From an endosymbiont of Lamellibrachia barhami (GTDB lineage: Bacteria; Pseudomonadota; Gammaproteobacteria; Chromatiales; Chromatiaceae): DNA of 40,741 bases. Under the pieces are notes generated by a model. The model searched no databases, had not been told where the DNA came from, and saw only the letters and a list, made by a program, of their open reading frames with translations. Below, piece by piece: positions 1-40,741 of the stretch. A program made the translations under genes and the position numbers. Numbering within the stretch: position 1 is the first letter of the stretch; each line of letters opens with the position of its first letter. The DNA lies in the NCBI RefSeq assembly GCF_011947365.2, contig NZ_JAAVSH020000001.1, forward strand, positions 3,056,455-3,097,195. The letters are read 5' to 3'.

Positions 1-74
1 TTGATACTTCGTTCGGTGCATTATTGCTCTATTACGTCGCATTAAAGCAAAATAATATTATAGAACAGACGTAT

Positions 75-688
75 ATGGTTAAGAGCGCCCCACTAAGGTC
101 GCTACCCAGACTCCTGCTTATCATCCTGCTGGGATTAAGCATGGCTGGCGGCATTACTATCATTACCAGCCATGAAGCCGCTGCGGATAGCTATAAAAAA
201 CCAAATCCACCGCCTAAAAAGAGCAACAAGGCCAAAAGCACCACCACTAAAGCCAAGGGCGTTAGCAGTTCCTCGAAGAAGGCATATTCAAAAACACCAG
301 CAAGAAACTATAAGGAAAAATCTCAAGTTTCATCTCTTAACCAATCCTACAAAAAATTTAAAAACTACCCCTTTCCAGTAAGCAAGTTTAATCTCGCCGC
401 CAAGAGCAAATGGTCCACCCAAAGTTCATCAAAGGTTAATCATGAACTTACCAAAGAAGGCACCCCAACGATGCAAAATTTACCTTAACATTCGAAAATA
501 TTATTGCCTACGATAGCATGGGACATAAGATATGGAGTGTAACCGAGTCTAGCATGACACCAGATCCCTTTAATGGATTACGATACGATAGCAAGCTAGA
601 GAGCCCAATTGCTTTAACATGGAATGCCAAGAGATATAGAATTAATATGAACAACGGAGAATTATCAACCATTGACACAGGATATTAA
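75..688 (+). pseudogene. Secreted basic, Ser/Lys-rich protein gene, frameshifted
   Basis: I do not recognise the family. The frame opening at 24 or 75 encodes a signal-peptide-like start (MVKSAPL, then a hydrophobic stretch) and a Lys/Ser/Thr-rich linker, and stops at 488. The other frame carries on without a break from about 446 to a stop at 686-688 and reads like real protein (FENIIAYDSMGHKIWSV and onwards). One extra C in the run at 463-466 would join the two parts as EGTPNDAKFTL, so a single-base loss, or a sequencing error, explains the break. The start at 75 is chosen because it begins the signal-peptide-like segment; no clear Shine-Dalgarno is visible. The region is AT-richer than the genes downstream. 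Confidence 0.5.
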
Positions 689-763
689 ATTATTAAATAA
701 AACTTTTGATGACAGGCACAATTTGAAAAATCGATAACTGTCACCCCAAGTTCAGGTCTAACT

Positions 764-896
764 AGTGTCCATCTGGAAACCCACATCTAACCACAAAGGA
801 CACGAAGAGCACGAAGGTAAAAGATTGATTAACCATCAATTTTCTTCGTGTTCTTCGTGCGCTTCGCGGTGAAAACAGTGTTTCCGGATGGGCACT
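764..896. repeat. MITE-like inverted-repeat element, copy 1
   Basis: A 133-bp element has 17-bp near-perfect terminal inverted repeats: agtgtccatctggaaac at 764-780 and its complement at 880-896, with 15 of 17 matching. Inside lie a second pair of inverted arms rich in CACGAAG / CTTCGTG and no coding capacity. A longer relative with the same ends lies at 25643-25912. The rest of the 689-1070 gap shows nothing else I can support. Confidence 0.7.
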
Positions 897-1070
897 AACT
901 AAAGAAACTGTAATAATTCCGTGTAACTAACTTTTATTTGTCCTCCTGCTGACCAGCTTGCCGATTTTTATTTTACTCTAGCATATTGTAAAACTGGATT
1001 AGGCGTCCTAAATCGATTTTAATATACTGGTAACAAATCTAAAGCGAAGCAGCAAGCTTGCTAAAGCACG

Positions 1071-1424
1071 CTAGGTTATCTGTCCTGCCTTAAAGAGAGG
1101 CTGGTAGATACCGATGCCTATCAGTGCTACCCAAAAAGCAAACACTGACAACGACAAAATGGCCGCCCAGACCCCACCGTGCGTCCATTTTGATGGGCTA
1201 TTGCTACCAGTAACCCAAAATAGGGGTGCCAAGAATGTCAAAAACGCCGTTGTCCATTGGTACTTCTCGCACGCAATCTTTGAGGAGTACGGCAATTTCG
1301 CACCAAAGTCCACATAGAGTTGCTGAATAGATTCGGCGTACGTTATTCCAGCAGCCAGGACACCCACAACCGGTACGACTATCACAACCACACCCACCCA
1401 ACGCAGGATTGTGTTTTTAGTCAT
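1071..1424 (-). CDS. Small three-helix membrane protein, unknown
   Basis: This 117-residue protein is not one I recognise. Hydrophobic segments at about residues 7-29, 57-74 and 85-108 predict three membrane helices. A polar loop between the first two contains a Cys in KIACEKYQW. The ATG at 1424 is preceded by AAGG about 12 bases upstream. It lies downstream of the chemoreceptor gene on the same strand, but about 200 bp of G/C-homopolymer-rich DNA with a hairpin separates them, so co-transcription is doubtful. The hydrophobic pattern and codon use favour a real gene over the overlapping plus-strand frames. Confidence 0.55.
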   Translation of the reverse strand: MTKNTILRWVGVVVIVVPVVGVLAAGITYAESIQQLYVDFGAKLPYSSKIACEKYQWTTAFLTFLAPLFWVTGSNSPSKWTHGGVWAAILSLSVFAFWVALIGIGIYQPLFKAGQIT

Positions 1425-1466
1425 CTGTCTGAAACCTTCATGCGTTTTAACTTGACAGTTACCGTC

Positions 1467-1508
1467 GGCAGGGGAAGGGGGCGAAGTCGGTCAGAGCACT
1501 CCCCTGCC
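1467..1508. terminator. GC hairpin downstream of the chemoreceptor gene
   Basis: GGCAGGGGA at 1467-1475 pairs perfectly with TCCCCTGCC at 1500-1508 across a 24-base loop. It lies about 120 bp past the chemoreceptor stop and ahead of the small membrane-protein gene. No clean U-tract follows on the minus strand, so its role as a terminator is uncertain. Confidence 0.3.
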
Positions 1509-1630
1509 CCCCCTCCTATGCTCTTCTATCCCCCCCCACTCTAACCTTTCACTGTTAGAGGGAGGGAACTATCGTGCTTCCGGACATTCATTAGGGTAGA
1601 CGGGAGGGGGGATCGGGAAACAGGTCGGTC

Positions 1631-3883
1631 CTACACCTCAAACCGTGCAACCATGCCATTCACCTCTGCCGTCTTATCCGACATGGATGCGGAGGCGGCT
1701 GATGTCTGCTCGGCCAGGGCTGCATTCTGTTGGGTCATCTCATCCATCGACGTTACGGCTCTGTTGACTTGGTCGATGCCGGCGGATTGCTGTGAGCTGG
1801 CAGCGGCAATCTCGGCGATGATATCGCTGACCTTTTTCACTGCGTCGACGATCTCTTCAAGTGTGCTACCGGATTTATCCACCAGCTCTGCGCCCAATTG
1901 AACTTTTTCACCGGAATCCTTGATCAACTCTTTGATCTCTTTGGCAGCAGTGGCGCTGCGCCCTGCCAGGTTTCTGACCTCTGTGGCGACCACGGCAAAA
2001 CCTCTACCCTGTTCGCCGGCACGTGCCGCTTCGACAGAGGCATTCAGTGCCAGGAGGTTGGTCTGAAAGGCAATCTCGTCGATGACACCGATGATCTCGG
2101 CGATCTTGGTGCTTGAGGTATTGATGGCATCCATCGCCTGCACGACCTGGCCGACCACTGCGCCACCTTCTTCAGCTTTGTTGCGGGCGTTTGCAGCAAG
2201 CTGATTGGCCTGCTGGGCATTGTCGGCATTGTTACGTACGGTGCTGGTCAGCTCCTCCATTGAGGAGGCGGTCTCTTCAAGGCTGGAGGCCTGTTGTTCG
2301 GTGCGGGCGCTGAGGCTGTTGTTGCCGGCAGAGATCTCGTCAGCGGTGGTGCGCATCTCATCCATCGACTCCCGCAGCTCACCAAGGGTGCCTCTCAGGT
2401 TGTCGAGGGTGCTATTGACGTTGCCTTTCATGACTTCAAAGGAGCCGTGATATTGTCCTTTTACGGGGCGGGTCAGGTTGCCTTGGGCCATCATGGACAT
2501 GACCTCTGACAGATCCTGAAAGATCAGTTCGACCTGTTCAATGAGGGAGTTGATACCTCCCCCCAGTTCTTTGAAAAAGCCTTGTTTGTTGTGGGTTTCG
2601 ATGCGGCGTGAAAGGTCCCCTTCACGGGCCGCGGCTACGATTGATTCGACTTCAGCCTCGACAGCAACTTCAGCGGTTCGTTCTGTCCACTCCACAGCGG
2701 TACCCAACCGTTCCCCCTGTGGGTTGATGACCGGGTTGGCGACGGTGCGCATGGTCCTGCCGCCAATCATGAACTCCGATTCATAAGGCTTTTCGAGGTT
2801 CTCAAGCAGACTGGCCTGATGATCAGCATGGCTGTGCAATGTGTCGATGCTGCTGCCCAACAGTTGGTCGGACTGAAAATCCGGCAGCTCCTTGCGGAAG
2901 TCGGCTTCGGCTTCGCTGAAGAGTTTGTCAGCGGCAAAATTCAGATAGATGATGTTACGTTCATTGTCGGCCATCATGACGCTGCTTGATACATTGTCCA
3001 GCGCCATGCGGATACGGGATGCCTCATCGGCACGTTGCTGGGTCTCATCGATATTTCGTTTGAGGTTTTTGATCATCACCTTCATGGAACGGCCCAACTG
3101 ACCGATCTCATCCTTGCTTGTGATATCGACTGTCTGGTTGAGGTCACCACTAGCGATGCCTTTGGCGATCTCATTGGCACGATTCAATGGTTGAGTGATG
3201 GCGCGGGTGAGTAGCACGGCTCCCAGCAGAGAGATGATCGCAGTGATGAGTAGAACACCCGCGATGGCATTGCGTGAAACACTGATCTCACCACTGAATG
3301 CTTCGGAGAGATTACGGATATCCTGGTTGGCTGAAACCACGCCGCTGCTCAGCGCTTTGACCTTTTTCAGCTCGCTGGCCAAGGCCTTGATGCTGGCAAC
3401 CTGGGCGTCGATGTTTTGCGCAAACTCGGCCATCTTGCCGACCGTGCGTGAGACGCTGATCAGGGCCTCACGGCGCATGGTCTCCTCGATATCGCCGACT
3501 GCATCAGTGACGTCCTCCAAGGCATAACGGGCATCACCTTCAGGTAGTTCCTCCGCTGTTTCGCTTACCTCTTCTACCAGTTCTTTCATGGTAGACGAGA
3601 TGCCTTTGAGTTTGCGCTCAAGCACTTTGACATGCATGTTGGTGCGGCTGATATCGTCGACGACCGCGAGCATACCCGCTGATATCTGGGCGAGGTTGTT
3701 ATCTGCCAAGGTGATGTTCTCTTCAGCGGTACGTGAATTATCAACACCGGTGGCTGATTTCGTCACCACGTCGCTAAAGCCGCCACTCAGGCTGCCAAAA
3801 GAGAAGAATGTCAGTATCAGTACCGCAAGGAGCAGAAGGCTGACCGTAATGCCTCCTCCCAGCAATTTTAATTTAATGGTCAC
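1631..3883 (-). CDS. Methyl-accepting chemotaxis protein
   Basis: A 750-residue transmembrane chemoreceptor that would signal to CheA/CheW from the inner membrane. TM1 lies at about residues 8-29 and TM2 at about 206-226. They enclose a roughly 175-residue helical periplasmic sensor domain. HAMP follows (about 227-280), then a PAS-like region (about 290-400), a second HAMP-like stretch, and a long coiled-coil signalling domain. Its conserved hairpin tip ([20 protein letters not shown]) is present. The start is GTG at 3883 with GAGG six bases upstream. The next gene upstream on the same strand encodes a free-standing tandem PilJ-N protein, which suggests a shared sensory role. The periplasmic ligand cannot be told from sequence. 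Confidence 0.95.
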
Positions 3884-3965
3884 CTTTTACCTCGTCCAGA
3901 ATGATTGAAGATGATGAAACAAGCAGGCAATGGAGCCGCATCTGCTCCATCGCCTGGCGCCCATG

Positions 3966-4883
3966 TCACTTCGCGGCTTCTTTCTCGTACATGCCGACAG
4001 CCTTGTTCATCTGCTTGAGCAATGGCAGGTTGGTTGCGGCCAATACTTTGATTTTGTCTTCAGGGATTTGGGTGGTTTTGTGGTCAGCACCATAATCGAT
4101 GATGGGTTTGAACTTGGCCCACAAGCCGCTCACCACCCCCAGTTGATCGCGAATATGCTGTGGCTTGGTGCCGGGCAGACCCAGGGTCTCATCGCCATCG
4201 AGCAAGCCCTTGAGGGTACGCTCGAACAGTGTACTGGTCTCAAGCAGAGCCAGCTTGCTGTCATCCTGTTGATAACCATAGGCAACAAAAAGAAATTCCT
4301 TGCTCATCTTCTGGGTCAGCATACGCTGCTTGCCCGACAAGTTGAGGGTGGCAGCCAGGCCGGGGGCGCTTTTCAGACCGCCTTTTTTTGCATCCTTTTC
4401 ATAGAGTCCTACCGCTTTATTCATCTGTTTGAGCAGGGGTATGTTTTTAGTCGCAACGAAATCAACCTGCGCCTTGGTGACCGCTTTACTGGCGATGATC
4501 TCCTTGACTGTCGGGTAGAACTCAGCCCAGATGGCATCGATTTTATCGAGCTGGCGCAGGATGCGACCGCTGTTGGTTGGTGGCAGGCGTAATTCGTCAC
4601 TGCCATTGCGCAGTCCCTTAAGGGTTTTATCGAAGAGTACCGAGGTTTTTTTCAGGTTGGTGATGTTTTGTTCTTTTGCCTCATTGAGGGCCACGAGCAT
4701 GATCTCCTTGCTCATTTTCTGGGTCAGCATGCGCTGTTTGCCTGACAGGTTGAGCACCACGCCATACTCGGCAGAGGTTGGGCCTGCCGCCTGCAGGTTG
4801 AGGGGAAAACTGGTGATAGTGGTGAGTAGAATCAAAAGAAAACCGATTCGGTTTGATCGTGTGAGGCGCTTGAGAGCTAACAT
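3966..4883 (-). CDS. Secreted protein with two tandem PilJ-N (type IV pilus MCP N-terminal) domains
   Basis: After a signal peptide (about residues 1-32 from the ATG at 4883), the protein has two homologous all-helical halves. Each opens with the same motif, NLSGKQRMLTQKMSKE, and closes with LPLLKQMNKAVG.YEK. This motif is the hallmark of the PilJ-N / NarX-like sensor fold, normally the periplasmic part of a chemoreceptor or histidine kinase. Here no transmembrane or signalling domain follows, so it is a stand-alone periplasmic double sensor. The ATG at 4883 is preferred over an upstream ATG at 4937 because GGAG sits eight bases before it and the signal peptide begins there. It lies 82 bp upstream of the chemoreceptor gene, same strand, and may be its binding-protein partner. 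Confidence 0.85.
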   Translation of the reverse strand: MLALKRLTRSNRIGFLLILLTTITSFPLNLQAAGPTSAEYGVVLNLSGKQRMLTQKMSKEIMLVALNEAKEQNITNLKKTSVLFDKTLKGLRNGSDELRLPPTNSGRILRQLDKIDAIWAEFYPTVKEIIASKAVTKAQVDFVATKNIPLLKQMNKAVGLYEKDAKKGGLKSAPGLAATLNLSGKQRMLTQKMSKEFLFVAYGYQQDDSKLALLETSTLFERTLKGLLDGDETLGLPGTKPQHIRDQLGVVSGLWAKFKPIIDYGADHKTTQIPEDKIKVLAATNLPLLKQMNKAVGMYEKEAAK

Positions 4884-5116
4884 TTGCAAATTCTCCAGAG
4901 TGGTGGATCGCAGAGGACGTAGCTCACTGTTGATCACGCCCCTGCGGCAATCAGGTCTAACAGAACTGCTATCGGCTTATTTCCCCGGGACTTTAGGTGA
5001 TTTGCGTAGAAACTTCCTGTCCGCATCTGTCAGTAGAATATTGCCTGGCGGGAAGATGGCTTTCATCACCTCAGACAACGAATACTGATCGGAAACAAGG
5101 GGTAGGGTGGAGCGAA

Positions 5117-5692
5117 TCAAGACGCTTTGCTCTGTAGGATAGAGCGAACAGTCTCTGGTGCATTTTCCAATTGTCGAACGCGTTTCCACAACCTGTTGGG
5201 GGCATTTTCATAAATAGTGAGTAACTTGCCCGCAGCCATCCAAACCAACTCACGCCGTTTCTTAAATCGGCCTACCGTATCGGTCTCCCATTCCCGGTTC
5301 AGCACTTCGATATCCCGGTACGGAAATTCGATAAAGAACGTTTTCCACCGTTTGGGGGTGAGAGGATTTCCAGGTGCCCGCCTACACCACCAGTCTGGAT
5401 GAACCGAAAGTGTCTCATCAAACAGAGCCTCAACTATTGGAGTCTGATTCATTACCCTTTCAGCAGTGCGACTTGCCTGCTGCAGGTCATCGGAGAAATA
5501 CATTGTTTCGGTTTCTTCGATAAACTCCCGTATAGCGGTCTCCCGACAGTCTTCACCCACTCCCAGACCGCCCCCGAAATCAATAAGATAGCCTGTCTTT
5601 CTGCCGGTAAAGGTGGTTTGGAACAAAAAGTAGACTTTGCAGTCGCTTACCGCAAAGGGGATTACGCCAGCACCCATCTCTTGTTCCCCCAC
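5117..5692 (-). CDS. Nudix hydrolase
   Basis: A 191-residue Nudix-family pyrophosphohydrolase. The Nudix box is almost complete: G41-x5-E47-x7-R55-E56-F57-I58-E59-E60. The Gly expected at position 62 is Glu. The family cleaves nucleoside-diphosphate-X compounds using Mg2+ bound by the box glutamates. The substrate here cannot be assigned. The listed start is GTG at 5692; an ATG five codons on (5677) with GGGGGAA upstream is equally good. The gene stands alone, with no same-strand neighbour closer than 230 bp downstream. Confidence 0.85.
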   Translation of the reverse strand: MGEQEMGAGVIPFAVSDCKVYFLFQTTFTGRKTGYLIDFGGGLGVGEDCRETAIREFIEETETMYFSDDLQQASRTAERVMNQTPIVEALFDETLSVHPDWWCRRAPGNPLTPKRWKTFFIEFPYRDIEVLNREWETDTVGRFKKRRELVWMAAGKLLTIYENAPNRLWKRVRQLENAPETVRSILQSKAS

Positions 5693-5785
5693 GCTATTCC
5701 CAATGCTGAGTTTTTTATTCTAGGTTAATCTTCGTCATATGGAAGGAGATACGAGATCAGGGTTGCGCAAGGAGAAGAAAAGGAA

Positions 5786-6541
5786 GTGGTAGGGCGAATA
5801 TCATTCGCAAACGAACAGACATCAAGAGATGGATCCCGCAGATTTCTCTATACTCGGGGTAGATCTTCTCCGAACCCCATTTTCGCCATGATCGAACCAA
5901 CGGCCGCCGCCACTTCTTTGAACCCTATGTTGACCCCGCAGATTCAGCGCCAACAGGCGGAAAGTGAAACGTCTGCCGAAGGGACACAACAGGTTTCGGA
6001 CTCCCCCCACCAATCCTCCCGGAGTGACGAAAAAACCGTTTCCACCAATGAGCCAAAACCGACACAGACCACCGATGAGTTAGGCACAGCTGAACTACGG
6101 TTGATACAGGAGTTGAAAAGCCGGGATCAGGCCGTCAGAGCCCATGAACTTGCGCACCTCGCTGCGGCGGGACAATTCGCCCGTGGTGGCGCCCAGTTCG
6201 AATACAGGGTCGGCCCGGACGGCAAGCGCTATGCCGTCGGCGGCGAGGTGAGTATCGATTCCTCCAGGGAAAGCGACCCGCAACAGACACTGGAGAAAGC
6301 GGAGACTATACGCCAGGCGGCGCTGGCCCCCGCCGATCCCTCCAGCCAGGACCGCCGCGTGGCCATGCAGGCAACCGCAATGGCGGCCCAGGCACGGGGG
6401 GAGATTGCCAGGGAGCAGTCACAGGGAGAGACAGAAGCAGGCAATCAACAGTCGTCTTCAACGGCCAGAGGCATCGGCCGGTTGTTAACGGTACAGTCCG
6501 CCGACCAACCAGACCCTGTGTTGATCGACATGAGTGCCTGA
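5786..6541 (+). CDS. SprA-related putative metalloprotease (CJM1_0395-like)
   Basis: A 251-residue protein. The N-terminal half is low-complexity, rich in Gln, Ser, Thr and Pro, and probably disordered. The C-terminal half has the signature of the SprA-related / CJM1_0395 family: AVRAHELAHLAAAGQ, with an HExxH-type zinc motif (HELAH), followed by YRVGPDGKRYAVGGEV. No signal peptide is evident. The start is unsure: GTG at 5786 has AAGGA close by, and ATG at 5888 lies nearer the region where the homology begins. The gene converges with rimI; a REP-like hairpin lies between their ends. Catalytic activity is inferred only from the motif. Confidence 0.75.
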   Translation: MVGRISFANEQTSRDGSRRFLYTRGRSSPNPIFAMIEPTAAATSLNPMLTPQIQRQQAESETSAEGTQQVSDSPHQSSRSDEKTVSTNEPKPTQTTDELGTAELRLIQELKSRDQAVRAHELAHLAAAGQFARGGAQFEYRVGPDGKRYAVGGEVSIDSSRESDPQQTLEKAETIRQAALAPADPSSQDRRVAMQATAMAAQARGEIAREQSQGETEAGNQQSSSTARGIGRLLTVQSADQPDPVLIDMSA

Positions 6542-6558
6542 GATTCATAAAGTGTCAT

Positions 6559-6575
6559 GGTGCGCACAGCGCACC
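6559..6575. repeat. REP-like palindrome between convergent genes
   Basis: GGTGCGC-ACA-GCGCACC forms a perfect seven-base stem with a three-base loop, followed by CTACG. It lies between the convergent stops of the SprA-like gene and rimI. It resembles the dispersed extragenic palindromes of gammaproteobacteria and may stabilise both 3' ends. Confidence 0.6.
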
Positions 6576-6595
6576 CTACGATCGAGTAGCCCACC

Positions 6596-7060
6596 TCAAA
6601 GCGGCAACGCCATCACCATCGCATCTTCCCGCCCCTTTGCGGCAGGATAGTAGCCGCGGCGCAAACCCACCTCGCAGAAACCGATACGTTCATAGAGTTT
6701 CAGTGCGCTTCGATTACTGATTCGCACTTCGAGAAAGGCAGTGTCGGCCCCACGCTGCCTAGCCAGTTTCAACAGCCTGTCGGCAATCTTTCGTCCAAGC
6801 CCCAATCCTTGATATTCAGGATGGACACAGATATTGAGCAGATGACACTCATCCAGTACAACCGACATGACACCGTAGCCGATAATCCTCTCATTGAGAC
6901 TGAGCGCCCAACAAGAGTAACCTGACCTCAGGCAGTCCCTGAAGATACCCATGCTCCAGGGATGCTCGTAGACCAGCTCCTCGAGTGCCAATACCTCATC
7001 GAGATCCGACTGGGCCATGAGCCGGAGGTTGAGCAACGGTTCATCAAGTTGCGCGCTCAC
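6596..7060 (-). CDS. rimI: Ribosomal protein S18 alanine N-acetyltransferase
   Basis: A 154-residue GNAT acetyltransferase. It transfers acetyl from acetyl-CoA to the N-terminal alanine of ribosomal protein S18. The acetyl-CoA-binding loop (VHPEYQGLGLGRKIADRLL) and the following EVRISNRSALKLYERIGF match RimI closely, and length is normal. The start is GTG at 7060, overlapping the stop of the UDG gene by four bases (GTGA), so the two are translationally coupled. The pairing of a UDG-like gene with rimI is common in gammaproteobacteria. Confidence 0.93.
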   Translation of the reverse strand: MSAQLDEPLLNLRLMAQSDLDEVLALEELVYEHPWSMGIFRDCLRSGYSCWALSLNERIIGYGVMSVVLDECHLLNICVHPEYQGLGLGRKIADRLLKLARQRGADTAFLEVRISNRSALKLYERIGFCEVGLRRGYYPAAKGREDAMVMALPL

Positions 7061-7806
7061 TGTTCGCGCAGCAAGGATAGCGCCAACTGCAGATCCTGCC
7101 AGGATTTTGCCTTCTGCTCCGGCGAACGCAGCAGATAGGCTGGATGATAGGTCACGACCAGCGGAATGGCAGACTCACCAAAATTGTGGATCCGGCCCCG
7201 TAAACGACCGACAGGAATATCGGTCTTCAGCAAATTATGGGCGGATACTGCGCCCAGGGAGAGTATGATCTTGGGTTGGATGAGCGCAATCTGCTGCAAC
7301 AAAAAAGGCTCGCACTGCAGCGCCTCCTCCTGTTTGGGATTTCGATTACTGGGCGGCCTGCACTTGACGATGTTGGCGATGAACACCGCTTCCCGCTGAA
7401 ACCCCATCGCCAGCAGCATCGCATTCAACAACTGCCCGGCCGGGCCGACGAAGGGTTCACCCTGCCGATCCTCATCCTCGCCGGGAGCCTCCCCGATGAT
7501 CAGCAGGTCAGCCTGGGTATTGCCGACACCAAATACGGTCTGGGTGCACCCGGCCCGCAGGCTACAGACGGAGCAGGCGCTTACACGCGCCCGTAGATCG
7601 CTCCACTGATCCGCTGCGGACTCAGCCGCCGGCGCTGTTGCGACTGTTTCCACCGCGGCACTCTCACCGGCAGTCCGTTCAGGAGCCGGCAGAGACTCTG
7701 TCTCAGATACAATCACTTCCGGGACAGCCGCAGCCGGAGGATCACGGCGCTGCCACACCGTGACCCCCATCGCTGTCAGATAGGCTTTGCGCCGGGCCTC
7801 TTCCAT
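7057..7806 (-). CDS. Family 4-type uracil-DNA glycosylase
   Basis: A 249-residue Fe-S uracil-DNA glycosylase that removes uracil from DNA. Motif 1, [20 protein letters not shown], is at residues 105-124. The four expected 4Fe-4S cysteines are C78, C81, C149 (KCRPP) and C165 (CEPFL). The C-terminal HPAYLLRSP motif is also present. Residues 1-70 form a variable, Ala/Glu-rich extension starting [15 protein letters not shown], as is usual for the gammaproteobacterial form. The gene lies 12 bp after leuA and overlaps rimI, so a leuA-UDG-rimI transcript is likely. Confidence 0.93.
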
Positions 7807-7818
7807 GGATTCCGGCTG

Positions 7819-9369
7819 TTACACATCCCCGGACTGGGGATGCGCCTTCTCCATGGGTTCCAGGATCTTGTTGACCGCATTGATATAGGCCTTGGCGGAG
7901 GCGATGACGATATCGGTATCCGCCCCCTGACCATTGACGATATGACCATCCTTTTCCAGTCGCACGGTCACTTCACCCTGGGCGTCTGTACCGCTGGTGA
8001 TATTGTTGACCGAATAGAGCTGCAGTTCGGTGCCACTCTCCACCAGGGCCTCGATCGCCTTGAATGCCGCATCGACGGGTCCCCCTCCGGCAGCACTGTC
8101 GGTCATCTCTTCGCCATCGATACAGATCACTATGGTGGCGTGCGGAATCTCACCGGTTTCCGAGCAGACCTTGAGGGATACCAGCTTCACCCACTCGTTC
8201 TCCGCCTTGGATCTTGCATCTGTCACCAGCGCCTGCAGGTCTTCATCGAAGATCTCATGCTTTTTATCGGCAATATCCTTGAAACGGGTGAAGGCCGAGT
8301 TAAGGTCCTCCTCCGCCTCGAAGCTGATGCCGAGCTCTTCCAGACGGACACGGAACGCATTGCGGCCGGAGTGCTTGCCGAGGACCATGCGGTTATGGCT
8401 CCAGCCTACATCTTCAGCGCGCATGATTTCGTAAGTCTCGCGTGATTTGAGCACACCGTCCTGATGGATGCCCGCCTCATGGGCGAAGGCGTTGGCGCCG
8501 ACGATCGCCTTGTTGGGCTGCACCGGAAAGCCGGTGATATTGGAGACCAGCTTGGAGCTGCTGACGATCTGGGTGGCATCGATATTGGTGCTGCAGGGAA
8601 AGACGTCGGCGCGGGTACGCACCGCCATCACAATCTCTTCCAGCGAGGCATTGCCTGCCCTTTCACCAAGGCCGTTGATGGTGCACTCCACCTGCCGCGC
8701 CCCGTTGGCCACCGCCGCCAGCGAGTTGGCCACCGCAAGCCCGAGATCGTTGTGACAGTGCACGGAGAAAATCGCCCTATCGGAGTTGGGGATACGTTCA
8801 CGCAAGGTCCGGATCATTTCGCCGAACTGGTGCGGTACGGCATAACCCACGGTATCGGGCACGTTGAGGGTTGTGGCGCCGGCATCGATCACCGCTTCGA
8901 AGATACGACAGAGAAAGTCGATCTCGGAACGACCGGCATCCTCTGCGGAGAACTCCACGTCGTCGGTGTACTGACGGGCTCTCTTCACCGCGCGTATCGC
9001 CTGCTCGACCACCTGATCGGGCTGCATGCGAAGCTTCTGCTCCATATGGATCGGCGAGGTGGCGATGAAGGTGTGGATGCGCGCCGAATTGGCGGGTTTC
9101 AACGCCTCACCAACGCGGTCGATGTCCTTGTCCAGGGCGCGGGCCAGACCACAGATGGTGGAATCCTGCACCATCTCAGCCACAGCTTTTACTGCGTCAA
9201 AATCCCCGGCACTGGCGATGGGAAAGCCCGCTTCGATGACATCCACCCGCATCTTCTCCAGTGCTTTGGCGATGCGGACCTTCTCGTCCTTGGTCATCGA
9301 GGCGCCGGGACTCTGCTCACCATCACGCAGGGTGGTATCGAAAACGATCAATCTGTCTGGGTTATTCAT
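7819..9369 (-). CDS. leuA: 2-isopropylmalate synthase
   Basis: A 516-residue enzyme for the first committed step of leucine biosynthesis: acetyl-CoA plus 2-ketoisovalerate gives 2-isopropylmalate. The N-terminal TIM barrel has the DRE-TIM signature [12 protein letters not shown] at residues 11-22 and the metal-binding [16 protein letters not shown]. The linker has the [11 protein letters not shown]-type motif (here [15 protein letters not shown]). The C-terminal leucine-feedback domain is complete (ending in [18 protein letters not shown]). ATG at 9369 has GGAG nine bases upstream. A leader peptide with a Leu run lies upstream, suggesting attenuation. leuCDB are not in the window. Confidence 0.98.
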
Positions 9370-9460
9370 AGTTCTGCTCCAACCACGATCGCCGGAGAAA
9401 GGCTGAATCGGGATTTGAATCTAAATCTGTTTGGAATGCTCTGCTGTTGCGTGTTATTTC

Positions 9461-9477
9461 GGCCCCCGCCGGGGCGC
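9461..9477 (-). terminator. Possible attenuator hairpin upstream of leuA
   Basis: On the minus strand GCCCC-GGC-GGGGGC forms a strong GC hairpin between the leader peptide stop and the leuA start. Only an AT-rich, not U-rich, stretch follows. A nearby CAACAGCAG could instead pair with the CTG-rich leucine codons of the leader, the kind of alternative pairing used in attenuation. Function is inferred. Confidence 0.45.
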
Positions 9478-9492
9478 TCTCATGTATGCCCG

Positions 9493-9600
9493 TCAGGGCA
9501 GCAGTCGCAGCAGCAGGCTAAAAAGGAAACCAGGCAGGCACGCGTCACCCGCCCCATGAAGGGATGCGGTAATCTGCTGTTGGCGCGCGAAAGAGATCAT
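9493..9600 (-). CDS. leuA leader peptide (putative)
   Basis: This 35-codon reading frame begins MISFARQQQ and ends FSLLLRLLP just before its stop, so five of the last seven residues are Leu, all CTG. ATG at 9600 has GGAAA upstream. The Gln codons CAACAGCAG near the start are nearly complementary to the CTGCTGCTG leucine codons, and the same CAACAGCAG sequence recurs past the stop. This is the layout of an amino-acid-sensing leader: when leucyl-tRNA is scarce the ribosome stalls on the Leu codons and changes the RNA fold. It lies 123 bp before leuA on the same strand. No homology evidence could be checked. Confidence 0.6.
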   Translation of the reverse strand: MISFARQQQITASLHGAGDACLPGFLFSLLLRLLP

Positions 9601-9684
9601 CTATCAGTTTCCAATGAAGATAGATCGAATATAGCGCATGCTTTGGGGTATGCCAAGCCATGAAATTCGACCCTGCAGTTTTTT

Positions 9685-10446
9685 CTACTTCTCATCCGAC
9701 AGGTTGGATCGTTCCGCCCGTCTGCTTCGCAGTTGGATCAGTGTCAACACGGGACCGGAGATAGCATAGATCAGGAATAGCGCAAAAAGCACTGAAGGCG
9801 GATGGGTGAGCACGATGGCAAAACTCAGGGTCACCGCGACGATCACAATGAATGGGACCTTGCCGTGAAAGTCGATCTCTTTGAAGCTGTTATAGCGAAA
9901 ATTACTCACCATCAGCAGACCGGTCAACAGGGTCAATATCGCCGCAGTCCAGCTCAGACTTTCAGCGCTCATCCCATAATCCACGCCGAGCCAGACCGCA
10001 CCCGCAATGATAGCTGCCGCAGAAGGACTGGGCAGTCCCTGGAAATAACGTTTGTCGGCAATGCCTATCTGGGTATTGAAGCGCGCCAGGCGCAACGCGG
10101 TACTGGCGGTGTAGACAAAAGCGGCAATCCAGCCAAATTTACCCAAGCCTGTGAGCGCCCAAAGATACATCACCAGTGCCGGCGCAAGCCCAAAGGCCAC
10201 CATATCCGCCAAGCTGTCGTATTCTGCGCCAAACTCTGTCTGGGTATTGGTCATGCGCGCCACACGACCGTCGAGGCCATCCATCAGCATCGCCACGAAG
10301 ATTGCCACTGCTGCCGGTTCAAAGCGGTTATTCATAGCCGCAAGAATGGCATAAAACCCGGAAAACAGTGTCGCTGTGGTAAACAGGTTCGGCAGCAGAT
10401 AGATACCGCGTCTGCGTTTTTTGCCTTTATCCGGAGATGATTCCAT
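9685..10446 (-). CDS. pssA: CDP-diacylglycerol-serine O-phosphatidyltransferase
   Basis: An integral inner-membrane enzyme making phosphatidylserine, the precursor of phosphatidylethanolamine, from CDP-diacylglycerol and serine. It carries the complete CDP-alcohol phosphotransferase signature DG-x2-AR-x8-G-x3-D-x3-D (DGRVARMTNTQTEFGAEYDSLAD spread over that pattern), and six to eight hydrophobic segments follow the basic N-terminus KKRRRGIYLLPNLFT. It is the type II, integral membrane form rather than the E. coli peripheral form. ATG at 10446 is preferred, since homologues begin near it; an in-frame ATG at 10473 has no clear ribosome site. DUF58 lies just upstream on the same strand. Confidence 0.93.
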   Translation of the reverse strand: MESSPDKGKKRRRGIYLLPNLFTTATLFSGFYAILAAMNNRFEPAAVAIFVAMLMDGLDGRVARMTNTQTEFGAEYDSLADMVAFGLAPALVMYLWALTGLGKFGWIAAFVYTASTALRLARFNTQIGIADKRYFQGLPSPSAAAIIAGAVWLGVDYGMSAESLSWTAAILTLLTGLLMVSNFRYNSFKEIDFHGKVPFIVIVAVTLSFAIVLTHPPSVLFALFLIYAISGPVLTLIQLRSRRAERSNLSDEK

Positions 10447-10499
10447 GGTTCTCACAATCTCTTGGGGAGTCATGACTCAGTATAAGTTGAACAGGAGGA

Positions 10500-11825
10500 T
10501 CACAACACCCCTGTCGCCTTTACATCCAGGTAGGTATTGACCAGTTCCACCGGGAGTTTGCCGGGCACGGTGTCGAGCAACAGTGCCCCCTGATGACGTA
10601 GACTATCATGGGTCAGGGAACGGTTTGAGAGATAGTCGACCACCGATTGAAAAGTCAGCGCACTCTCAAAACCCTCTACCGGCTGTGACAAAGTCTCATC
10701 CAACGAAGTCTCCCGTAGGTCCGCCACCACCACCAGATGTCGCCTTGTGAGCAAGGCCAGGGCACGAGAGAGTTCAGCACGATCATCATCCCGGCTGTTG
10801 GTAATCAGAATCACCAACGCCCGCCGACGCTGCAGGGAAGTCAGCTCACGGGCAGCCGCCATGTAATCCGCCGCCTCCAAGGTCGAGTCGAGATCATAGG
10901 TGCGATCCAATAAACGGCGGATCAGCCCCCCCCCCTTGGCCGGTGGCTGCCACCGCTTCTGCCCGCCAAAGGCGAGAAAACCCACCGCATCCCCCTGTCT
11001 CGCCGCGACATAGGCAAGCAGCAGCATGGCATTGAGCGCATGATCGAGATGGGCCCCCCCCCCATCCATGTGACGCATATGGCGACCGCAATCCAACAAA
11101 AAGACAAGTTGTTGATCCCGTTCGTCCTGATACTCCTTAGAGATCAGGCGGCGGTAGCGGGAACTCGCTTTCCAGTCGATCTGCCGCATAGTGTCACCTG
11201 CGCGATACTCCCGCAGTTGATGAAAATCACTCCCCTCTCCCCGCCTCCGTCGGTGGCGCACTCCCAACTGGCTCAACTTGTTGTCGGTGGCAAGCAGGGT
11301 AAAATGGGCAATCTCGCGGAAGTTGGGAAAGACCCGCACAGTCTCCTGCAGCGGCAGATGTATCTTGCGGCGCCAGAGGCGTAGTGGTGAACGTAGAACG
11401 ATATCACTGCCGTTGAAGTGGCCATCTCCCCGTCGCTCAGGGAGGATGCGGTAAACCAGTGTCGCCGAGCGGCCTGCCGGAAGTTTAAATTCACGAGACT
11501 GCCCTTCCACACCATAATCAGGAGGATGAAAATCATGTACCACCAGACTGAGACCATGACCACTGCGATTCTCCAGCTGCAGTTCCACCGGCGACCATAC
11601 CCCCACCGGAATACTGCCGCGCACCCGGCGGGTTAACTTTGGTGGAACGATACGCCGTGCCTGAAAAAAATCGAGTAACATCGTGGCAACCAATAGTGCT
11701 GCTGCGCTCTTCCAAACCAACCCGAGCGCCGGCTGAAAAGCGGTGATCAGTGCCAGAATCAGCAACGCCAGAACAAGATAGACTAAGTTACGATCCGGGG
11801 TCGTGGAAAATAGGGGACGCACCAC
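10500..11825 (-). CDS. DUF58 domain protein, start codon inside a RAYT-element end
   Basis: A 441-residue membrane-anchored DUF58 protein. Two hydrophobic segments lie at about residues 14-50. The DUF58 signature SDFHQLREYRAGDTMRQIDW is followed by a vWA-like core (VFLLDCGRHM). DUF58 proteins are normally encoded directly after MoxR AAA ATPases and are thought to act with them in assembly or chaperoning of envelope proteins. Here the MoxR gene is 15 kb away on the same strand. The GTG start at 11825 and the first few codons fall inside one arm of the inverted repeat at 11808-11830, and the GAGG ribosome site lies just inside the element, so the N-terminus may have been rewritten. Confidence 0.9.
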   Translation of the reverse strand: MVRPLFSTTPDRNLVYLVLALLILALITAFQPALGLVWKSAAALLVATMLLDFFQARRIVPPKLTRRVRGSIPVGVWSPVELQLENRSGHGLSLVVHDFHPPDYGVEGQSREFKLPAGRSATLVYRILPERRGDGHFNGSDIVLRSPLRLWRRKIHLPLQETVRVFPNFREIAHFTLLATDNKLSQLGVRHRRRRGEGSDFHQLREYRAGDTMRQIDWKASSRYRRLISKEYQDERDQQLVFLLDCGRHMRHMDGGGAHLDHALNAMLLLAYVAARQGDAVGFLAFGGQKRWQPPAKGGGLIRRLLDRTYDLDSTLEAADYMAAARELTSLQRRRALVILITNSRDDDRAELSRALALLTRRHLVVVADLRETSLDETLSQPVEGFESALTFQSVVDYLSNRSLTHDSLRHQGALLLDTVPGKLPVELVNTYLDVKATGVL

Positions 11826-11830
11826 GTTTT
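11808..11830. repeat. RAYT-element inverted repeat, left arm
   Basis: A 23-bp sequence (aaataggggacgcaccac, then gtttt) is exactly complementary to 12124-12146. The two arms bound the decayed RAYT gene, making a 339-bp element (11808-12146). The GTG start of the DUF58 gene lies within this arm. Confidence 0.85.
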
Positions 11831-11900
11831 CCTCATATCGGTTGTTATTTGCTAAGGTAAAATACTATATATGAAAAAATGGTCACGGAGGACCATCATC

Positions 11901-12120
11901 ATGCCAAGACGATTTCGCAGAAAATGATTACCGATTCTACCTTCAATGGTTGCGGAAATATGCCAAGAAAACGGACTGCATGGTTGATGAAATCAGAAAG
12001 GCGACAAATGGAAATTTTGCGTTAGGGAGTGAACGTTTTAAGAATAGCGTAGAAAAAATGTTGGCAAGGCGTGTAGTGCCGGGTAAGCCGGGGAGACCGC
12101 GGAAAGACCGAGATAGTTGA
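11901..12120 (+). pseudogene. REP-associated tyrosine transposase (RAYT) remnant
   Basis: Three pieces of a RAYT (IS200-like Y1 transposase) survive in order. The start MPRRFR at 11901 has GGAGG upstream. A piece reading NDYRFYLQWLRKYAKKTDC follows, and from about 11980 comes the C-terminus IRKATNGNFALGSERFK, then RRVVPGKPGRPRKD, ending at 12118-12120. Full-length members are several times longer; the catalytic HUH and Tyr regions are deleted. It is bounded by a perfect 23-bp inverted repeat. It marks a past mobile-element insertion right at the border of the accessory island. Confidence 0.85.
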
Positions 12121-12123
12121 CTA

Positions 12124-12146
12124 AAAACGTGGTGCGTCCCCTATTT
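12124..12146. repeat. RAYT-element inverted repeat, right arm
   Basis: Perfect 23-bp reverse complement of 11808-11830. It lies four bases after the stop of the RAYT remnant and 29 bp from the end of the next gene. Confidence 0.85.
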
Positions 12147-12174
12147 CTGGTGCGTTTCCGCTTATTTCATTTCC

Positions 12175-12927
12175 CTATCGAGATGCCAGTTTCGAGCAGA
12201 AGGAAACATAATAGACACCCATAGTGCTGAGCCCATCAATTCCCATAGCACAATAGTAAGGTCTCGCCTCCTTGGCATAGGGATCTATCCCCTGTTTTTC
12301 GAGTTGTGCGGCCACGTCTTCCAATAAAATCTCTCCGTTATCGCTAACAGTTTCGTCTTCATTCACCGGGTCGACAAATGTCTGTGGCTGACTATTGAGG
12401 GAGGAATCGATTGTAGTTTCATATTGTCGATGTGCATATTGCAGTGTGGATTGAAGTTCTGCAAGGCTTGCATCGAGAAGTGGACTTTCACTGGCCTTCG
12501 TTCTGTCCACATCATTTTCCAATATGCTGATTGCCTCTTTCTGAACCAAGGGTCTGATTGATGGATCCAGATCATCTATGCGTTTTGCCAGCTTGAGCAG
12601 GAGATCAGGTGAAAGTGAATCGAAGAAGTCAGGATTCGATTCGAGTATCACGGTTTGACCTGCCAGTAACTCGACCTCATCCAGCAAACGCTTTGTATCA
12701 TACGTTTGAATTGTTTGCCCCCATTGAGTGGTCACGGAATAGGTATAACTATTTGCTGTTGCAAGAACATAAGGCTCTACCGCAGCAACGGGTGTCACCA
12801 CAAACAGGCTAACAACAAAATGTGCAATTTTGCACCTGTTGAGTATAAAATCTACATGTTTCAGTGTTGCAACGTTTCCGGTATTCATCCTAAGTAGCGT
12901 TGCGAAGATGTTATGTAAGACTTTCAT
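12175..12927 (-). CDS. Hypothetical exported protein
   Basis: A 250-residue protein I do not recognise. A hydrophobic stretch at about residues 34-49 ending VTPVAAVEP looks like a signal peptide with an unusually long N-terminal region, so a start at the internal ATG (residue 14) is possible. The rest is acidic and helical, with an Asp/Glu-rich C-terminal third and a short Cys-containing end (YYCAMGIDGLSTMGVYYVSFCSK). It is the first gene inside the island, transcribed toward the RAYT remnant. Confidence 0.6.
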   Translation of the reverse strand: MKVLHNIFATLLRMNTGNVATLKHVDFILNRCKIAHFVVSLFVVTPVAAVEPYVLATANSYTYSVTTQWGQTIQTYDTKRLLDEVELLAGQTVILESNPDFFDSLSPDLLLKLAKRIDDLDPSIRPLVQKEAISILENDVDRTKASESPLLDASLAELQSTLQYAHRQYETTIDSSLNSQPQTFVDPVNEDETVSDNGEILLEDVAAQLEKQGIDPYAKEARPYYCAMGIDGLSTMGVYYVSFCSKLASR

Positions 12928-13511
12928 GGCTGCACCTGCTGATTATATTTCCGTTACCCAGAATATCGGTGCCATATCAGGACTTCTTCAGTCGCCAGTT
13001 CACACTTCTCCCGGTATTGGCGCACACATTTTTTTTACTCCCCGAAGAAGTGAGAATAAGTTCATGATTTTTACCGAAAATGGGTAAAAAAACGTACTTA
13101 TGCCAACGTGTTATAGGAAATAAAACCGTGCAGGCAGGGAACAGGATTCATTTTCCATGCCTTGATTGAGTTGTTATTGATCGATTTCTGACGACAGCAG
13201 GAAGGTACTTCTGATCGTTGGGAAGATATGGACTAGAGAAGAGATGCGGGGGGCTGTTCGAGTGAGTTTAGTCTATCTGCATAGACGCTTGGGGGGCTGT
13301 CGGTTTTACCGACTCCAAAAGGAATTTGGAAGGCTTCTTGATTGAGATTCTGCTGATTGGCAAAGCCATGGAGCTGGCACAACTGGACACCATAAACCGG
13401 GATTGTGACTCGGCGTCACGGCCGACAAATGGTGTCTTGTTTGCGTTGGCTTGGACCTAAAACAGTTACGCGCCTTGACGGGCCAAGGCTCAATTGTCAC
13501 CACATTCTAAA
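12928..13511. other. Non-coding stretch, nothing assigned
   Basis: I see no supportable gene here. An AT-rich inverted repeat (TTTTTACC at 13068-13075 and GGTAAAAA at 13083-13090) could be a weak terminator. A plus-strand frame without a stop from about 13274 to 13460 lacks a credible start and may be a gene relic. Confidence 0.4.
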
Positions 13512-14234
13512 TCAGGGGGCCACTTTACTTTGCGAAAACGTTGTGTTTTCGAGTATGACCTTGTACGTGTAGCCCGAACCGAGATCGATGTCACTCCTTA
13601 GCACACCGCTGGCAATTACCAGGTCGCCGGGTGAAACCAGCTCGGAAGAGGTTGCAATCAACTTGTTGTTCGGCTTTGTGCCGGTACCATCCTGCAGAGT
13701 AATCCAGTTCTTGCCCATGATGTTCTGACTAACCTTAATGACTCTTGCGCGCATGCTTACTGACTGGTCTTTCAGCTGGGCCGATCCTTCAAGGATGTCG
13801 GCAATCGTCTTGCCGGCAGCCAGCGGGGAGATCTCTCCTAGTGCGGGCGCCTGAACTGAAACAGATTTTTGAAACACCCTATTTTCAGTTCCATGGCCTT
13901 CCGCTTCTATCGCTGCACGGTGAACGCTGTTCATATCCTGGCCCACTCGGTGGGCCGCCTGCACAAAGAAGATCGACTCAAACGTCCTGTCCAGGGTTCT
14001 GCTGTGAAAATCCCTCATCTCCATGCCGCCGCTGAATTCGACCTTGTCTCCCGCAGCCACCGGCAAGCGGCTGGTTGCAATCCATATACCCAGTTCTTCG
14101 AGCCGCAAGTAGGTATAGTTCCCCACGTCGATGACTTCGGCCACGGTACCTGTTCCTGAGCCCGCTTGTTCCGCTGCGGTTGTTGTTGAAATCAGCAGGA
14201 CGCAAATCATTAATATCGATATTATGAACTTCAT
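13512..14234 (-). CDS. Periplasmic protein with two NrfJ-like / OB-fold domains
   Basis: From the ATG at 14234 (AGAGG upstream) the protein starts with a signal peptide (MKFIISILMICVLLISTTTA). Two small beta-rich domains follow. The first reads GTVAEVIDVGNYTYLRLEELGIWIA, the pattern of NrfJ-like and BOF-type OB folds. The second, after KTIADILEGSAQLKDQSVSMRARV, repeats the fold with ITLQDGTGT. NrfJ-like proteins are found beside multiheme cytochrome genes. This one is divergent from the cytochrome cluster and shares its upstream region, which fits an accessory role there, but no function is known. An upstream in-frame ATG at 14324 lacks a ribosome site. Confidence 0.7.
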   Translation of the reverse strand: MKFIISILMICVLLISTTTAAEQAGSGTGTVAEVIDVGNYTYLRLEELGIWIATSRLPVAAGDKVEFSGGMEMRDFHSRTLDRTFESIFFVQAAHRVGQDMNSVHRAAIEAEGHGTENRVFQKSVSVQAPALGEISPLAAGKTIADILEGSAQLKDQSVSMRARVIKVSQNIMGKNWITLQDGTGTKPNNKLIATSSELVSPGDLVIASGVLRSDIDLGSGYTYKVILENTTFSQSKVAP

Positions 14235-14528
14235 GGGAAAGCCTCTTGGTTCCTGCTTATAAGTAAAGTCGCAGCATGGCGGCTTAATAAATTTGGACGT
14301 GGTCTTTTCTCGACTAATAAGCAACTCGTCGCACCAGCCGACAGGGATTCAACCCGCATCCAGAAATACTTATTCTTCTCACTAAAATATACCATCTGCC
14401 GGCAAGCAGGATAAACCTTGACCTAGGCACCGGATACATACGTGCTAGGCTAACATACATTTAAGCGTACTTGACAAGCATTCCAAATACATAAGTACTG
14501 GATGATGCCCTACCTTGGGAGTAGAAAA

Positions 14529-15650
14529 GTGAATCTTGAGTTGACCAAACGTTCTTTGAAACCCATGTTGCAGTCTGGTTTTCTATTGGCAGCTGTTGTT
14601 AGTGGCATGCTGCTGGTTTCCGGGTGTGCCACCCACACGCCAACCCCGGAAGCCAAGGTAATATCACCTGAGCAATTTGTGTGGCCCGCGCCCCCGCAAC
14701 AACCCCGCGTCCGCTATCTCGGCAGCCTGAAATCCCTCGAAGACGTGGCCGGCAAGCCACAGCAAAACCTGCGTGACAGGCTGCTCGGTAAAAAGGAGGG
14801 GGAGCACCGCAGCCTGATTAAACCTTACGGTGTACACAGTGATTCGAAAGGACGGGTCTTCGTCGCCGACTCCGGCATCGCTGGCCTGGTGGTGTTTGAC
14901 ATCGAAAAGAAGGACCTCTCCTTCTGGGGTGTCAGTGGACCGGGAGCGCCGCGCAAACCGTTAGGTGTGACATCCGACGCACAGGGCAATGTCTACGTCA
15001 GTGATGTCATTGACCATCGAGTGGTGGTTTTCGACAACGAAGGCAACTACCTCAATGCACTGGGTGGGCAAGATATCCTGATTACACCGGTAGGCATGGT
15101 TTTCAATGACAGAACCCAGCGCCTTTACGTGGTGGACTCCAAGAAACATCAGATCATCGTATTCGACCGTGAAGGAAATGTGGATTTCACCATCGGCCAG
15201 CACGGTAGCGAAACCGGCAACTTAAACTCCCCGACCAACATCGCTATAGATGAGGAGGGCCGCCTTTATGTAGCCGACACCTTGAACTTTCGCGTTCAAA
15301 TATTTGCAGCGGACGGCACCCATATCAGCACTTTTGGCAATATTGGCGACGGTAGAGGTGATTTTAGCCGCCTGAAAGGGATAGGGGTGGACAAAGAAGG
15401 ACACATTTACGCGGTCGATGCCGCATTTAATAATTTTCAGGTCTTTAGCCAGGAGGGGCAGCTGCTGCTGGTCGTTGGCCAGGCCGGTACCGGCCCGGGA
15501 GGGTTTTACTTACCGGCGGGCGCCCACGTGGATAAGAACAACCGGATATTTATCGCCGATCAGTTTAACACGCGGATACAGATGTTCGAATACCTCGGAG
15601 AATCAGACACACCCCCACCACCACTATCCACAACTTCCAATGATCCATAA
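14529..15650 (+). CDS. NHL-repeat (six-bladed propeller) lipoprotein 1
   Basis: A lipoprotein with a beta-propeller, first gene of the electron-transfer cluster. The lipobox LVSGC follows a hydrophobic signal. The segment QFVWPAPPQQPRVRYLGSL comes next, then six NHL repeats of the type GRLYVADTLNFRVQIF, enough for a closed propeller. No heme motif is present. GTG at 14529 is chosen because GGGAG sits seven bases before it; ATG at 14502 is in frame but has no ribosome site. NHL propeller proteins accompany OmcE/OmcS-type cytochrome clusters in metal-reducing bacteria; a role in assembly or docking is inferred. A related gene is at 21904, and a decayed copy of its 3' half at 17436-17955. Confidence 0.88.
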   Translation: MNLELTKRSLKPMLQSGFLLAAVVSGMLLVSGCATHTPTPEAKVISPEQFVWPAPPQQPRVRYLGSLKSLEDVAGKPQQNLRDRLLGKKEGEHRSLIKPYGVHSDSKGRVFVADSGIAGLVVFDIEKKDLSFWGVSGPGAPRKPLGVTSDAQGNVYVSDVIDHRVVVFDNEGNYLNALGGQDILITPVGMVFNDRTQRLYVVDSKKHQIIVFDREGNVDFTIGQHGSETGNLNSPTNIAIDEEGRLYVADTLNFRVQIFAADGTHISTFGNIGDGRGDFSRLKGIGVDKEGHIYAVDAAFNNFQVFSQEGQLLLVVGQAGTGPGGFYLPAGAHVDKNNRIFIADQFNTRIQMFEYLGESDTPPPPLSTTSNDP

Positions 15651-15873
15651 AAGATAGGGTAATACCCCCATTGATGATTGTCATTGACTATCATAATATT
15701 CCCATTGCGCCGGTGGGACTATATTCCCAATCAATACATAACAAAAGACGCTACCGGACGCCGTCAGAAAATGCATTTGAAGACAGCAACAGTCACAAAG
15801 CAGCTAGAAGTAAGCTTGCAGTTAATAAAAAAGCATAGGTGCTCCATATTCAACCGTATAGGGAGTTTTTACC

Positions 15874-16482
15874 ATGAAAAAGAAGTTGGCGGCCTTAGGT
15901 TTTCTACTTGTATCCTTAGTCCTGTCTGGCATGGCAGTTGCGGCCAGCATTGTCGGCTCAAGTCATGACTTGACTGGTACAGGTGTTTCAGCATCCGTTT
16001 GTGTGTTCTGCCACACGCCTCACAACGCAAGCACTACGAATTTAACAACTCCGTTGTGGAACCGTGTTGACACGACCTCAACTTTCCAAATGTACGACAG
16101 CCCCACGTTCGATATGAGTCCTGGCGCGGGTTCCCAGCCGGCTGGCGTCTCACTGGCATGTCTAAGCTGTCATGATGGAAGCCTTTCCGTGGATCAATTA
16201 CTCAATCAACCTGCCGATTTTGTCGCCAACGCAGACACTGTGGGCGGACTCGGAACCGACCTGCGAAATGATCATCCGATCTCCTTTGGTTACAACGTTG
16301 GTTTGGATCCGGCTTTCGAGCCTGCTGGTACCGTAGTTGCTTCCGGGCTGCCATTGTTTGGCACTGCCGGGGATCAGGTCGAATGCGGAACCTGCCACAA
16401 TGTACATGATCCGGCAATCGGAAAATTCCTGCGCATAAGCAATACAGCCAGCGCTATGTGCGTGGCCTGCCACATTAAGTAA
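15874..16482 (+). CDS. OmcE-like tetraheme c-type cytochrome, copy 1
   Basis: An exported 202-residue cytochrome with a signal peptide ending near AVAAS. Four heme sites are seen: CVFCH (43-47), CLSCH (96-100), CGTCH (171-175) and CVACH (196-200). The only other histidines are H31, H50, H134 and H178, exactly enough to give every heme two His ligands. The order CxxCHTPHN, CLSCHDG, NDHPISF, CHNVHDP, then a C-terminal CxxCH is that of Geobacter OmcE-type filament cytochromes and of doubled-CXXCH proteins. ATG at 15894-15896 in the reading MKKKLAALG is preceded by agggagttttacc; the frame listed opens slightly earlier at the same ATG. It lies 220 bp after the NHL gene, with a 5' region conserved in copy 2. 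Confidence 0.9.
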   Translation: MKKKLAALGFLLVSLVLSGMAVAASIVGSSHDLTGTGVSASVCVFCHTPHNASTTNLTTPLWNRVDTTSTFQMYDSPTFDMSPGAGSQPAGVSLACLSCHDGSLSVDQLLNQPADFVANADTVGGLGTDLRNDHPISFGYNVGLDPAFEPAGTVVASGLPLFGTAGDQVECGTCHNVHDPAIGKFLRISNTASAMCVACHIK

Positions 16483-16504
16483 CGGCTCAAGCAAACCGAG
16501 CCGT
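16482..16504 (+). promoter_or_regulatory. Hairpin over the start of triheme lipoprotein copy 1
   Basis: ACGGCTC (16482-16488) pairs perfectly with GAGCCGT (16498-16504) over a nine-base loop, directly abutting the ATG at 16505 and just after the tetraheme stop. The matching site in copy 2 (about 18793-18815) has lost the complementarity. It could lower translation of the first triheme copy or mark an mRNA end. Confidence 0.45.
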
Positions 16505-17179
16505 ATGCATACTAAAGCGGATAAGTTGAAATATGGAGCCAGGGCAATGCAAATTGCCCTGGTTCTTACTAGTGTGCTGATCATATCCTCTTGCAGCACT
16601 CAAACCCGGCAGTTATTTTTTGATATCCAGCCACCCACGCCCGAGGAGCTGGCTGAGAAAAAGCAAAAAGAGGAAGCTGCACTGGCTGCATTGCAAGCCA
16701 GGAATAAACAGAAAAACCAGCTGACTGGCACTGCGGGCATGTCATTCGGTCGATCTGATGATAATCGGTCGCGACCGGAAATCGAGTCAGTCATGGATTG
16801 GAAAAAGGCACAGGAGATGCTGCCAAAGGATTACAAAAAGGGCATCGACTGGTCCGCCGCGCTGGAACAGGGTCTGATACGACCGCGCATCGGGGACGAT
16901 CCCCGGGCAGAGTGGGCCTCCGCTTTCCAGTGGGACTTTATCATCAAGGCTAAAAAGCCTAAGAACCATGCATATTTCCCGCACTCTGCCCATACCGAGT
17001 GGCTGGGTTGCAAGAATTGTCACAACACCTCTCTCTATCCCTATAAAAGAAATCCAGCCACGATGAAGGAGATGAAGAAAGGTGCATCCTGCGGTGCCTG
17101 TCATGGCAAGAAGAAAGTTGCTTTCTCCCTGAAGGCGTGCAAGCGCTGCCATCTGAATAGGAAGAAGAAGAAAAAGTAA
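16505..17179 (+). CDS. Triheme c-type cytochrome lipoprotein, copy 1
   Basis: A 224-residue lipoprotein; lipobox IISSC with C30 as the lipidated residue. A charged helical linker (about 45-75) precedes a C-terminal triheme domain: CKNCH (169-173), CGACH (196-200) and CKRCH (212-216). Three further histidines (H155, H160, H163, in HAYFPHSAH) can be distal ligands, giving bis-His coordination to all three hemes. The tail is poly-lysine. An alternative ATG at 16547 has GGAG upstream but would remove the positive n-region of the signal. The protein would sit in the membrane-anchored part of the conduit. It is nearly identical to copy 2 at 18816. Confidence 0.88.
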   Translation: MHTKADKLKYGARAMQIALVLTSVLIISSCSTQTRQLFFDIQPPTPEELAEKKQKEEAALAALQARNKQKNQLTGTAGMSFGRSDDNRSRPEIESVMDWKKAQEMLPKDYKKGIDWSAALEQGLIRPRIGDDPRAEWASAFQWDFIIKAKKPKNHAYFPHSAHTEWLGCKNCHNTSLYPYKRNPATMKEMKKGASCGACHGKKKVAFSLKACKRCHLNRKKKKK

Positions 17180-17233
17180 TGCTTTTGCCGTTTGTTCTGG
17201 CGGCATGCCGATACATGCTGTAAAGGTAGGTGT

Positions 17234-17435
17234 ATGCGTACAAATAGTCTCATTTCAGTCTATCTATTCCTGTTGGCAATCAGCTCAACGTTGGGAGCCG
17301 CTCCCGGGGATATCCAATATGAACGCGAGGGGGGGGGATGCCGAAGAACTGAAGACATTTCCACCATCCATCTTTCCGCACTGGATACACCGGATCAATT
17401 ACCGTTGTGACGCATGCCATAACAAGCTGTTCGAG
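17234..17435 (+). pseudogene. c7-type triheme cytochrome, truncated and frameshifted copy
   Basis: This matches the intact gene at 19545 up to the codon for KLFE, then runs at 17435/17436 into a displaced piece of the NHL gene, losing two of the three heme sites. In addition a G tract just after position 17328 has nine Gs where the intact copy has eight, shifting the frame before the first heme. It is therefore doubly broken. Confidence 0.9.
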
Positions 17436-17955
17436 TTACGTGGTGGACTCCAAGAAACATCAGATCATCGTATTCGACCGTGAATGGTGGATTTCACCAT
17501 CGGCCACACGGTAGCGAAACCGGCAACTTAAACTCCCCGACCAACATCGCTATAGATGAGGAGGGCCGCCTTTTATGTAGCCGGGACACACCTTGAACTT
17601 TCGCGTTCAAATTATTTGCAGCGGACGCAGCCCATATCAGCACTTTTGGCAATATTGGCGACGGTAGAGGTGGATTTTAGCCGCCTGAAAGGATAGGAGG
17701 GATAAAGAAGGACATTTACGCGGTCGATGCCGCATTTAATACCCTTCAGGTCTTTAGCCAGGAGGCAGCGTTGCTGGTCGTTGGCCATGCCGGTACCGGC
17801 CCGGGATATTTTATTTACCGGCGGGCGCCCACGTGGATAAGAACAACCGGATATTTATCGCCGATCAGTTTAACACGCGGATACAGATGTTCGAATACCT
17901 CGGAGAATCAGACACACCCCCACCCCACCACCACACTATCCACAACTTCCAATGA
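17436..17955 (+). pseudogene. Decayed 3' half of the NHL lipoprotein gene
   Basis: The stretch aligns with 15125-15650 and reaches the same stop and downstream sequence, but it carries many small insertions and deletions (for example at about 17483, 17505, 17574, 17586, 17612, 17689-17705 and 17766). No single frame survives. It is missing its start because the duplication began inside the gene. It keeps high base identity between the indels. Confidence 0.9.
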
Positions 17956-18184
17956 TCCATAAAAGATAGGGTAATACCCCCATTGATGATTGTCATTGAC
18001 TATCATAATATTCCCATTGCGCCGGTGGGACTATATTCCCAATCAACACATAATTAAAGACGCAACCGGACGCCGTCAGAAAACGCATTAAAAATAGCAA
18101 CAGTCACAAAGCAGCTAGAAGTAAGCTTGCAGTTAATAAAAAAGCATAGGTGCTCCATATTCAATCGTATAGGGAGTTTTTACC

Positions 18185-18793
18185 ATGAAAAAGAAGTTGG
18201 CGGCTTTAGGTTTTCTACTTGTCTCCTTAATCCTGTCAGGCATGGCAGTTGGGGCCAGCATTGTCGGCTCAAGCCATGACTTGACGGGTACAGGTGTTTC
18301 AGCCTCGGTTTGCGTGTTCTGCCACACGCCTCACAACGCAAGTACTACGAATTTAACAACTCCATTGTGGAACCGTGTTGACACGACATCAACTTTCCAA
18401 ATGTACGACAGCCCCACGTTCGATATGAGTCCTGGCGGGGGCGCCCAGCCGGCTGGCGTCTCACTGGCATGTCTAAGCTGTCATGATGGAAGCCTCTCCG
18501 TAGATCAATTACTCAATCAACCTGCCGATTTTGTCGCCAACGCAGACACTGTGGGCGGACTCGGTACCGACCTGAGAAATGATCATCCGATCTCCTTTGG
18601 TTACAACGTTGGTTTGGATCCGGATTTCGAGCCTGCTGGTACCGTAGTTGCTGCCGGACTGCCATTGTTTGGCGCTGCTGGGGATCAGGTCGAATGCGGA
18701 ACCTGCCACAATGTACATGATCCGGCAATCAGTAAATTCCTGCGCATAAGCAATACAGCCAGTGCTATGTGCACGGCCTGCCACATTAAGTAA
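18185..18793 (+). CDS. OmcE-like tetraheme c-type cytochrome, copy 2
   Basis: A 202-residue paralogue of the gene at 15874 with roughly ten substitutions and no indel. All four heme motifs (the last is now CTACH) and all four extra histidines are retained. Changes fall mostly in the signal peptide and surface loops, for example PAFEP to PDFEP, ASGLPLFGTAG to AAGLPLFGAAG and AIGKF to AISKF. ATG at 18185 has the same agggagttttacc leader. The intact state of this gene next to a wrecked NHL copy of the same age argues that it is under selection. Confidence 0.9.
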   Translation: MKKKLAALGFLLVSLILSGMAVGASIVGSSHDLTGTGVSASVCVFCHTPHNASTTNLTTPLWNRVDTTSTFQMYDSPTFDMSPGGGAQPAGVSLACLSCHDGSLSVDQLLNQPADFVANADTVGGLGTDLRNDHPISFGYNVGLDPDFEPAGTVVAAGLPLFGAAGDQVECGTCHNVHDPAISKFLRISNTASAMCTACHIK

Positions 18794-18815
18794 CTGCTCA
18801 AGTTAATCTCACCGC

Positions 18816-19490
18816 ATGCATACTAGAGCGGATAAGTTGAAATATGGAACCAGGGCAATGCAAATTGCCCTGGTTCTTACTAGTGTGCTGATCATATCCT
18901 CTTGCAGCACTCAAACCCGGCAGTTGTTTTTTGATATCCAGCCACCCACGCCCGAAGAGCTGGCTGAGAAAAAGCAAAAAGAGGAAGCTGCACTGGCTGC
19001 ATCGCAGGCCAGGAATAAACAGAAAAACCAGCTTACAGGTACTGAGGGCATGTCTTTCGGTAGATCTGATGATAATCAGCCGCGACCGGAAATCGAGTCA
19101 GTCATGGATTGGAAAAAGGCACAGGAGATGCTGCCAAAGGATTACAAGAAGGGCATCGACTGGTCCGCCGCACTGGAACAGAGTCTGATACGGCCGCGCA
19201 TCGGGGACGATCCACGGGCAGAGTGGGCCTCCGCTTTCCAGTGGGACTTTATCATCAAGGCTAAAAAACCTAAGAACCATGCATATTTCCCGCACTCGGC
19301 CCATACCGAGTGGCTGGGTTGCAGAAACTGTCACAACACCTCTCTCTATCCCTATAAACGAAACCCAGCCACGATGAAGGAGATGAAGAAAGGTGCATCC
19401 TGCGGTGCCTGTCATGGCAAGAAGAAAGTTGCTTTCTCCCTGAAGGCGTGCAAGCGCTGTCATCTGAACAGGAAGAAGAAGAAAAAGTAA
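18816..19490 (+). CDS. Triheme c-type cytochrome lipoprotein, copy 2
   Basis: A 224-residue near-identical paralogue of the gene at 16505, with the same lipobox and the three heme motifs CRNCH, CGACH and CKRCH and all three candidate distal histidines. Substitutions are few and mild (for instance ALQARN to ASQARN, CKN to CRN). The upstream hairpin seen before copy 1 is lost here. A 54-bp gap leads to the intact c7 gene. Confidence 0.88.
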   Translation: MHTRADKLKYGTRAMQIALVLTSVLIISSCSTQTRQLFFDIQPPTPEELAEKKQKEEAALAASQARNKQKNQLTGTEGMSFGRSDDNQPRPEIESVMDWKKAQEMLPKDYKKGIDWSAALEQSLIRPRIGDDPRAEWASAFQWDFIIKAKKPKNHAYFPHSAHTEWLGCRNCHNTSLYPYKRNPATMKEMKKGASCGACHGKKKVAFSLKACKRCHLNRKKKKK

Positions 19491-19544
19491 TGCTTTTGCC
19501 GTTTGTTCTGGCGGCATGCCGATACATGCTGTAAAGGTAGATGT

Positions 19545-19883
19545 ATGCGTACAAATAATCTCATTTCAGTCTATCTATTCCTGCTGGCAATCAGCTCAAC
19601 GTTGGGAGCCGCTCCCGGGGATATCCAATATGAACGCAAGGGGGGGGATGCCGAAGAACTGAAGACATTTCCACCATCCATCTTTCCGCACTGGATACAC
19701 CGGATCAATTACCGTTGTGACGCATGCCATAACAAGCTGTTCGAGATGAAAACCGGCACCACCCCCATCAACAAGGACCTGATGAAGGAAGGAAAAGTTT
19801 GTGCCGTCTGCCATAACGGCAAACAGGCCTTTGACGATGGTTTCGAGAACTGTAACCGCTGTCATATCAATGACGAGAAATGA
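19545..19883 (+). CDS. c(7)-type triheme cytochrome
   Basis: An exported 112-residue cytochrome. After the signal peptide (about 1-23) it reads GDIQYERKGGDAEEL, then FPHWIHRINYRCDACH, the signature of the c(7)-type triheme domain associated with nanowire-type clusters. Hemes are at 58-62, 86-90 and 103-107. H49 and H52 are the only extra histidines, so one heme must take another ligand or one from a partner. The ATG at 19545 has AAGGTAG upstream. An eight-G run encodes part of KGG and differs by one G from the broken copy at 17234. The stop overlaps the start of the barrel gene by four bases (ATGA). Confidence 0.88.
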   Translation: MRTNNLISVYLFLLAISSTLGAAPGDIQYERKGGDAEELKTFPPSIFPHWIHRINYRCDACHNKLFEMKTGTTPINKDLMKEGKVCAVCHNGKQAFDDGFENCNRCHINDEK

Positions 19884-21907
19884 TCAACATGGTTCTGGGC
19901 GAGACCATGCCAAGAATCATGAAGTATCCGGGTTATTCCTGGTTAATCTTCACGATGATCGCGCTGTGGACCACAAATAGCTCGGCCCTGTCTTGGGAAG
20001 AACTGACCTTCTATCCCACTAAATTCGAGGCACTTGTCGATTTCGACGGCACCAACAGACGCAAAAGCGGCAGTTCACGGGAGATCGAGTGGAGAGCCGG
20101 TGTGCGTATCGAACAGAATGGCTATGTTCTGGATCCCGGGATCGCATTGTTTCATCTGGACATTGAACCCATGTACACATGGGGCGATTTCGAATCCAGC
20201 GACACGAGTCGAGACAGCAGTGGTGAACTCCTCAATTACCTACTCCAGCTGAATCTGTTCCGAGAGACGCCGGGGCCGGTTGGCTTCGACTTGTCCGCAC
20301 AACGGAGCACGAATTTCAACACAGGTTCCCTGGGTAGCCGAATCGATAATGTGATCGACACCAAGCGCGCGACTGTTAACTGGAAAAACCTTGCCTTCCC
20401 CACAAATCTCACTTACGAGGAGAGGTCACTCGAAGAGGAATTTCGATCCAGTCTGAGCAGTGCCGTATCTGAGCGTGATGAAACACTGAAGAGATGGATC
20501 ATCAAAGGGCGAAGCAGCAAGCTGGATTTACGTCTGGAGCACAAGTCCCTGGACGACCGAACCAACCGTGATCAAGACTACGACATCGATGAAGGTAACA
20601 TCTCCCACCACCTGCCTTGGGGAAACAACAGTCACCTTCGATCACGTTTCGACTATTACGACCGCACCGGCTTTAACGCCAACAAACGCCTGACATTTGA
20701 TGAGTTCGCGCGTATACAGCATACGCCGAATCTGTATAGCCGCACTTCCTATCATTATCATTCAATCAAGCAGAACATAAAAAATGTAGAACACCGCGGC
20801 ATCTTCGAGTTGAATCATCAGCTATATAAAAATCTGAATACGAAGGCCCATACAAACATAACTTCCCGCAACTCAGACAACATAGACGAAGACAAATGGC
20901 TAATCGGACTGGATGGTAAATACAATAAGCAGGATCTGTTCGGTGTCAGTGTCACGGCAGGCCTGGGAGGCTCCTACCAGGAGACCGACCGGGTTTCCAA
21001 TCAGGGAGTGGTGGAGGTCATCGATGAGAGCCACGTTGTACCCCTGACTGGCTCGGTAATCCTTAACCAGCGCTTCATTCTGACAAGCACCATCATTGTT
21101 ACCGACGAAACCGGCACACTGGTATACACGGAGGGTTCCGATTACACGGTATTCCCTCTTGCAGGGGACCTGACCCAGCTGCAGGCCATTCCCGGCGGAC
21201 GAATCGACACCGGCGACACCCTCCTGGTGAGTTACCAGGCGCAGCCGCTACCATCACAGATGTTTTCCACTATCCGCACCAACTACAACCTGGGCATCGA
21301 CCTGGGCTGGATGCGCTTTTCCCACTCCGACAACATATCGGATGACAAACTCATGTCCGGTGCCGGTGAGAGCTTCCTCAACGATACCCGCAACACCATT
21401 ACCGACATCGAATTTCGTGCGGAACTGGCATCCATCGACACCCTCGTGGGGGCCGCGCGACGCTTCACACTGGCCGGTGGATTCGAATCCACGACTTACA
21501 CCTCTCGCCAAGTGCTATCCTGGACGACATCCAGTAACACAAGTTCCAGGGGGATTCAGTGGAACCTGAACGCCACTCAGTCTTTCACCGAGCAGGAATC
21601 TCTGGATACCGACCTGTACCGCATAGAGCTATCGGCCAATTGGCGACCCTATGCGAGACTGTCAATCCATCCCATACTGGGTGCCTGGAAGCGGTACGAC
21701 ACTGGGGATACCATAAACGGTGGCCGTAGGGATGACGAATTCATCACAGCCGGCGTCAGAGGCAGCTGGCGGTACCGGGAACTCGATCTAAGCTTCAACT
21801 ATCACCACGACCGCCGAACAACCTCGACCTATGCACAGCCAGCCGGCAGTACAACCGAGTCCATCGAGGACAGGCTGATGTTCACCCTGAGGCGAAGATT
21901 CAGATGA
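19880..21907 (+). CDS. Outer-membrane beta-barrel of the electron-transfer conduit (putative)
   Basis: A 675-residue secreted protein without any CxxCH. After the signal peptide (most likely from an internal ATG near MKYPGYSWLIFTMIALW) it alternates polar and hydrophobic residues, is rich in Tyr, Thr, Asn and Arg, and ends SIEDRLMFTLRRRFR, with Phe near the terminus. These are features of large barrels. Porin-cytochrome conduits of Geobacter and Shewanella need a heme-free barrel of about this size to let a cytochrome cross the outer membrane, and the position between cytochrome genes fits. Strand count was not computed. ATGA overlaps link it to the genes on both sides. The true start may be up to 14 codons downstream of 19880. 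Confidence 0.8.
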   Translation: MINMVLGETMPRIMKYPGYSWLIFTMIALWTTNSSALSWEELTFYPTKFEALVDFDGTNRRKSGSSREIEWRAGVRIEQNGYVLDPGIALFHLDIEPMYTWGDFESSDTSRDSSGELLNYLLQLNLFRETPGPVGFDLSAQRSTNFNTGSLGSRIDNVIDTKRATVNWKNLAFPTNLTYEERSLEEEFRSSLSSAVSERDETLKRWIIKGRSSKLDLRLEHKSLDDRTNRDQDYDIDEGNISHHLPWGNNSHLRSRFDYYDRTGFNANKRLTFDEFARIQHTPNLYSRTSYHYHSIKQNIKNVEHRGIFELNHQLYKNLNTKAHTNITSRNSDNIDEDKWLIGLDGKYNKQDLFGVSVTAGLGGSYQETDRVSNQGVVEVIDESHVVPLTGSVILNQRFILTSTIIVTDETGTLVYTEGSDYTVFPLAGDLTQLQAIPGGRIDTGDTLLVSYQAQPLPSQMFSTIRTNYNLGIDLGWMRFSHSDNISDDKLMSGAGESFLNDTRNTITDIEFRAELASIDTLVGAARRFTLAGGFESTTYTSRQVLSWTTSSNTSSRGIQWNLNATQSFTEQESLDTDLYRIELSANWRPYARLSIHPILGAWKRYDTGDTINGGRRDDEFITAGVRGSWRYRELDLSFNYHHDRRTTSTYAQPAGSTTESIEDRLMFTLRRRFR

Positions 21908-22911
21908 CCAGACGATGGAGTTTCCTGCTGGCGCTGTTACTTGGCGCCTGTGCGACAACCGGCCCGGAGACGCTTCCCAAACCCGGCGAGACACCACGCA
22001 TGGTCTGGCCAGCAGCACCGGAGCAGGCGCGAATCGAATTAGTTGCATCGTTCAGCAGCGCGGAAGATCTCGGTCTGCGCAAACCCTTCTTCCGCAGGAT
22101 ACTGGATTTCCTTGCCGGCAGCGATGATCGCCGCCTGTCCCGTCCCTACGCGGTCGCCGTCAATAGCGAAAAGGTCGCCGTTGCCGATCCTGATACGGCG
22201 ACAGTGCACCTGTTCGAGATACAGAAAAAAACCTATCAACAACTTGATCGTGCAGGAAAGCAGCTTTTCGCATCGCCTATCGGGGTGGCTCTCGGCGGTG
22301 ACAGGCTGTTCGTAGCCGATTCCAGGTTGAACAAGGTGTTTGTCCTGGACTCCAGCCTTGAGATATTAAAGGTTCTGGAAGATTTCCAGCGTCCGACCAG
22401 CCTTGCATTCGACCCGGTACGTCAGCGTCTCTACGTGACCGACACTCCGGCACACGAGGTGCAAGTCTTTGATCAAGATGGCGGACTCCTGTTCAAGATC
22501 GGCGAGCGCGGCGAACAAGATATGCAATTCAATTATCCCAGCCACTTGGCATTCGCCAATGACCGCTTGTTCGTCAACGACACGATGAATTTCCGTATCC
22601 AGGTTTTCGATCCCGATGGCCACCATCTGATGACCTTTGGAAAACATGGAGACGCATCCGGCTATTTCACACAATCAAAGGGCGTGGTGGCTGATTCCGA
22701 TGGTCATGTCTATATTGCCGACGCCCTGGCAAACCGGGTGCAGATCTTCGATCAGAACGGTTCATTCCTGCTGGAATTTGGCAATGCCGGTGACGCCCCC
22801 GGCGCTTTTCACATGCCGTCCGGGCTGGCAACATGGAATGATAAAATTTATGTGGCGGACTCCTATAACCAGCGGATCCAGGTTTTCCGATACCTGAAGG
22901 CGAGTGACTGA
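21904..22911 (+). CDS. NHL-repeat (six-bladed propeller) lipoprotein 2
   Basis: A 335-residue paralogue of the first NHL lipoprotein. It has a short signal with lipobox LLGAC, then the same PRMVWPAAPEQARIELVASF segment that precedes the propeller in the other copy, and six NHL repeats such as DRLFVNDTMNFRIQVF and GHVYIADALANRVQIF. No heme motif is present. The start overlaps the barrel stop by four bases, and the stop lies one base before the ATG of the 12-heme gene, so the three are translationally coupled. Two diverged propellers in one cluster suggest distinct docking partners; that is inference. Confidence 0.9.
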   Translation: MTRRWSFLLALLLGACATTGPETLPKPGETPRMVWPAAPEQARIELVASFSSAEDLGLRKPFFRRILDFLAGSDDRRLSRPYAVAVNSEKVAVADPDTATVHLFEIQKKTYQQLDRAGKQLFASPIGVALGGDRLFVADSRLNKVFVLDSSLEILKVLEDFQRPTSLAFDPVRQRLYVTDTPAHEVQVFDQDGGLLFKIGERGEQDMQFNYPSHLAFANDRLFVNDTMNFRIQVFDPDGHHLMTFGKHGDASGYFTQSKGVVADSDGHVYIADALANRVQIFDQNGSFLLEFGNAGDAPGAFHMPSGLATWNDKIYVADSYNQRIQVFRYLKASD

Positions 22912-22912
22912 T

Positions 22913-24709
22913 ATGCGAAGAGTATCTGTATTGTGTATGTGTCTTCTGATTGTCCCGGCTGCCACCGTGGGGGACGTGGCAACTACCGTGCATAACCTGT
23001 CGTCCTCGGGACCTGGGACAGGGGCGTTTAAGAGCCTGACTGAAGATCGGATCTGTATTTTCTGCCATACGCCCCACGCGGCCACGCCCGATACGCCTTT
23101 ATGGAACAGGCTCTCCACCGGAGGTTATACCCCTTATCAAAGCAGCACCACGGACGCAGCTGCAGGAAATATGAGTTCTTCTTCAGATTTATGCCTCTCC
23201 TGCCATGATGGCACCATAGCCTTGGGTGACCTGGTCAACCCTGGGACTGGGGTTACCAACGACCTGAGCACCACATTTCTGACCGGCCGGGCTCTCATTG
23301 GCTCCGACCTATCCAACGACCACCCGGTCGCAATCGTCTACGACCCAAACTTGCTGGCCACCGACCCGGATCTGCTCTCCCCCGCCGTCGTGGATCTTCC
23401 ACTAAGAAATGGTGAGCTGCACTGCTCTTCCTGCCACGATCCACATAAGAACATACATCCGCCTTTTCTTCACAAGTCGACGCTCAACGGTGAACTATGC
23501 ATCACCTGTCACATACCAACGGGGGCAACTTGGGATTGGACAACCAGCTCCCATGCCACATCCCTCGCCTCACCGCCCGTGGGGACCGATCCCTGGTCCG
23601 AACGCAAACCGGAATGGGTGGGGCAGAATGTACGTGAGAACGCCTGTATGAATTGCCACACGCCGCACAACGCGGCGACACCGGTGAGACTCATCAAAGA
23701 TCAGGAGGAACAAACCTGTTACCTTTGCCACGATGGCACCGTGGCACAGGATATTCTCGCAGAAGAACTGAAATTTTCTCACCATCCGGTAGAGATGACG
23801 CCCAATCTGGATCACGATTCCGTTCGAGCGGAGAACCCTCTTACCATGTCATTCCACGTCGAGTGCGAAGATTGCCACAACCCACATGGCAGTTATAGTT
23901 CTCCACCAATGATCTCCTTCAATCCCTCCAACCCAGCGGATACAAACCACACGACGGCGCCATTCGTCAACGGCAGCATGGTGGGTGTGACAGGCATTGA
24001 CAGCGGCGGAGCTGTGAAGTCCGAGGTGGATTACGAATACGAGGTTTGTTTCAAGTGCCACGGGGTACCCGGAAAGAGTGCATGCGATAACCAGCGCTGT
24101 TCGACTGCCACTGGTTACAGCATGACCCGTCAGGACGGTGTTTACAACTTACGCGACAAGGTTGATCCCGGCAATCCGGCACTGGTTTCTTACCACCCTA
24201 TCACAGCCAACAACCCTTTCAATAACGGCGAGGTCCCCAGTCTGCGCACTGACACTCCCCTGGATACGACCAGCAGCCTGATCTACTGCAGCGATTGCCA
24301 TAGCAGCAATGTTTCGCCCGCCGCTGGCGGAGTGGGGCCAGCAGGTTCCCATGGATCCACGTACGAAGGCATTCTGGCACTGCCTTATGATTTTGATCCA
24401 CAAACCGCCACTTCCGCAAACAACCTCTGCTACAAATGCCACAATACAGCCAGCTTAGAGGTCTCTTTCATACACCGCAAACACGTGGGCGCAAACACTA
24501 CCTGCATCAACTGCCACGACCCCCATGGCTCAGCGAAGTTTCCCCACCTGCTCAACTTCCTGACTTTTGCCAATGTCACAGGACCCATGGAGATCACCGG
24601 AACCGGCACCTTTACTGAGCCAACCTGGGTAGATAACGGGCAGTACAGTGGTACTTGCTATTTGGTCTGCCATGGAAAAAAACATGATGGATGGTCATAC
24701 CGCCCCTGA
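22913..24709 (+). CDS. Secreted dodecaheme c-type cytochrome
   Basis: A 598-residue exported protein with eleven CxxCH motifs (CIFCH, CLSCH, CSSCH, CITCH, CMNCH, CYLCH, CEDCH, CFKCH, CSDCH, CYKCH, CINCH) and one C-terminal CYLVCH (582-587), a spaced CxxxCH. Many are paired as in doubled-CXXCH cytochromes (CxxCHTPH, then CLSCHDG). The N-terminal 180 residues resemble the tetraheme protein at 15874, so this may have grown by domain fusion. It has no lipobox. It is the best candidate for the outer-surface component of the conduit. ATG at 22913 is used, directly after the NHL stop. Confidence 0.9.
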   Translation: MRRVSVLCMCLLIVPAATVGDVATTVHNLSSSGPGTGAFKSLTEDRICIFCHTPHAATPDTPLWNRLSTGGYTPYQSSTTDAAAGNMSSSSDLCLSCHDGTIALGDLVNPGTGVTNDLSTTFLTGRALIGSDLSNDHPVAIVYDPNLLATDPDLLSPAVVDLPLRNGELHCSSCHDPHKNIHPPFLHKSTLNGELCITCHIPTGATWDWTTSSHATSLASPPVGTDPWSERKPEWVGQNVRENACMNCHTPHNAATPVRLIKDQEEQTCYLCHDGTVAQDILAEELKFSHHPVEMTPNLDHDSVRAENPLTMSFHVECEDCHNPHGSYSSPPMISFNPSNPADTNHTTAPFVNGSMVGVTGIDSGGAVKSEVDYEYEVCFKCHGVPGKSACDNQRCSTATGYSMTRQDGVYNLRDKVDPGNPALVSYHPITANNPFNNGEVPSLRTDTPLDTTSSLIYCSDCHSSNVSPAAGGVGPAGSHGSTYEGILALPYDFDPQTATSANNLCYKCHNTASLEVSFIHRKHVGANTTCINCHDPHGSAKFPHLLNFLTFANVTGPMEITGTGTFTEPTWVDNGQYSGTCYLVCHGKKHDGWSYRP

Positions 24710-24756
24710 CGTGGTTAAGGGTTTTGTTGTACCAAAGCGGTTGATAGATTTGTATA

Positions 24757-24785
24757 CTCAGTTAAATACTGTTGATTTAACTGAG
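24757..24785 (+). terminator. Inverted repeat after the cytochrome cluster
   Basis: CTCAGTTAAAT (24757-24767) and ATTTAACTGAG (24775-24785) form a perfect 11-base stem with a seven-base loop, 48 bp after the dodecaheme stop. It lacks a U-tract but is well placed to end the cluster transcript. The remainder of the 24710-25107 gap shows no supportable gene. Confidence 0.5.
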
Positions 24786-25107
24786 GTTGAGAGGGATGAC
24801 AACAATCAGCTGCATCATGCCTGGATTGTATGAGTCCTAATGATTCTTAACAGCAATTGACAGAACAGAAAAGCAGCCTGATAAATACAACATCTTTCCT
24901 GCTAACTACCGATACGGTAGTCCACACAAATCAGCCCCCAAACTTTTACTAGATCCTGGACTGTTAGCCTCAAGTTGCTGTCTAAAATTCACGACATGCG
25001 AATATAGTTACTTTGGCATAGAGCAGTCTAACTAGGATCTGTAGATTGGAGGCTGATTGTGAATTTATGGGTCAATAGTCGACTAGACCAGACCCGGTTT
25101 AATCATA

Positions 25108-25437
25108 TCACTTCTTCGGGGGCGGAGCTGGCAGCGTAGCATAATAGGCGGCAACGTCAGCCATATCCTGTTCACTGAGATCCTCGGCTTCCATGTCTTC
25201 ATTTTCGTCGACCCGTTTACCCGACTTGTAGTCCATGAGCTCCTGGATATGTTCTTTTGGATCCATTCCGGCAATCGGCGGATTATCTTCGTCGCCCAGG
25301 CCATCGTCACCGTGGCAGTCCTCACAATCTTCTTCCGCCAGCTTCTTGCCCTTGGCAACATCACCGGCAGCCTGGACACTGGCAACCGCAAATATGGAGA
25401 CGAACATAGTGGCAACAATCAATTTCTTGATCAACAT
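25108..25437 (-). CDS. Small monoheme class I-type cytochrome c
   Basis: A periplasmic single-heme cytochrome of about 109 residues. From the ATG at 25437 (GAGGAGG nine bases upstream) it has a signal peptide ending SVQAAG, then GDVAKGKKLAEEDCEDCHGDDGLG with one CxxCH. The C-terminus is very acidic and ends in PAPPPKK. The length and the AAYYATL motif match small cytochrome c553/c4-like electron carriers. It is convergent with the conduit cluster and could feed it electrons from the periplasm, which is inference. Confidence 0.85.
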   Translation of the reverse strand: MLIKKLIVATMFVSIFAVASVQAAGDVAKGKKLAEEDCEDCHGDDGLGDEDNPPIAGMDPKEHIQELMDYKSGKRVDENEDMEAEDLSEQDMADVAAYYATLPAPPPKK

Positions 25438-25642
25438 ATTACACATCCTCCTCTAGGATTATAGTTAAGCTATCGTGTGAGCCCGTCTTTATTCTCAATT
25501 ATCTGCATTGGCCGCCGAGCATGTATTGTTAAATACGATAGCTTTATAAAAAATAGCTGCACTTATACTAGCAGTCAAGTATTCCAAAAAACCAATAAAC
25601 GCTATCACCTTATCTACAACCTAGTTTTGTAAACACTTAAAT

Positions 25643-25912
25643 AGTGTCCGTCCGGAAACTGGTTAAAACCACGAAGCGCACGAAGTACACACAACTGCAT
25701 GGATGCAGAGCAACTCAAGAAACTGTTGCCGAAAGTAGATTTGTAACTATTTACCCTGCCTTATAAGCAGGGGCATAAGGGTTTCTGTGTACATGAATAT
25801 AAACAGAAACCTACTGATCTAAATAGTTAAAAAAAATTATTATTAATCAACGCTATTACTTTAGTACTCTTCGTGTTCTTTGTGGTTAGATATGGGTTTC
25901 CGGACAGATACT
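25643..25912. repeat. MITE-like inverted-repeat element, copy 2
   Basis: This 270-bp element has terminal inverted repeats agtgtccgtccggaaac (25643-25659) and its near complement at 25896-25912. It shares ends and the inner ACCACGAAG / CTTCGTGTTC arms with the element at 764-896 but holds about 140 bp more, including a CCCTGC/GCAGGG hairpin. It accounts for half of the 25447-25975 gap; the rest shows nothing else. Confidence 0.7.
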
Positions 25913-25975
25913 GGTTACTTTAATATAAGTTGTTAATGAAACCACAATCAACGACTCCATTACGGGAGACAATCC

Positions 25976-27118
25976 ATGAAAAACCTCATCCAAATGTTGG
26001 TAGTGCTGCCTCTACTTCTAATAATAACTTCTGAAGTATCAGCCGATCTCCCTCCCGCCTTTGAGGGGAGAAAGTTATATGTTTCTCACTGTCAGCTATG
26101 TCATGCTGTCGATGGAAAGGGAGATGGCCCTCTCGCAAAATCGATGCAGATCGATGCGGAGGATCTAACTACCGTAGTACGCTCCGGAAGTGATAACAAC
26201 CTCATAAAGATCATCACGGGCAAGGGCCGACATGCATCCACCCACCGCATCAGCGCCAGCATGCCAAAGTGGGAAGAAGTATTCAGCGAGCATCAGATCA
26301 AAGCCCTGGTTGCATATCTACGCTTTCTCAGCAGCTCCAAACACGATCTTGTCGGAGATCCTGAGATTGGCCAACAGCTCTACCAGAAATATTGCTCAAT
26401 CTGTCACGGTGTTGAAGGTGATGGAAAGGGTATCATGACGGAACTCTTGCGAATCAAGCCGATTGATCACACCAATCCATACAAGACTGACAAGCTTGAC
26501 AATAAAGAACTCGCATCAAGCATTCTGGATGGCAGAGGAAAGTTTATGCCCGCTTTTCGCGGCGTTCTCAACCAAAACGAGGTCGACGGCTTAGTCAGTT
26601 ATATACGGCTGCTTTACCAAATATGGGGGAAATTAGAGGATGGAGGATTAGTTATTTTGATGAGACCTCCCGCTGTGAAAACAGGAGAAGAAGGCAGCGA
26701 CTCCCTGCTTCGTGACCCATCGTGCGAAAGCAAGGAGAATCTATCGGAAACAGGCAAGAAGAATGCAGTCAGAATCAGAGAGCAATTTAAATCCAGAGGC
26801 GTACCAATAGAGAGTGTATTGGCAAGCCCTGATTGCCTCGCCAAGGAAACTGCAAAAACTGCATTTGGTCAAGTTGAATCAGTGGAATTTCTATCTTTAA
26901 TGGATACGCTTTCCGAACAACAGGCAGATTCGTACACCGCACAATTAGAACGTCGAATAGGGTCATATTCAGGCAAGGGGAACCTTATTTTGGTAACACA
27001 CGAATTAAATATCAACGCCATATCTTTTCAAACTTTAGAGGAAGGATACTTTCTCGTACTGAATCCCATGGGCAAAAACGAGTTTGAAGAAATTGGAATA
27101 TATAGGTTGGATAATTAG
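25976..27118 (+). CDS. Diheme cytochrome c fused to a SixA-like histidine phosphatase domain lacking its catalytic His
   Basis: A 380-residue exported protein. The signal peptide covers about 1-23. Two class I cytochrome domains follow, with hemes at C39-H43 (CQLCH) and C140-H144 (CSICH), each followed by a MP-type Met candidate. Residues about 222-380 match SixA/phosphoglycerate mutase-type histidine phosphatases: LVILMRPP (RHG expected), ENLSETGKKNA, VLASPDCLAKETAKTAFG and LVTHELNIN. The catalytic RHG is replaced by R230-P231-P232, while the second His (H342 in VTHE) remains, so it should be unable to form phosphohistidine. ATG at 25976 follows a gggaga ribosome site. I know of no standard family with this exact layout. 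Confidence 0.85.
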   Translation: MKNLIQMLVVLPLLLIITSEVSADLPPAFEGRKLYVSHCQLCHAVDGKGDGPLAKSMQIDAEDLTTVVRSGSDNNLIKIITGKGRHASTHRISASMPKWEEVFSEHQIKALVAYLRFLSSSKHDLVGDPEIGQQLYQKYCSICHGVEGDGKGIMTELLRIKPIDHTNPYKTDKLDNKELASSILDGRGKFMPAFRGVLNQNEVDGLVSYIRLLYQIWGKLEDGGLVILMRPPAVKTGEEGSDSLLRDPSCESKENLSETGKKNAVRIREQFKSRGVPIESVLASPDCLAKETAKTAFGQVESVEFLSLMDTLSEQQADSYTAQLERRIGSYSGKGNLILVTHELNINAISFQTLEEGYFLVLNPMGKNEFEEIGIYRLDN

Positions 27119-27137
27119 CGTGGGTTCCGGTCCGGTG

Positions 27138-28127
27138 TCATGTTCGTGGGGCAGCCACACTATCGAGTAGATCAGCGAGCACATCATCGGGCGAATAGCC
27201 TTCTATCTCCAGGTCGGTGGTCAGCCTGATTCTGTGCCGCAACACCGCAGTTGCTGCAGCCTTGACATCGTCTGGGGTAACAAAGGCACGGGATTGCAGA
27301 AAGGCCTCGGCCCGCGCCGCGCGCAGCAAGGAGATGCTGCCTCGTGGCCCAGGCCCCGCTTCGATGCCACTCCATTCACGGGCGGTGCGCACAATGCGCA
27401 CCGCATAGTTGATAATCTGCTCATCCATCTCCAGTGCCGCCACATGCTCTTGCAGTGGCAGAATCTCCTCCGCCTTTAGCAGTAGGCGCACCGCAGAGGT
27501 GTCGAGTTGATCACCCACGGAGCCGACGGTGACCTGCTGCACCATCTGCTGCTCCTCCACTTCTCCTGGATAGTCGATGAAGACCTTGAGCAGGAAACGG
27601 TCGAGCTGGGCCTGTGGCAGCGGATAGGTCCCCTCCTGTTCGATGGGGTTCTGGGTGGCGAGCACCAGAAAGGGGCGAGTTAGATTAAAGGTCCTGCCCT
27701 CGATAGTCACCTGTTGCTCCTGCATCGCCTCCAACAGCGCCGACTGGGTCTTGGCCGGTGCCCGGTTGATCTCGTCCGCCAGCAGAAAATTACAGAATAC
27801 TGGTCCCCGGCGTACCCGGAACTCCTCCGATTTCATATCGAACATGATGTGGCCTGAGATGTCGCTGGGCATCAGGTCTGGGGTGAACTGCACCCGGTTG
27901 AACCGGCCGCCCAGCGCAGCAGCCAAACTGCGCACCAGCAGTGTCTTACCCAGGCCTGGCACCCCCTCCACCAGCACATGGCCCGCTGCAAACAGGGCGA
28001 TCACCACCTCATGAATCACCCGGTCCTGACCGATCACCGCCCGTCTGATTTCGGCTTCCAGTCCTCTGGCGCGGCTTAACAGCTCTGCTGAAATGCCGTT
28101 TCCGTCCGTTTGTTGTGAATCCACCAT
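27138..28127 (-). CDS. MoxR-family AAA+ ATPase
   Basis: A AAA+ ATPase of the MoxR group, thought to act as a chaperone for maturation of partner complexes. Walker A (GVPGLGKT), Walker B ([23 protein letters not shown]) and the sensor [22 protein letters not shown] are all intact. The family's usual length is met. ATG at 28127 is preferred; a TTG at 28142 is the upstream alternative. It is the last gene of the seven-gene operon. The DUF58 gene that usually follows MoxR directly is 15 kb away at 10500, past the island. Confidence 0.95.
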
Positions 28128-28189
28128 AAATTCAGTTTCCAATAAGTGGGTAAGTCGGGTTCGTGTAAGCCTAGCCCGATGGTTTTTGA

Positions 28190-28222
28190 TTTTTTGGGTT
28201 ACGCTGCGCTAACCCGACCTAC
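28190..28222. repeat. REP-like hairpin between DUF4350 and MoxR genes
   Basis: GGGTTA-cgctgcgc-TAACCC, followed by GACCTAC, matches the widespread GTAGGTCGGGTTAGCG-type extragenic palindrome read on the minus strand. A related GTCGGGTTCG occurs at 28154. It may separate expression of MoxR from the genes upstream. Confidence 0.6.
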
Positions 28223-29388
28223 ATTTTTTTGCTTCGATGGCTATCCGGATGTAGTGCGGCGAGCAACTTCTGCAAGTTCACACTGGCCTGGATCATCTTC
28301 TGCTCCTCCACCGGCACAACATAGAGTGTCTCATAGACCGTCTGCGCAGATAGCCCTGCCCGCTTTCCAATCCACTGACAGCGCTGTTGTTGATCCAGAC
28401 GTGCCAACTGAGGATGGCGCTGCAACCAGCGCTTCTCCACGATGCCGGCAGAGCGTTCCCGCAGTGCGACCGCACGATCCAGTTTCCAGAGATACTCACC
28501 CGCTGCCTGAAGATGCTCCAACAGATTTCGTCTGGGGTACTCACCCGTGGTCAGTATCGGCCCACTACGATAGGTCATACGCCATAAAGCCAAGAGCAAC
28601 AGCAACAGCGCACTCAAAACGGTATAGGGGGCGCTTCGCCAGATCAGCGTCAGTAGGGACGGCATGTCGGCGCTGTAGAGCAGACGTACCGTACCCTGAT
28701 CTTCCGTTAGCAACGCCAACAGCAGGGCGTGGTCACGCTCCACGATCCGGGTGTTGGTGAAGAAGCGATTATCACTGAGGATGGTCAGATAACCACGACC
28801 CAGCTGAAAACCTACCAGGTGGTAACTGTTCAAGCCCGGTACCAGCCAGTCGGCGTCATCCCTCTCTACCATCAACTCCCGACGGATATCGAACTCCACC
28901 TGCAGAGGCTCGTCATACCCGCTGTACTCCATACTCACTGGGCTGTCAGTTTGCGAATCTTCCTTATCGCTCTCCCCATACTCCACCAGACTGACCCCGA
29001 AAGACTCCAGCAGATGGTTGCCAGGTTCATCCTCATCCGGAGCCTTGCCAGGCGAAACGATCAGATGCCCACCTGCCTCAATCCACTCCAACAGCGCCGT
29101 CTCCCGTTCCGGAGCCAGGGATAGACCCAGATCCTTGACCAACAGCACCCCGACATCCGCATCCGGTTTGGTGAGGTATTCCCGACCCGAGAGACTTTTG
29201 ACATCCCTCCCCTGACGCCGCAGAAAGAGCTCCGCCGCCAGGAAGGGGTTGCGTCTGGCCTCCGCTGACATCCCCAGGCGCACCTCCGTACTCCTGCGCT
29301 CAAAATTTTCAAGAAACCAGGCAGCCATTCCAGCAACAACCGCCAGGAGCAGCAACAGGACAAAAAGGATCAGCCGCCTACTCTTCAT
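28219..29388 (-). CDS. DUF4350 domain protein
   Basis: An inner-membrane protein of about 389 residues from the ATG at 29388. A first membrane helix (about 5-25, LILFVLLLLLAVVAGMAAWF) precedes a GATase/ThuA-like soluble domain (PDADVGVLLVKDLGLSLAPERE, then WIEAGGHLIVSPG), typical of DUF4350. A second helix lies at about residues 268-288. The partner genes DUF4129, MoxR and DUF58 are its usual neighbours. The start overlaps the DUF4129 stop region, indicating coupling. A longer frame upstream to 29616 is out of keeping with the family. Confidence 0.85.
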   Translation of the reverse strand: MKSRRLILFVLLLLLAVVAGMAAWFLENFERRSTEVRLGMSAEARRNPFLAAELFLRRQGRDVKSLSGREYLTKPDADVGVLLVKDLGLSLAPERETALLEWIEAGGHLIVSPGKAPDEDEPGNHLLESFGVSLVEYGESDKEDSQTDSPVSMEYSGYDEPLQVEFDIRRELMVERDDADWLVPGLNSYHLVGFQLGRGYLTILSDNRFFTNTRIVERDHALLLALLTEDQGTVRLLYSADMPSLLTLIWRSAPYTVLSALLLLLLALWRMTYRSGPILTTGEYPRRNLLEHLQAAGEYLWKLDRAVALRERSAGIVEKRWLQRHPQLARLDQQQRCQWIGKRAGLSAQTVYETLYVVPVEEQKMIQASVNLQKLLAALHPDSHRSKKM

Positions 29389-29389
29389 G

Positions 29390-30871
29390 CTACTCTCCGA
29401 AAACACGATCCCAATCCTGGCAAAGCGCCTCCAGTTCACCGGTGGACGGCAGACGGTGTCCGTATGCCATGCCCTGCCAGGCTGCCGTAAGTCGCCGAAA
29501 AAAGGCCGCACTGGAAAAATCCTGACTCGACTCCACCTGCAACAGACACTCACCCTCGGTGGCACCAATATTAATTTGCAGACGAAAACGAAACACCAAC
29601 ACCGAGAGTGCGCCACGATATAGCAGACTCAATGCCGCCCTTGCCTCACCGGCAAGCAATAGAATCTCTGCCTGGCGCACCAGATCCTCTGGTAGGGATT
29701 CCGCACGAATATCAAGTCCCGACAAAGTAACAGGCAGGGGTTGTCGGCGCCGCAAACCGGGTAGTTTGTTCAGGTTGGGCCAGTCACGCATCCGTGACAC
29801 ACGGTAGAGCAGAAAGGCGATAATCAATCCCGCACCCAGCCACAGCAGAAACTCACCCACCGTCGCCATGCCCCGGGTATAACCTTCGAAAAGATCGATC
29901 AACCACTGCAGCAGCCAGGGCACATCTTCAGCGGACTCATCCGTGTCCCCGACATACTCCCAGGAATCACGCATCTCACGTTTGCCGAAGACGTCATCCT
30001 TCAACACCTCCTGGATAGACTGCTGAACCGCATCCCGATCCGGCAATCCTGCAGCTATAGGCGGCTCACCGGGTAATACAAAACCCACCGTCATCAGCAG
30101 CAGACCAGCCACCAGGGAGGATGAAGGATGCTTGCCTTCCACTCGCTCAGCCAGGCGTTTGAAGCCAATCTCTATATCCCACCCCTCCAGTTCACTGCGA
30201 CGGGTCAGGTAGATAGCGAAACCACCAGCCACATAGAAGGGCGCTATCAGCGACATTGCCAGTAGATTTCCGATGTGTTGCAGCCAGAGCTCGATACCCC
30301 CCCCAGAGGTAACCAGACTATCCATCTCAAGCCAGTTCAGTTCAGATGGGATCAACATCACCAAAAACACCAGAAAGGAGAGTTCCAACAGAATTTCGAA
30401 ATTAATGCCGAAAAAGGTCAGCCAACCGGTCACATGCTGCCCCCGTCCCAGCACGGAGATACGCTCACGCCGTTCGCTGCCTTTCAACCCCTCCAGCAAC
30501 GCCACCGGCATATTGAAGGAGCGGGCAGTGCCAAAACGCCGCCAGGTCAGGTTGGCGAACAGCTGGGGACGAACGACGCGCCACCAATGCTGCCGCATCT
30601 CGCTGAATCCAAGCCGCTCACCAAAGATGCGGCGACTCAACCAAAACAGCAGCGGTGGTTCATAGAGCGGTTTGAACCACCATGTCAGCAAAGCCACCAA
30701 CATAGGTTCACTGAAAAACAACATCGCCACTACAAGATAGAGAGGTAACGCCGAAGCCAGCCACAATAACCAGAGACGCAGAAATTCGCTGCGGGCAAGC
30801 GCAAAACCCAAATCCGCCCCTTCCCAGGGCGTTCGCGGTCGCAGGTTGATGGTAATCCTAGAGAGATCCAT
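29390..30871 (-). CDS. DUF4129 domain membrane protein
   Basis: A protein of about 493 residues with several N-terminal and middle membrane helices and a C-terminal DUF4129 domain (ILLLAGEARAALSLLYRGAL, ending FFRRLTAAWQGMAYGHRLPS). ATG at 30871 lies inside the end of the SpoIIM-like gene, overlapping by 14 bases. The function of the DUF4129-MoxR-DUF58 system is not settled; in other bacteria it is tied to envelope stress and assembly of secreted or membrane proteins. No catalytic motif is seen. Confidence 0.85.
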   Translation of the reverse strand: MDLSRITINLRPRTPWEGADLGFALARSEFLRLWLLWLASALPLYLVVAMLFFSEPMLVALLTWWFKPLYEPPLLFWLSRRIFGERLGFSEMRQHWWRVVRPQLFANLTWRRFGTARSFNMPVALLEGLKGSERRERISVLGRGQHVTGWLTFFGINFEILLELSFLVFLVMLIPSELNWLEMDSLVTSGGGIELWLQHIGNLLAMSLIAPFYVAGGFAIYLTRRSELEGWDIEIGFKRLAERVEGKHPSSSLVAGLLLMTVGFVLPGEPPIAAGLPDRDAVQQSIQEVLKDDVFGKREMRDSWEYVGDTDESAEDVPWLLQWLIDLFEGYTRGMATVGEFLLWLGAGLIIAFLLYRVSRMRDWPNLNKLPGLRRRQPLPVTLSGLDIRAESLPEDLVRQAEILLLAGEARAALSLLYRGALSVLVFRFRLQINIGATEGECLLQVESSQDFSSAAFFRRLTAAWQGMAYGHRLPSTGELEALCQDWDRVFGE

Positions 30872-31847
30872 GCCGTGACCTGCCGACAAAAACCAGATAG
30901 ACAACCACCAGCGCCCAAAGCAGTACCGCTACGCCATATTTGATCGCAGCATCCAGTGTACTGGAGGACCAGAATGCTTCGACAAAGGCTGCCACCAACA
31001 GCATCAGCGCCGCCCCCAACACCAGTTTCAGCGCTTCGGCTGCCGCTGCCTTCAGTGCAGGAATACGTCTTCGCTGACCGGGGGCCAGCAGGGCGTGGCC
31101 CAGCATCAGACCCGCAGCACCGCAGATTACGATCGCGGTCAATTCAAAGGCGCCGTGACCGGCGACGAAGGACCAGAAAGTATCCTGATAACCCAATCGG
31201 GTGAGATGACCGGCAACCCCCCCCAGCACCAGGCCATTGAAGAGCAGCATGAAGAGCGATCCGACACCCAGCAGCATGCCGCCGGCGAAGGTGCGGAAAC
31301 CGATACCTATATTGTTGAAGATGTAGAATCCGAACATCATGAAATCGGTCTCGGAACTGCGCGCCTCGGAGCGCCCCGGATGGCTGCCGACCGGGTCGTA
31401 CATCGACTCCATCTCAGCCACCTGCCGCTCATCCATCAACGAGTAGATCATGTCGGGGTCGACATAACAGGCAAGACCCAGCAACAGGGCCGGCAAGAGA
31501 AACGATGCCAGTGCCAGGAAAAAATAGCCGCGATGACGCCGTAGCGCCCGGGGAAATCCGCCGCCGATAAAATTGAGTATGCGCCATAACCAGGCACCGC
31601 GCTGCCGATAGAGACGGCGGTGTCCCCGCAGCACAAGATGATGAAGCTGTTCCAGCAGTGCGGGACTGAACCGCCGACTGCGTGCCAGGGCATAGTGACT
31701 GCAGACCTGACGATAGAGGGTGGGAAAAGTGGCGGCACGCGCTTTATCGGGATTGCGTTTGCTTCGGGACAGTTCCATCTCATCGAGTAGTGCCCCCAGC
31801 TCATCCCACAGAGGCCTGTAGGCCTGTTCAAACGGTTCCTGGCGCAT
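30858..31847 (-). CDS. SpoIIM-family (stage II sporulation protein M-like) membrane protein
   Basis: A 329-residue protein of the SpoIIM family with about five membrane helices. Motifs include FNNIGIGFRTFAGGMLLGVGS and FVAGHGAFELTAIVICGAAG, the conserved GHG-E-lTAi core. It is not evidence of sporulation: this family is common in gammaproteobacteria next to RDD, DUF4129 and MoxR genes. ATG at 31847 overlaps the RDD stop (TAATG), with AAGGGA just upstream. Confidence 0.9.
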   Translation of the reverse strand: MRQEPFEQAYRPLWDELGALLDEMELSRSKRNPDKARAATFPTLYRQVCSHYALARSRRFSPALLEQLHHLVLRGHRRLYRQRGAWLWRILNFIGGGFPRALRRHRGYFFLALASFLLPALLLGLACYVDPDMIYSLMDERQVAEMESMYDPVGSHPGRSEARSSETDFMMFGFYIFNNIGIGFRTFAGGMLLGVGSLFMLLFNGLVLGGVAGHLTRLGYQDTFWSFVAGHGAFELTAIVICGAAGLMLGHALLAPGQRRRIPALKAAAAEALKLVLGAALMLLVAAFVEAFWSSSTLDAAIKYGVAVLLWALVVVYLVFVGRSRHGSL

Positions 31848-32539
31848 TAGCGTCCCTTCATCAACCAGTTGGCATATCCGTATATCCCGTCAACAGCCCG
31901 CTCACCCTTGCGCCCGGAAATTTCGCTCAGGATCTCTGCCAATTCGACGCGGCGTTCGGAGGATAGACCAGGTGCACGCTCGGCAAACGCCAATACGGCC
32001 TGTTGCTCCGACTCGGTCAGTTCCACCCCTGGCCTCACTGCGCTCCTGGAGGGCAGTTCAGATCGTTTTTCATAATTGTCCCGATAGACTACCAGCGTTC
32101 CCGCCGCCAGATCGCCCAACCGTTTGAACTCCCGATTGAACAGCATGCTCAACAGGCCAAAACCATACATCAGCGGCATGAAGTCAACCGCACGCAGCAG
32201 GTTACGGATGACCGAAGCGGATACGGTGACCGGCGTGCCGTTATCGTGGATCACCCAGATCCCCATCGCCTTTTTACCAGGGGTTGCGCCGCTCTTAACC
32301 TCAAACAGCACAGGATAGAACCACTCGATGAGAAAGAGGGCGATCAGGATGATCGCCACGCCAACCCCGCCAAAGTAGGAGAAGGACAAGCCGATAACGA
32401 TATAGAGTACCGCGCGGATCGCCGCATCGATGGCCCAGGCGCTGGCCCGGACAAGCGGCCCCGCCAGGCGGAATTCCAACATTACACCTTCCGGGATCTC
32501 ATACTGCCGGGTGGTGTCCACTTCCTCTGTTGTTACCAC
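31847..32539 (-). CDS. RDD-family membrane protein
   Basis: A 230-residue membrane protein with the RDD domain: RASAWAIDAAIRAVLY supplies the Arg and Asp of the family, followed by three to four helices and GKKAMGIWVI. A cytosolic tail of about 80 residues is charged. The start is GTG at 32539 with AGGA upstream. It lies nine bases after the BPSS1780-like gene and overlaps the SpoIIM-like gene. RDD proteins are sometimes transporters; here context points to a structural part of the MoxR system. Confidence 0.88.
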   Translation of the reverse strand: MVTTEEVDTTRQYEIPEGVMLEFRLAGPLVRASAWAIDAAIRAVLYIVIGLSFSYFGGVGVAIILIALFLIEWFYPVLFEVKSGATPGKKAMGIWVIHDNGTPVTVSASVIRNLLRAVDFMPLMYGFGLLSMLFNREFKRLGDLAAGTLVVYRDNYEKRSELPSRSAVRPGVELTESEQQAVLAFAERAPGLSSERRVELAEILSEISGRKGERAVDGIYGYANWLMKGR

Positions 32540-32548
32540 CGCAATATC

Positions 32549-33745
32549 CTATCGGGATTTGTCGAAATAGATATCCCGATAACTCACATAGATTGAGGCC
32601 ACCATCATCGGCAACACTACCAGCAGACCCAATCCGAGAGGAATGACGCCCAGAATAAAAAGCACCATTCCCACGATACCGTAGACCAGAAACGGCAGGA
32701 CATTTTTCAGACAGCCCCTGATGCTCAGCTTCATCGCATCCATCGCCTTCATACCATCCAGCACGACCAATGCAGGTGCAAACCAATAGGCCATCATCAG
32801 AGGTATGGCAAGGGCCATGACCAGAAGGAACAGCAGCAGTATGGTCGGAGACAAGATCATCGCCACCATCGCCTCGGGATTCTGCATCATCTCCGAATCA
32901 CCCATAGTCGCGAACATGCCACCAGCGAATAGCGCAACGATCACCCCAAGCAACAGAAGGCCTGCCATGTAGATCACACCCACGAGTACCAGTTGCCCCA
33001 TGTTGTTGGAGAATCCGGCGAACAGGTGGCCGAGTTCGAATTTGCCACCCTCATCCTGAGCTTGCGCACCCAACATAAATCCTCCCACTATCACCGGCGC
33101 GAAAAGATTGGTCAGGATGCCTCCGAGTAGCGGCACCAGATTGACCAGTATCATCATCACCAACCAGATTATCAGCGCAAGCACCCAGGCGAGCGGACTC
33201 TGTTTGAAGTGCCACCAACCCTTGACAATCCAGGCCCAGCCATGACCTGCCGGCACACTGATTGGCCCCGTTATCTCACCCCTTTCATGATCCACAAGAT
33301 CCGCCTGTGGTGCAGCATAAGGATCAGTTTCATCTGTGCCGGCATCCGCCGCACTCGCCTGTTTCGCCAGATACTTGGCCACGACGACGCCGCACTCGAG
33401 ACAGGTGCCATCCTCCACTCTGTCAGCACCACATTTGGGGCAGGGAGGCTCAGGCTGTTTTTCCTTCTCTTCTGCCTCCCCCGCATCCATGGGTTCAAGC
33501 GACAGCTGATCCGCCATCGGATCTATACGAACAACCAGTCCCGTCTGCTCCAGCGCGGCCTGATACTGCTCAGCCTGTTCCCGTGTCAGGTTTTTCTTAA
33601 GATCCACATCACGGTCGGTCTTCAACAGATGCCGCACCGTCTCTTTATCGACCTTGAAGCGTTCACTGAAGGCCACAACAACCTGCTCTGCCTCAGCACC
33701 AGACTGTAGCTGTCCGAAAAATACGACTTTGAACACTTCGCTCAC
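32549..33745 (-). CDS. BPSS1780-family membrane protein with N-terminal zinc ribbon
   Basis: An approximately 398-residue protein. The N-terminal 75 residues form a small helical domain (VFKVVFFGQLQ), then a zinc ribbon CPKCGADRVEDGTCLECG with four cysteines, then an acidic linker, and from GHGWAWIVKGWWHFKQSPLA five to six membrane helices of the BPSS1780 type. GTG at 33745 is preferred because GGAG lies eight bases before it; GTG at 33754 is possible. It is transcribed between the KAP gene and RDD. The function is unknown; zinc binding is inferred from the cysteines. Confidence 0.85.
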   Translation of the reverse strand: MSEVFKVVFFGQLQSGAEAEQVVVAFSERFKVDKETVRHLLKTDRDVDLKKNLTREQAEQYQAALEQTGLVVRIDPMADQLSLEPMDAGEAEEKEKQPEPPCPKCGADRVEDGTCLECGVVVAKYLAKQASAADAGTDETDPYAAPQADLVDHERGEITGPISVPAGHGWAWIVKGWWHFKQSPLAWVLALIIWLVMMILVNLVPLLGGILTNLFAPVIVGGFMLGAQAQDEGGKFELGHLFAGFSNNMGQLVLVGVIYMAGLLLLGVIVALFAGGMFATMGDSEMMQNPEAMVAMILSPTILLLFLLVMALAIPLMMAYWFAPALVVLDGMKAMDAMKLSIRGCLKNVLPFLVYGIVGMVLFILGVIPLGLGLLVVLPMMVASIYVSYRDIYFDKSR

Positions 33746-33832
33746 TCTATCCACTCCATGATTTTGGGATGACTCCGTAGAGTCTAGATCAACAGATCCA
33801 TATTTTAAGACAATGATTCACCAAATGGCGAC

Positions 33833-36800
33833 TCATTCGGTTTCCCGTTTCGGCAGGATCGCCATTACCGCTTTACGATCTGATTCCGATGGTGGCCAGA
33901 TGCCCCGTGGGTTGTCGGGAGACTGTTCACCCAGACTATTGACCCAGGCCTGAAACTCTTCCACCGCCGTCGCCATCTCCTGCTTGAGTGCCCCGGCCTG
34001 GAGAGAGAGGCTCTCTCCCTCCATCAACTCGTCGAAGAGTTCATCGAGTTTCCCGTCCAGCACCTTGGCAAACTTATCATCGTCACTCAACCAGCGCTCA
34101 TTGAAATAGTGGATGGCGGAGAGGGCCACCATCGTGGGCTCTTTCACCTGCCGGCGCAGGCGGATACCGAAGAAACGCACCAGGTTGAGATAGCGTTTCA
34201 CTCTCCTCGGCGTCGTCTGCCGGCCCATGATCCAGGGCAGCCATATCTCCAGCGCCTTGGTGAATTCGGGCGAATCCTCGCGCGCTTCGTTCTCCTCCAG
34301 CCGACCGGCATAGATCAGCGCACCTATGCCCAGGAGTGCCAGCAGCCAGACCAACCAGGGGGTGCTGCGCTCGGAGAGTCGATCCGGTGCGCTAAAGGCA
34401 GGGCCATCACTACCGCCGCGAAGCCACCGCCCCTGAGGATCATCCAGCCCGGATTGGGACGCTGTCGGCCCGCTTGTCTGCCCTGTCCCGGACTCATCCT
34501 CATCCTGCACCTGTTTGAGCAGCAGGCTGACCCTGGCGCCTTCGACCCCATAACTTGCCAGTTCGACACCCTTTTCCAGAACCTTTGGCTGGCCTTCCAA
34601 CTCCAGTTTGAAACCTGGTTTCAGCCGCGCCTTTTCCTCGATCAGCCGTAGCGTCGTTTTTCCCGTTTTGATCTCATCGAGCGTCACTGCGCCCAGCGGC
34701 CAAGACTTCATTATCGGCGGCGTCTTGTCCGGAATGCTCATTCCGAACCAACTGCCGTAACCGACTGCCATGGCCAGGACCGCATAGGGCACAAGACGTC
34801 TGATCTGGGGTGCAAGATACCTGACACGGGTCAAGATAAACCGCAGATACCCTCTCCAGTCCTGATGAGGGACAGTTTCGACAGCCGGTTCCGCGGAATG
34901 CATCAGGGCTGAGGCAGCAGACTCCTCCATTTCCGGCATCGGCACTTCGATGTTGATCATCTTCTCCAGATAGTTACGGGCGAATTCGCGGCGCATCTCA
35001 AGGTCGTTTCCATCCTCTGGCGTCTCCCGCGCCATCTCTTCCGCCAACTCCTTGTACTTCAGCGCCACGCAGGAGATCACCCAGCGCTGGGACATGCCCA
35101 ACACCAGAAAACATTCGCCGGAGGTAGCGAGAAAGTTCACGTTCTCCAGTATATCGATCAGGTTCTCTTTGCTGCAGCGATCCAGATCGTCGATGAAGAT
35201 CACCATCTTGCGCGGCAGACACTGGGTGACGTCGCGAAACTCGTTGGCAAAACGCCCCCGTGCGCCGGGGTCGAGCCCTTTCCGCCCCCGCTTGTCCGGG
35301 TTGATCGTCAGCAGCCGGGCAGGATTGATGGCGAACCCCTTGACGCTTCGGAGCATTGCCAACAGCGGTGCCCCCAGACCGAAGATCGCCACCCAGGTCT
35401 CCGTCTTGGTTTCGATCACCGACTTGATGGGCTGGGCGATCAGATCACCCAACCAATCGCCATACGCCTTCCACCAGCTCTCAGGGTGCCGCAACAGATG
35501 GGCCAGTCCGTTGGCGATATCCTGCAGATGCTGCCGATAGTAGGCCACCGTCGCGCAGAAGATGACCAGGGCGATGGCGTAGAAGAACCAGTGACGCAAG
35601 CCGCGACGGGCAGCCAGGCGCAGGCGAAACTGCAGACCACCGCGTTGCAGCCAGCCGGGAATCGCCTGCTCCCGGATGTGGGCAAAAAGGGAGGCGAGCA
35701 GCTGTTCACCCTGTTGATGGTGCCAGGCGTTGAACCAGACCGGGCGGAACCCCGCCGTCCGCAATCGCCCGCGCAACAGTTCCATCAGCGAACTCTTGCC
35801 GCTGCCCCACTCGCCGGTCACCGCCAGGGTGAAGGGGGCATCAGTATTGCGGTTGTTGAGAAAGGTGAAGAGATCATCCGCCACCCGGTTGAGATCGAGT
35901 ACATCCCGGTTCTTGTCCCCCGGCTGTAGTGGACGGTCGGTGGCCAGCATGTCCGCTACCGTGGTGCTACGGGTCTTCTCCGGCAGGGGACGCACCGCAA
36001 GAAAGGTGAGGAAGACGAGCAGGGAGACGACCAGACCATACCAGGGGGCCAGGTAGCGGCGGTATTGAACAGACTGCCGGTCACTGTTCTGATCTAACTG
36101 CAAGACAGTGTCACCCGAGGCCTGGGGGAACCAATTTTCACCTCCATCTCTGGTCGCCAGGATCTCACCGCCATCGCCAATCACCCACCCCTCTCTTCTG
36201 GCAGAAAACACAACCTTCACGAAGTCGGATACAGGTATGCCCAGTCGATTTTGTTTCCAGCCGGTGCCGCCGTCCTCGGTGGAAAACAGGATGCCGTCAG
36301 CACCGATCACCCAACCATTCAGGGCATCGATGAAGTGGAACGATGTGAGCAGAACACGGGTTCCACGTTTCAGTATCGTCCAGCTTTTTCCGCCATCACC
36401 GGTTGCCCTGATGCTCCCTTCATACCCCATCATCCAACCACGATCGGCGTCGATGAACTGTATGGCCTGTACAGACGACAGTCGCCCCTTGACTTCCATG
36501 TTCCGCCAGTCCTGTCCGCCATTGCCGGTGGCGAGAAGCTGGCCGCTATCGGTTACCGCCCAGCCGCGTTTTTCATCGAGAAAGAAGAAGGCGGTAATAT
36601 CCGATGCTGTGCGGCCCCACGTCGTTCCGCCATCCCGAGTCGAGAGCAGATCACCACCGGAAACAAGCTTTTTCCCTTCCAGCACCCAGCCATGTTCCAC
36701 ATCGGAAAACTGTACCTTACGGAGCGATCCATCAACCCCACTCGTCTGGACAGCCCAGTTTTTCCCGCCGTTCCGGGTGACCAGAATCAACCCCCTTTCA

Positions 36801-37501
36801 CCCACCACCCAGCCATTTGCCGCGTCGACAAAATGGACAGAGAACAGATCGGGGATTTTCTTTTCAACTTCAACAACCGGTTCGATAGCAGACTGAACCG
36901 GTGACGGCTCTACTGGCTCCACCTTGCCTGTCGGTTGAACCTCTTGTACACGCTGCTCCTGACTGACATCAGGCTCTGTCGGCTCCGGTACTTTTTTGGG
37001 CGGAACCTTCTTCGTCAGAGGTGGGCGCTTGTCCACCGCTGCATTGGCGGTTGAGATCAGGGACGGTAATTCCGGCTGCCATTGCAGATCACAGCGGTCT
37101 GTTACCTCCTCTGGAATCTCCGGCCCACCGGGAAAGGTCTGAGGCGCCCAGCAGTTGCCGCCATCGCGACTGTGAAGGATCAGCCCCTCACTGCCCACCA
37201 CCCAAAGATGTGCGCCATCCGGCAGCACATACAGGTCGTTGAGACTCTGCGCAATGACCGGCAGACGTTTGAAGGCGTTCCGCTCAATGGGGTAAAGCAG
37301 GAAATCGATGCCGGAGGGTTCGTGAAAAACATCGTGATAGGGCTTCTGGGTCAGGGCCAGCCAGGAGACGGCGATGAAGGCGGCCAGCAGCAGGAGAACC
37401 GATAGCGCCCGCTGACGCGCACTACTCAGATTCAAACCTGGAAGTCGTAAACCAGGCTCAGAGGACGAAGGCGCCTCTTCCTTTTCAGGCGCAGCACTCA
37501 C
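33833..37501 (-). CDS. Seven-bladed Ycf48-like propeller fused to a KAP-family P-loop NTPase
   Basis: A 1222-residue membrane protein. TM1 is at about 32-50. A periplasmic part (51-482) follows, with seven Ycf48-type repeats, each ending in a DGG.-x-W motif (first at about 100-118, the others from 222 to 457); a Pro/Glu-rich insert separates blade one from the rest. TM2 is at 483-503. The KAP NTPase core then has Walker A G563-EWGSGKSS and Walker B MVIFIDDLDR (766-775), with helices between them at about 637-655 and 702-717, as is typical of KAP proteins. Two more helices (about 903-921 and 1048-1066) enclose a second periplasmic part. The start is GTG at 37501. It heads the MoxR operon. A signalling or assembly role across the membrane is inferred. 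Confidence 0.88.
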   Translation of the reverse strand: MSAAPEKEEAPSSSEPGLRLPGLNLSSARQRALSVLLLLAAFIAVSWLALTQKPYHDVFHEPSGIDFLLYPIERNAFKRLPVIAQSLNDLYVLPDGAHLWVVGSEGLILHSRDGGNCWAPQTFPGGPEIPEEVTDRCDLQWQPELPSLISTANAAVDKRPPLTKKVPPKKVPEPTEPDVSQEQRVQEVQPTGKVEPVEPSPVQSAIEPVVEVEKKIPDLFSVHFVDAANGWVVGERGLILVTRNGGKNWAVQTSGVDGSLRKVQFSDVEHGWVLEGKKLVSGGDLLSTRDGGTTWGRTASDITAFFFLDEKRGWAVTDSGQLLATGNGGQDWRNMEVKGRLSSVQAIQFIDADRGWMMGYEGSIRATGDGGKSWTILKRGTRVLLTSFHFIDALNGWVIGADGILFSTEDGGTGWKQNRLGIPVSDFVKVVFSARREGWVIGDGGEILATRDGGENWFPQASGDTVLQLDQNSDRQSVQYRRYLAPWYGLVVSLLVFLTFLAVRPLPEKTRSTTVADMLATDRPLQPGDKNRDVLDLNRVADDLFTFLNNRNTDAPFTLAVTGEWGSGKSSLMELLRGRLRTAGFRPVWFNAWHHQQGEQLLASLFAHIREQAIPGWLQRGGLQFRLRLAARRGLRHWFFYAIALVIFCATVAYYRQHLQDIANGLAHLLRHPESWWKAYGDWLGDLIAQPIKSVIETKTETWVAIFGLGAPLLAMLRSVKGFAINPARLLTINPDKRGRKGLDPGARGRFANEFRDVTQCLPRKMVIFIDDLDRCSKENLIDILENVNFLATSGECFLVLGMSQRWVISCVALKYKELAEEMARETPEDGNDLEMRREFARNYLEKMINIEVPMPEMEESAASALMHSAEPAVETVPHQDWRGYLRFILTRVRYLAPQIRRLVPYAVLAMAVGYGSWFGMSIPDKTPPIMKSWPLGAVTLDEIKTGKTTLRLIEEKARLKPGFKLELEGQPKVLEKGVELASYGVEGARVSLLLKQVQDEDESGTGQTSGPTASQSGLDDPQGRWLRGGSDGPAFSAPDRLSERSTPWLVWLLALLGIGALIYAGRLEENEAREDSPEFTKALEIWLPWIMGRQTTPRRVKRYLNLVRFFGIRLRRQVKEPTMVALSAIHYFNERWLSDDDKFAKVLDGKLDELFDELMEGESLSLQAGALKQEMATAVEEFQAWVNSLGEQSPDNPRGIWPPSESDRKAVMAILPKRETE

Positions 37502-37689
37502 AAGCAGGTTCCACGACGCAACACAACCGTCCCCTCTATCCGATCATCCTATACAGGAAAATCTAGCACAGGAAACCACAATTAATAGATAAAATCATGG
37601 CACTGGGTTTCACCTATGATTGTGTGACAGGCGGGAGAAACCTCCCCCAAAAACCTACTCAAACATCCCAACAACTCTTGGAGAGCGTG

Positions 37690-38106
37690 ATGAACGACCG
37701 CCGTCAATTTTTGAAGAACAGCCTGCTGGCATCCGCAGGCCTGGCCCTGGCCCCATTGAGCAGCGCAACCGCCGGCAGTATGGACGGCCTGCCTCAGGGC
37801 CTGATCTATACGCAAGCAAACCCCGGCATGTGGGGTAAAAAGGTGGGCGGTCATCTGCCCAGGGTTTCAGTGGATGGAGACAAGGTGGGCGTCTTCACCA
37901 AACACGGCATGTCTGAGAAGCACTTCATCGTGCGCCACACCATCGTCGCACACAACGGCAAGGTACTCGGCAGCAAGACCTTCTCACCGGAGGATGAGGA
38001 GGCCCGCTCCAGCCACACCATCCCGGCGGAGTATCGCGGCCAAAAACTCTACGCCACCAGCTTCTGCAACAAGCACGATATGTGGGTTGCTGAATTTACG
38101 GCCTGA
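37690..38106 (+). CDS. Tat-exported superoxide reductase (desulfoferrodoxin-like)
   Basis: A 138-residue protein with a twin-arginine signal (DRRQFLKNSLL) followed by a superoxide reductase-like domain. The Fe(His)4Cys ligands can be placed as H55, H72, H78, C126 and H129, with the family spacing (H-x5-H and C-x2-H in SFCNKHDMW). There is no N-terminal rubredoxin-like iron site, so it is a class II-type protein. It would reduce superoxide to peroxide in the periplasm. ATG at 37690 has GGAGAGCG upstream. Divergent from the KAP gene. Confidence 0.85.
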   Translation: MNDRRQFLKNSLLASAGLALAPLSSATAGSMDGLPQGLIYTQANPGMWGKKVGGHLPRVSVDGDKVGVFTKHGMSEKHFIVRHTIVAHNGKVLGSKTFSPEDEEARSSHTIPAEYRGQKLYATSFCNKHDMWVAEFTA

Positions 38107-38113
38107 TCCTCAC

Positions 38114-38190
38114 AGTCTTTTGCCTGATCCGCTACGCTTGATCATGCCTACGGCTTATTCGATTGAATCTCTGACGGTACCATCCAACAG
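38114..38190. repeat. Direct repeat of the DUF302 3' end, left copy
   Basis: About 77 bp (AGTCTTTTGCCTGATCCG through CATCCAACAG) nearly identical to 38274-38351. The right copy includes the last codons of the DUF302 gene; this left copy is a detached fragment carrying the same C-terminal codons, just past the superoxide reductase gene. Confidence 0.85.
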
Positions 38191-38220
38191 CCCGGCAGGT
38201 TAACTCAATAACCTGCCGGG
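38191..38220. terminator. Bidirectional terminator hairpin
   Basis: CCCGGCAGGTT (38191-38201) and AACCTGCCGGG (38210-38220) form a perfect 11-bp stem with an eight-base loop. It sits between the convergent superoxide reductase and DUF302 genes, framed by the two direct repeats. No long T run follows on either side. Confidence 0.75.
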
Positions 38221-38228
38221 TTCGTAGG

Positions 38229-38251
38229 CCGGTTCAAGCTTGCAGAACCGG
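38229..38251. repeat. REP-like hairpin
   Basis: CCGGTTC-aagcttgca-GAACCGG, preceded by GTAGG, forms a seven-base stem and matches the form of extragenic palindromes seen elsewhere in the window. Confidence 0.5.
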
Positions 38252-38273
38252 TAAATACCCGCTTGCTGTACCG

Positions 38274-38351
38274 AGTCTTTTGCCTGATCCGCTACGCTTG
38301 ATCATGCCTACGGGTTTACTCGATTGAATCTCTGACGATGCCATCCAGCAG
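38274..38351. repeat. Direct repeat of the DUF302 3' end, right copy
   Basis: The resident copy, overlapping the last 36 bases of the DUF302 coding region and the DNA just beyond it. It matches 38114-38190. Confidence 0.85.
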
Positions 38352-38777
38352 TTCAAGGATCTCTGCGGTCACCTTGTCCGCCTGACCTGCCAACAACTGA
38401 CTGCGGTAGGCCACATAGACCTGCTCCGGCTCATCCACCTTGACATAGACCGCGATGGTAAAGGGGCAGATCACCATGTTTTCCGGGCTAATCTGGGTCA
38501 TCTTATGGGAGATTACGGCACTGCAGAACTCCACTGATTCGGCCTTTTTGAAAACCTGCTTGTAACCAAGATCGGGACCTGTGCGATTGAGCATATCGCT
38601 GACGTGCAGGATGCCACTGACCAGCATTCCCCGCTCCTCGACCGCCATCTTGATATTGTCGATCACATCCTCATAAGCCTCATCCGCTTTGTAGATCATA
38701 ACCGGATCAGAGGCGGCTCCCCCCGCGAACACCATACCGGCAATCGACAACATCAAAGCAAGCAACAGAATTCTCAT
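38316..38777 (-). CDS. DUF302-family exported protein
   Basis: About 153 residues from the ATG at 38777, chosen because GGAG lies seven bases upstream and a signal peptide (MRILLLALMLSIAGMVFAGG) begins there. The mature part fits the DUF302 fold: AYEDVIDNIKMAVEERGMLVSG, then a conserved CSAVISHKM and CPFTIAVYVK, with two Cys. DUF302 proteins are often found in the periplasm of sulfur-oxidising bacteria; biochemical function is unknown. Confidence 0.85.
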   Translation of the reverse strand: MRILLLALMLSIAGMVFAGGAASDPVMIYKADEAYEDVIDNIKMAVEERGMLVSGILHVSDMLNRTGPDLGYKQVFKKAESVEFCSAVISHKMTQISPENMVICPFTIAVYVKVDEPEQVYVAYRSQLLAGQADKVTAEILELLDGIVRDSIE

Positions 38778-38890
38778 ACGCATTCTCCAGTTTTTACCAG
38801 CCGTTCTTCGGCGGCTTTTTACAGTCAAGGGTGGTCAGGAGACTAACGCCATCTGTTGCACTAATAAAGCCCAAAGATTCCAGATTCGGG

Positions 38891-39773
38891 GACAGCGGCA
38901 CTGCGACTGGGGCCAATACAGGATATGACTACCGATTGGCTTTTACCCGGGCATTTACGCTTCCCGACAGCTTGTCCGGAAGTTGAGTTCGATCTGCTTG
39001 GGCTGCCGAGGATCGTATGCCAATAATGGGTCAGGGAAAGCGATATTCGACGCCTGCCGAGAGGAGTTGCACAGAGTCCCTGTCAACTTCATAGCGCTCC
39101 CACTCCACCCTCAGCGCCGTTTTTTTGTTGATATGGAACTTCACCCCTGCCCCAAATACCGGATCCACGCCCTGTTTGCTATCAAAGCTGATGGGCTGAC
39201 CACCCACCTCGAATCGCGCATCGATATCTGCGTCCCAAAAAAACAGTCCCACCTTTCCGAATAGACGGAACCGCTGCGCCACCGGCAGCTCACCTACTAT
39301 CGAGGCACTGATGCCCCTGGCGGAGTACGGATGCACCCTGGCCACATCGGCCACGAATGCATCGAGGTCGCCAAAGTTGCCGCTGATACGGGATGTCACC
39401 TGGCCGAGATCAACCAGGGCCGCCTCCACCGCCAGGTTGGGATTCCACTGATATCCACCGAAGAGTTTCCAACCGATGTCGGTATCGTCCAGAGTGGTAG
39501 TGGTGGAATAGCCCAGCGCGGCCAAGCTCGCATCCAACTCGGCAGCGTCGGCAGCGGATTTTGATGCCCCGACCGAGACTCCCATGTACCAGGGTCCATC
39601 ATCAGCCTGGACGGGACGAGGAAACAGCCCTCCTCCCGTTAGCAGAAAGGCAAGCATCAGTGCCACGGGCAGTTGGGCTGAATTCGACGCCCGCAACGCC
39701 CCGGCAATCCCGAGCCAAGCCAGCAACAGCCACAGTTCCAGCCAACCAACCACCGCCCGCACCCACCATGCAT
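38891..39773. repeat. Tandem duplication with barrel gene, unit 1
   Basis: The sequence from GACAGCGGCACTGCG at 38891 onwards recurs at 39777 onwards at a constant offset of 886 bases, covering the barrel gene and the DNA on both sides of it. Unit 1 has a 5-bp loss in the GlyGly-CTERM part upstream of its barrel gene. Confidence 0.9.
39031..39657 (-). CDS. Outer-membrane beta-barrel protein, copy 1
   Basis: About 208 residues from the ATG at 39657. The signal peptide is MLAFLLTGGGLFPRPVQA. The mature part, DDGPWYMGVSVGASKS through to VQLLSAGVEYRFP, has the alternating pattern, the LFGGYQWNPNLAVEAALVDLG strand and the terminal aromatic of an eight-stranded OmpA/OmpW-like barrel. It is almost identical to copy 2. 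The frame extends upstream through a transmembrane, Trp/Leu-rich segment that is the remnant of the GlyGly-CTERM tail seen whole before copy 2, so the true start is uncertain. It lies downstream of copy 2 in transcription order. Confidence 0.85.
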   Translation of the reverse strand: MLAFLLTGGGLFPRPVQADDGPWYMGVSVGASKSAADAAELDASLAALGYSTTTTLDDTDIGWKLFGGYQWNPNLAVEAALVDLGQVTSRISGNFGDLDAFVADVARVHPYSARGISASIVGELPVAQRFRLFGKVGLFFWDADIDARFEVGGQPISFDSKQGVDPVFGAGVKFHINKKTALRVEWERYEVDRDSVQLLSAGVEYRFP

Positions 39774-39776
39774 CGG

Positions 39777-40660
39777 GACAGCGGCACTGCGACTGGGGCC
39801 AATACAGGATATGACTACCGATTGGCTTTTACCCGGGCATTTACGCTTCCCGACAGCTTGTCCGGAAGTTGAGTTCGATCTGCTTGGGCTGCCGAGGATC
39901 GTATGCCAATAATGGGTCAGGGAAAGCGATATTCGACGCCTGCCGAGAGGAGTTGCACAGAGTCTCTGTCAATTTCATAGCGTTCCCACTCCACCCTCAG
40001 CGCCATTTTTTTGTTGATATGGTATTTCACCCCTGCCCCAAATACAGGATCCACTCCCTGTTTGCTATCGAAGCTGATGGGCTGACCACCCACCTCGAAC
40101 CGCGCATCGATATCTGCGTCCCAAAAAAACAGTCCCACCTTTCCGAATAGACGGAACCGCTGGGCCACCGGCAGCTCACCCACTATCGAGGCACTGATAC
40201 CCCTGGCGGAGTACGGATGCACCCTGGCCACATCGGCTACGAATGCATCGAGGTCGCCAAAGTTGCCGCTGATGCGGGATGTCACCTGGCCGAGATCGAC
40301 CAGGGCCGCCTCCACCGCCAGGTTGGGATTCCACTGATAGCCACCGAAGAGTTTCCAACCGATGTCGGTATCGTCCAGAGTGGAGGTGGTGGAATAGCCC
40401 AGCGCAGCCAGGTTCGCATCCAGCTCGGACGCGTCGGCAGCGGATTTTGATGCCCCGACCGAGACTCCCATGTACCAGGATCCATCATCAGCCTGGGCGG
40501 GACGAGGAAACAGTCCTCCTCCCGTTAGCAGAAAGGCGAGCATCAGTGCCACCGGCAATTGGCCGAATCTTCGACGCCCGCGCAACGCTCCGGCAATCCC
40601 GAGCCAAGCCAGCAACAGCCACAGTTCCAGCCAACCAAATCCACCGCCGCCCGCACCCAC
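39777..40660. repeat. Tandem duplication with barrel gene, unit 2
   Basis: Second copy of the 886-bp unit. Its right end, within the GlyGly-CTERM tail around 40640-40660, joins DNA present once in the window. This copy keeps the longer glycine run. Confidence 0.88.
39917..40543 (-). CDS. Outer-membrane beta-barrel protein, copy 2
   Basis: About 208 residues from the ATG at 40543, with signal MLAFLLTGGGLFPRPAQA and the same barrel as copy 1; only a handful of residues differ (for example SWYM, SELDANLAAL, KYHINKKMAL, YEIDRD). The stop-free frame runs on upstream without a break through the GlyGly-CTERM-like tail to the window edge. The barrel could therefore be made as a separate protein from an internal start, or as the end of a fusion. 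GGTGG seven bases before the ATG is a weak ribosome site. Confidence 0.85.
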   Translation of the reverse strand: MLAFLLTGGGLFPRPAQADDGSWYMGVSVGASKSAADASELDANLAALGYSTTSTLDDTDIGWKLFGGYQWNPNLAVEAALVDLGQVTSRISGNFGDLDAFVADVARVHPYSARGISASIVGELPVAQRFRLFGKVGLFFWDADIDARFEVGGQPISFDSKQGVDPVFGAGVKYHINKKMALRVEWERYEIDRDSVQLLSAGVEYRFP

Positions 40661-40741
40661 CACATCTCCTCCGGTTCCAGCTTTGGCGCTGACCATGACG
40701 TTGTCCGAGTCCTCGCCCGTGCCGTCGGACAGGGTCAGGCG
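40568..40741 (-). CDS. C-terminal end of a PKD-like surface protein with GlyGly-CTERM-like tail (partial)
   Basis: The frame is open at the window edge. The first visible residues, RLTLSDGTGEDSDNVMVSA, look like the last strands of a PKD or similar Ig-like domain. A glycine run (GAGGGGFG), a hydrophobic helix (WLELWLLLAWLGIAGAL) and a basic cluster (RGRRR) follow. This is the layout of GlyGly-CTERM sorting tails, normally cleaved by rhombosortase. Oddly, no stop follows the basic cluster and the frame goes straight into the barrel gene. Confidence 0.65.

Follow-up and report, generated by a model that had tools for sequence, protein, structure and literature searches.

A Uet-like gene cluster in a tubeworm endosymbiont encodes OmcE-type tetraheme cytochromes and a dodecaheme cytochrome with an OmcE-like N-terminal module

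Introduction

The undecaheme electron transfer (Uet) pathway has been described for Ca. Tenderia electrophaga and Gallionella, and the available part of that description includes an extracellular tetraheme, a barrel, trihemes, two NHL proteins and an undecaheme cytochrome (PMC10734462); for each of these the locus described here has a counterpart or a candidate counterpart. In OmcE-type filaments, the next subunit supplies a histidine ligand to one heme (PMC12954529); whether cytochrome filaments are physiologically needed is a matter of dispute, according to the accessible portion of one report (PMC11077965). How such a filament joins an outer-membrane conduit is an open question in the field. 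For tubeworm symbionts, extracellular electron transfer has been suggested via Cyc2 and PCC3 only, within the literature found and as far as the available text of the source goes (PMC5566968); among the papers listed by our searches, none other treated this subject in tubeworm or lucinid symbionts.

Results

The window, a stretch of 40,741 nucleotides from an endosymbiont of Lamellibrachia barhami, carries on its + strand, to which all coordinates below refer, genes for an NHL lipoprotein (NHL1), a tetraheme cytochrome, a triheme lipoprotein, a c7-type cytochrome, a barrel, a second NHL lipoprotein (NHL2) and a dodecaheme cytochrome, in this order. The first-pass annotation had named these seven gene types with their heme motifs and lipoboxes, and all were found in the ORFs and translations, as were the coupled overlaps that it claimed: the last four genes (c7, barrel, NHL2 and dodecaheme) are joined by overlaps of 4, 4 and 8 nt in the ORF coordinates. 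The same gene list had overlooked a tandem duplication. The heme motifs are not due to chance, since shuffled versions of each protein (2000 per protein) averaged no more than 0.067 CXXCH and never exceeded 2. A promoter and terminator scan returned about as many hits as did shuffled sequences.

Self-alignment placed the two copies of the duplicated unit, which extends from the 3' half of NHL1 to the 5' half of c7, at 15125..17435 and 17436..19745. These 2.3-kb copies are 94.8% identical over 2327 columns, and the cluster therefore holds two tetraheme and two triheme-lipoprotein genes. Between the duplicated cytochrome genes sit a c7 gene cut at the duplication junction, identified by repeat comparison and with one CXXCH remaining (17205..17483), and a decayed, frameshifted remnant of the NHL1 3' half in which every frame is interrupted by stops (17436..17962, end estimated from the repeat offset). 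Decay of the second tetraheme copy was rejected: the alignment of the copies is gap-free where the tetraheme and lipoprotein genes lie but has 28 gapped positions in the NHL stretch, and substitutions fall mostly on third codon positions. The dN/dS values are 0.16 for the tetrahemes and 0.10 for the triheme lipoproteins. Trees of the NHL part and of the cytochrome part disagree on where the duplicate copies belong. An assembly error is an unlikely but conceivable source of the second copy, the genome being a draft whose contamination is 3.75%.

Tetraheme A (15874..16482) is a secreted, UetA-like protein with 4 CXXCH motifs and 8 cysteines, and tetraheme B (18185..18793) differs from it by 9 residues. 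When all PDB sequences were searched with phmmer, the tetraheme matched OmcE (7tfs, E 1.7e-28) and 9yuq (E 1.5e-28), the next match being at 0.091; the family profile gave 5.5e-48 for OmcE, 6.1e-44 for 9yuq and 0.0013 for the next entry. Homology to OmcE covers the whole protein length, and the two features characteristic of OmcE, four CXXCH motifs and four distal histidines, are both present. A signal peptide was recognised by eye, and none of 21 family members carries a lipobox-like motif. Soluble shuttle cytochromes are absent from the good PDB matches of the tetraheme, and assignment to such proteins was rejected on this basis, in keeping with the OmcE-like character proposed by the first-pass annotation. 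By homology, then, the tetraheme is a member of the OmcE filament family. Structure prediction of the monomer gave an unusable model (pLDDT 32).

The dodecaheme gene (22904..24709, GTG start) encodes a J-type cytochrome with 11 CXXCH and one CX3CH by ORF and motif analysis; the CX3CH lies within the last 70 residues in all 80 dodecaheme homologues examined (the best 80 of at least 550). Its N-terminus, approximately residues 25-205 (22976..23518), is a homologue of the OmcE protomer: residues 10-203 match 7tfs at E 5.6e-28, and the module, which retains the full set of eight heme-ligand histidines, shares 32% identity with tetraheme A (E 1e-19). OmcE has all of these eight positions, the four distal ones included, and free and fused forms conserve them with few exceptions. 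An OmcE-like module also occupies the N-terminal ~200 residues of UetJ-like proteins. Its presence inside dodecaheme and UetJ-like proteins is new, within the limits of our literature search; the first-pass annotation had overlooked it in the dodecaheme.

To enter the module trees, a hit needed exactly four CXXCH and a length of 185-330 residues. Of 90 tetraheme-best hits, 64 qualified; the 26 left out comprised 23 whose heme number differed and 3 whose length did. OmcE, 9yuq and both tetraheme copies of the window were then included as well. The 23 hits outside the tree place OmcE-like modules in proteins with other heme numbers as well. A single branch (SH-aLRT 99) separates 91 fused modules from 78 free tetrahemes, OmcE among the latter, and the window tetraheme shares OmcE's side of this branch, in a tree with two long end branches and weak support at 72 of its 165 inner branches.

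The smaller cytochromes are of the triheme type. Triheme lipoprotein A (16505..17179) has the lipobox ISSC, a long linker and a C-terminal c7 domain (TIGR04257 above cut-off; PDB 3ov0, E 1.9e-31), and copy B (18816..19490) differs from it by 8 residues. The c7-type cytochrome (19545..19883), whose ORF spans 19503-19883 with the start ATG at 19545, is presumed periplasmic; it matches Cytochrome_C7 at E 1.3e-15 and 3ov0 at E 9.8e-41, with a signal peptide assigned by eye. NHL1 (14502..15650, lipobox LVSGC) and NHL2 (21904..22911, lipobox LLGAC), both propeller lipoproteins by Pfam match and motif, are 37% identical to each other, and a lipobox-like motif was found in all members checked of each family (20/20 for NHL1 and 18/18 for NHL2, window proteins included).

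The barrel gene (19880..21907) encodes 675 residues with neither heme motifs nor cysteine. Its structure model (pLDDT 78.6, pTM 0.59) predicts an outer-membrane barrel of 28 long strands, on which a non-barrel fold was rejected and the first-pass assignment stands. Among PDB structures the model matches MtrB first (6r2q_B, E 2.8e-10); the low TM of 0.34, and the other barrels that follow at E 6e-8, weigh against the conduit reading. Modelling also placed a small beta domain at residues 374-460 (20999..21259), inserted between long strands 17 and 18 and matching NF052337 below cut-off at residues 374-456; the domain would be extracellular if the barrel N-terminus is periplasmic. Within the cluster, all hits to TIGR03507 and TIGR03508 fell under cut-off, and no protein reached the threshold of an MtrA or MtrC family model. 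The cluster also has no periplasmic cytochrome of MtrA size, which leaves six small-cytochrome hemes to bridge the membrane and counts against a conduit.

The seven genes keep their order in 13 of 15 relatives' loci (the barrel frame is split in one), the other two being cut by contig ends, and both a tubeworm symbiont and Ca. Thiodiazotropha share this order. In genome G074, loss of the cluster was rejected: NHL1 and the dodecaheme sit at contig ends, and the gap is therefore probably in the assembly. A broader survey, with profiles built from close relatives, took the best 80 dodecaheme loci of at least 550 confirmed matches to two peptide patterns. Phyla were named from record titles, mostly of metagenome bins (11 of the 80 loci have no phylum name); on this basis the core genes (barrel, NHL, tetraheme and dodecaheme) occur in ten phyla and the dodecaheme alone in twelve. 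Among these best 80 loci, an NHL gene lies directly upstream of the dodecaheme in 64 of 69 with room (56 under a stricter rule), and the barrel was found in 49 of 60 with room before profile iteration and in 60 of 60 after it, a lenient figure because these very loci had served for the iteration. In 48 of the 80, a barrel, a 4-heme gene and at least two NHL genes occur together, many of the others being short contigs. Where 6.5 kb were available on both sides (40 of the best 80), a 4-heme OmcE-like gene was present in 38, two or more NHL genes in 39, a barrel by the first profile in 31 and all three partners in 29. Class-wide sampling, which is independent of the search patterns, gave 14 positives among 369 genomes: 8 loci were read, 4 others were left unread, and 2 are the window genome and a Thiodiazotropha. 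Barrel, NHL and tetraheme are present in 7 of the 8 loci read; the eighth, L148 (genome 72% complete), has the dodecaheme family without any partners and counts against the conduit reading.

The first-pass annotation could match the combination to no named system. This did not hold, and a nameless cluster was rejected: by components the locus is Uet-like, in that its parts match most Uet components as well as ten gammaproteobacterial loci, which were picked as class genomes with a ~280-residue and a ~900-residue match on one contig and are called Uet-type by gene content and order (Ca. Tenderia was compared by description). All window proteins tested, the barrel excepted, have a BLASTP match in 10 of 10 of these loci. 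The UetA-type tetraheme is present (best E 5e-33 for copy A and 1e-33 for copy B), the c7 cytochrome and the lipoprotein match Uet-type trihemes, with two triheme types here versus three (UetD, E and G), and the UetH/UetI-type NHL pair is present with its two genes not adjacent. The UetJ-type match extends over dodecaheme residues 17-514 (best E 5e-46); the window protein has 601 residues and 12 hemes, the twelfth bound by CX3CH, whereas the ten Uet-type proteins have 834-953 residues, 11 CXXCH and no CX3CH. The window barrel gave no BLASTP match to UetC-type barrels in the ten loci; a single hhalign comparison gave a probability of 84% (E 7.4e-6). Peptidyl-prolyl isomerase (UetB) had no Pfam match among the cluster genes and the ten flanking genes scanned; in Uet-type loci an ORF of 328-356 residues occupies the UetB position in 7 of 10, and an isomerase was found in 3 of 3 tested. 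At the UetF position, between the trihemes, the gap from lipoprotein B to the c7 ORF spans about a dozen bases, with no ORF of such size, and the corresponding gene of four Uet-type loci tested gave no TPR match.

Discussion

A conduit function of the cluster is likely, and we consider it probable that it forms a Uet-type conduit carrying electrons across the outer membrane, in which the dodecaheme module docks or nucleates an OmcE-type filament and the NHL lipoproteins act as scaffold. The c7 and triheme-lipoprotein cytochromes would exchange electrons with carriers in the periplasm, and the 28-strand barrel would lead these electrons across the outer membrane to the dodecaheme, on whose OmcE-like module a tetraheme filament would dock and nucleate; the two propeller lipoproteins would hold the complex at the membrane. 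We propose, from sequence, that the fused dodecaheme could be a socket joining filament to barrel. In this scheme we infer the topology, the polymerisation of the tetraheme into filaments, the socket role and the direction of electron flow. Outward discharge in a sulfide-oxidising symbiont, for example when oxygen is short, is slightly favoured, and conduits may run both ways.

The dodecaheme might instead be an MtrA-like wire within the barrel, its C-terminal eight-heme part spanning the membrane, and not only a socket outside. It matches the DmsE-type decaheme model TIGR03508 (E 5e-20) and, weakly, 6r2q chain A (E 0.0028), but these scores fall under curated cut-offs; a separate gene with at least five hemes adjoins the barrel in many of the best 80 loci and would be a better plug, and here it is the c7 gene that overlaps the barrel gene. 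We regard this arrangement as somewhat unlikely; it is compatible with an outward-facing OmcE module.

Alternatively, the conduit could be real with the tetraheme a relay, soluble or bound to the surface, that forms no polymer in this lineage, and the fused module a duplicated heme-wire block. The tetraheme model is unusable, OmcE-like modules occur with other heme numbers, and the split between free and fused forms resembles an old duplication for which physical contact is not needed. Against this, the conservation of the heme-ligand histidines, four distal ones among them, extends nearly always to free and fused forms, and the two share clusters in ten phyla and in Uet-type clusters; we judge a relay unlikely. 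That the cluster serves assembly or secretion, its NHL proteins and barrel exporting a cytochrome with no conduction through the barrel, is improbable: these parts have no established redox role here, but the c7, barrel, NHL and 12-heme genes overlap, and porin-cytochrome logic has been proposed for related or similar clusters in the available parts of two reports (PMC10734462, PMC5615132).

A filament protomer as the first domain of a protein encoded beside a barrel and a free protomer in ten phyla makes, under the preferred reading of a filament-docking conduit, a concrete, testable candidate connector. The cluster also places an OmcE-type cytochrome in animal symbionts. More tentatively, and with real doubt, J-type cytochromes (dodecaheme and UetJ) may be dedicated nanowire sockets, in which an OmcE protomer, joined to a second multiheme module by a single ancient fusion event, nucleates and caps the OmcE-type filament at the barrel; such a machine would be spread over at least ten phyla and kept by the chemosynthetic symbionts of tubeworms and lucinid clams.

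Other described systems share traits with the locus. A single locus of Geoalkalibacter ferrihydriticus (Ga0056053_02426-02431) combines an OmcE homologue with multiheme cytochromes and a pair of NHL-repeat proteins; likened here by description, it has MtoA-like cytochromes and no mtoB in the available part of the source (PMC12016550). PCC3 of Riftia, Tevnia and Ridgeia endosymbionts is likewise a putative symbiont conduit but, as the accessible text describes it, consists of a porin, two very large multiheme cytochromes and an inner-membrane protein, none of which the window cluster has (PMC5566968). OmcE of Geobacter sulfurreducens (PDB 7TFS) resembles the tetraheme in length-wide homology, in its four CXXCH and four distal histidines and in a signal peptide without lipobox; the tetraheme, whose polymerisation is putative, differs in being duplicated and placed in a conduit cluster. 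MtrB of MtrCAB (PDB 6R2Q) and the window barrel are both large, heme-free and partnered with multiheme cytochromes. MtrB has 26 strands, whereas the window barrel has 28 predicted strands and an inserted domain. The closest likeness is to Uet, from which the gene order differs: as judged from its genes, the cluster is a compact, rearranged Uet variant without the isomerase and the UetF-position gene, and with another barrel and a twelfth heme.

Gene content and a tandem duplication

The cluster (14502-24709, +) lies in a draft genome of 4.17 Mb. Its first gene encodes an NHL-propeller lipoprotein; genes for a tetraheme cytochrome, a lipoprotein with three hemes and a c7-type triheme cytochrome come after it, and a heme-free protein of 675 residues, another NHL lipoprotein and a multiheme cytochrome complete the set. 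Heme motifs are far more numerous than expected by chance. The first-pass annotation had recognized this set of seven genes on one strand but had overlooked a tandem repeat, in which positions 15125-17435 occur again at 17436-19745 (+). At the repeat junction, both the first c7 gene and the second copy of the NHL gene are cut. What remains of the latter is decayed; the second tetraheme and second triheme lipoprotein genes are open frames, with dN/dS values for copy 2 versus copy 1 of 0.16 and 0.10, respectively. No such duplication was observed in four further genomes of the genus with a readable sequence of the region.

The multiheme cytochrome (22904-24709, +) carries 11 CXXCH motifs and one CX3CH. 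The latter is invariant in 10 aligned sequences and occurs in all 80 homologues compared from named records (the best 80 of at least 550 matches), and the protein is thus a dodecaheme.

Tetraheme and triheme cytochromes

When compared to the PDB, the tetraheme matched OmcE (7tfs) and 9yuq at E ~1e-28, with the next match at E 0.091; a profile of its family gave 5.5e-48 and 6.1e-44 for the top two entries and 0.0013 for the next. An alignment of 14 relatives revealed exactly eight invariant histidines, four within CXXCH motifs and four others, a number that suffices to ligate all four hemes by two histidines each. The structure model (pLDDT 32) was unusable, and it is on the ground of family membership that the tetraheme is likely to form filaments. 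For both the c7 protein and the C-terminal domain of the triheme lipoprotein, the best PDB match was the c7-type 3ov0.

The predicted heme-free barrel

Pfam holds no family for the 675-residue protein (19880-21907, +). Its model (pLDDT 78.6, pTM 0.59) displays 28 long strands, as counted from the listed elements, and Foldseek placed MtrB first (E 2.8e-10, with a low TM-score of 0.34), followed by other barrels at 6e-8. Between strands 17 and 18 the model predicts a small beta domain (residues 374-460; 20999-21259, +), which would be located outside the cell if the barrel N-terminus is periplasmic. We take this domain, as a guess, to be possibly Ig-like. An NCBIfam model for phage tail tubes matched the same residues with a score under its cut-off, and weak matches were seen in short ORFs of two comparison genomes, G075 and G038.

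An OmcE-like module in the dodecaheme

Residues 10-203 of the dodecaheme, a UetJ-like cytochrome, match OmcE (E 5.6e-28) as well as the tetraheme encoded in the same cluster (E 1e-19). Each of the eight histidine positions is kept in at least 80 of 81 dodecaheme modules. Among 68 free tetrahemes, a set that includes OmcE and 9yuq, at least 64 keep each position, as do 10/10 UetA-like and 10/10 UetJ-like proteins. In a tree that covered 64 of the 90 tetraheme-best hits (23 of the other 26 have different heme numbers), one branch with an SH-aLRT of 99 parts 91 fused modules from 78 free proteins, and the split is also found in a tree without Uet rows. This single branch argues for an old duplication that gave rise to a free and a fused protomer, both often retained in the same clusters.

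In OmcE filaments, a histidine of the next subunit ligates one heme (excerpt of PMC12954529). Consisting of a complete protomer plus eight more hemes, the dodecaheme would be able to end an OmcE-type chain at one side, and we propose that this end is placed at the barrel. Such a filament socket is a testable proposal, which we consider possible but rather less than probable. The fused OmcE-like module itself appears to be a new point: no fused OmcE module in a J-type cytochrome was found in the literature searched, which did not include the original Uet and OmcE papers.

Conservation of the cluster

Among the matches listed, the closest dodecahemes (94-95%) belong to tubeworm endosymbionts, with Escarpia spicata and Lamellibrachia anaximandri as hosts, and the next-closest (66-73%) to Ca. 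Thiodiazotropha and another lucinid symbiont. Membership in the genus suggests that the window, too, comes from a tubeworm symbiont. We examined 15 loci from the same family as the window, each with a close barrel: the complete seven-gene order is preserved in 13, and the remaining two are interrupted by contig ends. In one of the 13 (L030:12141-14449, sister genome G075) the barrel is split into two reading frames, which may reflect a sequencing error, an insertion or real loss.

Beside the cluster, an upstream neighbour with no Pfam or NCBIfam match (13512-14324, -) is kept in 14/15 relatives' loci. So is a two-heme cytochrome c (25976-27118, +), whose C-terminal domain is weakly SixA/histidine phosphatase-like, below the cut-off; a monoheme cytochrome c (25108-25446, -) is present in nine of the 15.

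The best 80 of at least 550 dodecaheme matches are spread over at least 12 named phylum groups, and barrel, NHL, four-heme gene and dodecaheme occur together in at least ten of those twelve. Within these 80 loci, an NHL gene lies directly upstream of the dodecaheme in 64 of 69 with enough reach (56 of 69 under a stricter rule). Once the barrel profile had been iterated, a barrel was identified in 60/60 loci (49/60 before). Where the sequence extends 6.5 kb to either side (40 loci), a four-heme OmcE-like gene is present in 38 cases, at least two NHL genes in 39, a barrel (first profile) in 31 and all three partners in 29. The interval between the first NHL gene and the barrel, which holds two trihemes in the window lineage, harbors a 5-heme or larger gene in many of the 80 loci.

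An independent sample of the class, comprising 369 genomes, yielded 14 that were positive for the dodecaheme (E 1e-60 or better). Barrel, NHL and tetraheme genes accompanied it in seven of eight positive loci read, one of the seven having a contig end and a single NHL gene; in the eighth, from a genome that is 72% complete, all three are absent beside the dodecaheme.

Comparison with the Uet pathway

In Ca. Tenderia electrophaga and Gallionella, the Uet pathway comprises a tetraheme (UetA), an isomerase (UetB), a barrel (UetC), three trihemes (UetD, E and G), two NHL proteins (UetH and I) and an undecaheme (UetJ) (excerpts of PMC10734462); the original description is from mSphere 2022, as cited in an excerpt of PMC13264449. 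According to passages of PMC5371394, the trihemes Tel_16515, 16520 and 16530 are among the most highly expressed genes of Tenderia on a cathode and are apparently cotranscribed with the TPR gene Tel_16525, and the undecaheme is Tel_16545. We infer that Tel_16500-16545 correspond to uetA-J. In addition, two NHL proteins accompany an OmcE homologue in a Geoalkalibacter locus (excerpt of PMC12016550).

OmcE-like matches at E 1e-20 or better were found in 51 of the 369 class genomes, many of which have two matches, of ~280 and ~900 aa, on the same contig, and Uet-design clusters seem to be frequent in the class. Ten such gammaproteobacterial loci were compared (L153-L162, from genomes G230, G377, G284, G450, G337, G414, G545, G231, G405 and G266). 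They contain a tetraheme, an ORF of 328-356 aa in the UetB position (7/10), a barrel-size heme-free ORF, two trihemes, an ORF that ranges from 307 to 544 aa, another triheme, NHL genes and a cytochrome with 11 CXXCH motifs (834-953 aa). Exceptions are L162, which deviates in its second half, and L158, without room for UetB. A PPIC-type isomerase was confirmed in all three loci tested, and the ORF in the UetF position gave no TPR match in the four loci tested.

In the window's own genome, an 8-CXXCH cytochrome gene is followed by a cyclophilin-type isomerase gene (L130:7316-10060, ~3.567 Mb on contig C1); the latter is reminiscent of the Uet-cluster isomerase, yet lies elsewhere than the window cluster. 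Two sister genomes, G074 (L152:242-9892) and G076 (L151), carry another multiheme cluster, with 7-heme, 8-heme lipoprotein-like and 6-heme proteins, a NapH-like ferredoxin-cytochrome and an ORF of 1021 aa in which NHL repeats are joined with 16 CXXCH; 4.8 kb of DNA from this cluster, used as a query, found no match in the genome that contains the window.

The cluster is best explained as an outer-membrane electron conduit of the Uet type. Exchange of electrons with the outside has already been suggested for tubeworm endosymbionts because of Cyc2 and PCC3 (excerpt of PMC5566968). In the literature searched, no study of extracellular electron transfer in Endoriftia was found, and Thiodiazotropha was named once among the matches listed, in a study on magnetic fields; thus, within that literature, an OmcE-type cytochrome with a Uet-like conduit in tubeworm and lucinid symbionts may be new.

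With the exception of the barrel, each window protein tested has a BLASTP match in 10/10 Uet-design loci; comparison of the barrel with the Uet-design barrels gave an hhalign probability of 84% only, without a BLASTP match. We therefore conclude that the window cluster is a compact Uet variant. The two systems share their logic, and their cytochromes and propellers are homologous; however, the window cluster has no isomerase, no UetF and one triheme type fewer, and differs in its gene order, its barrel and the twelfth heme of its J-type cytochrome.
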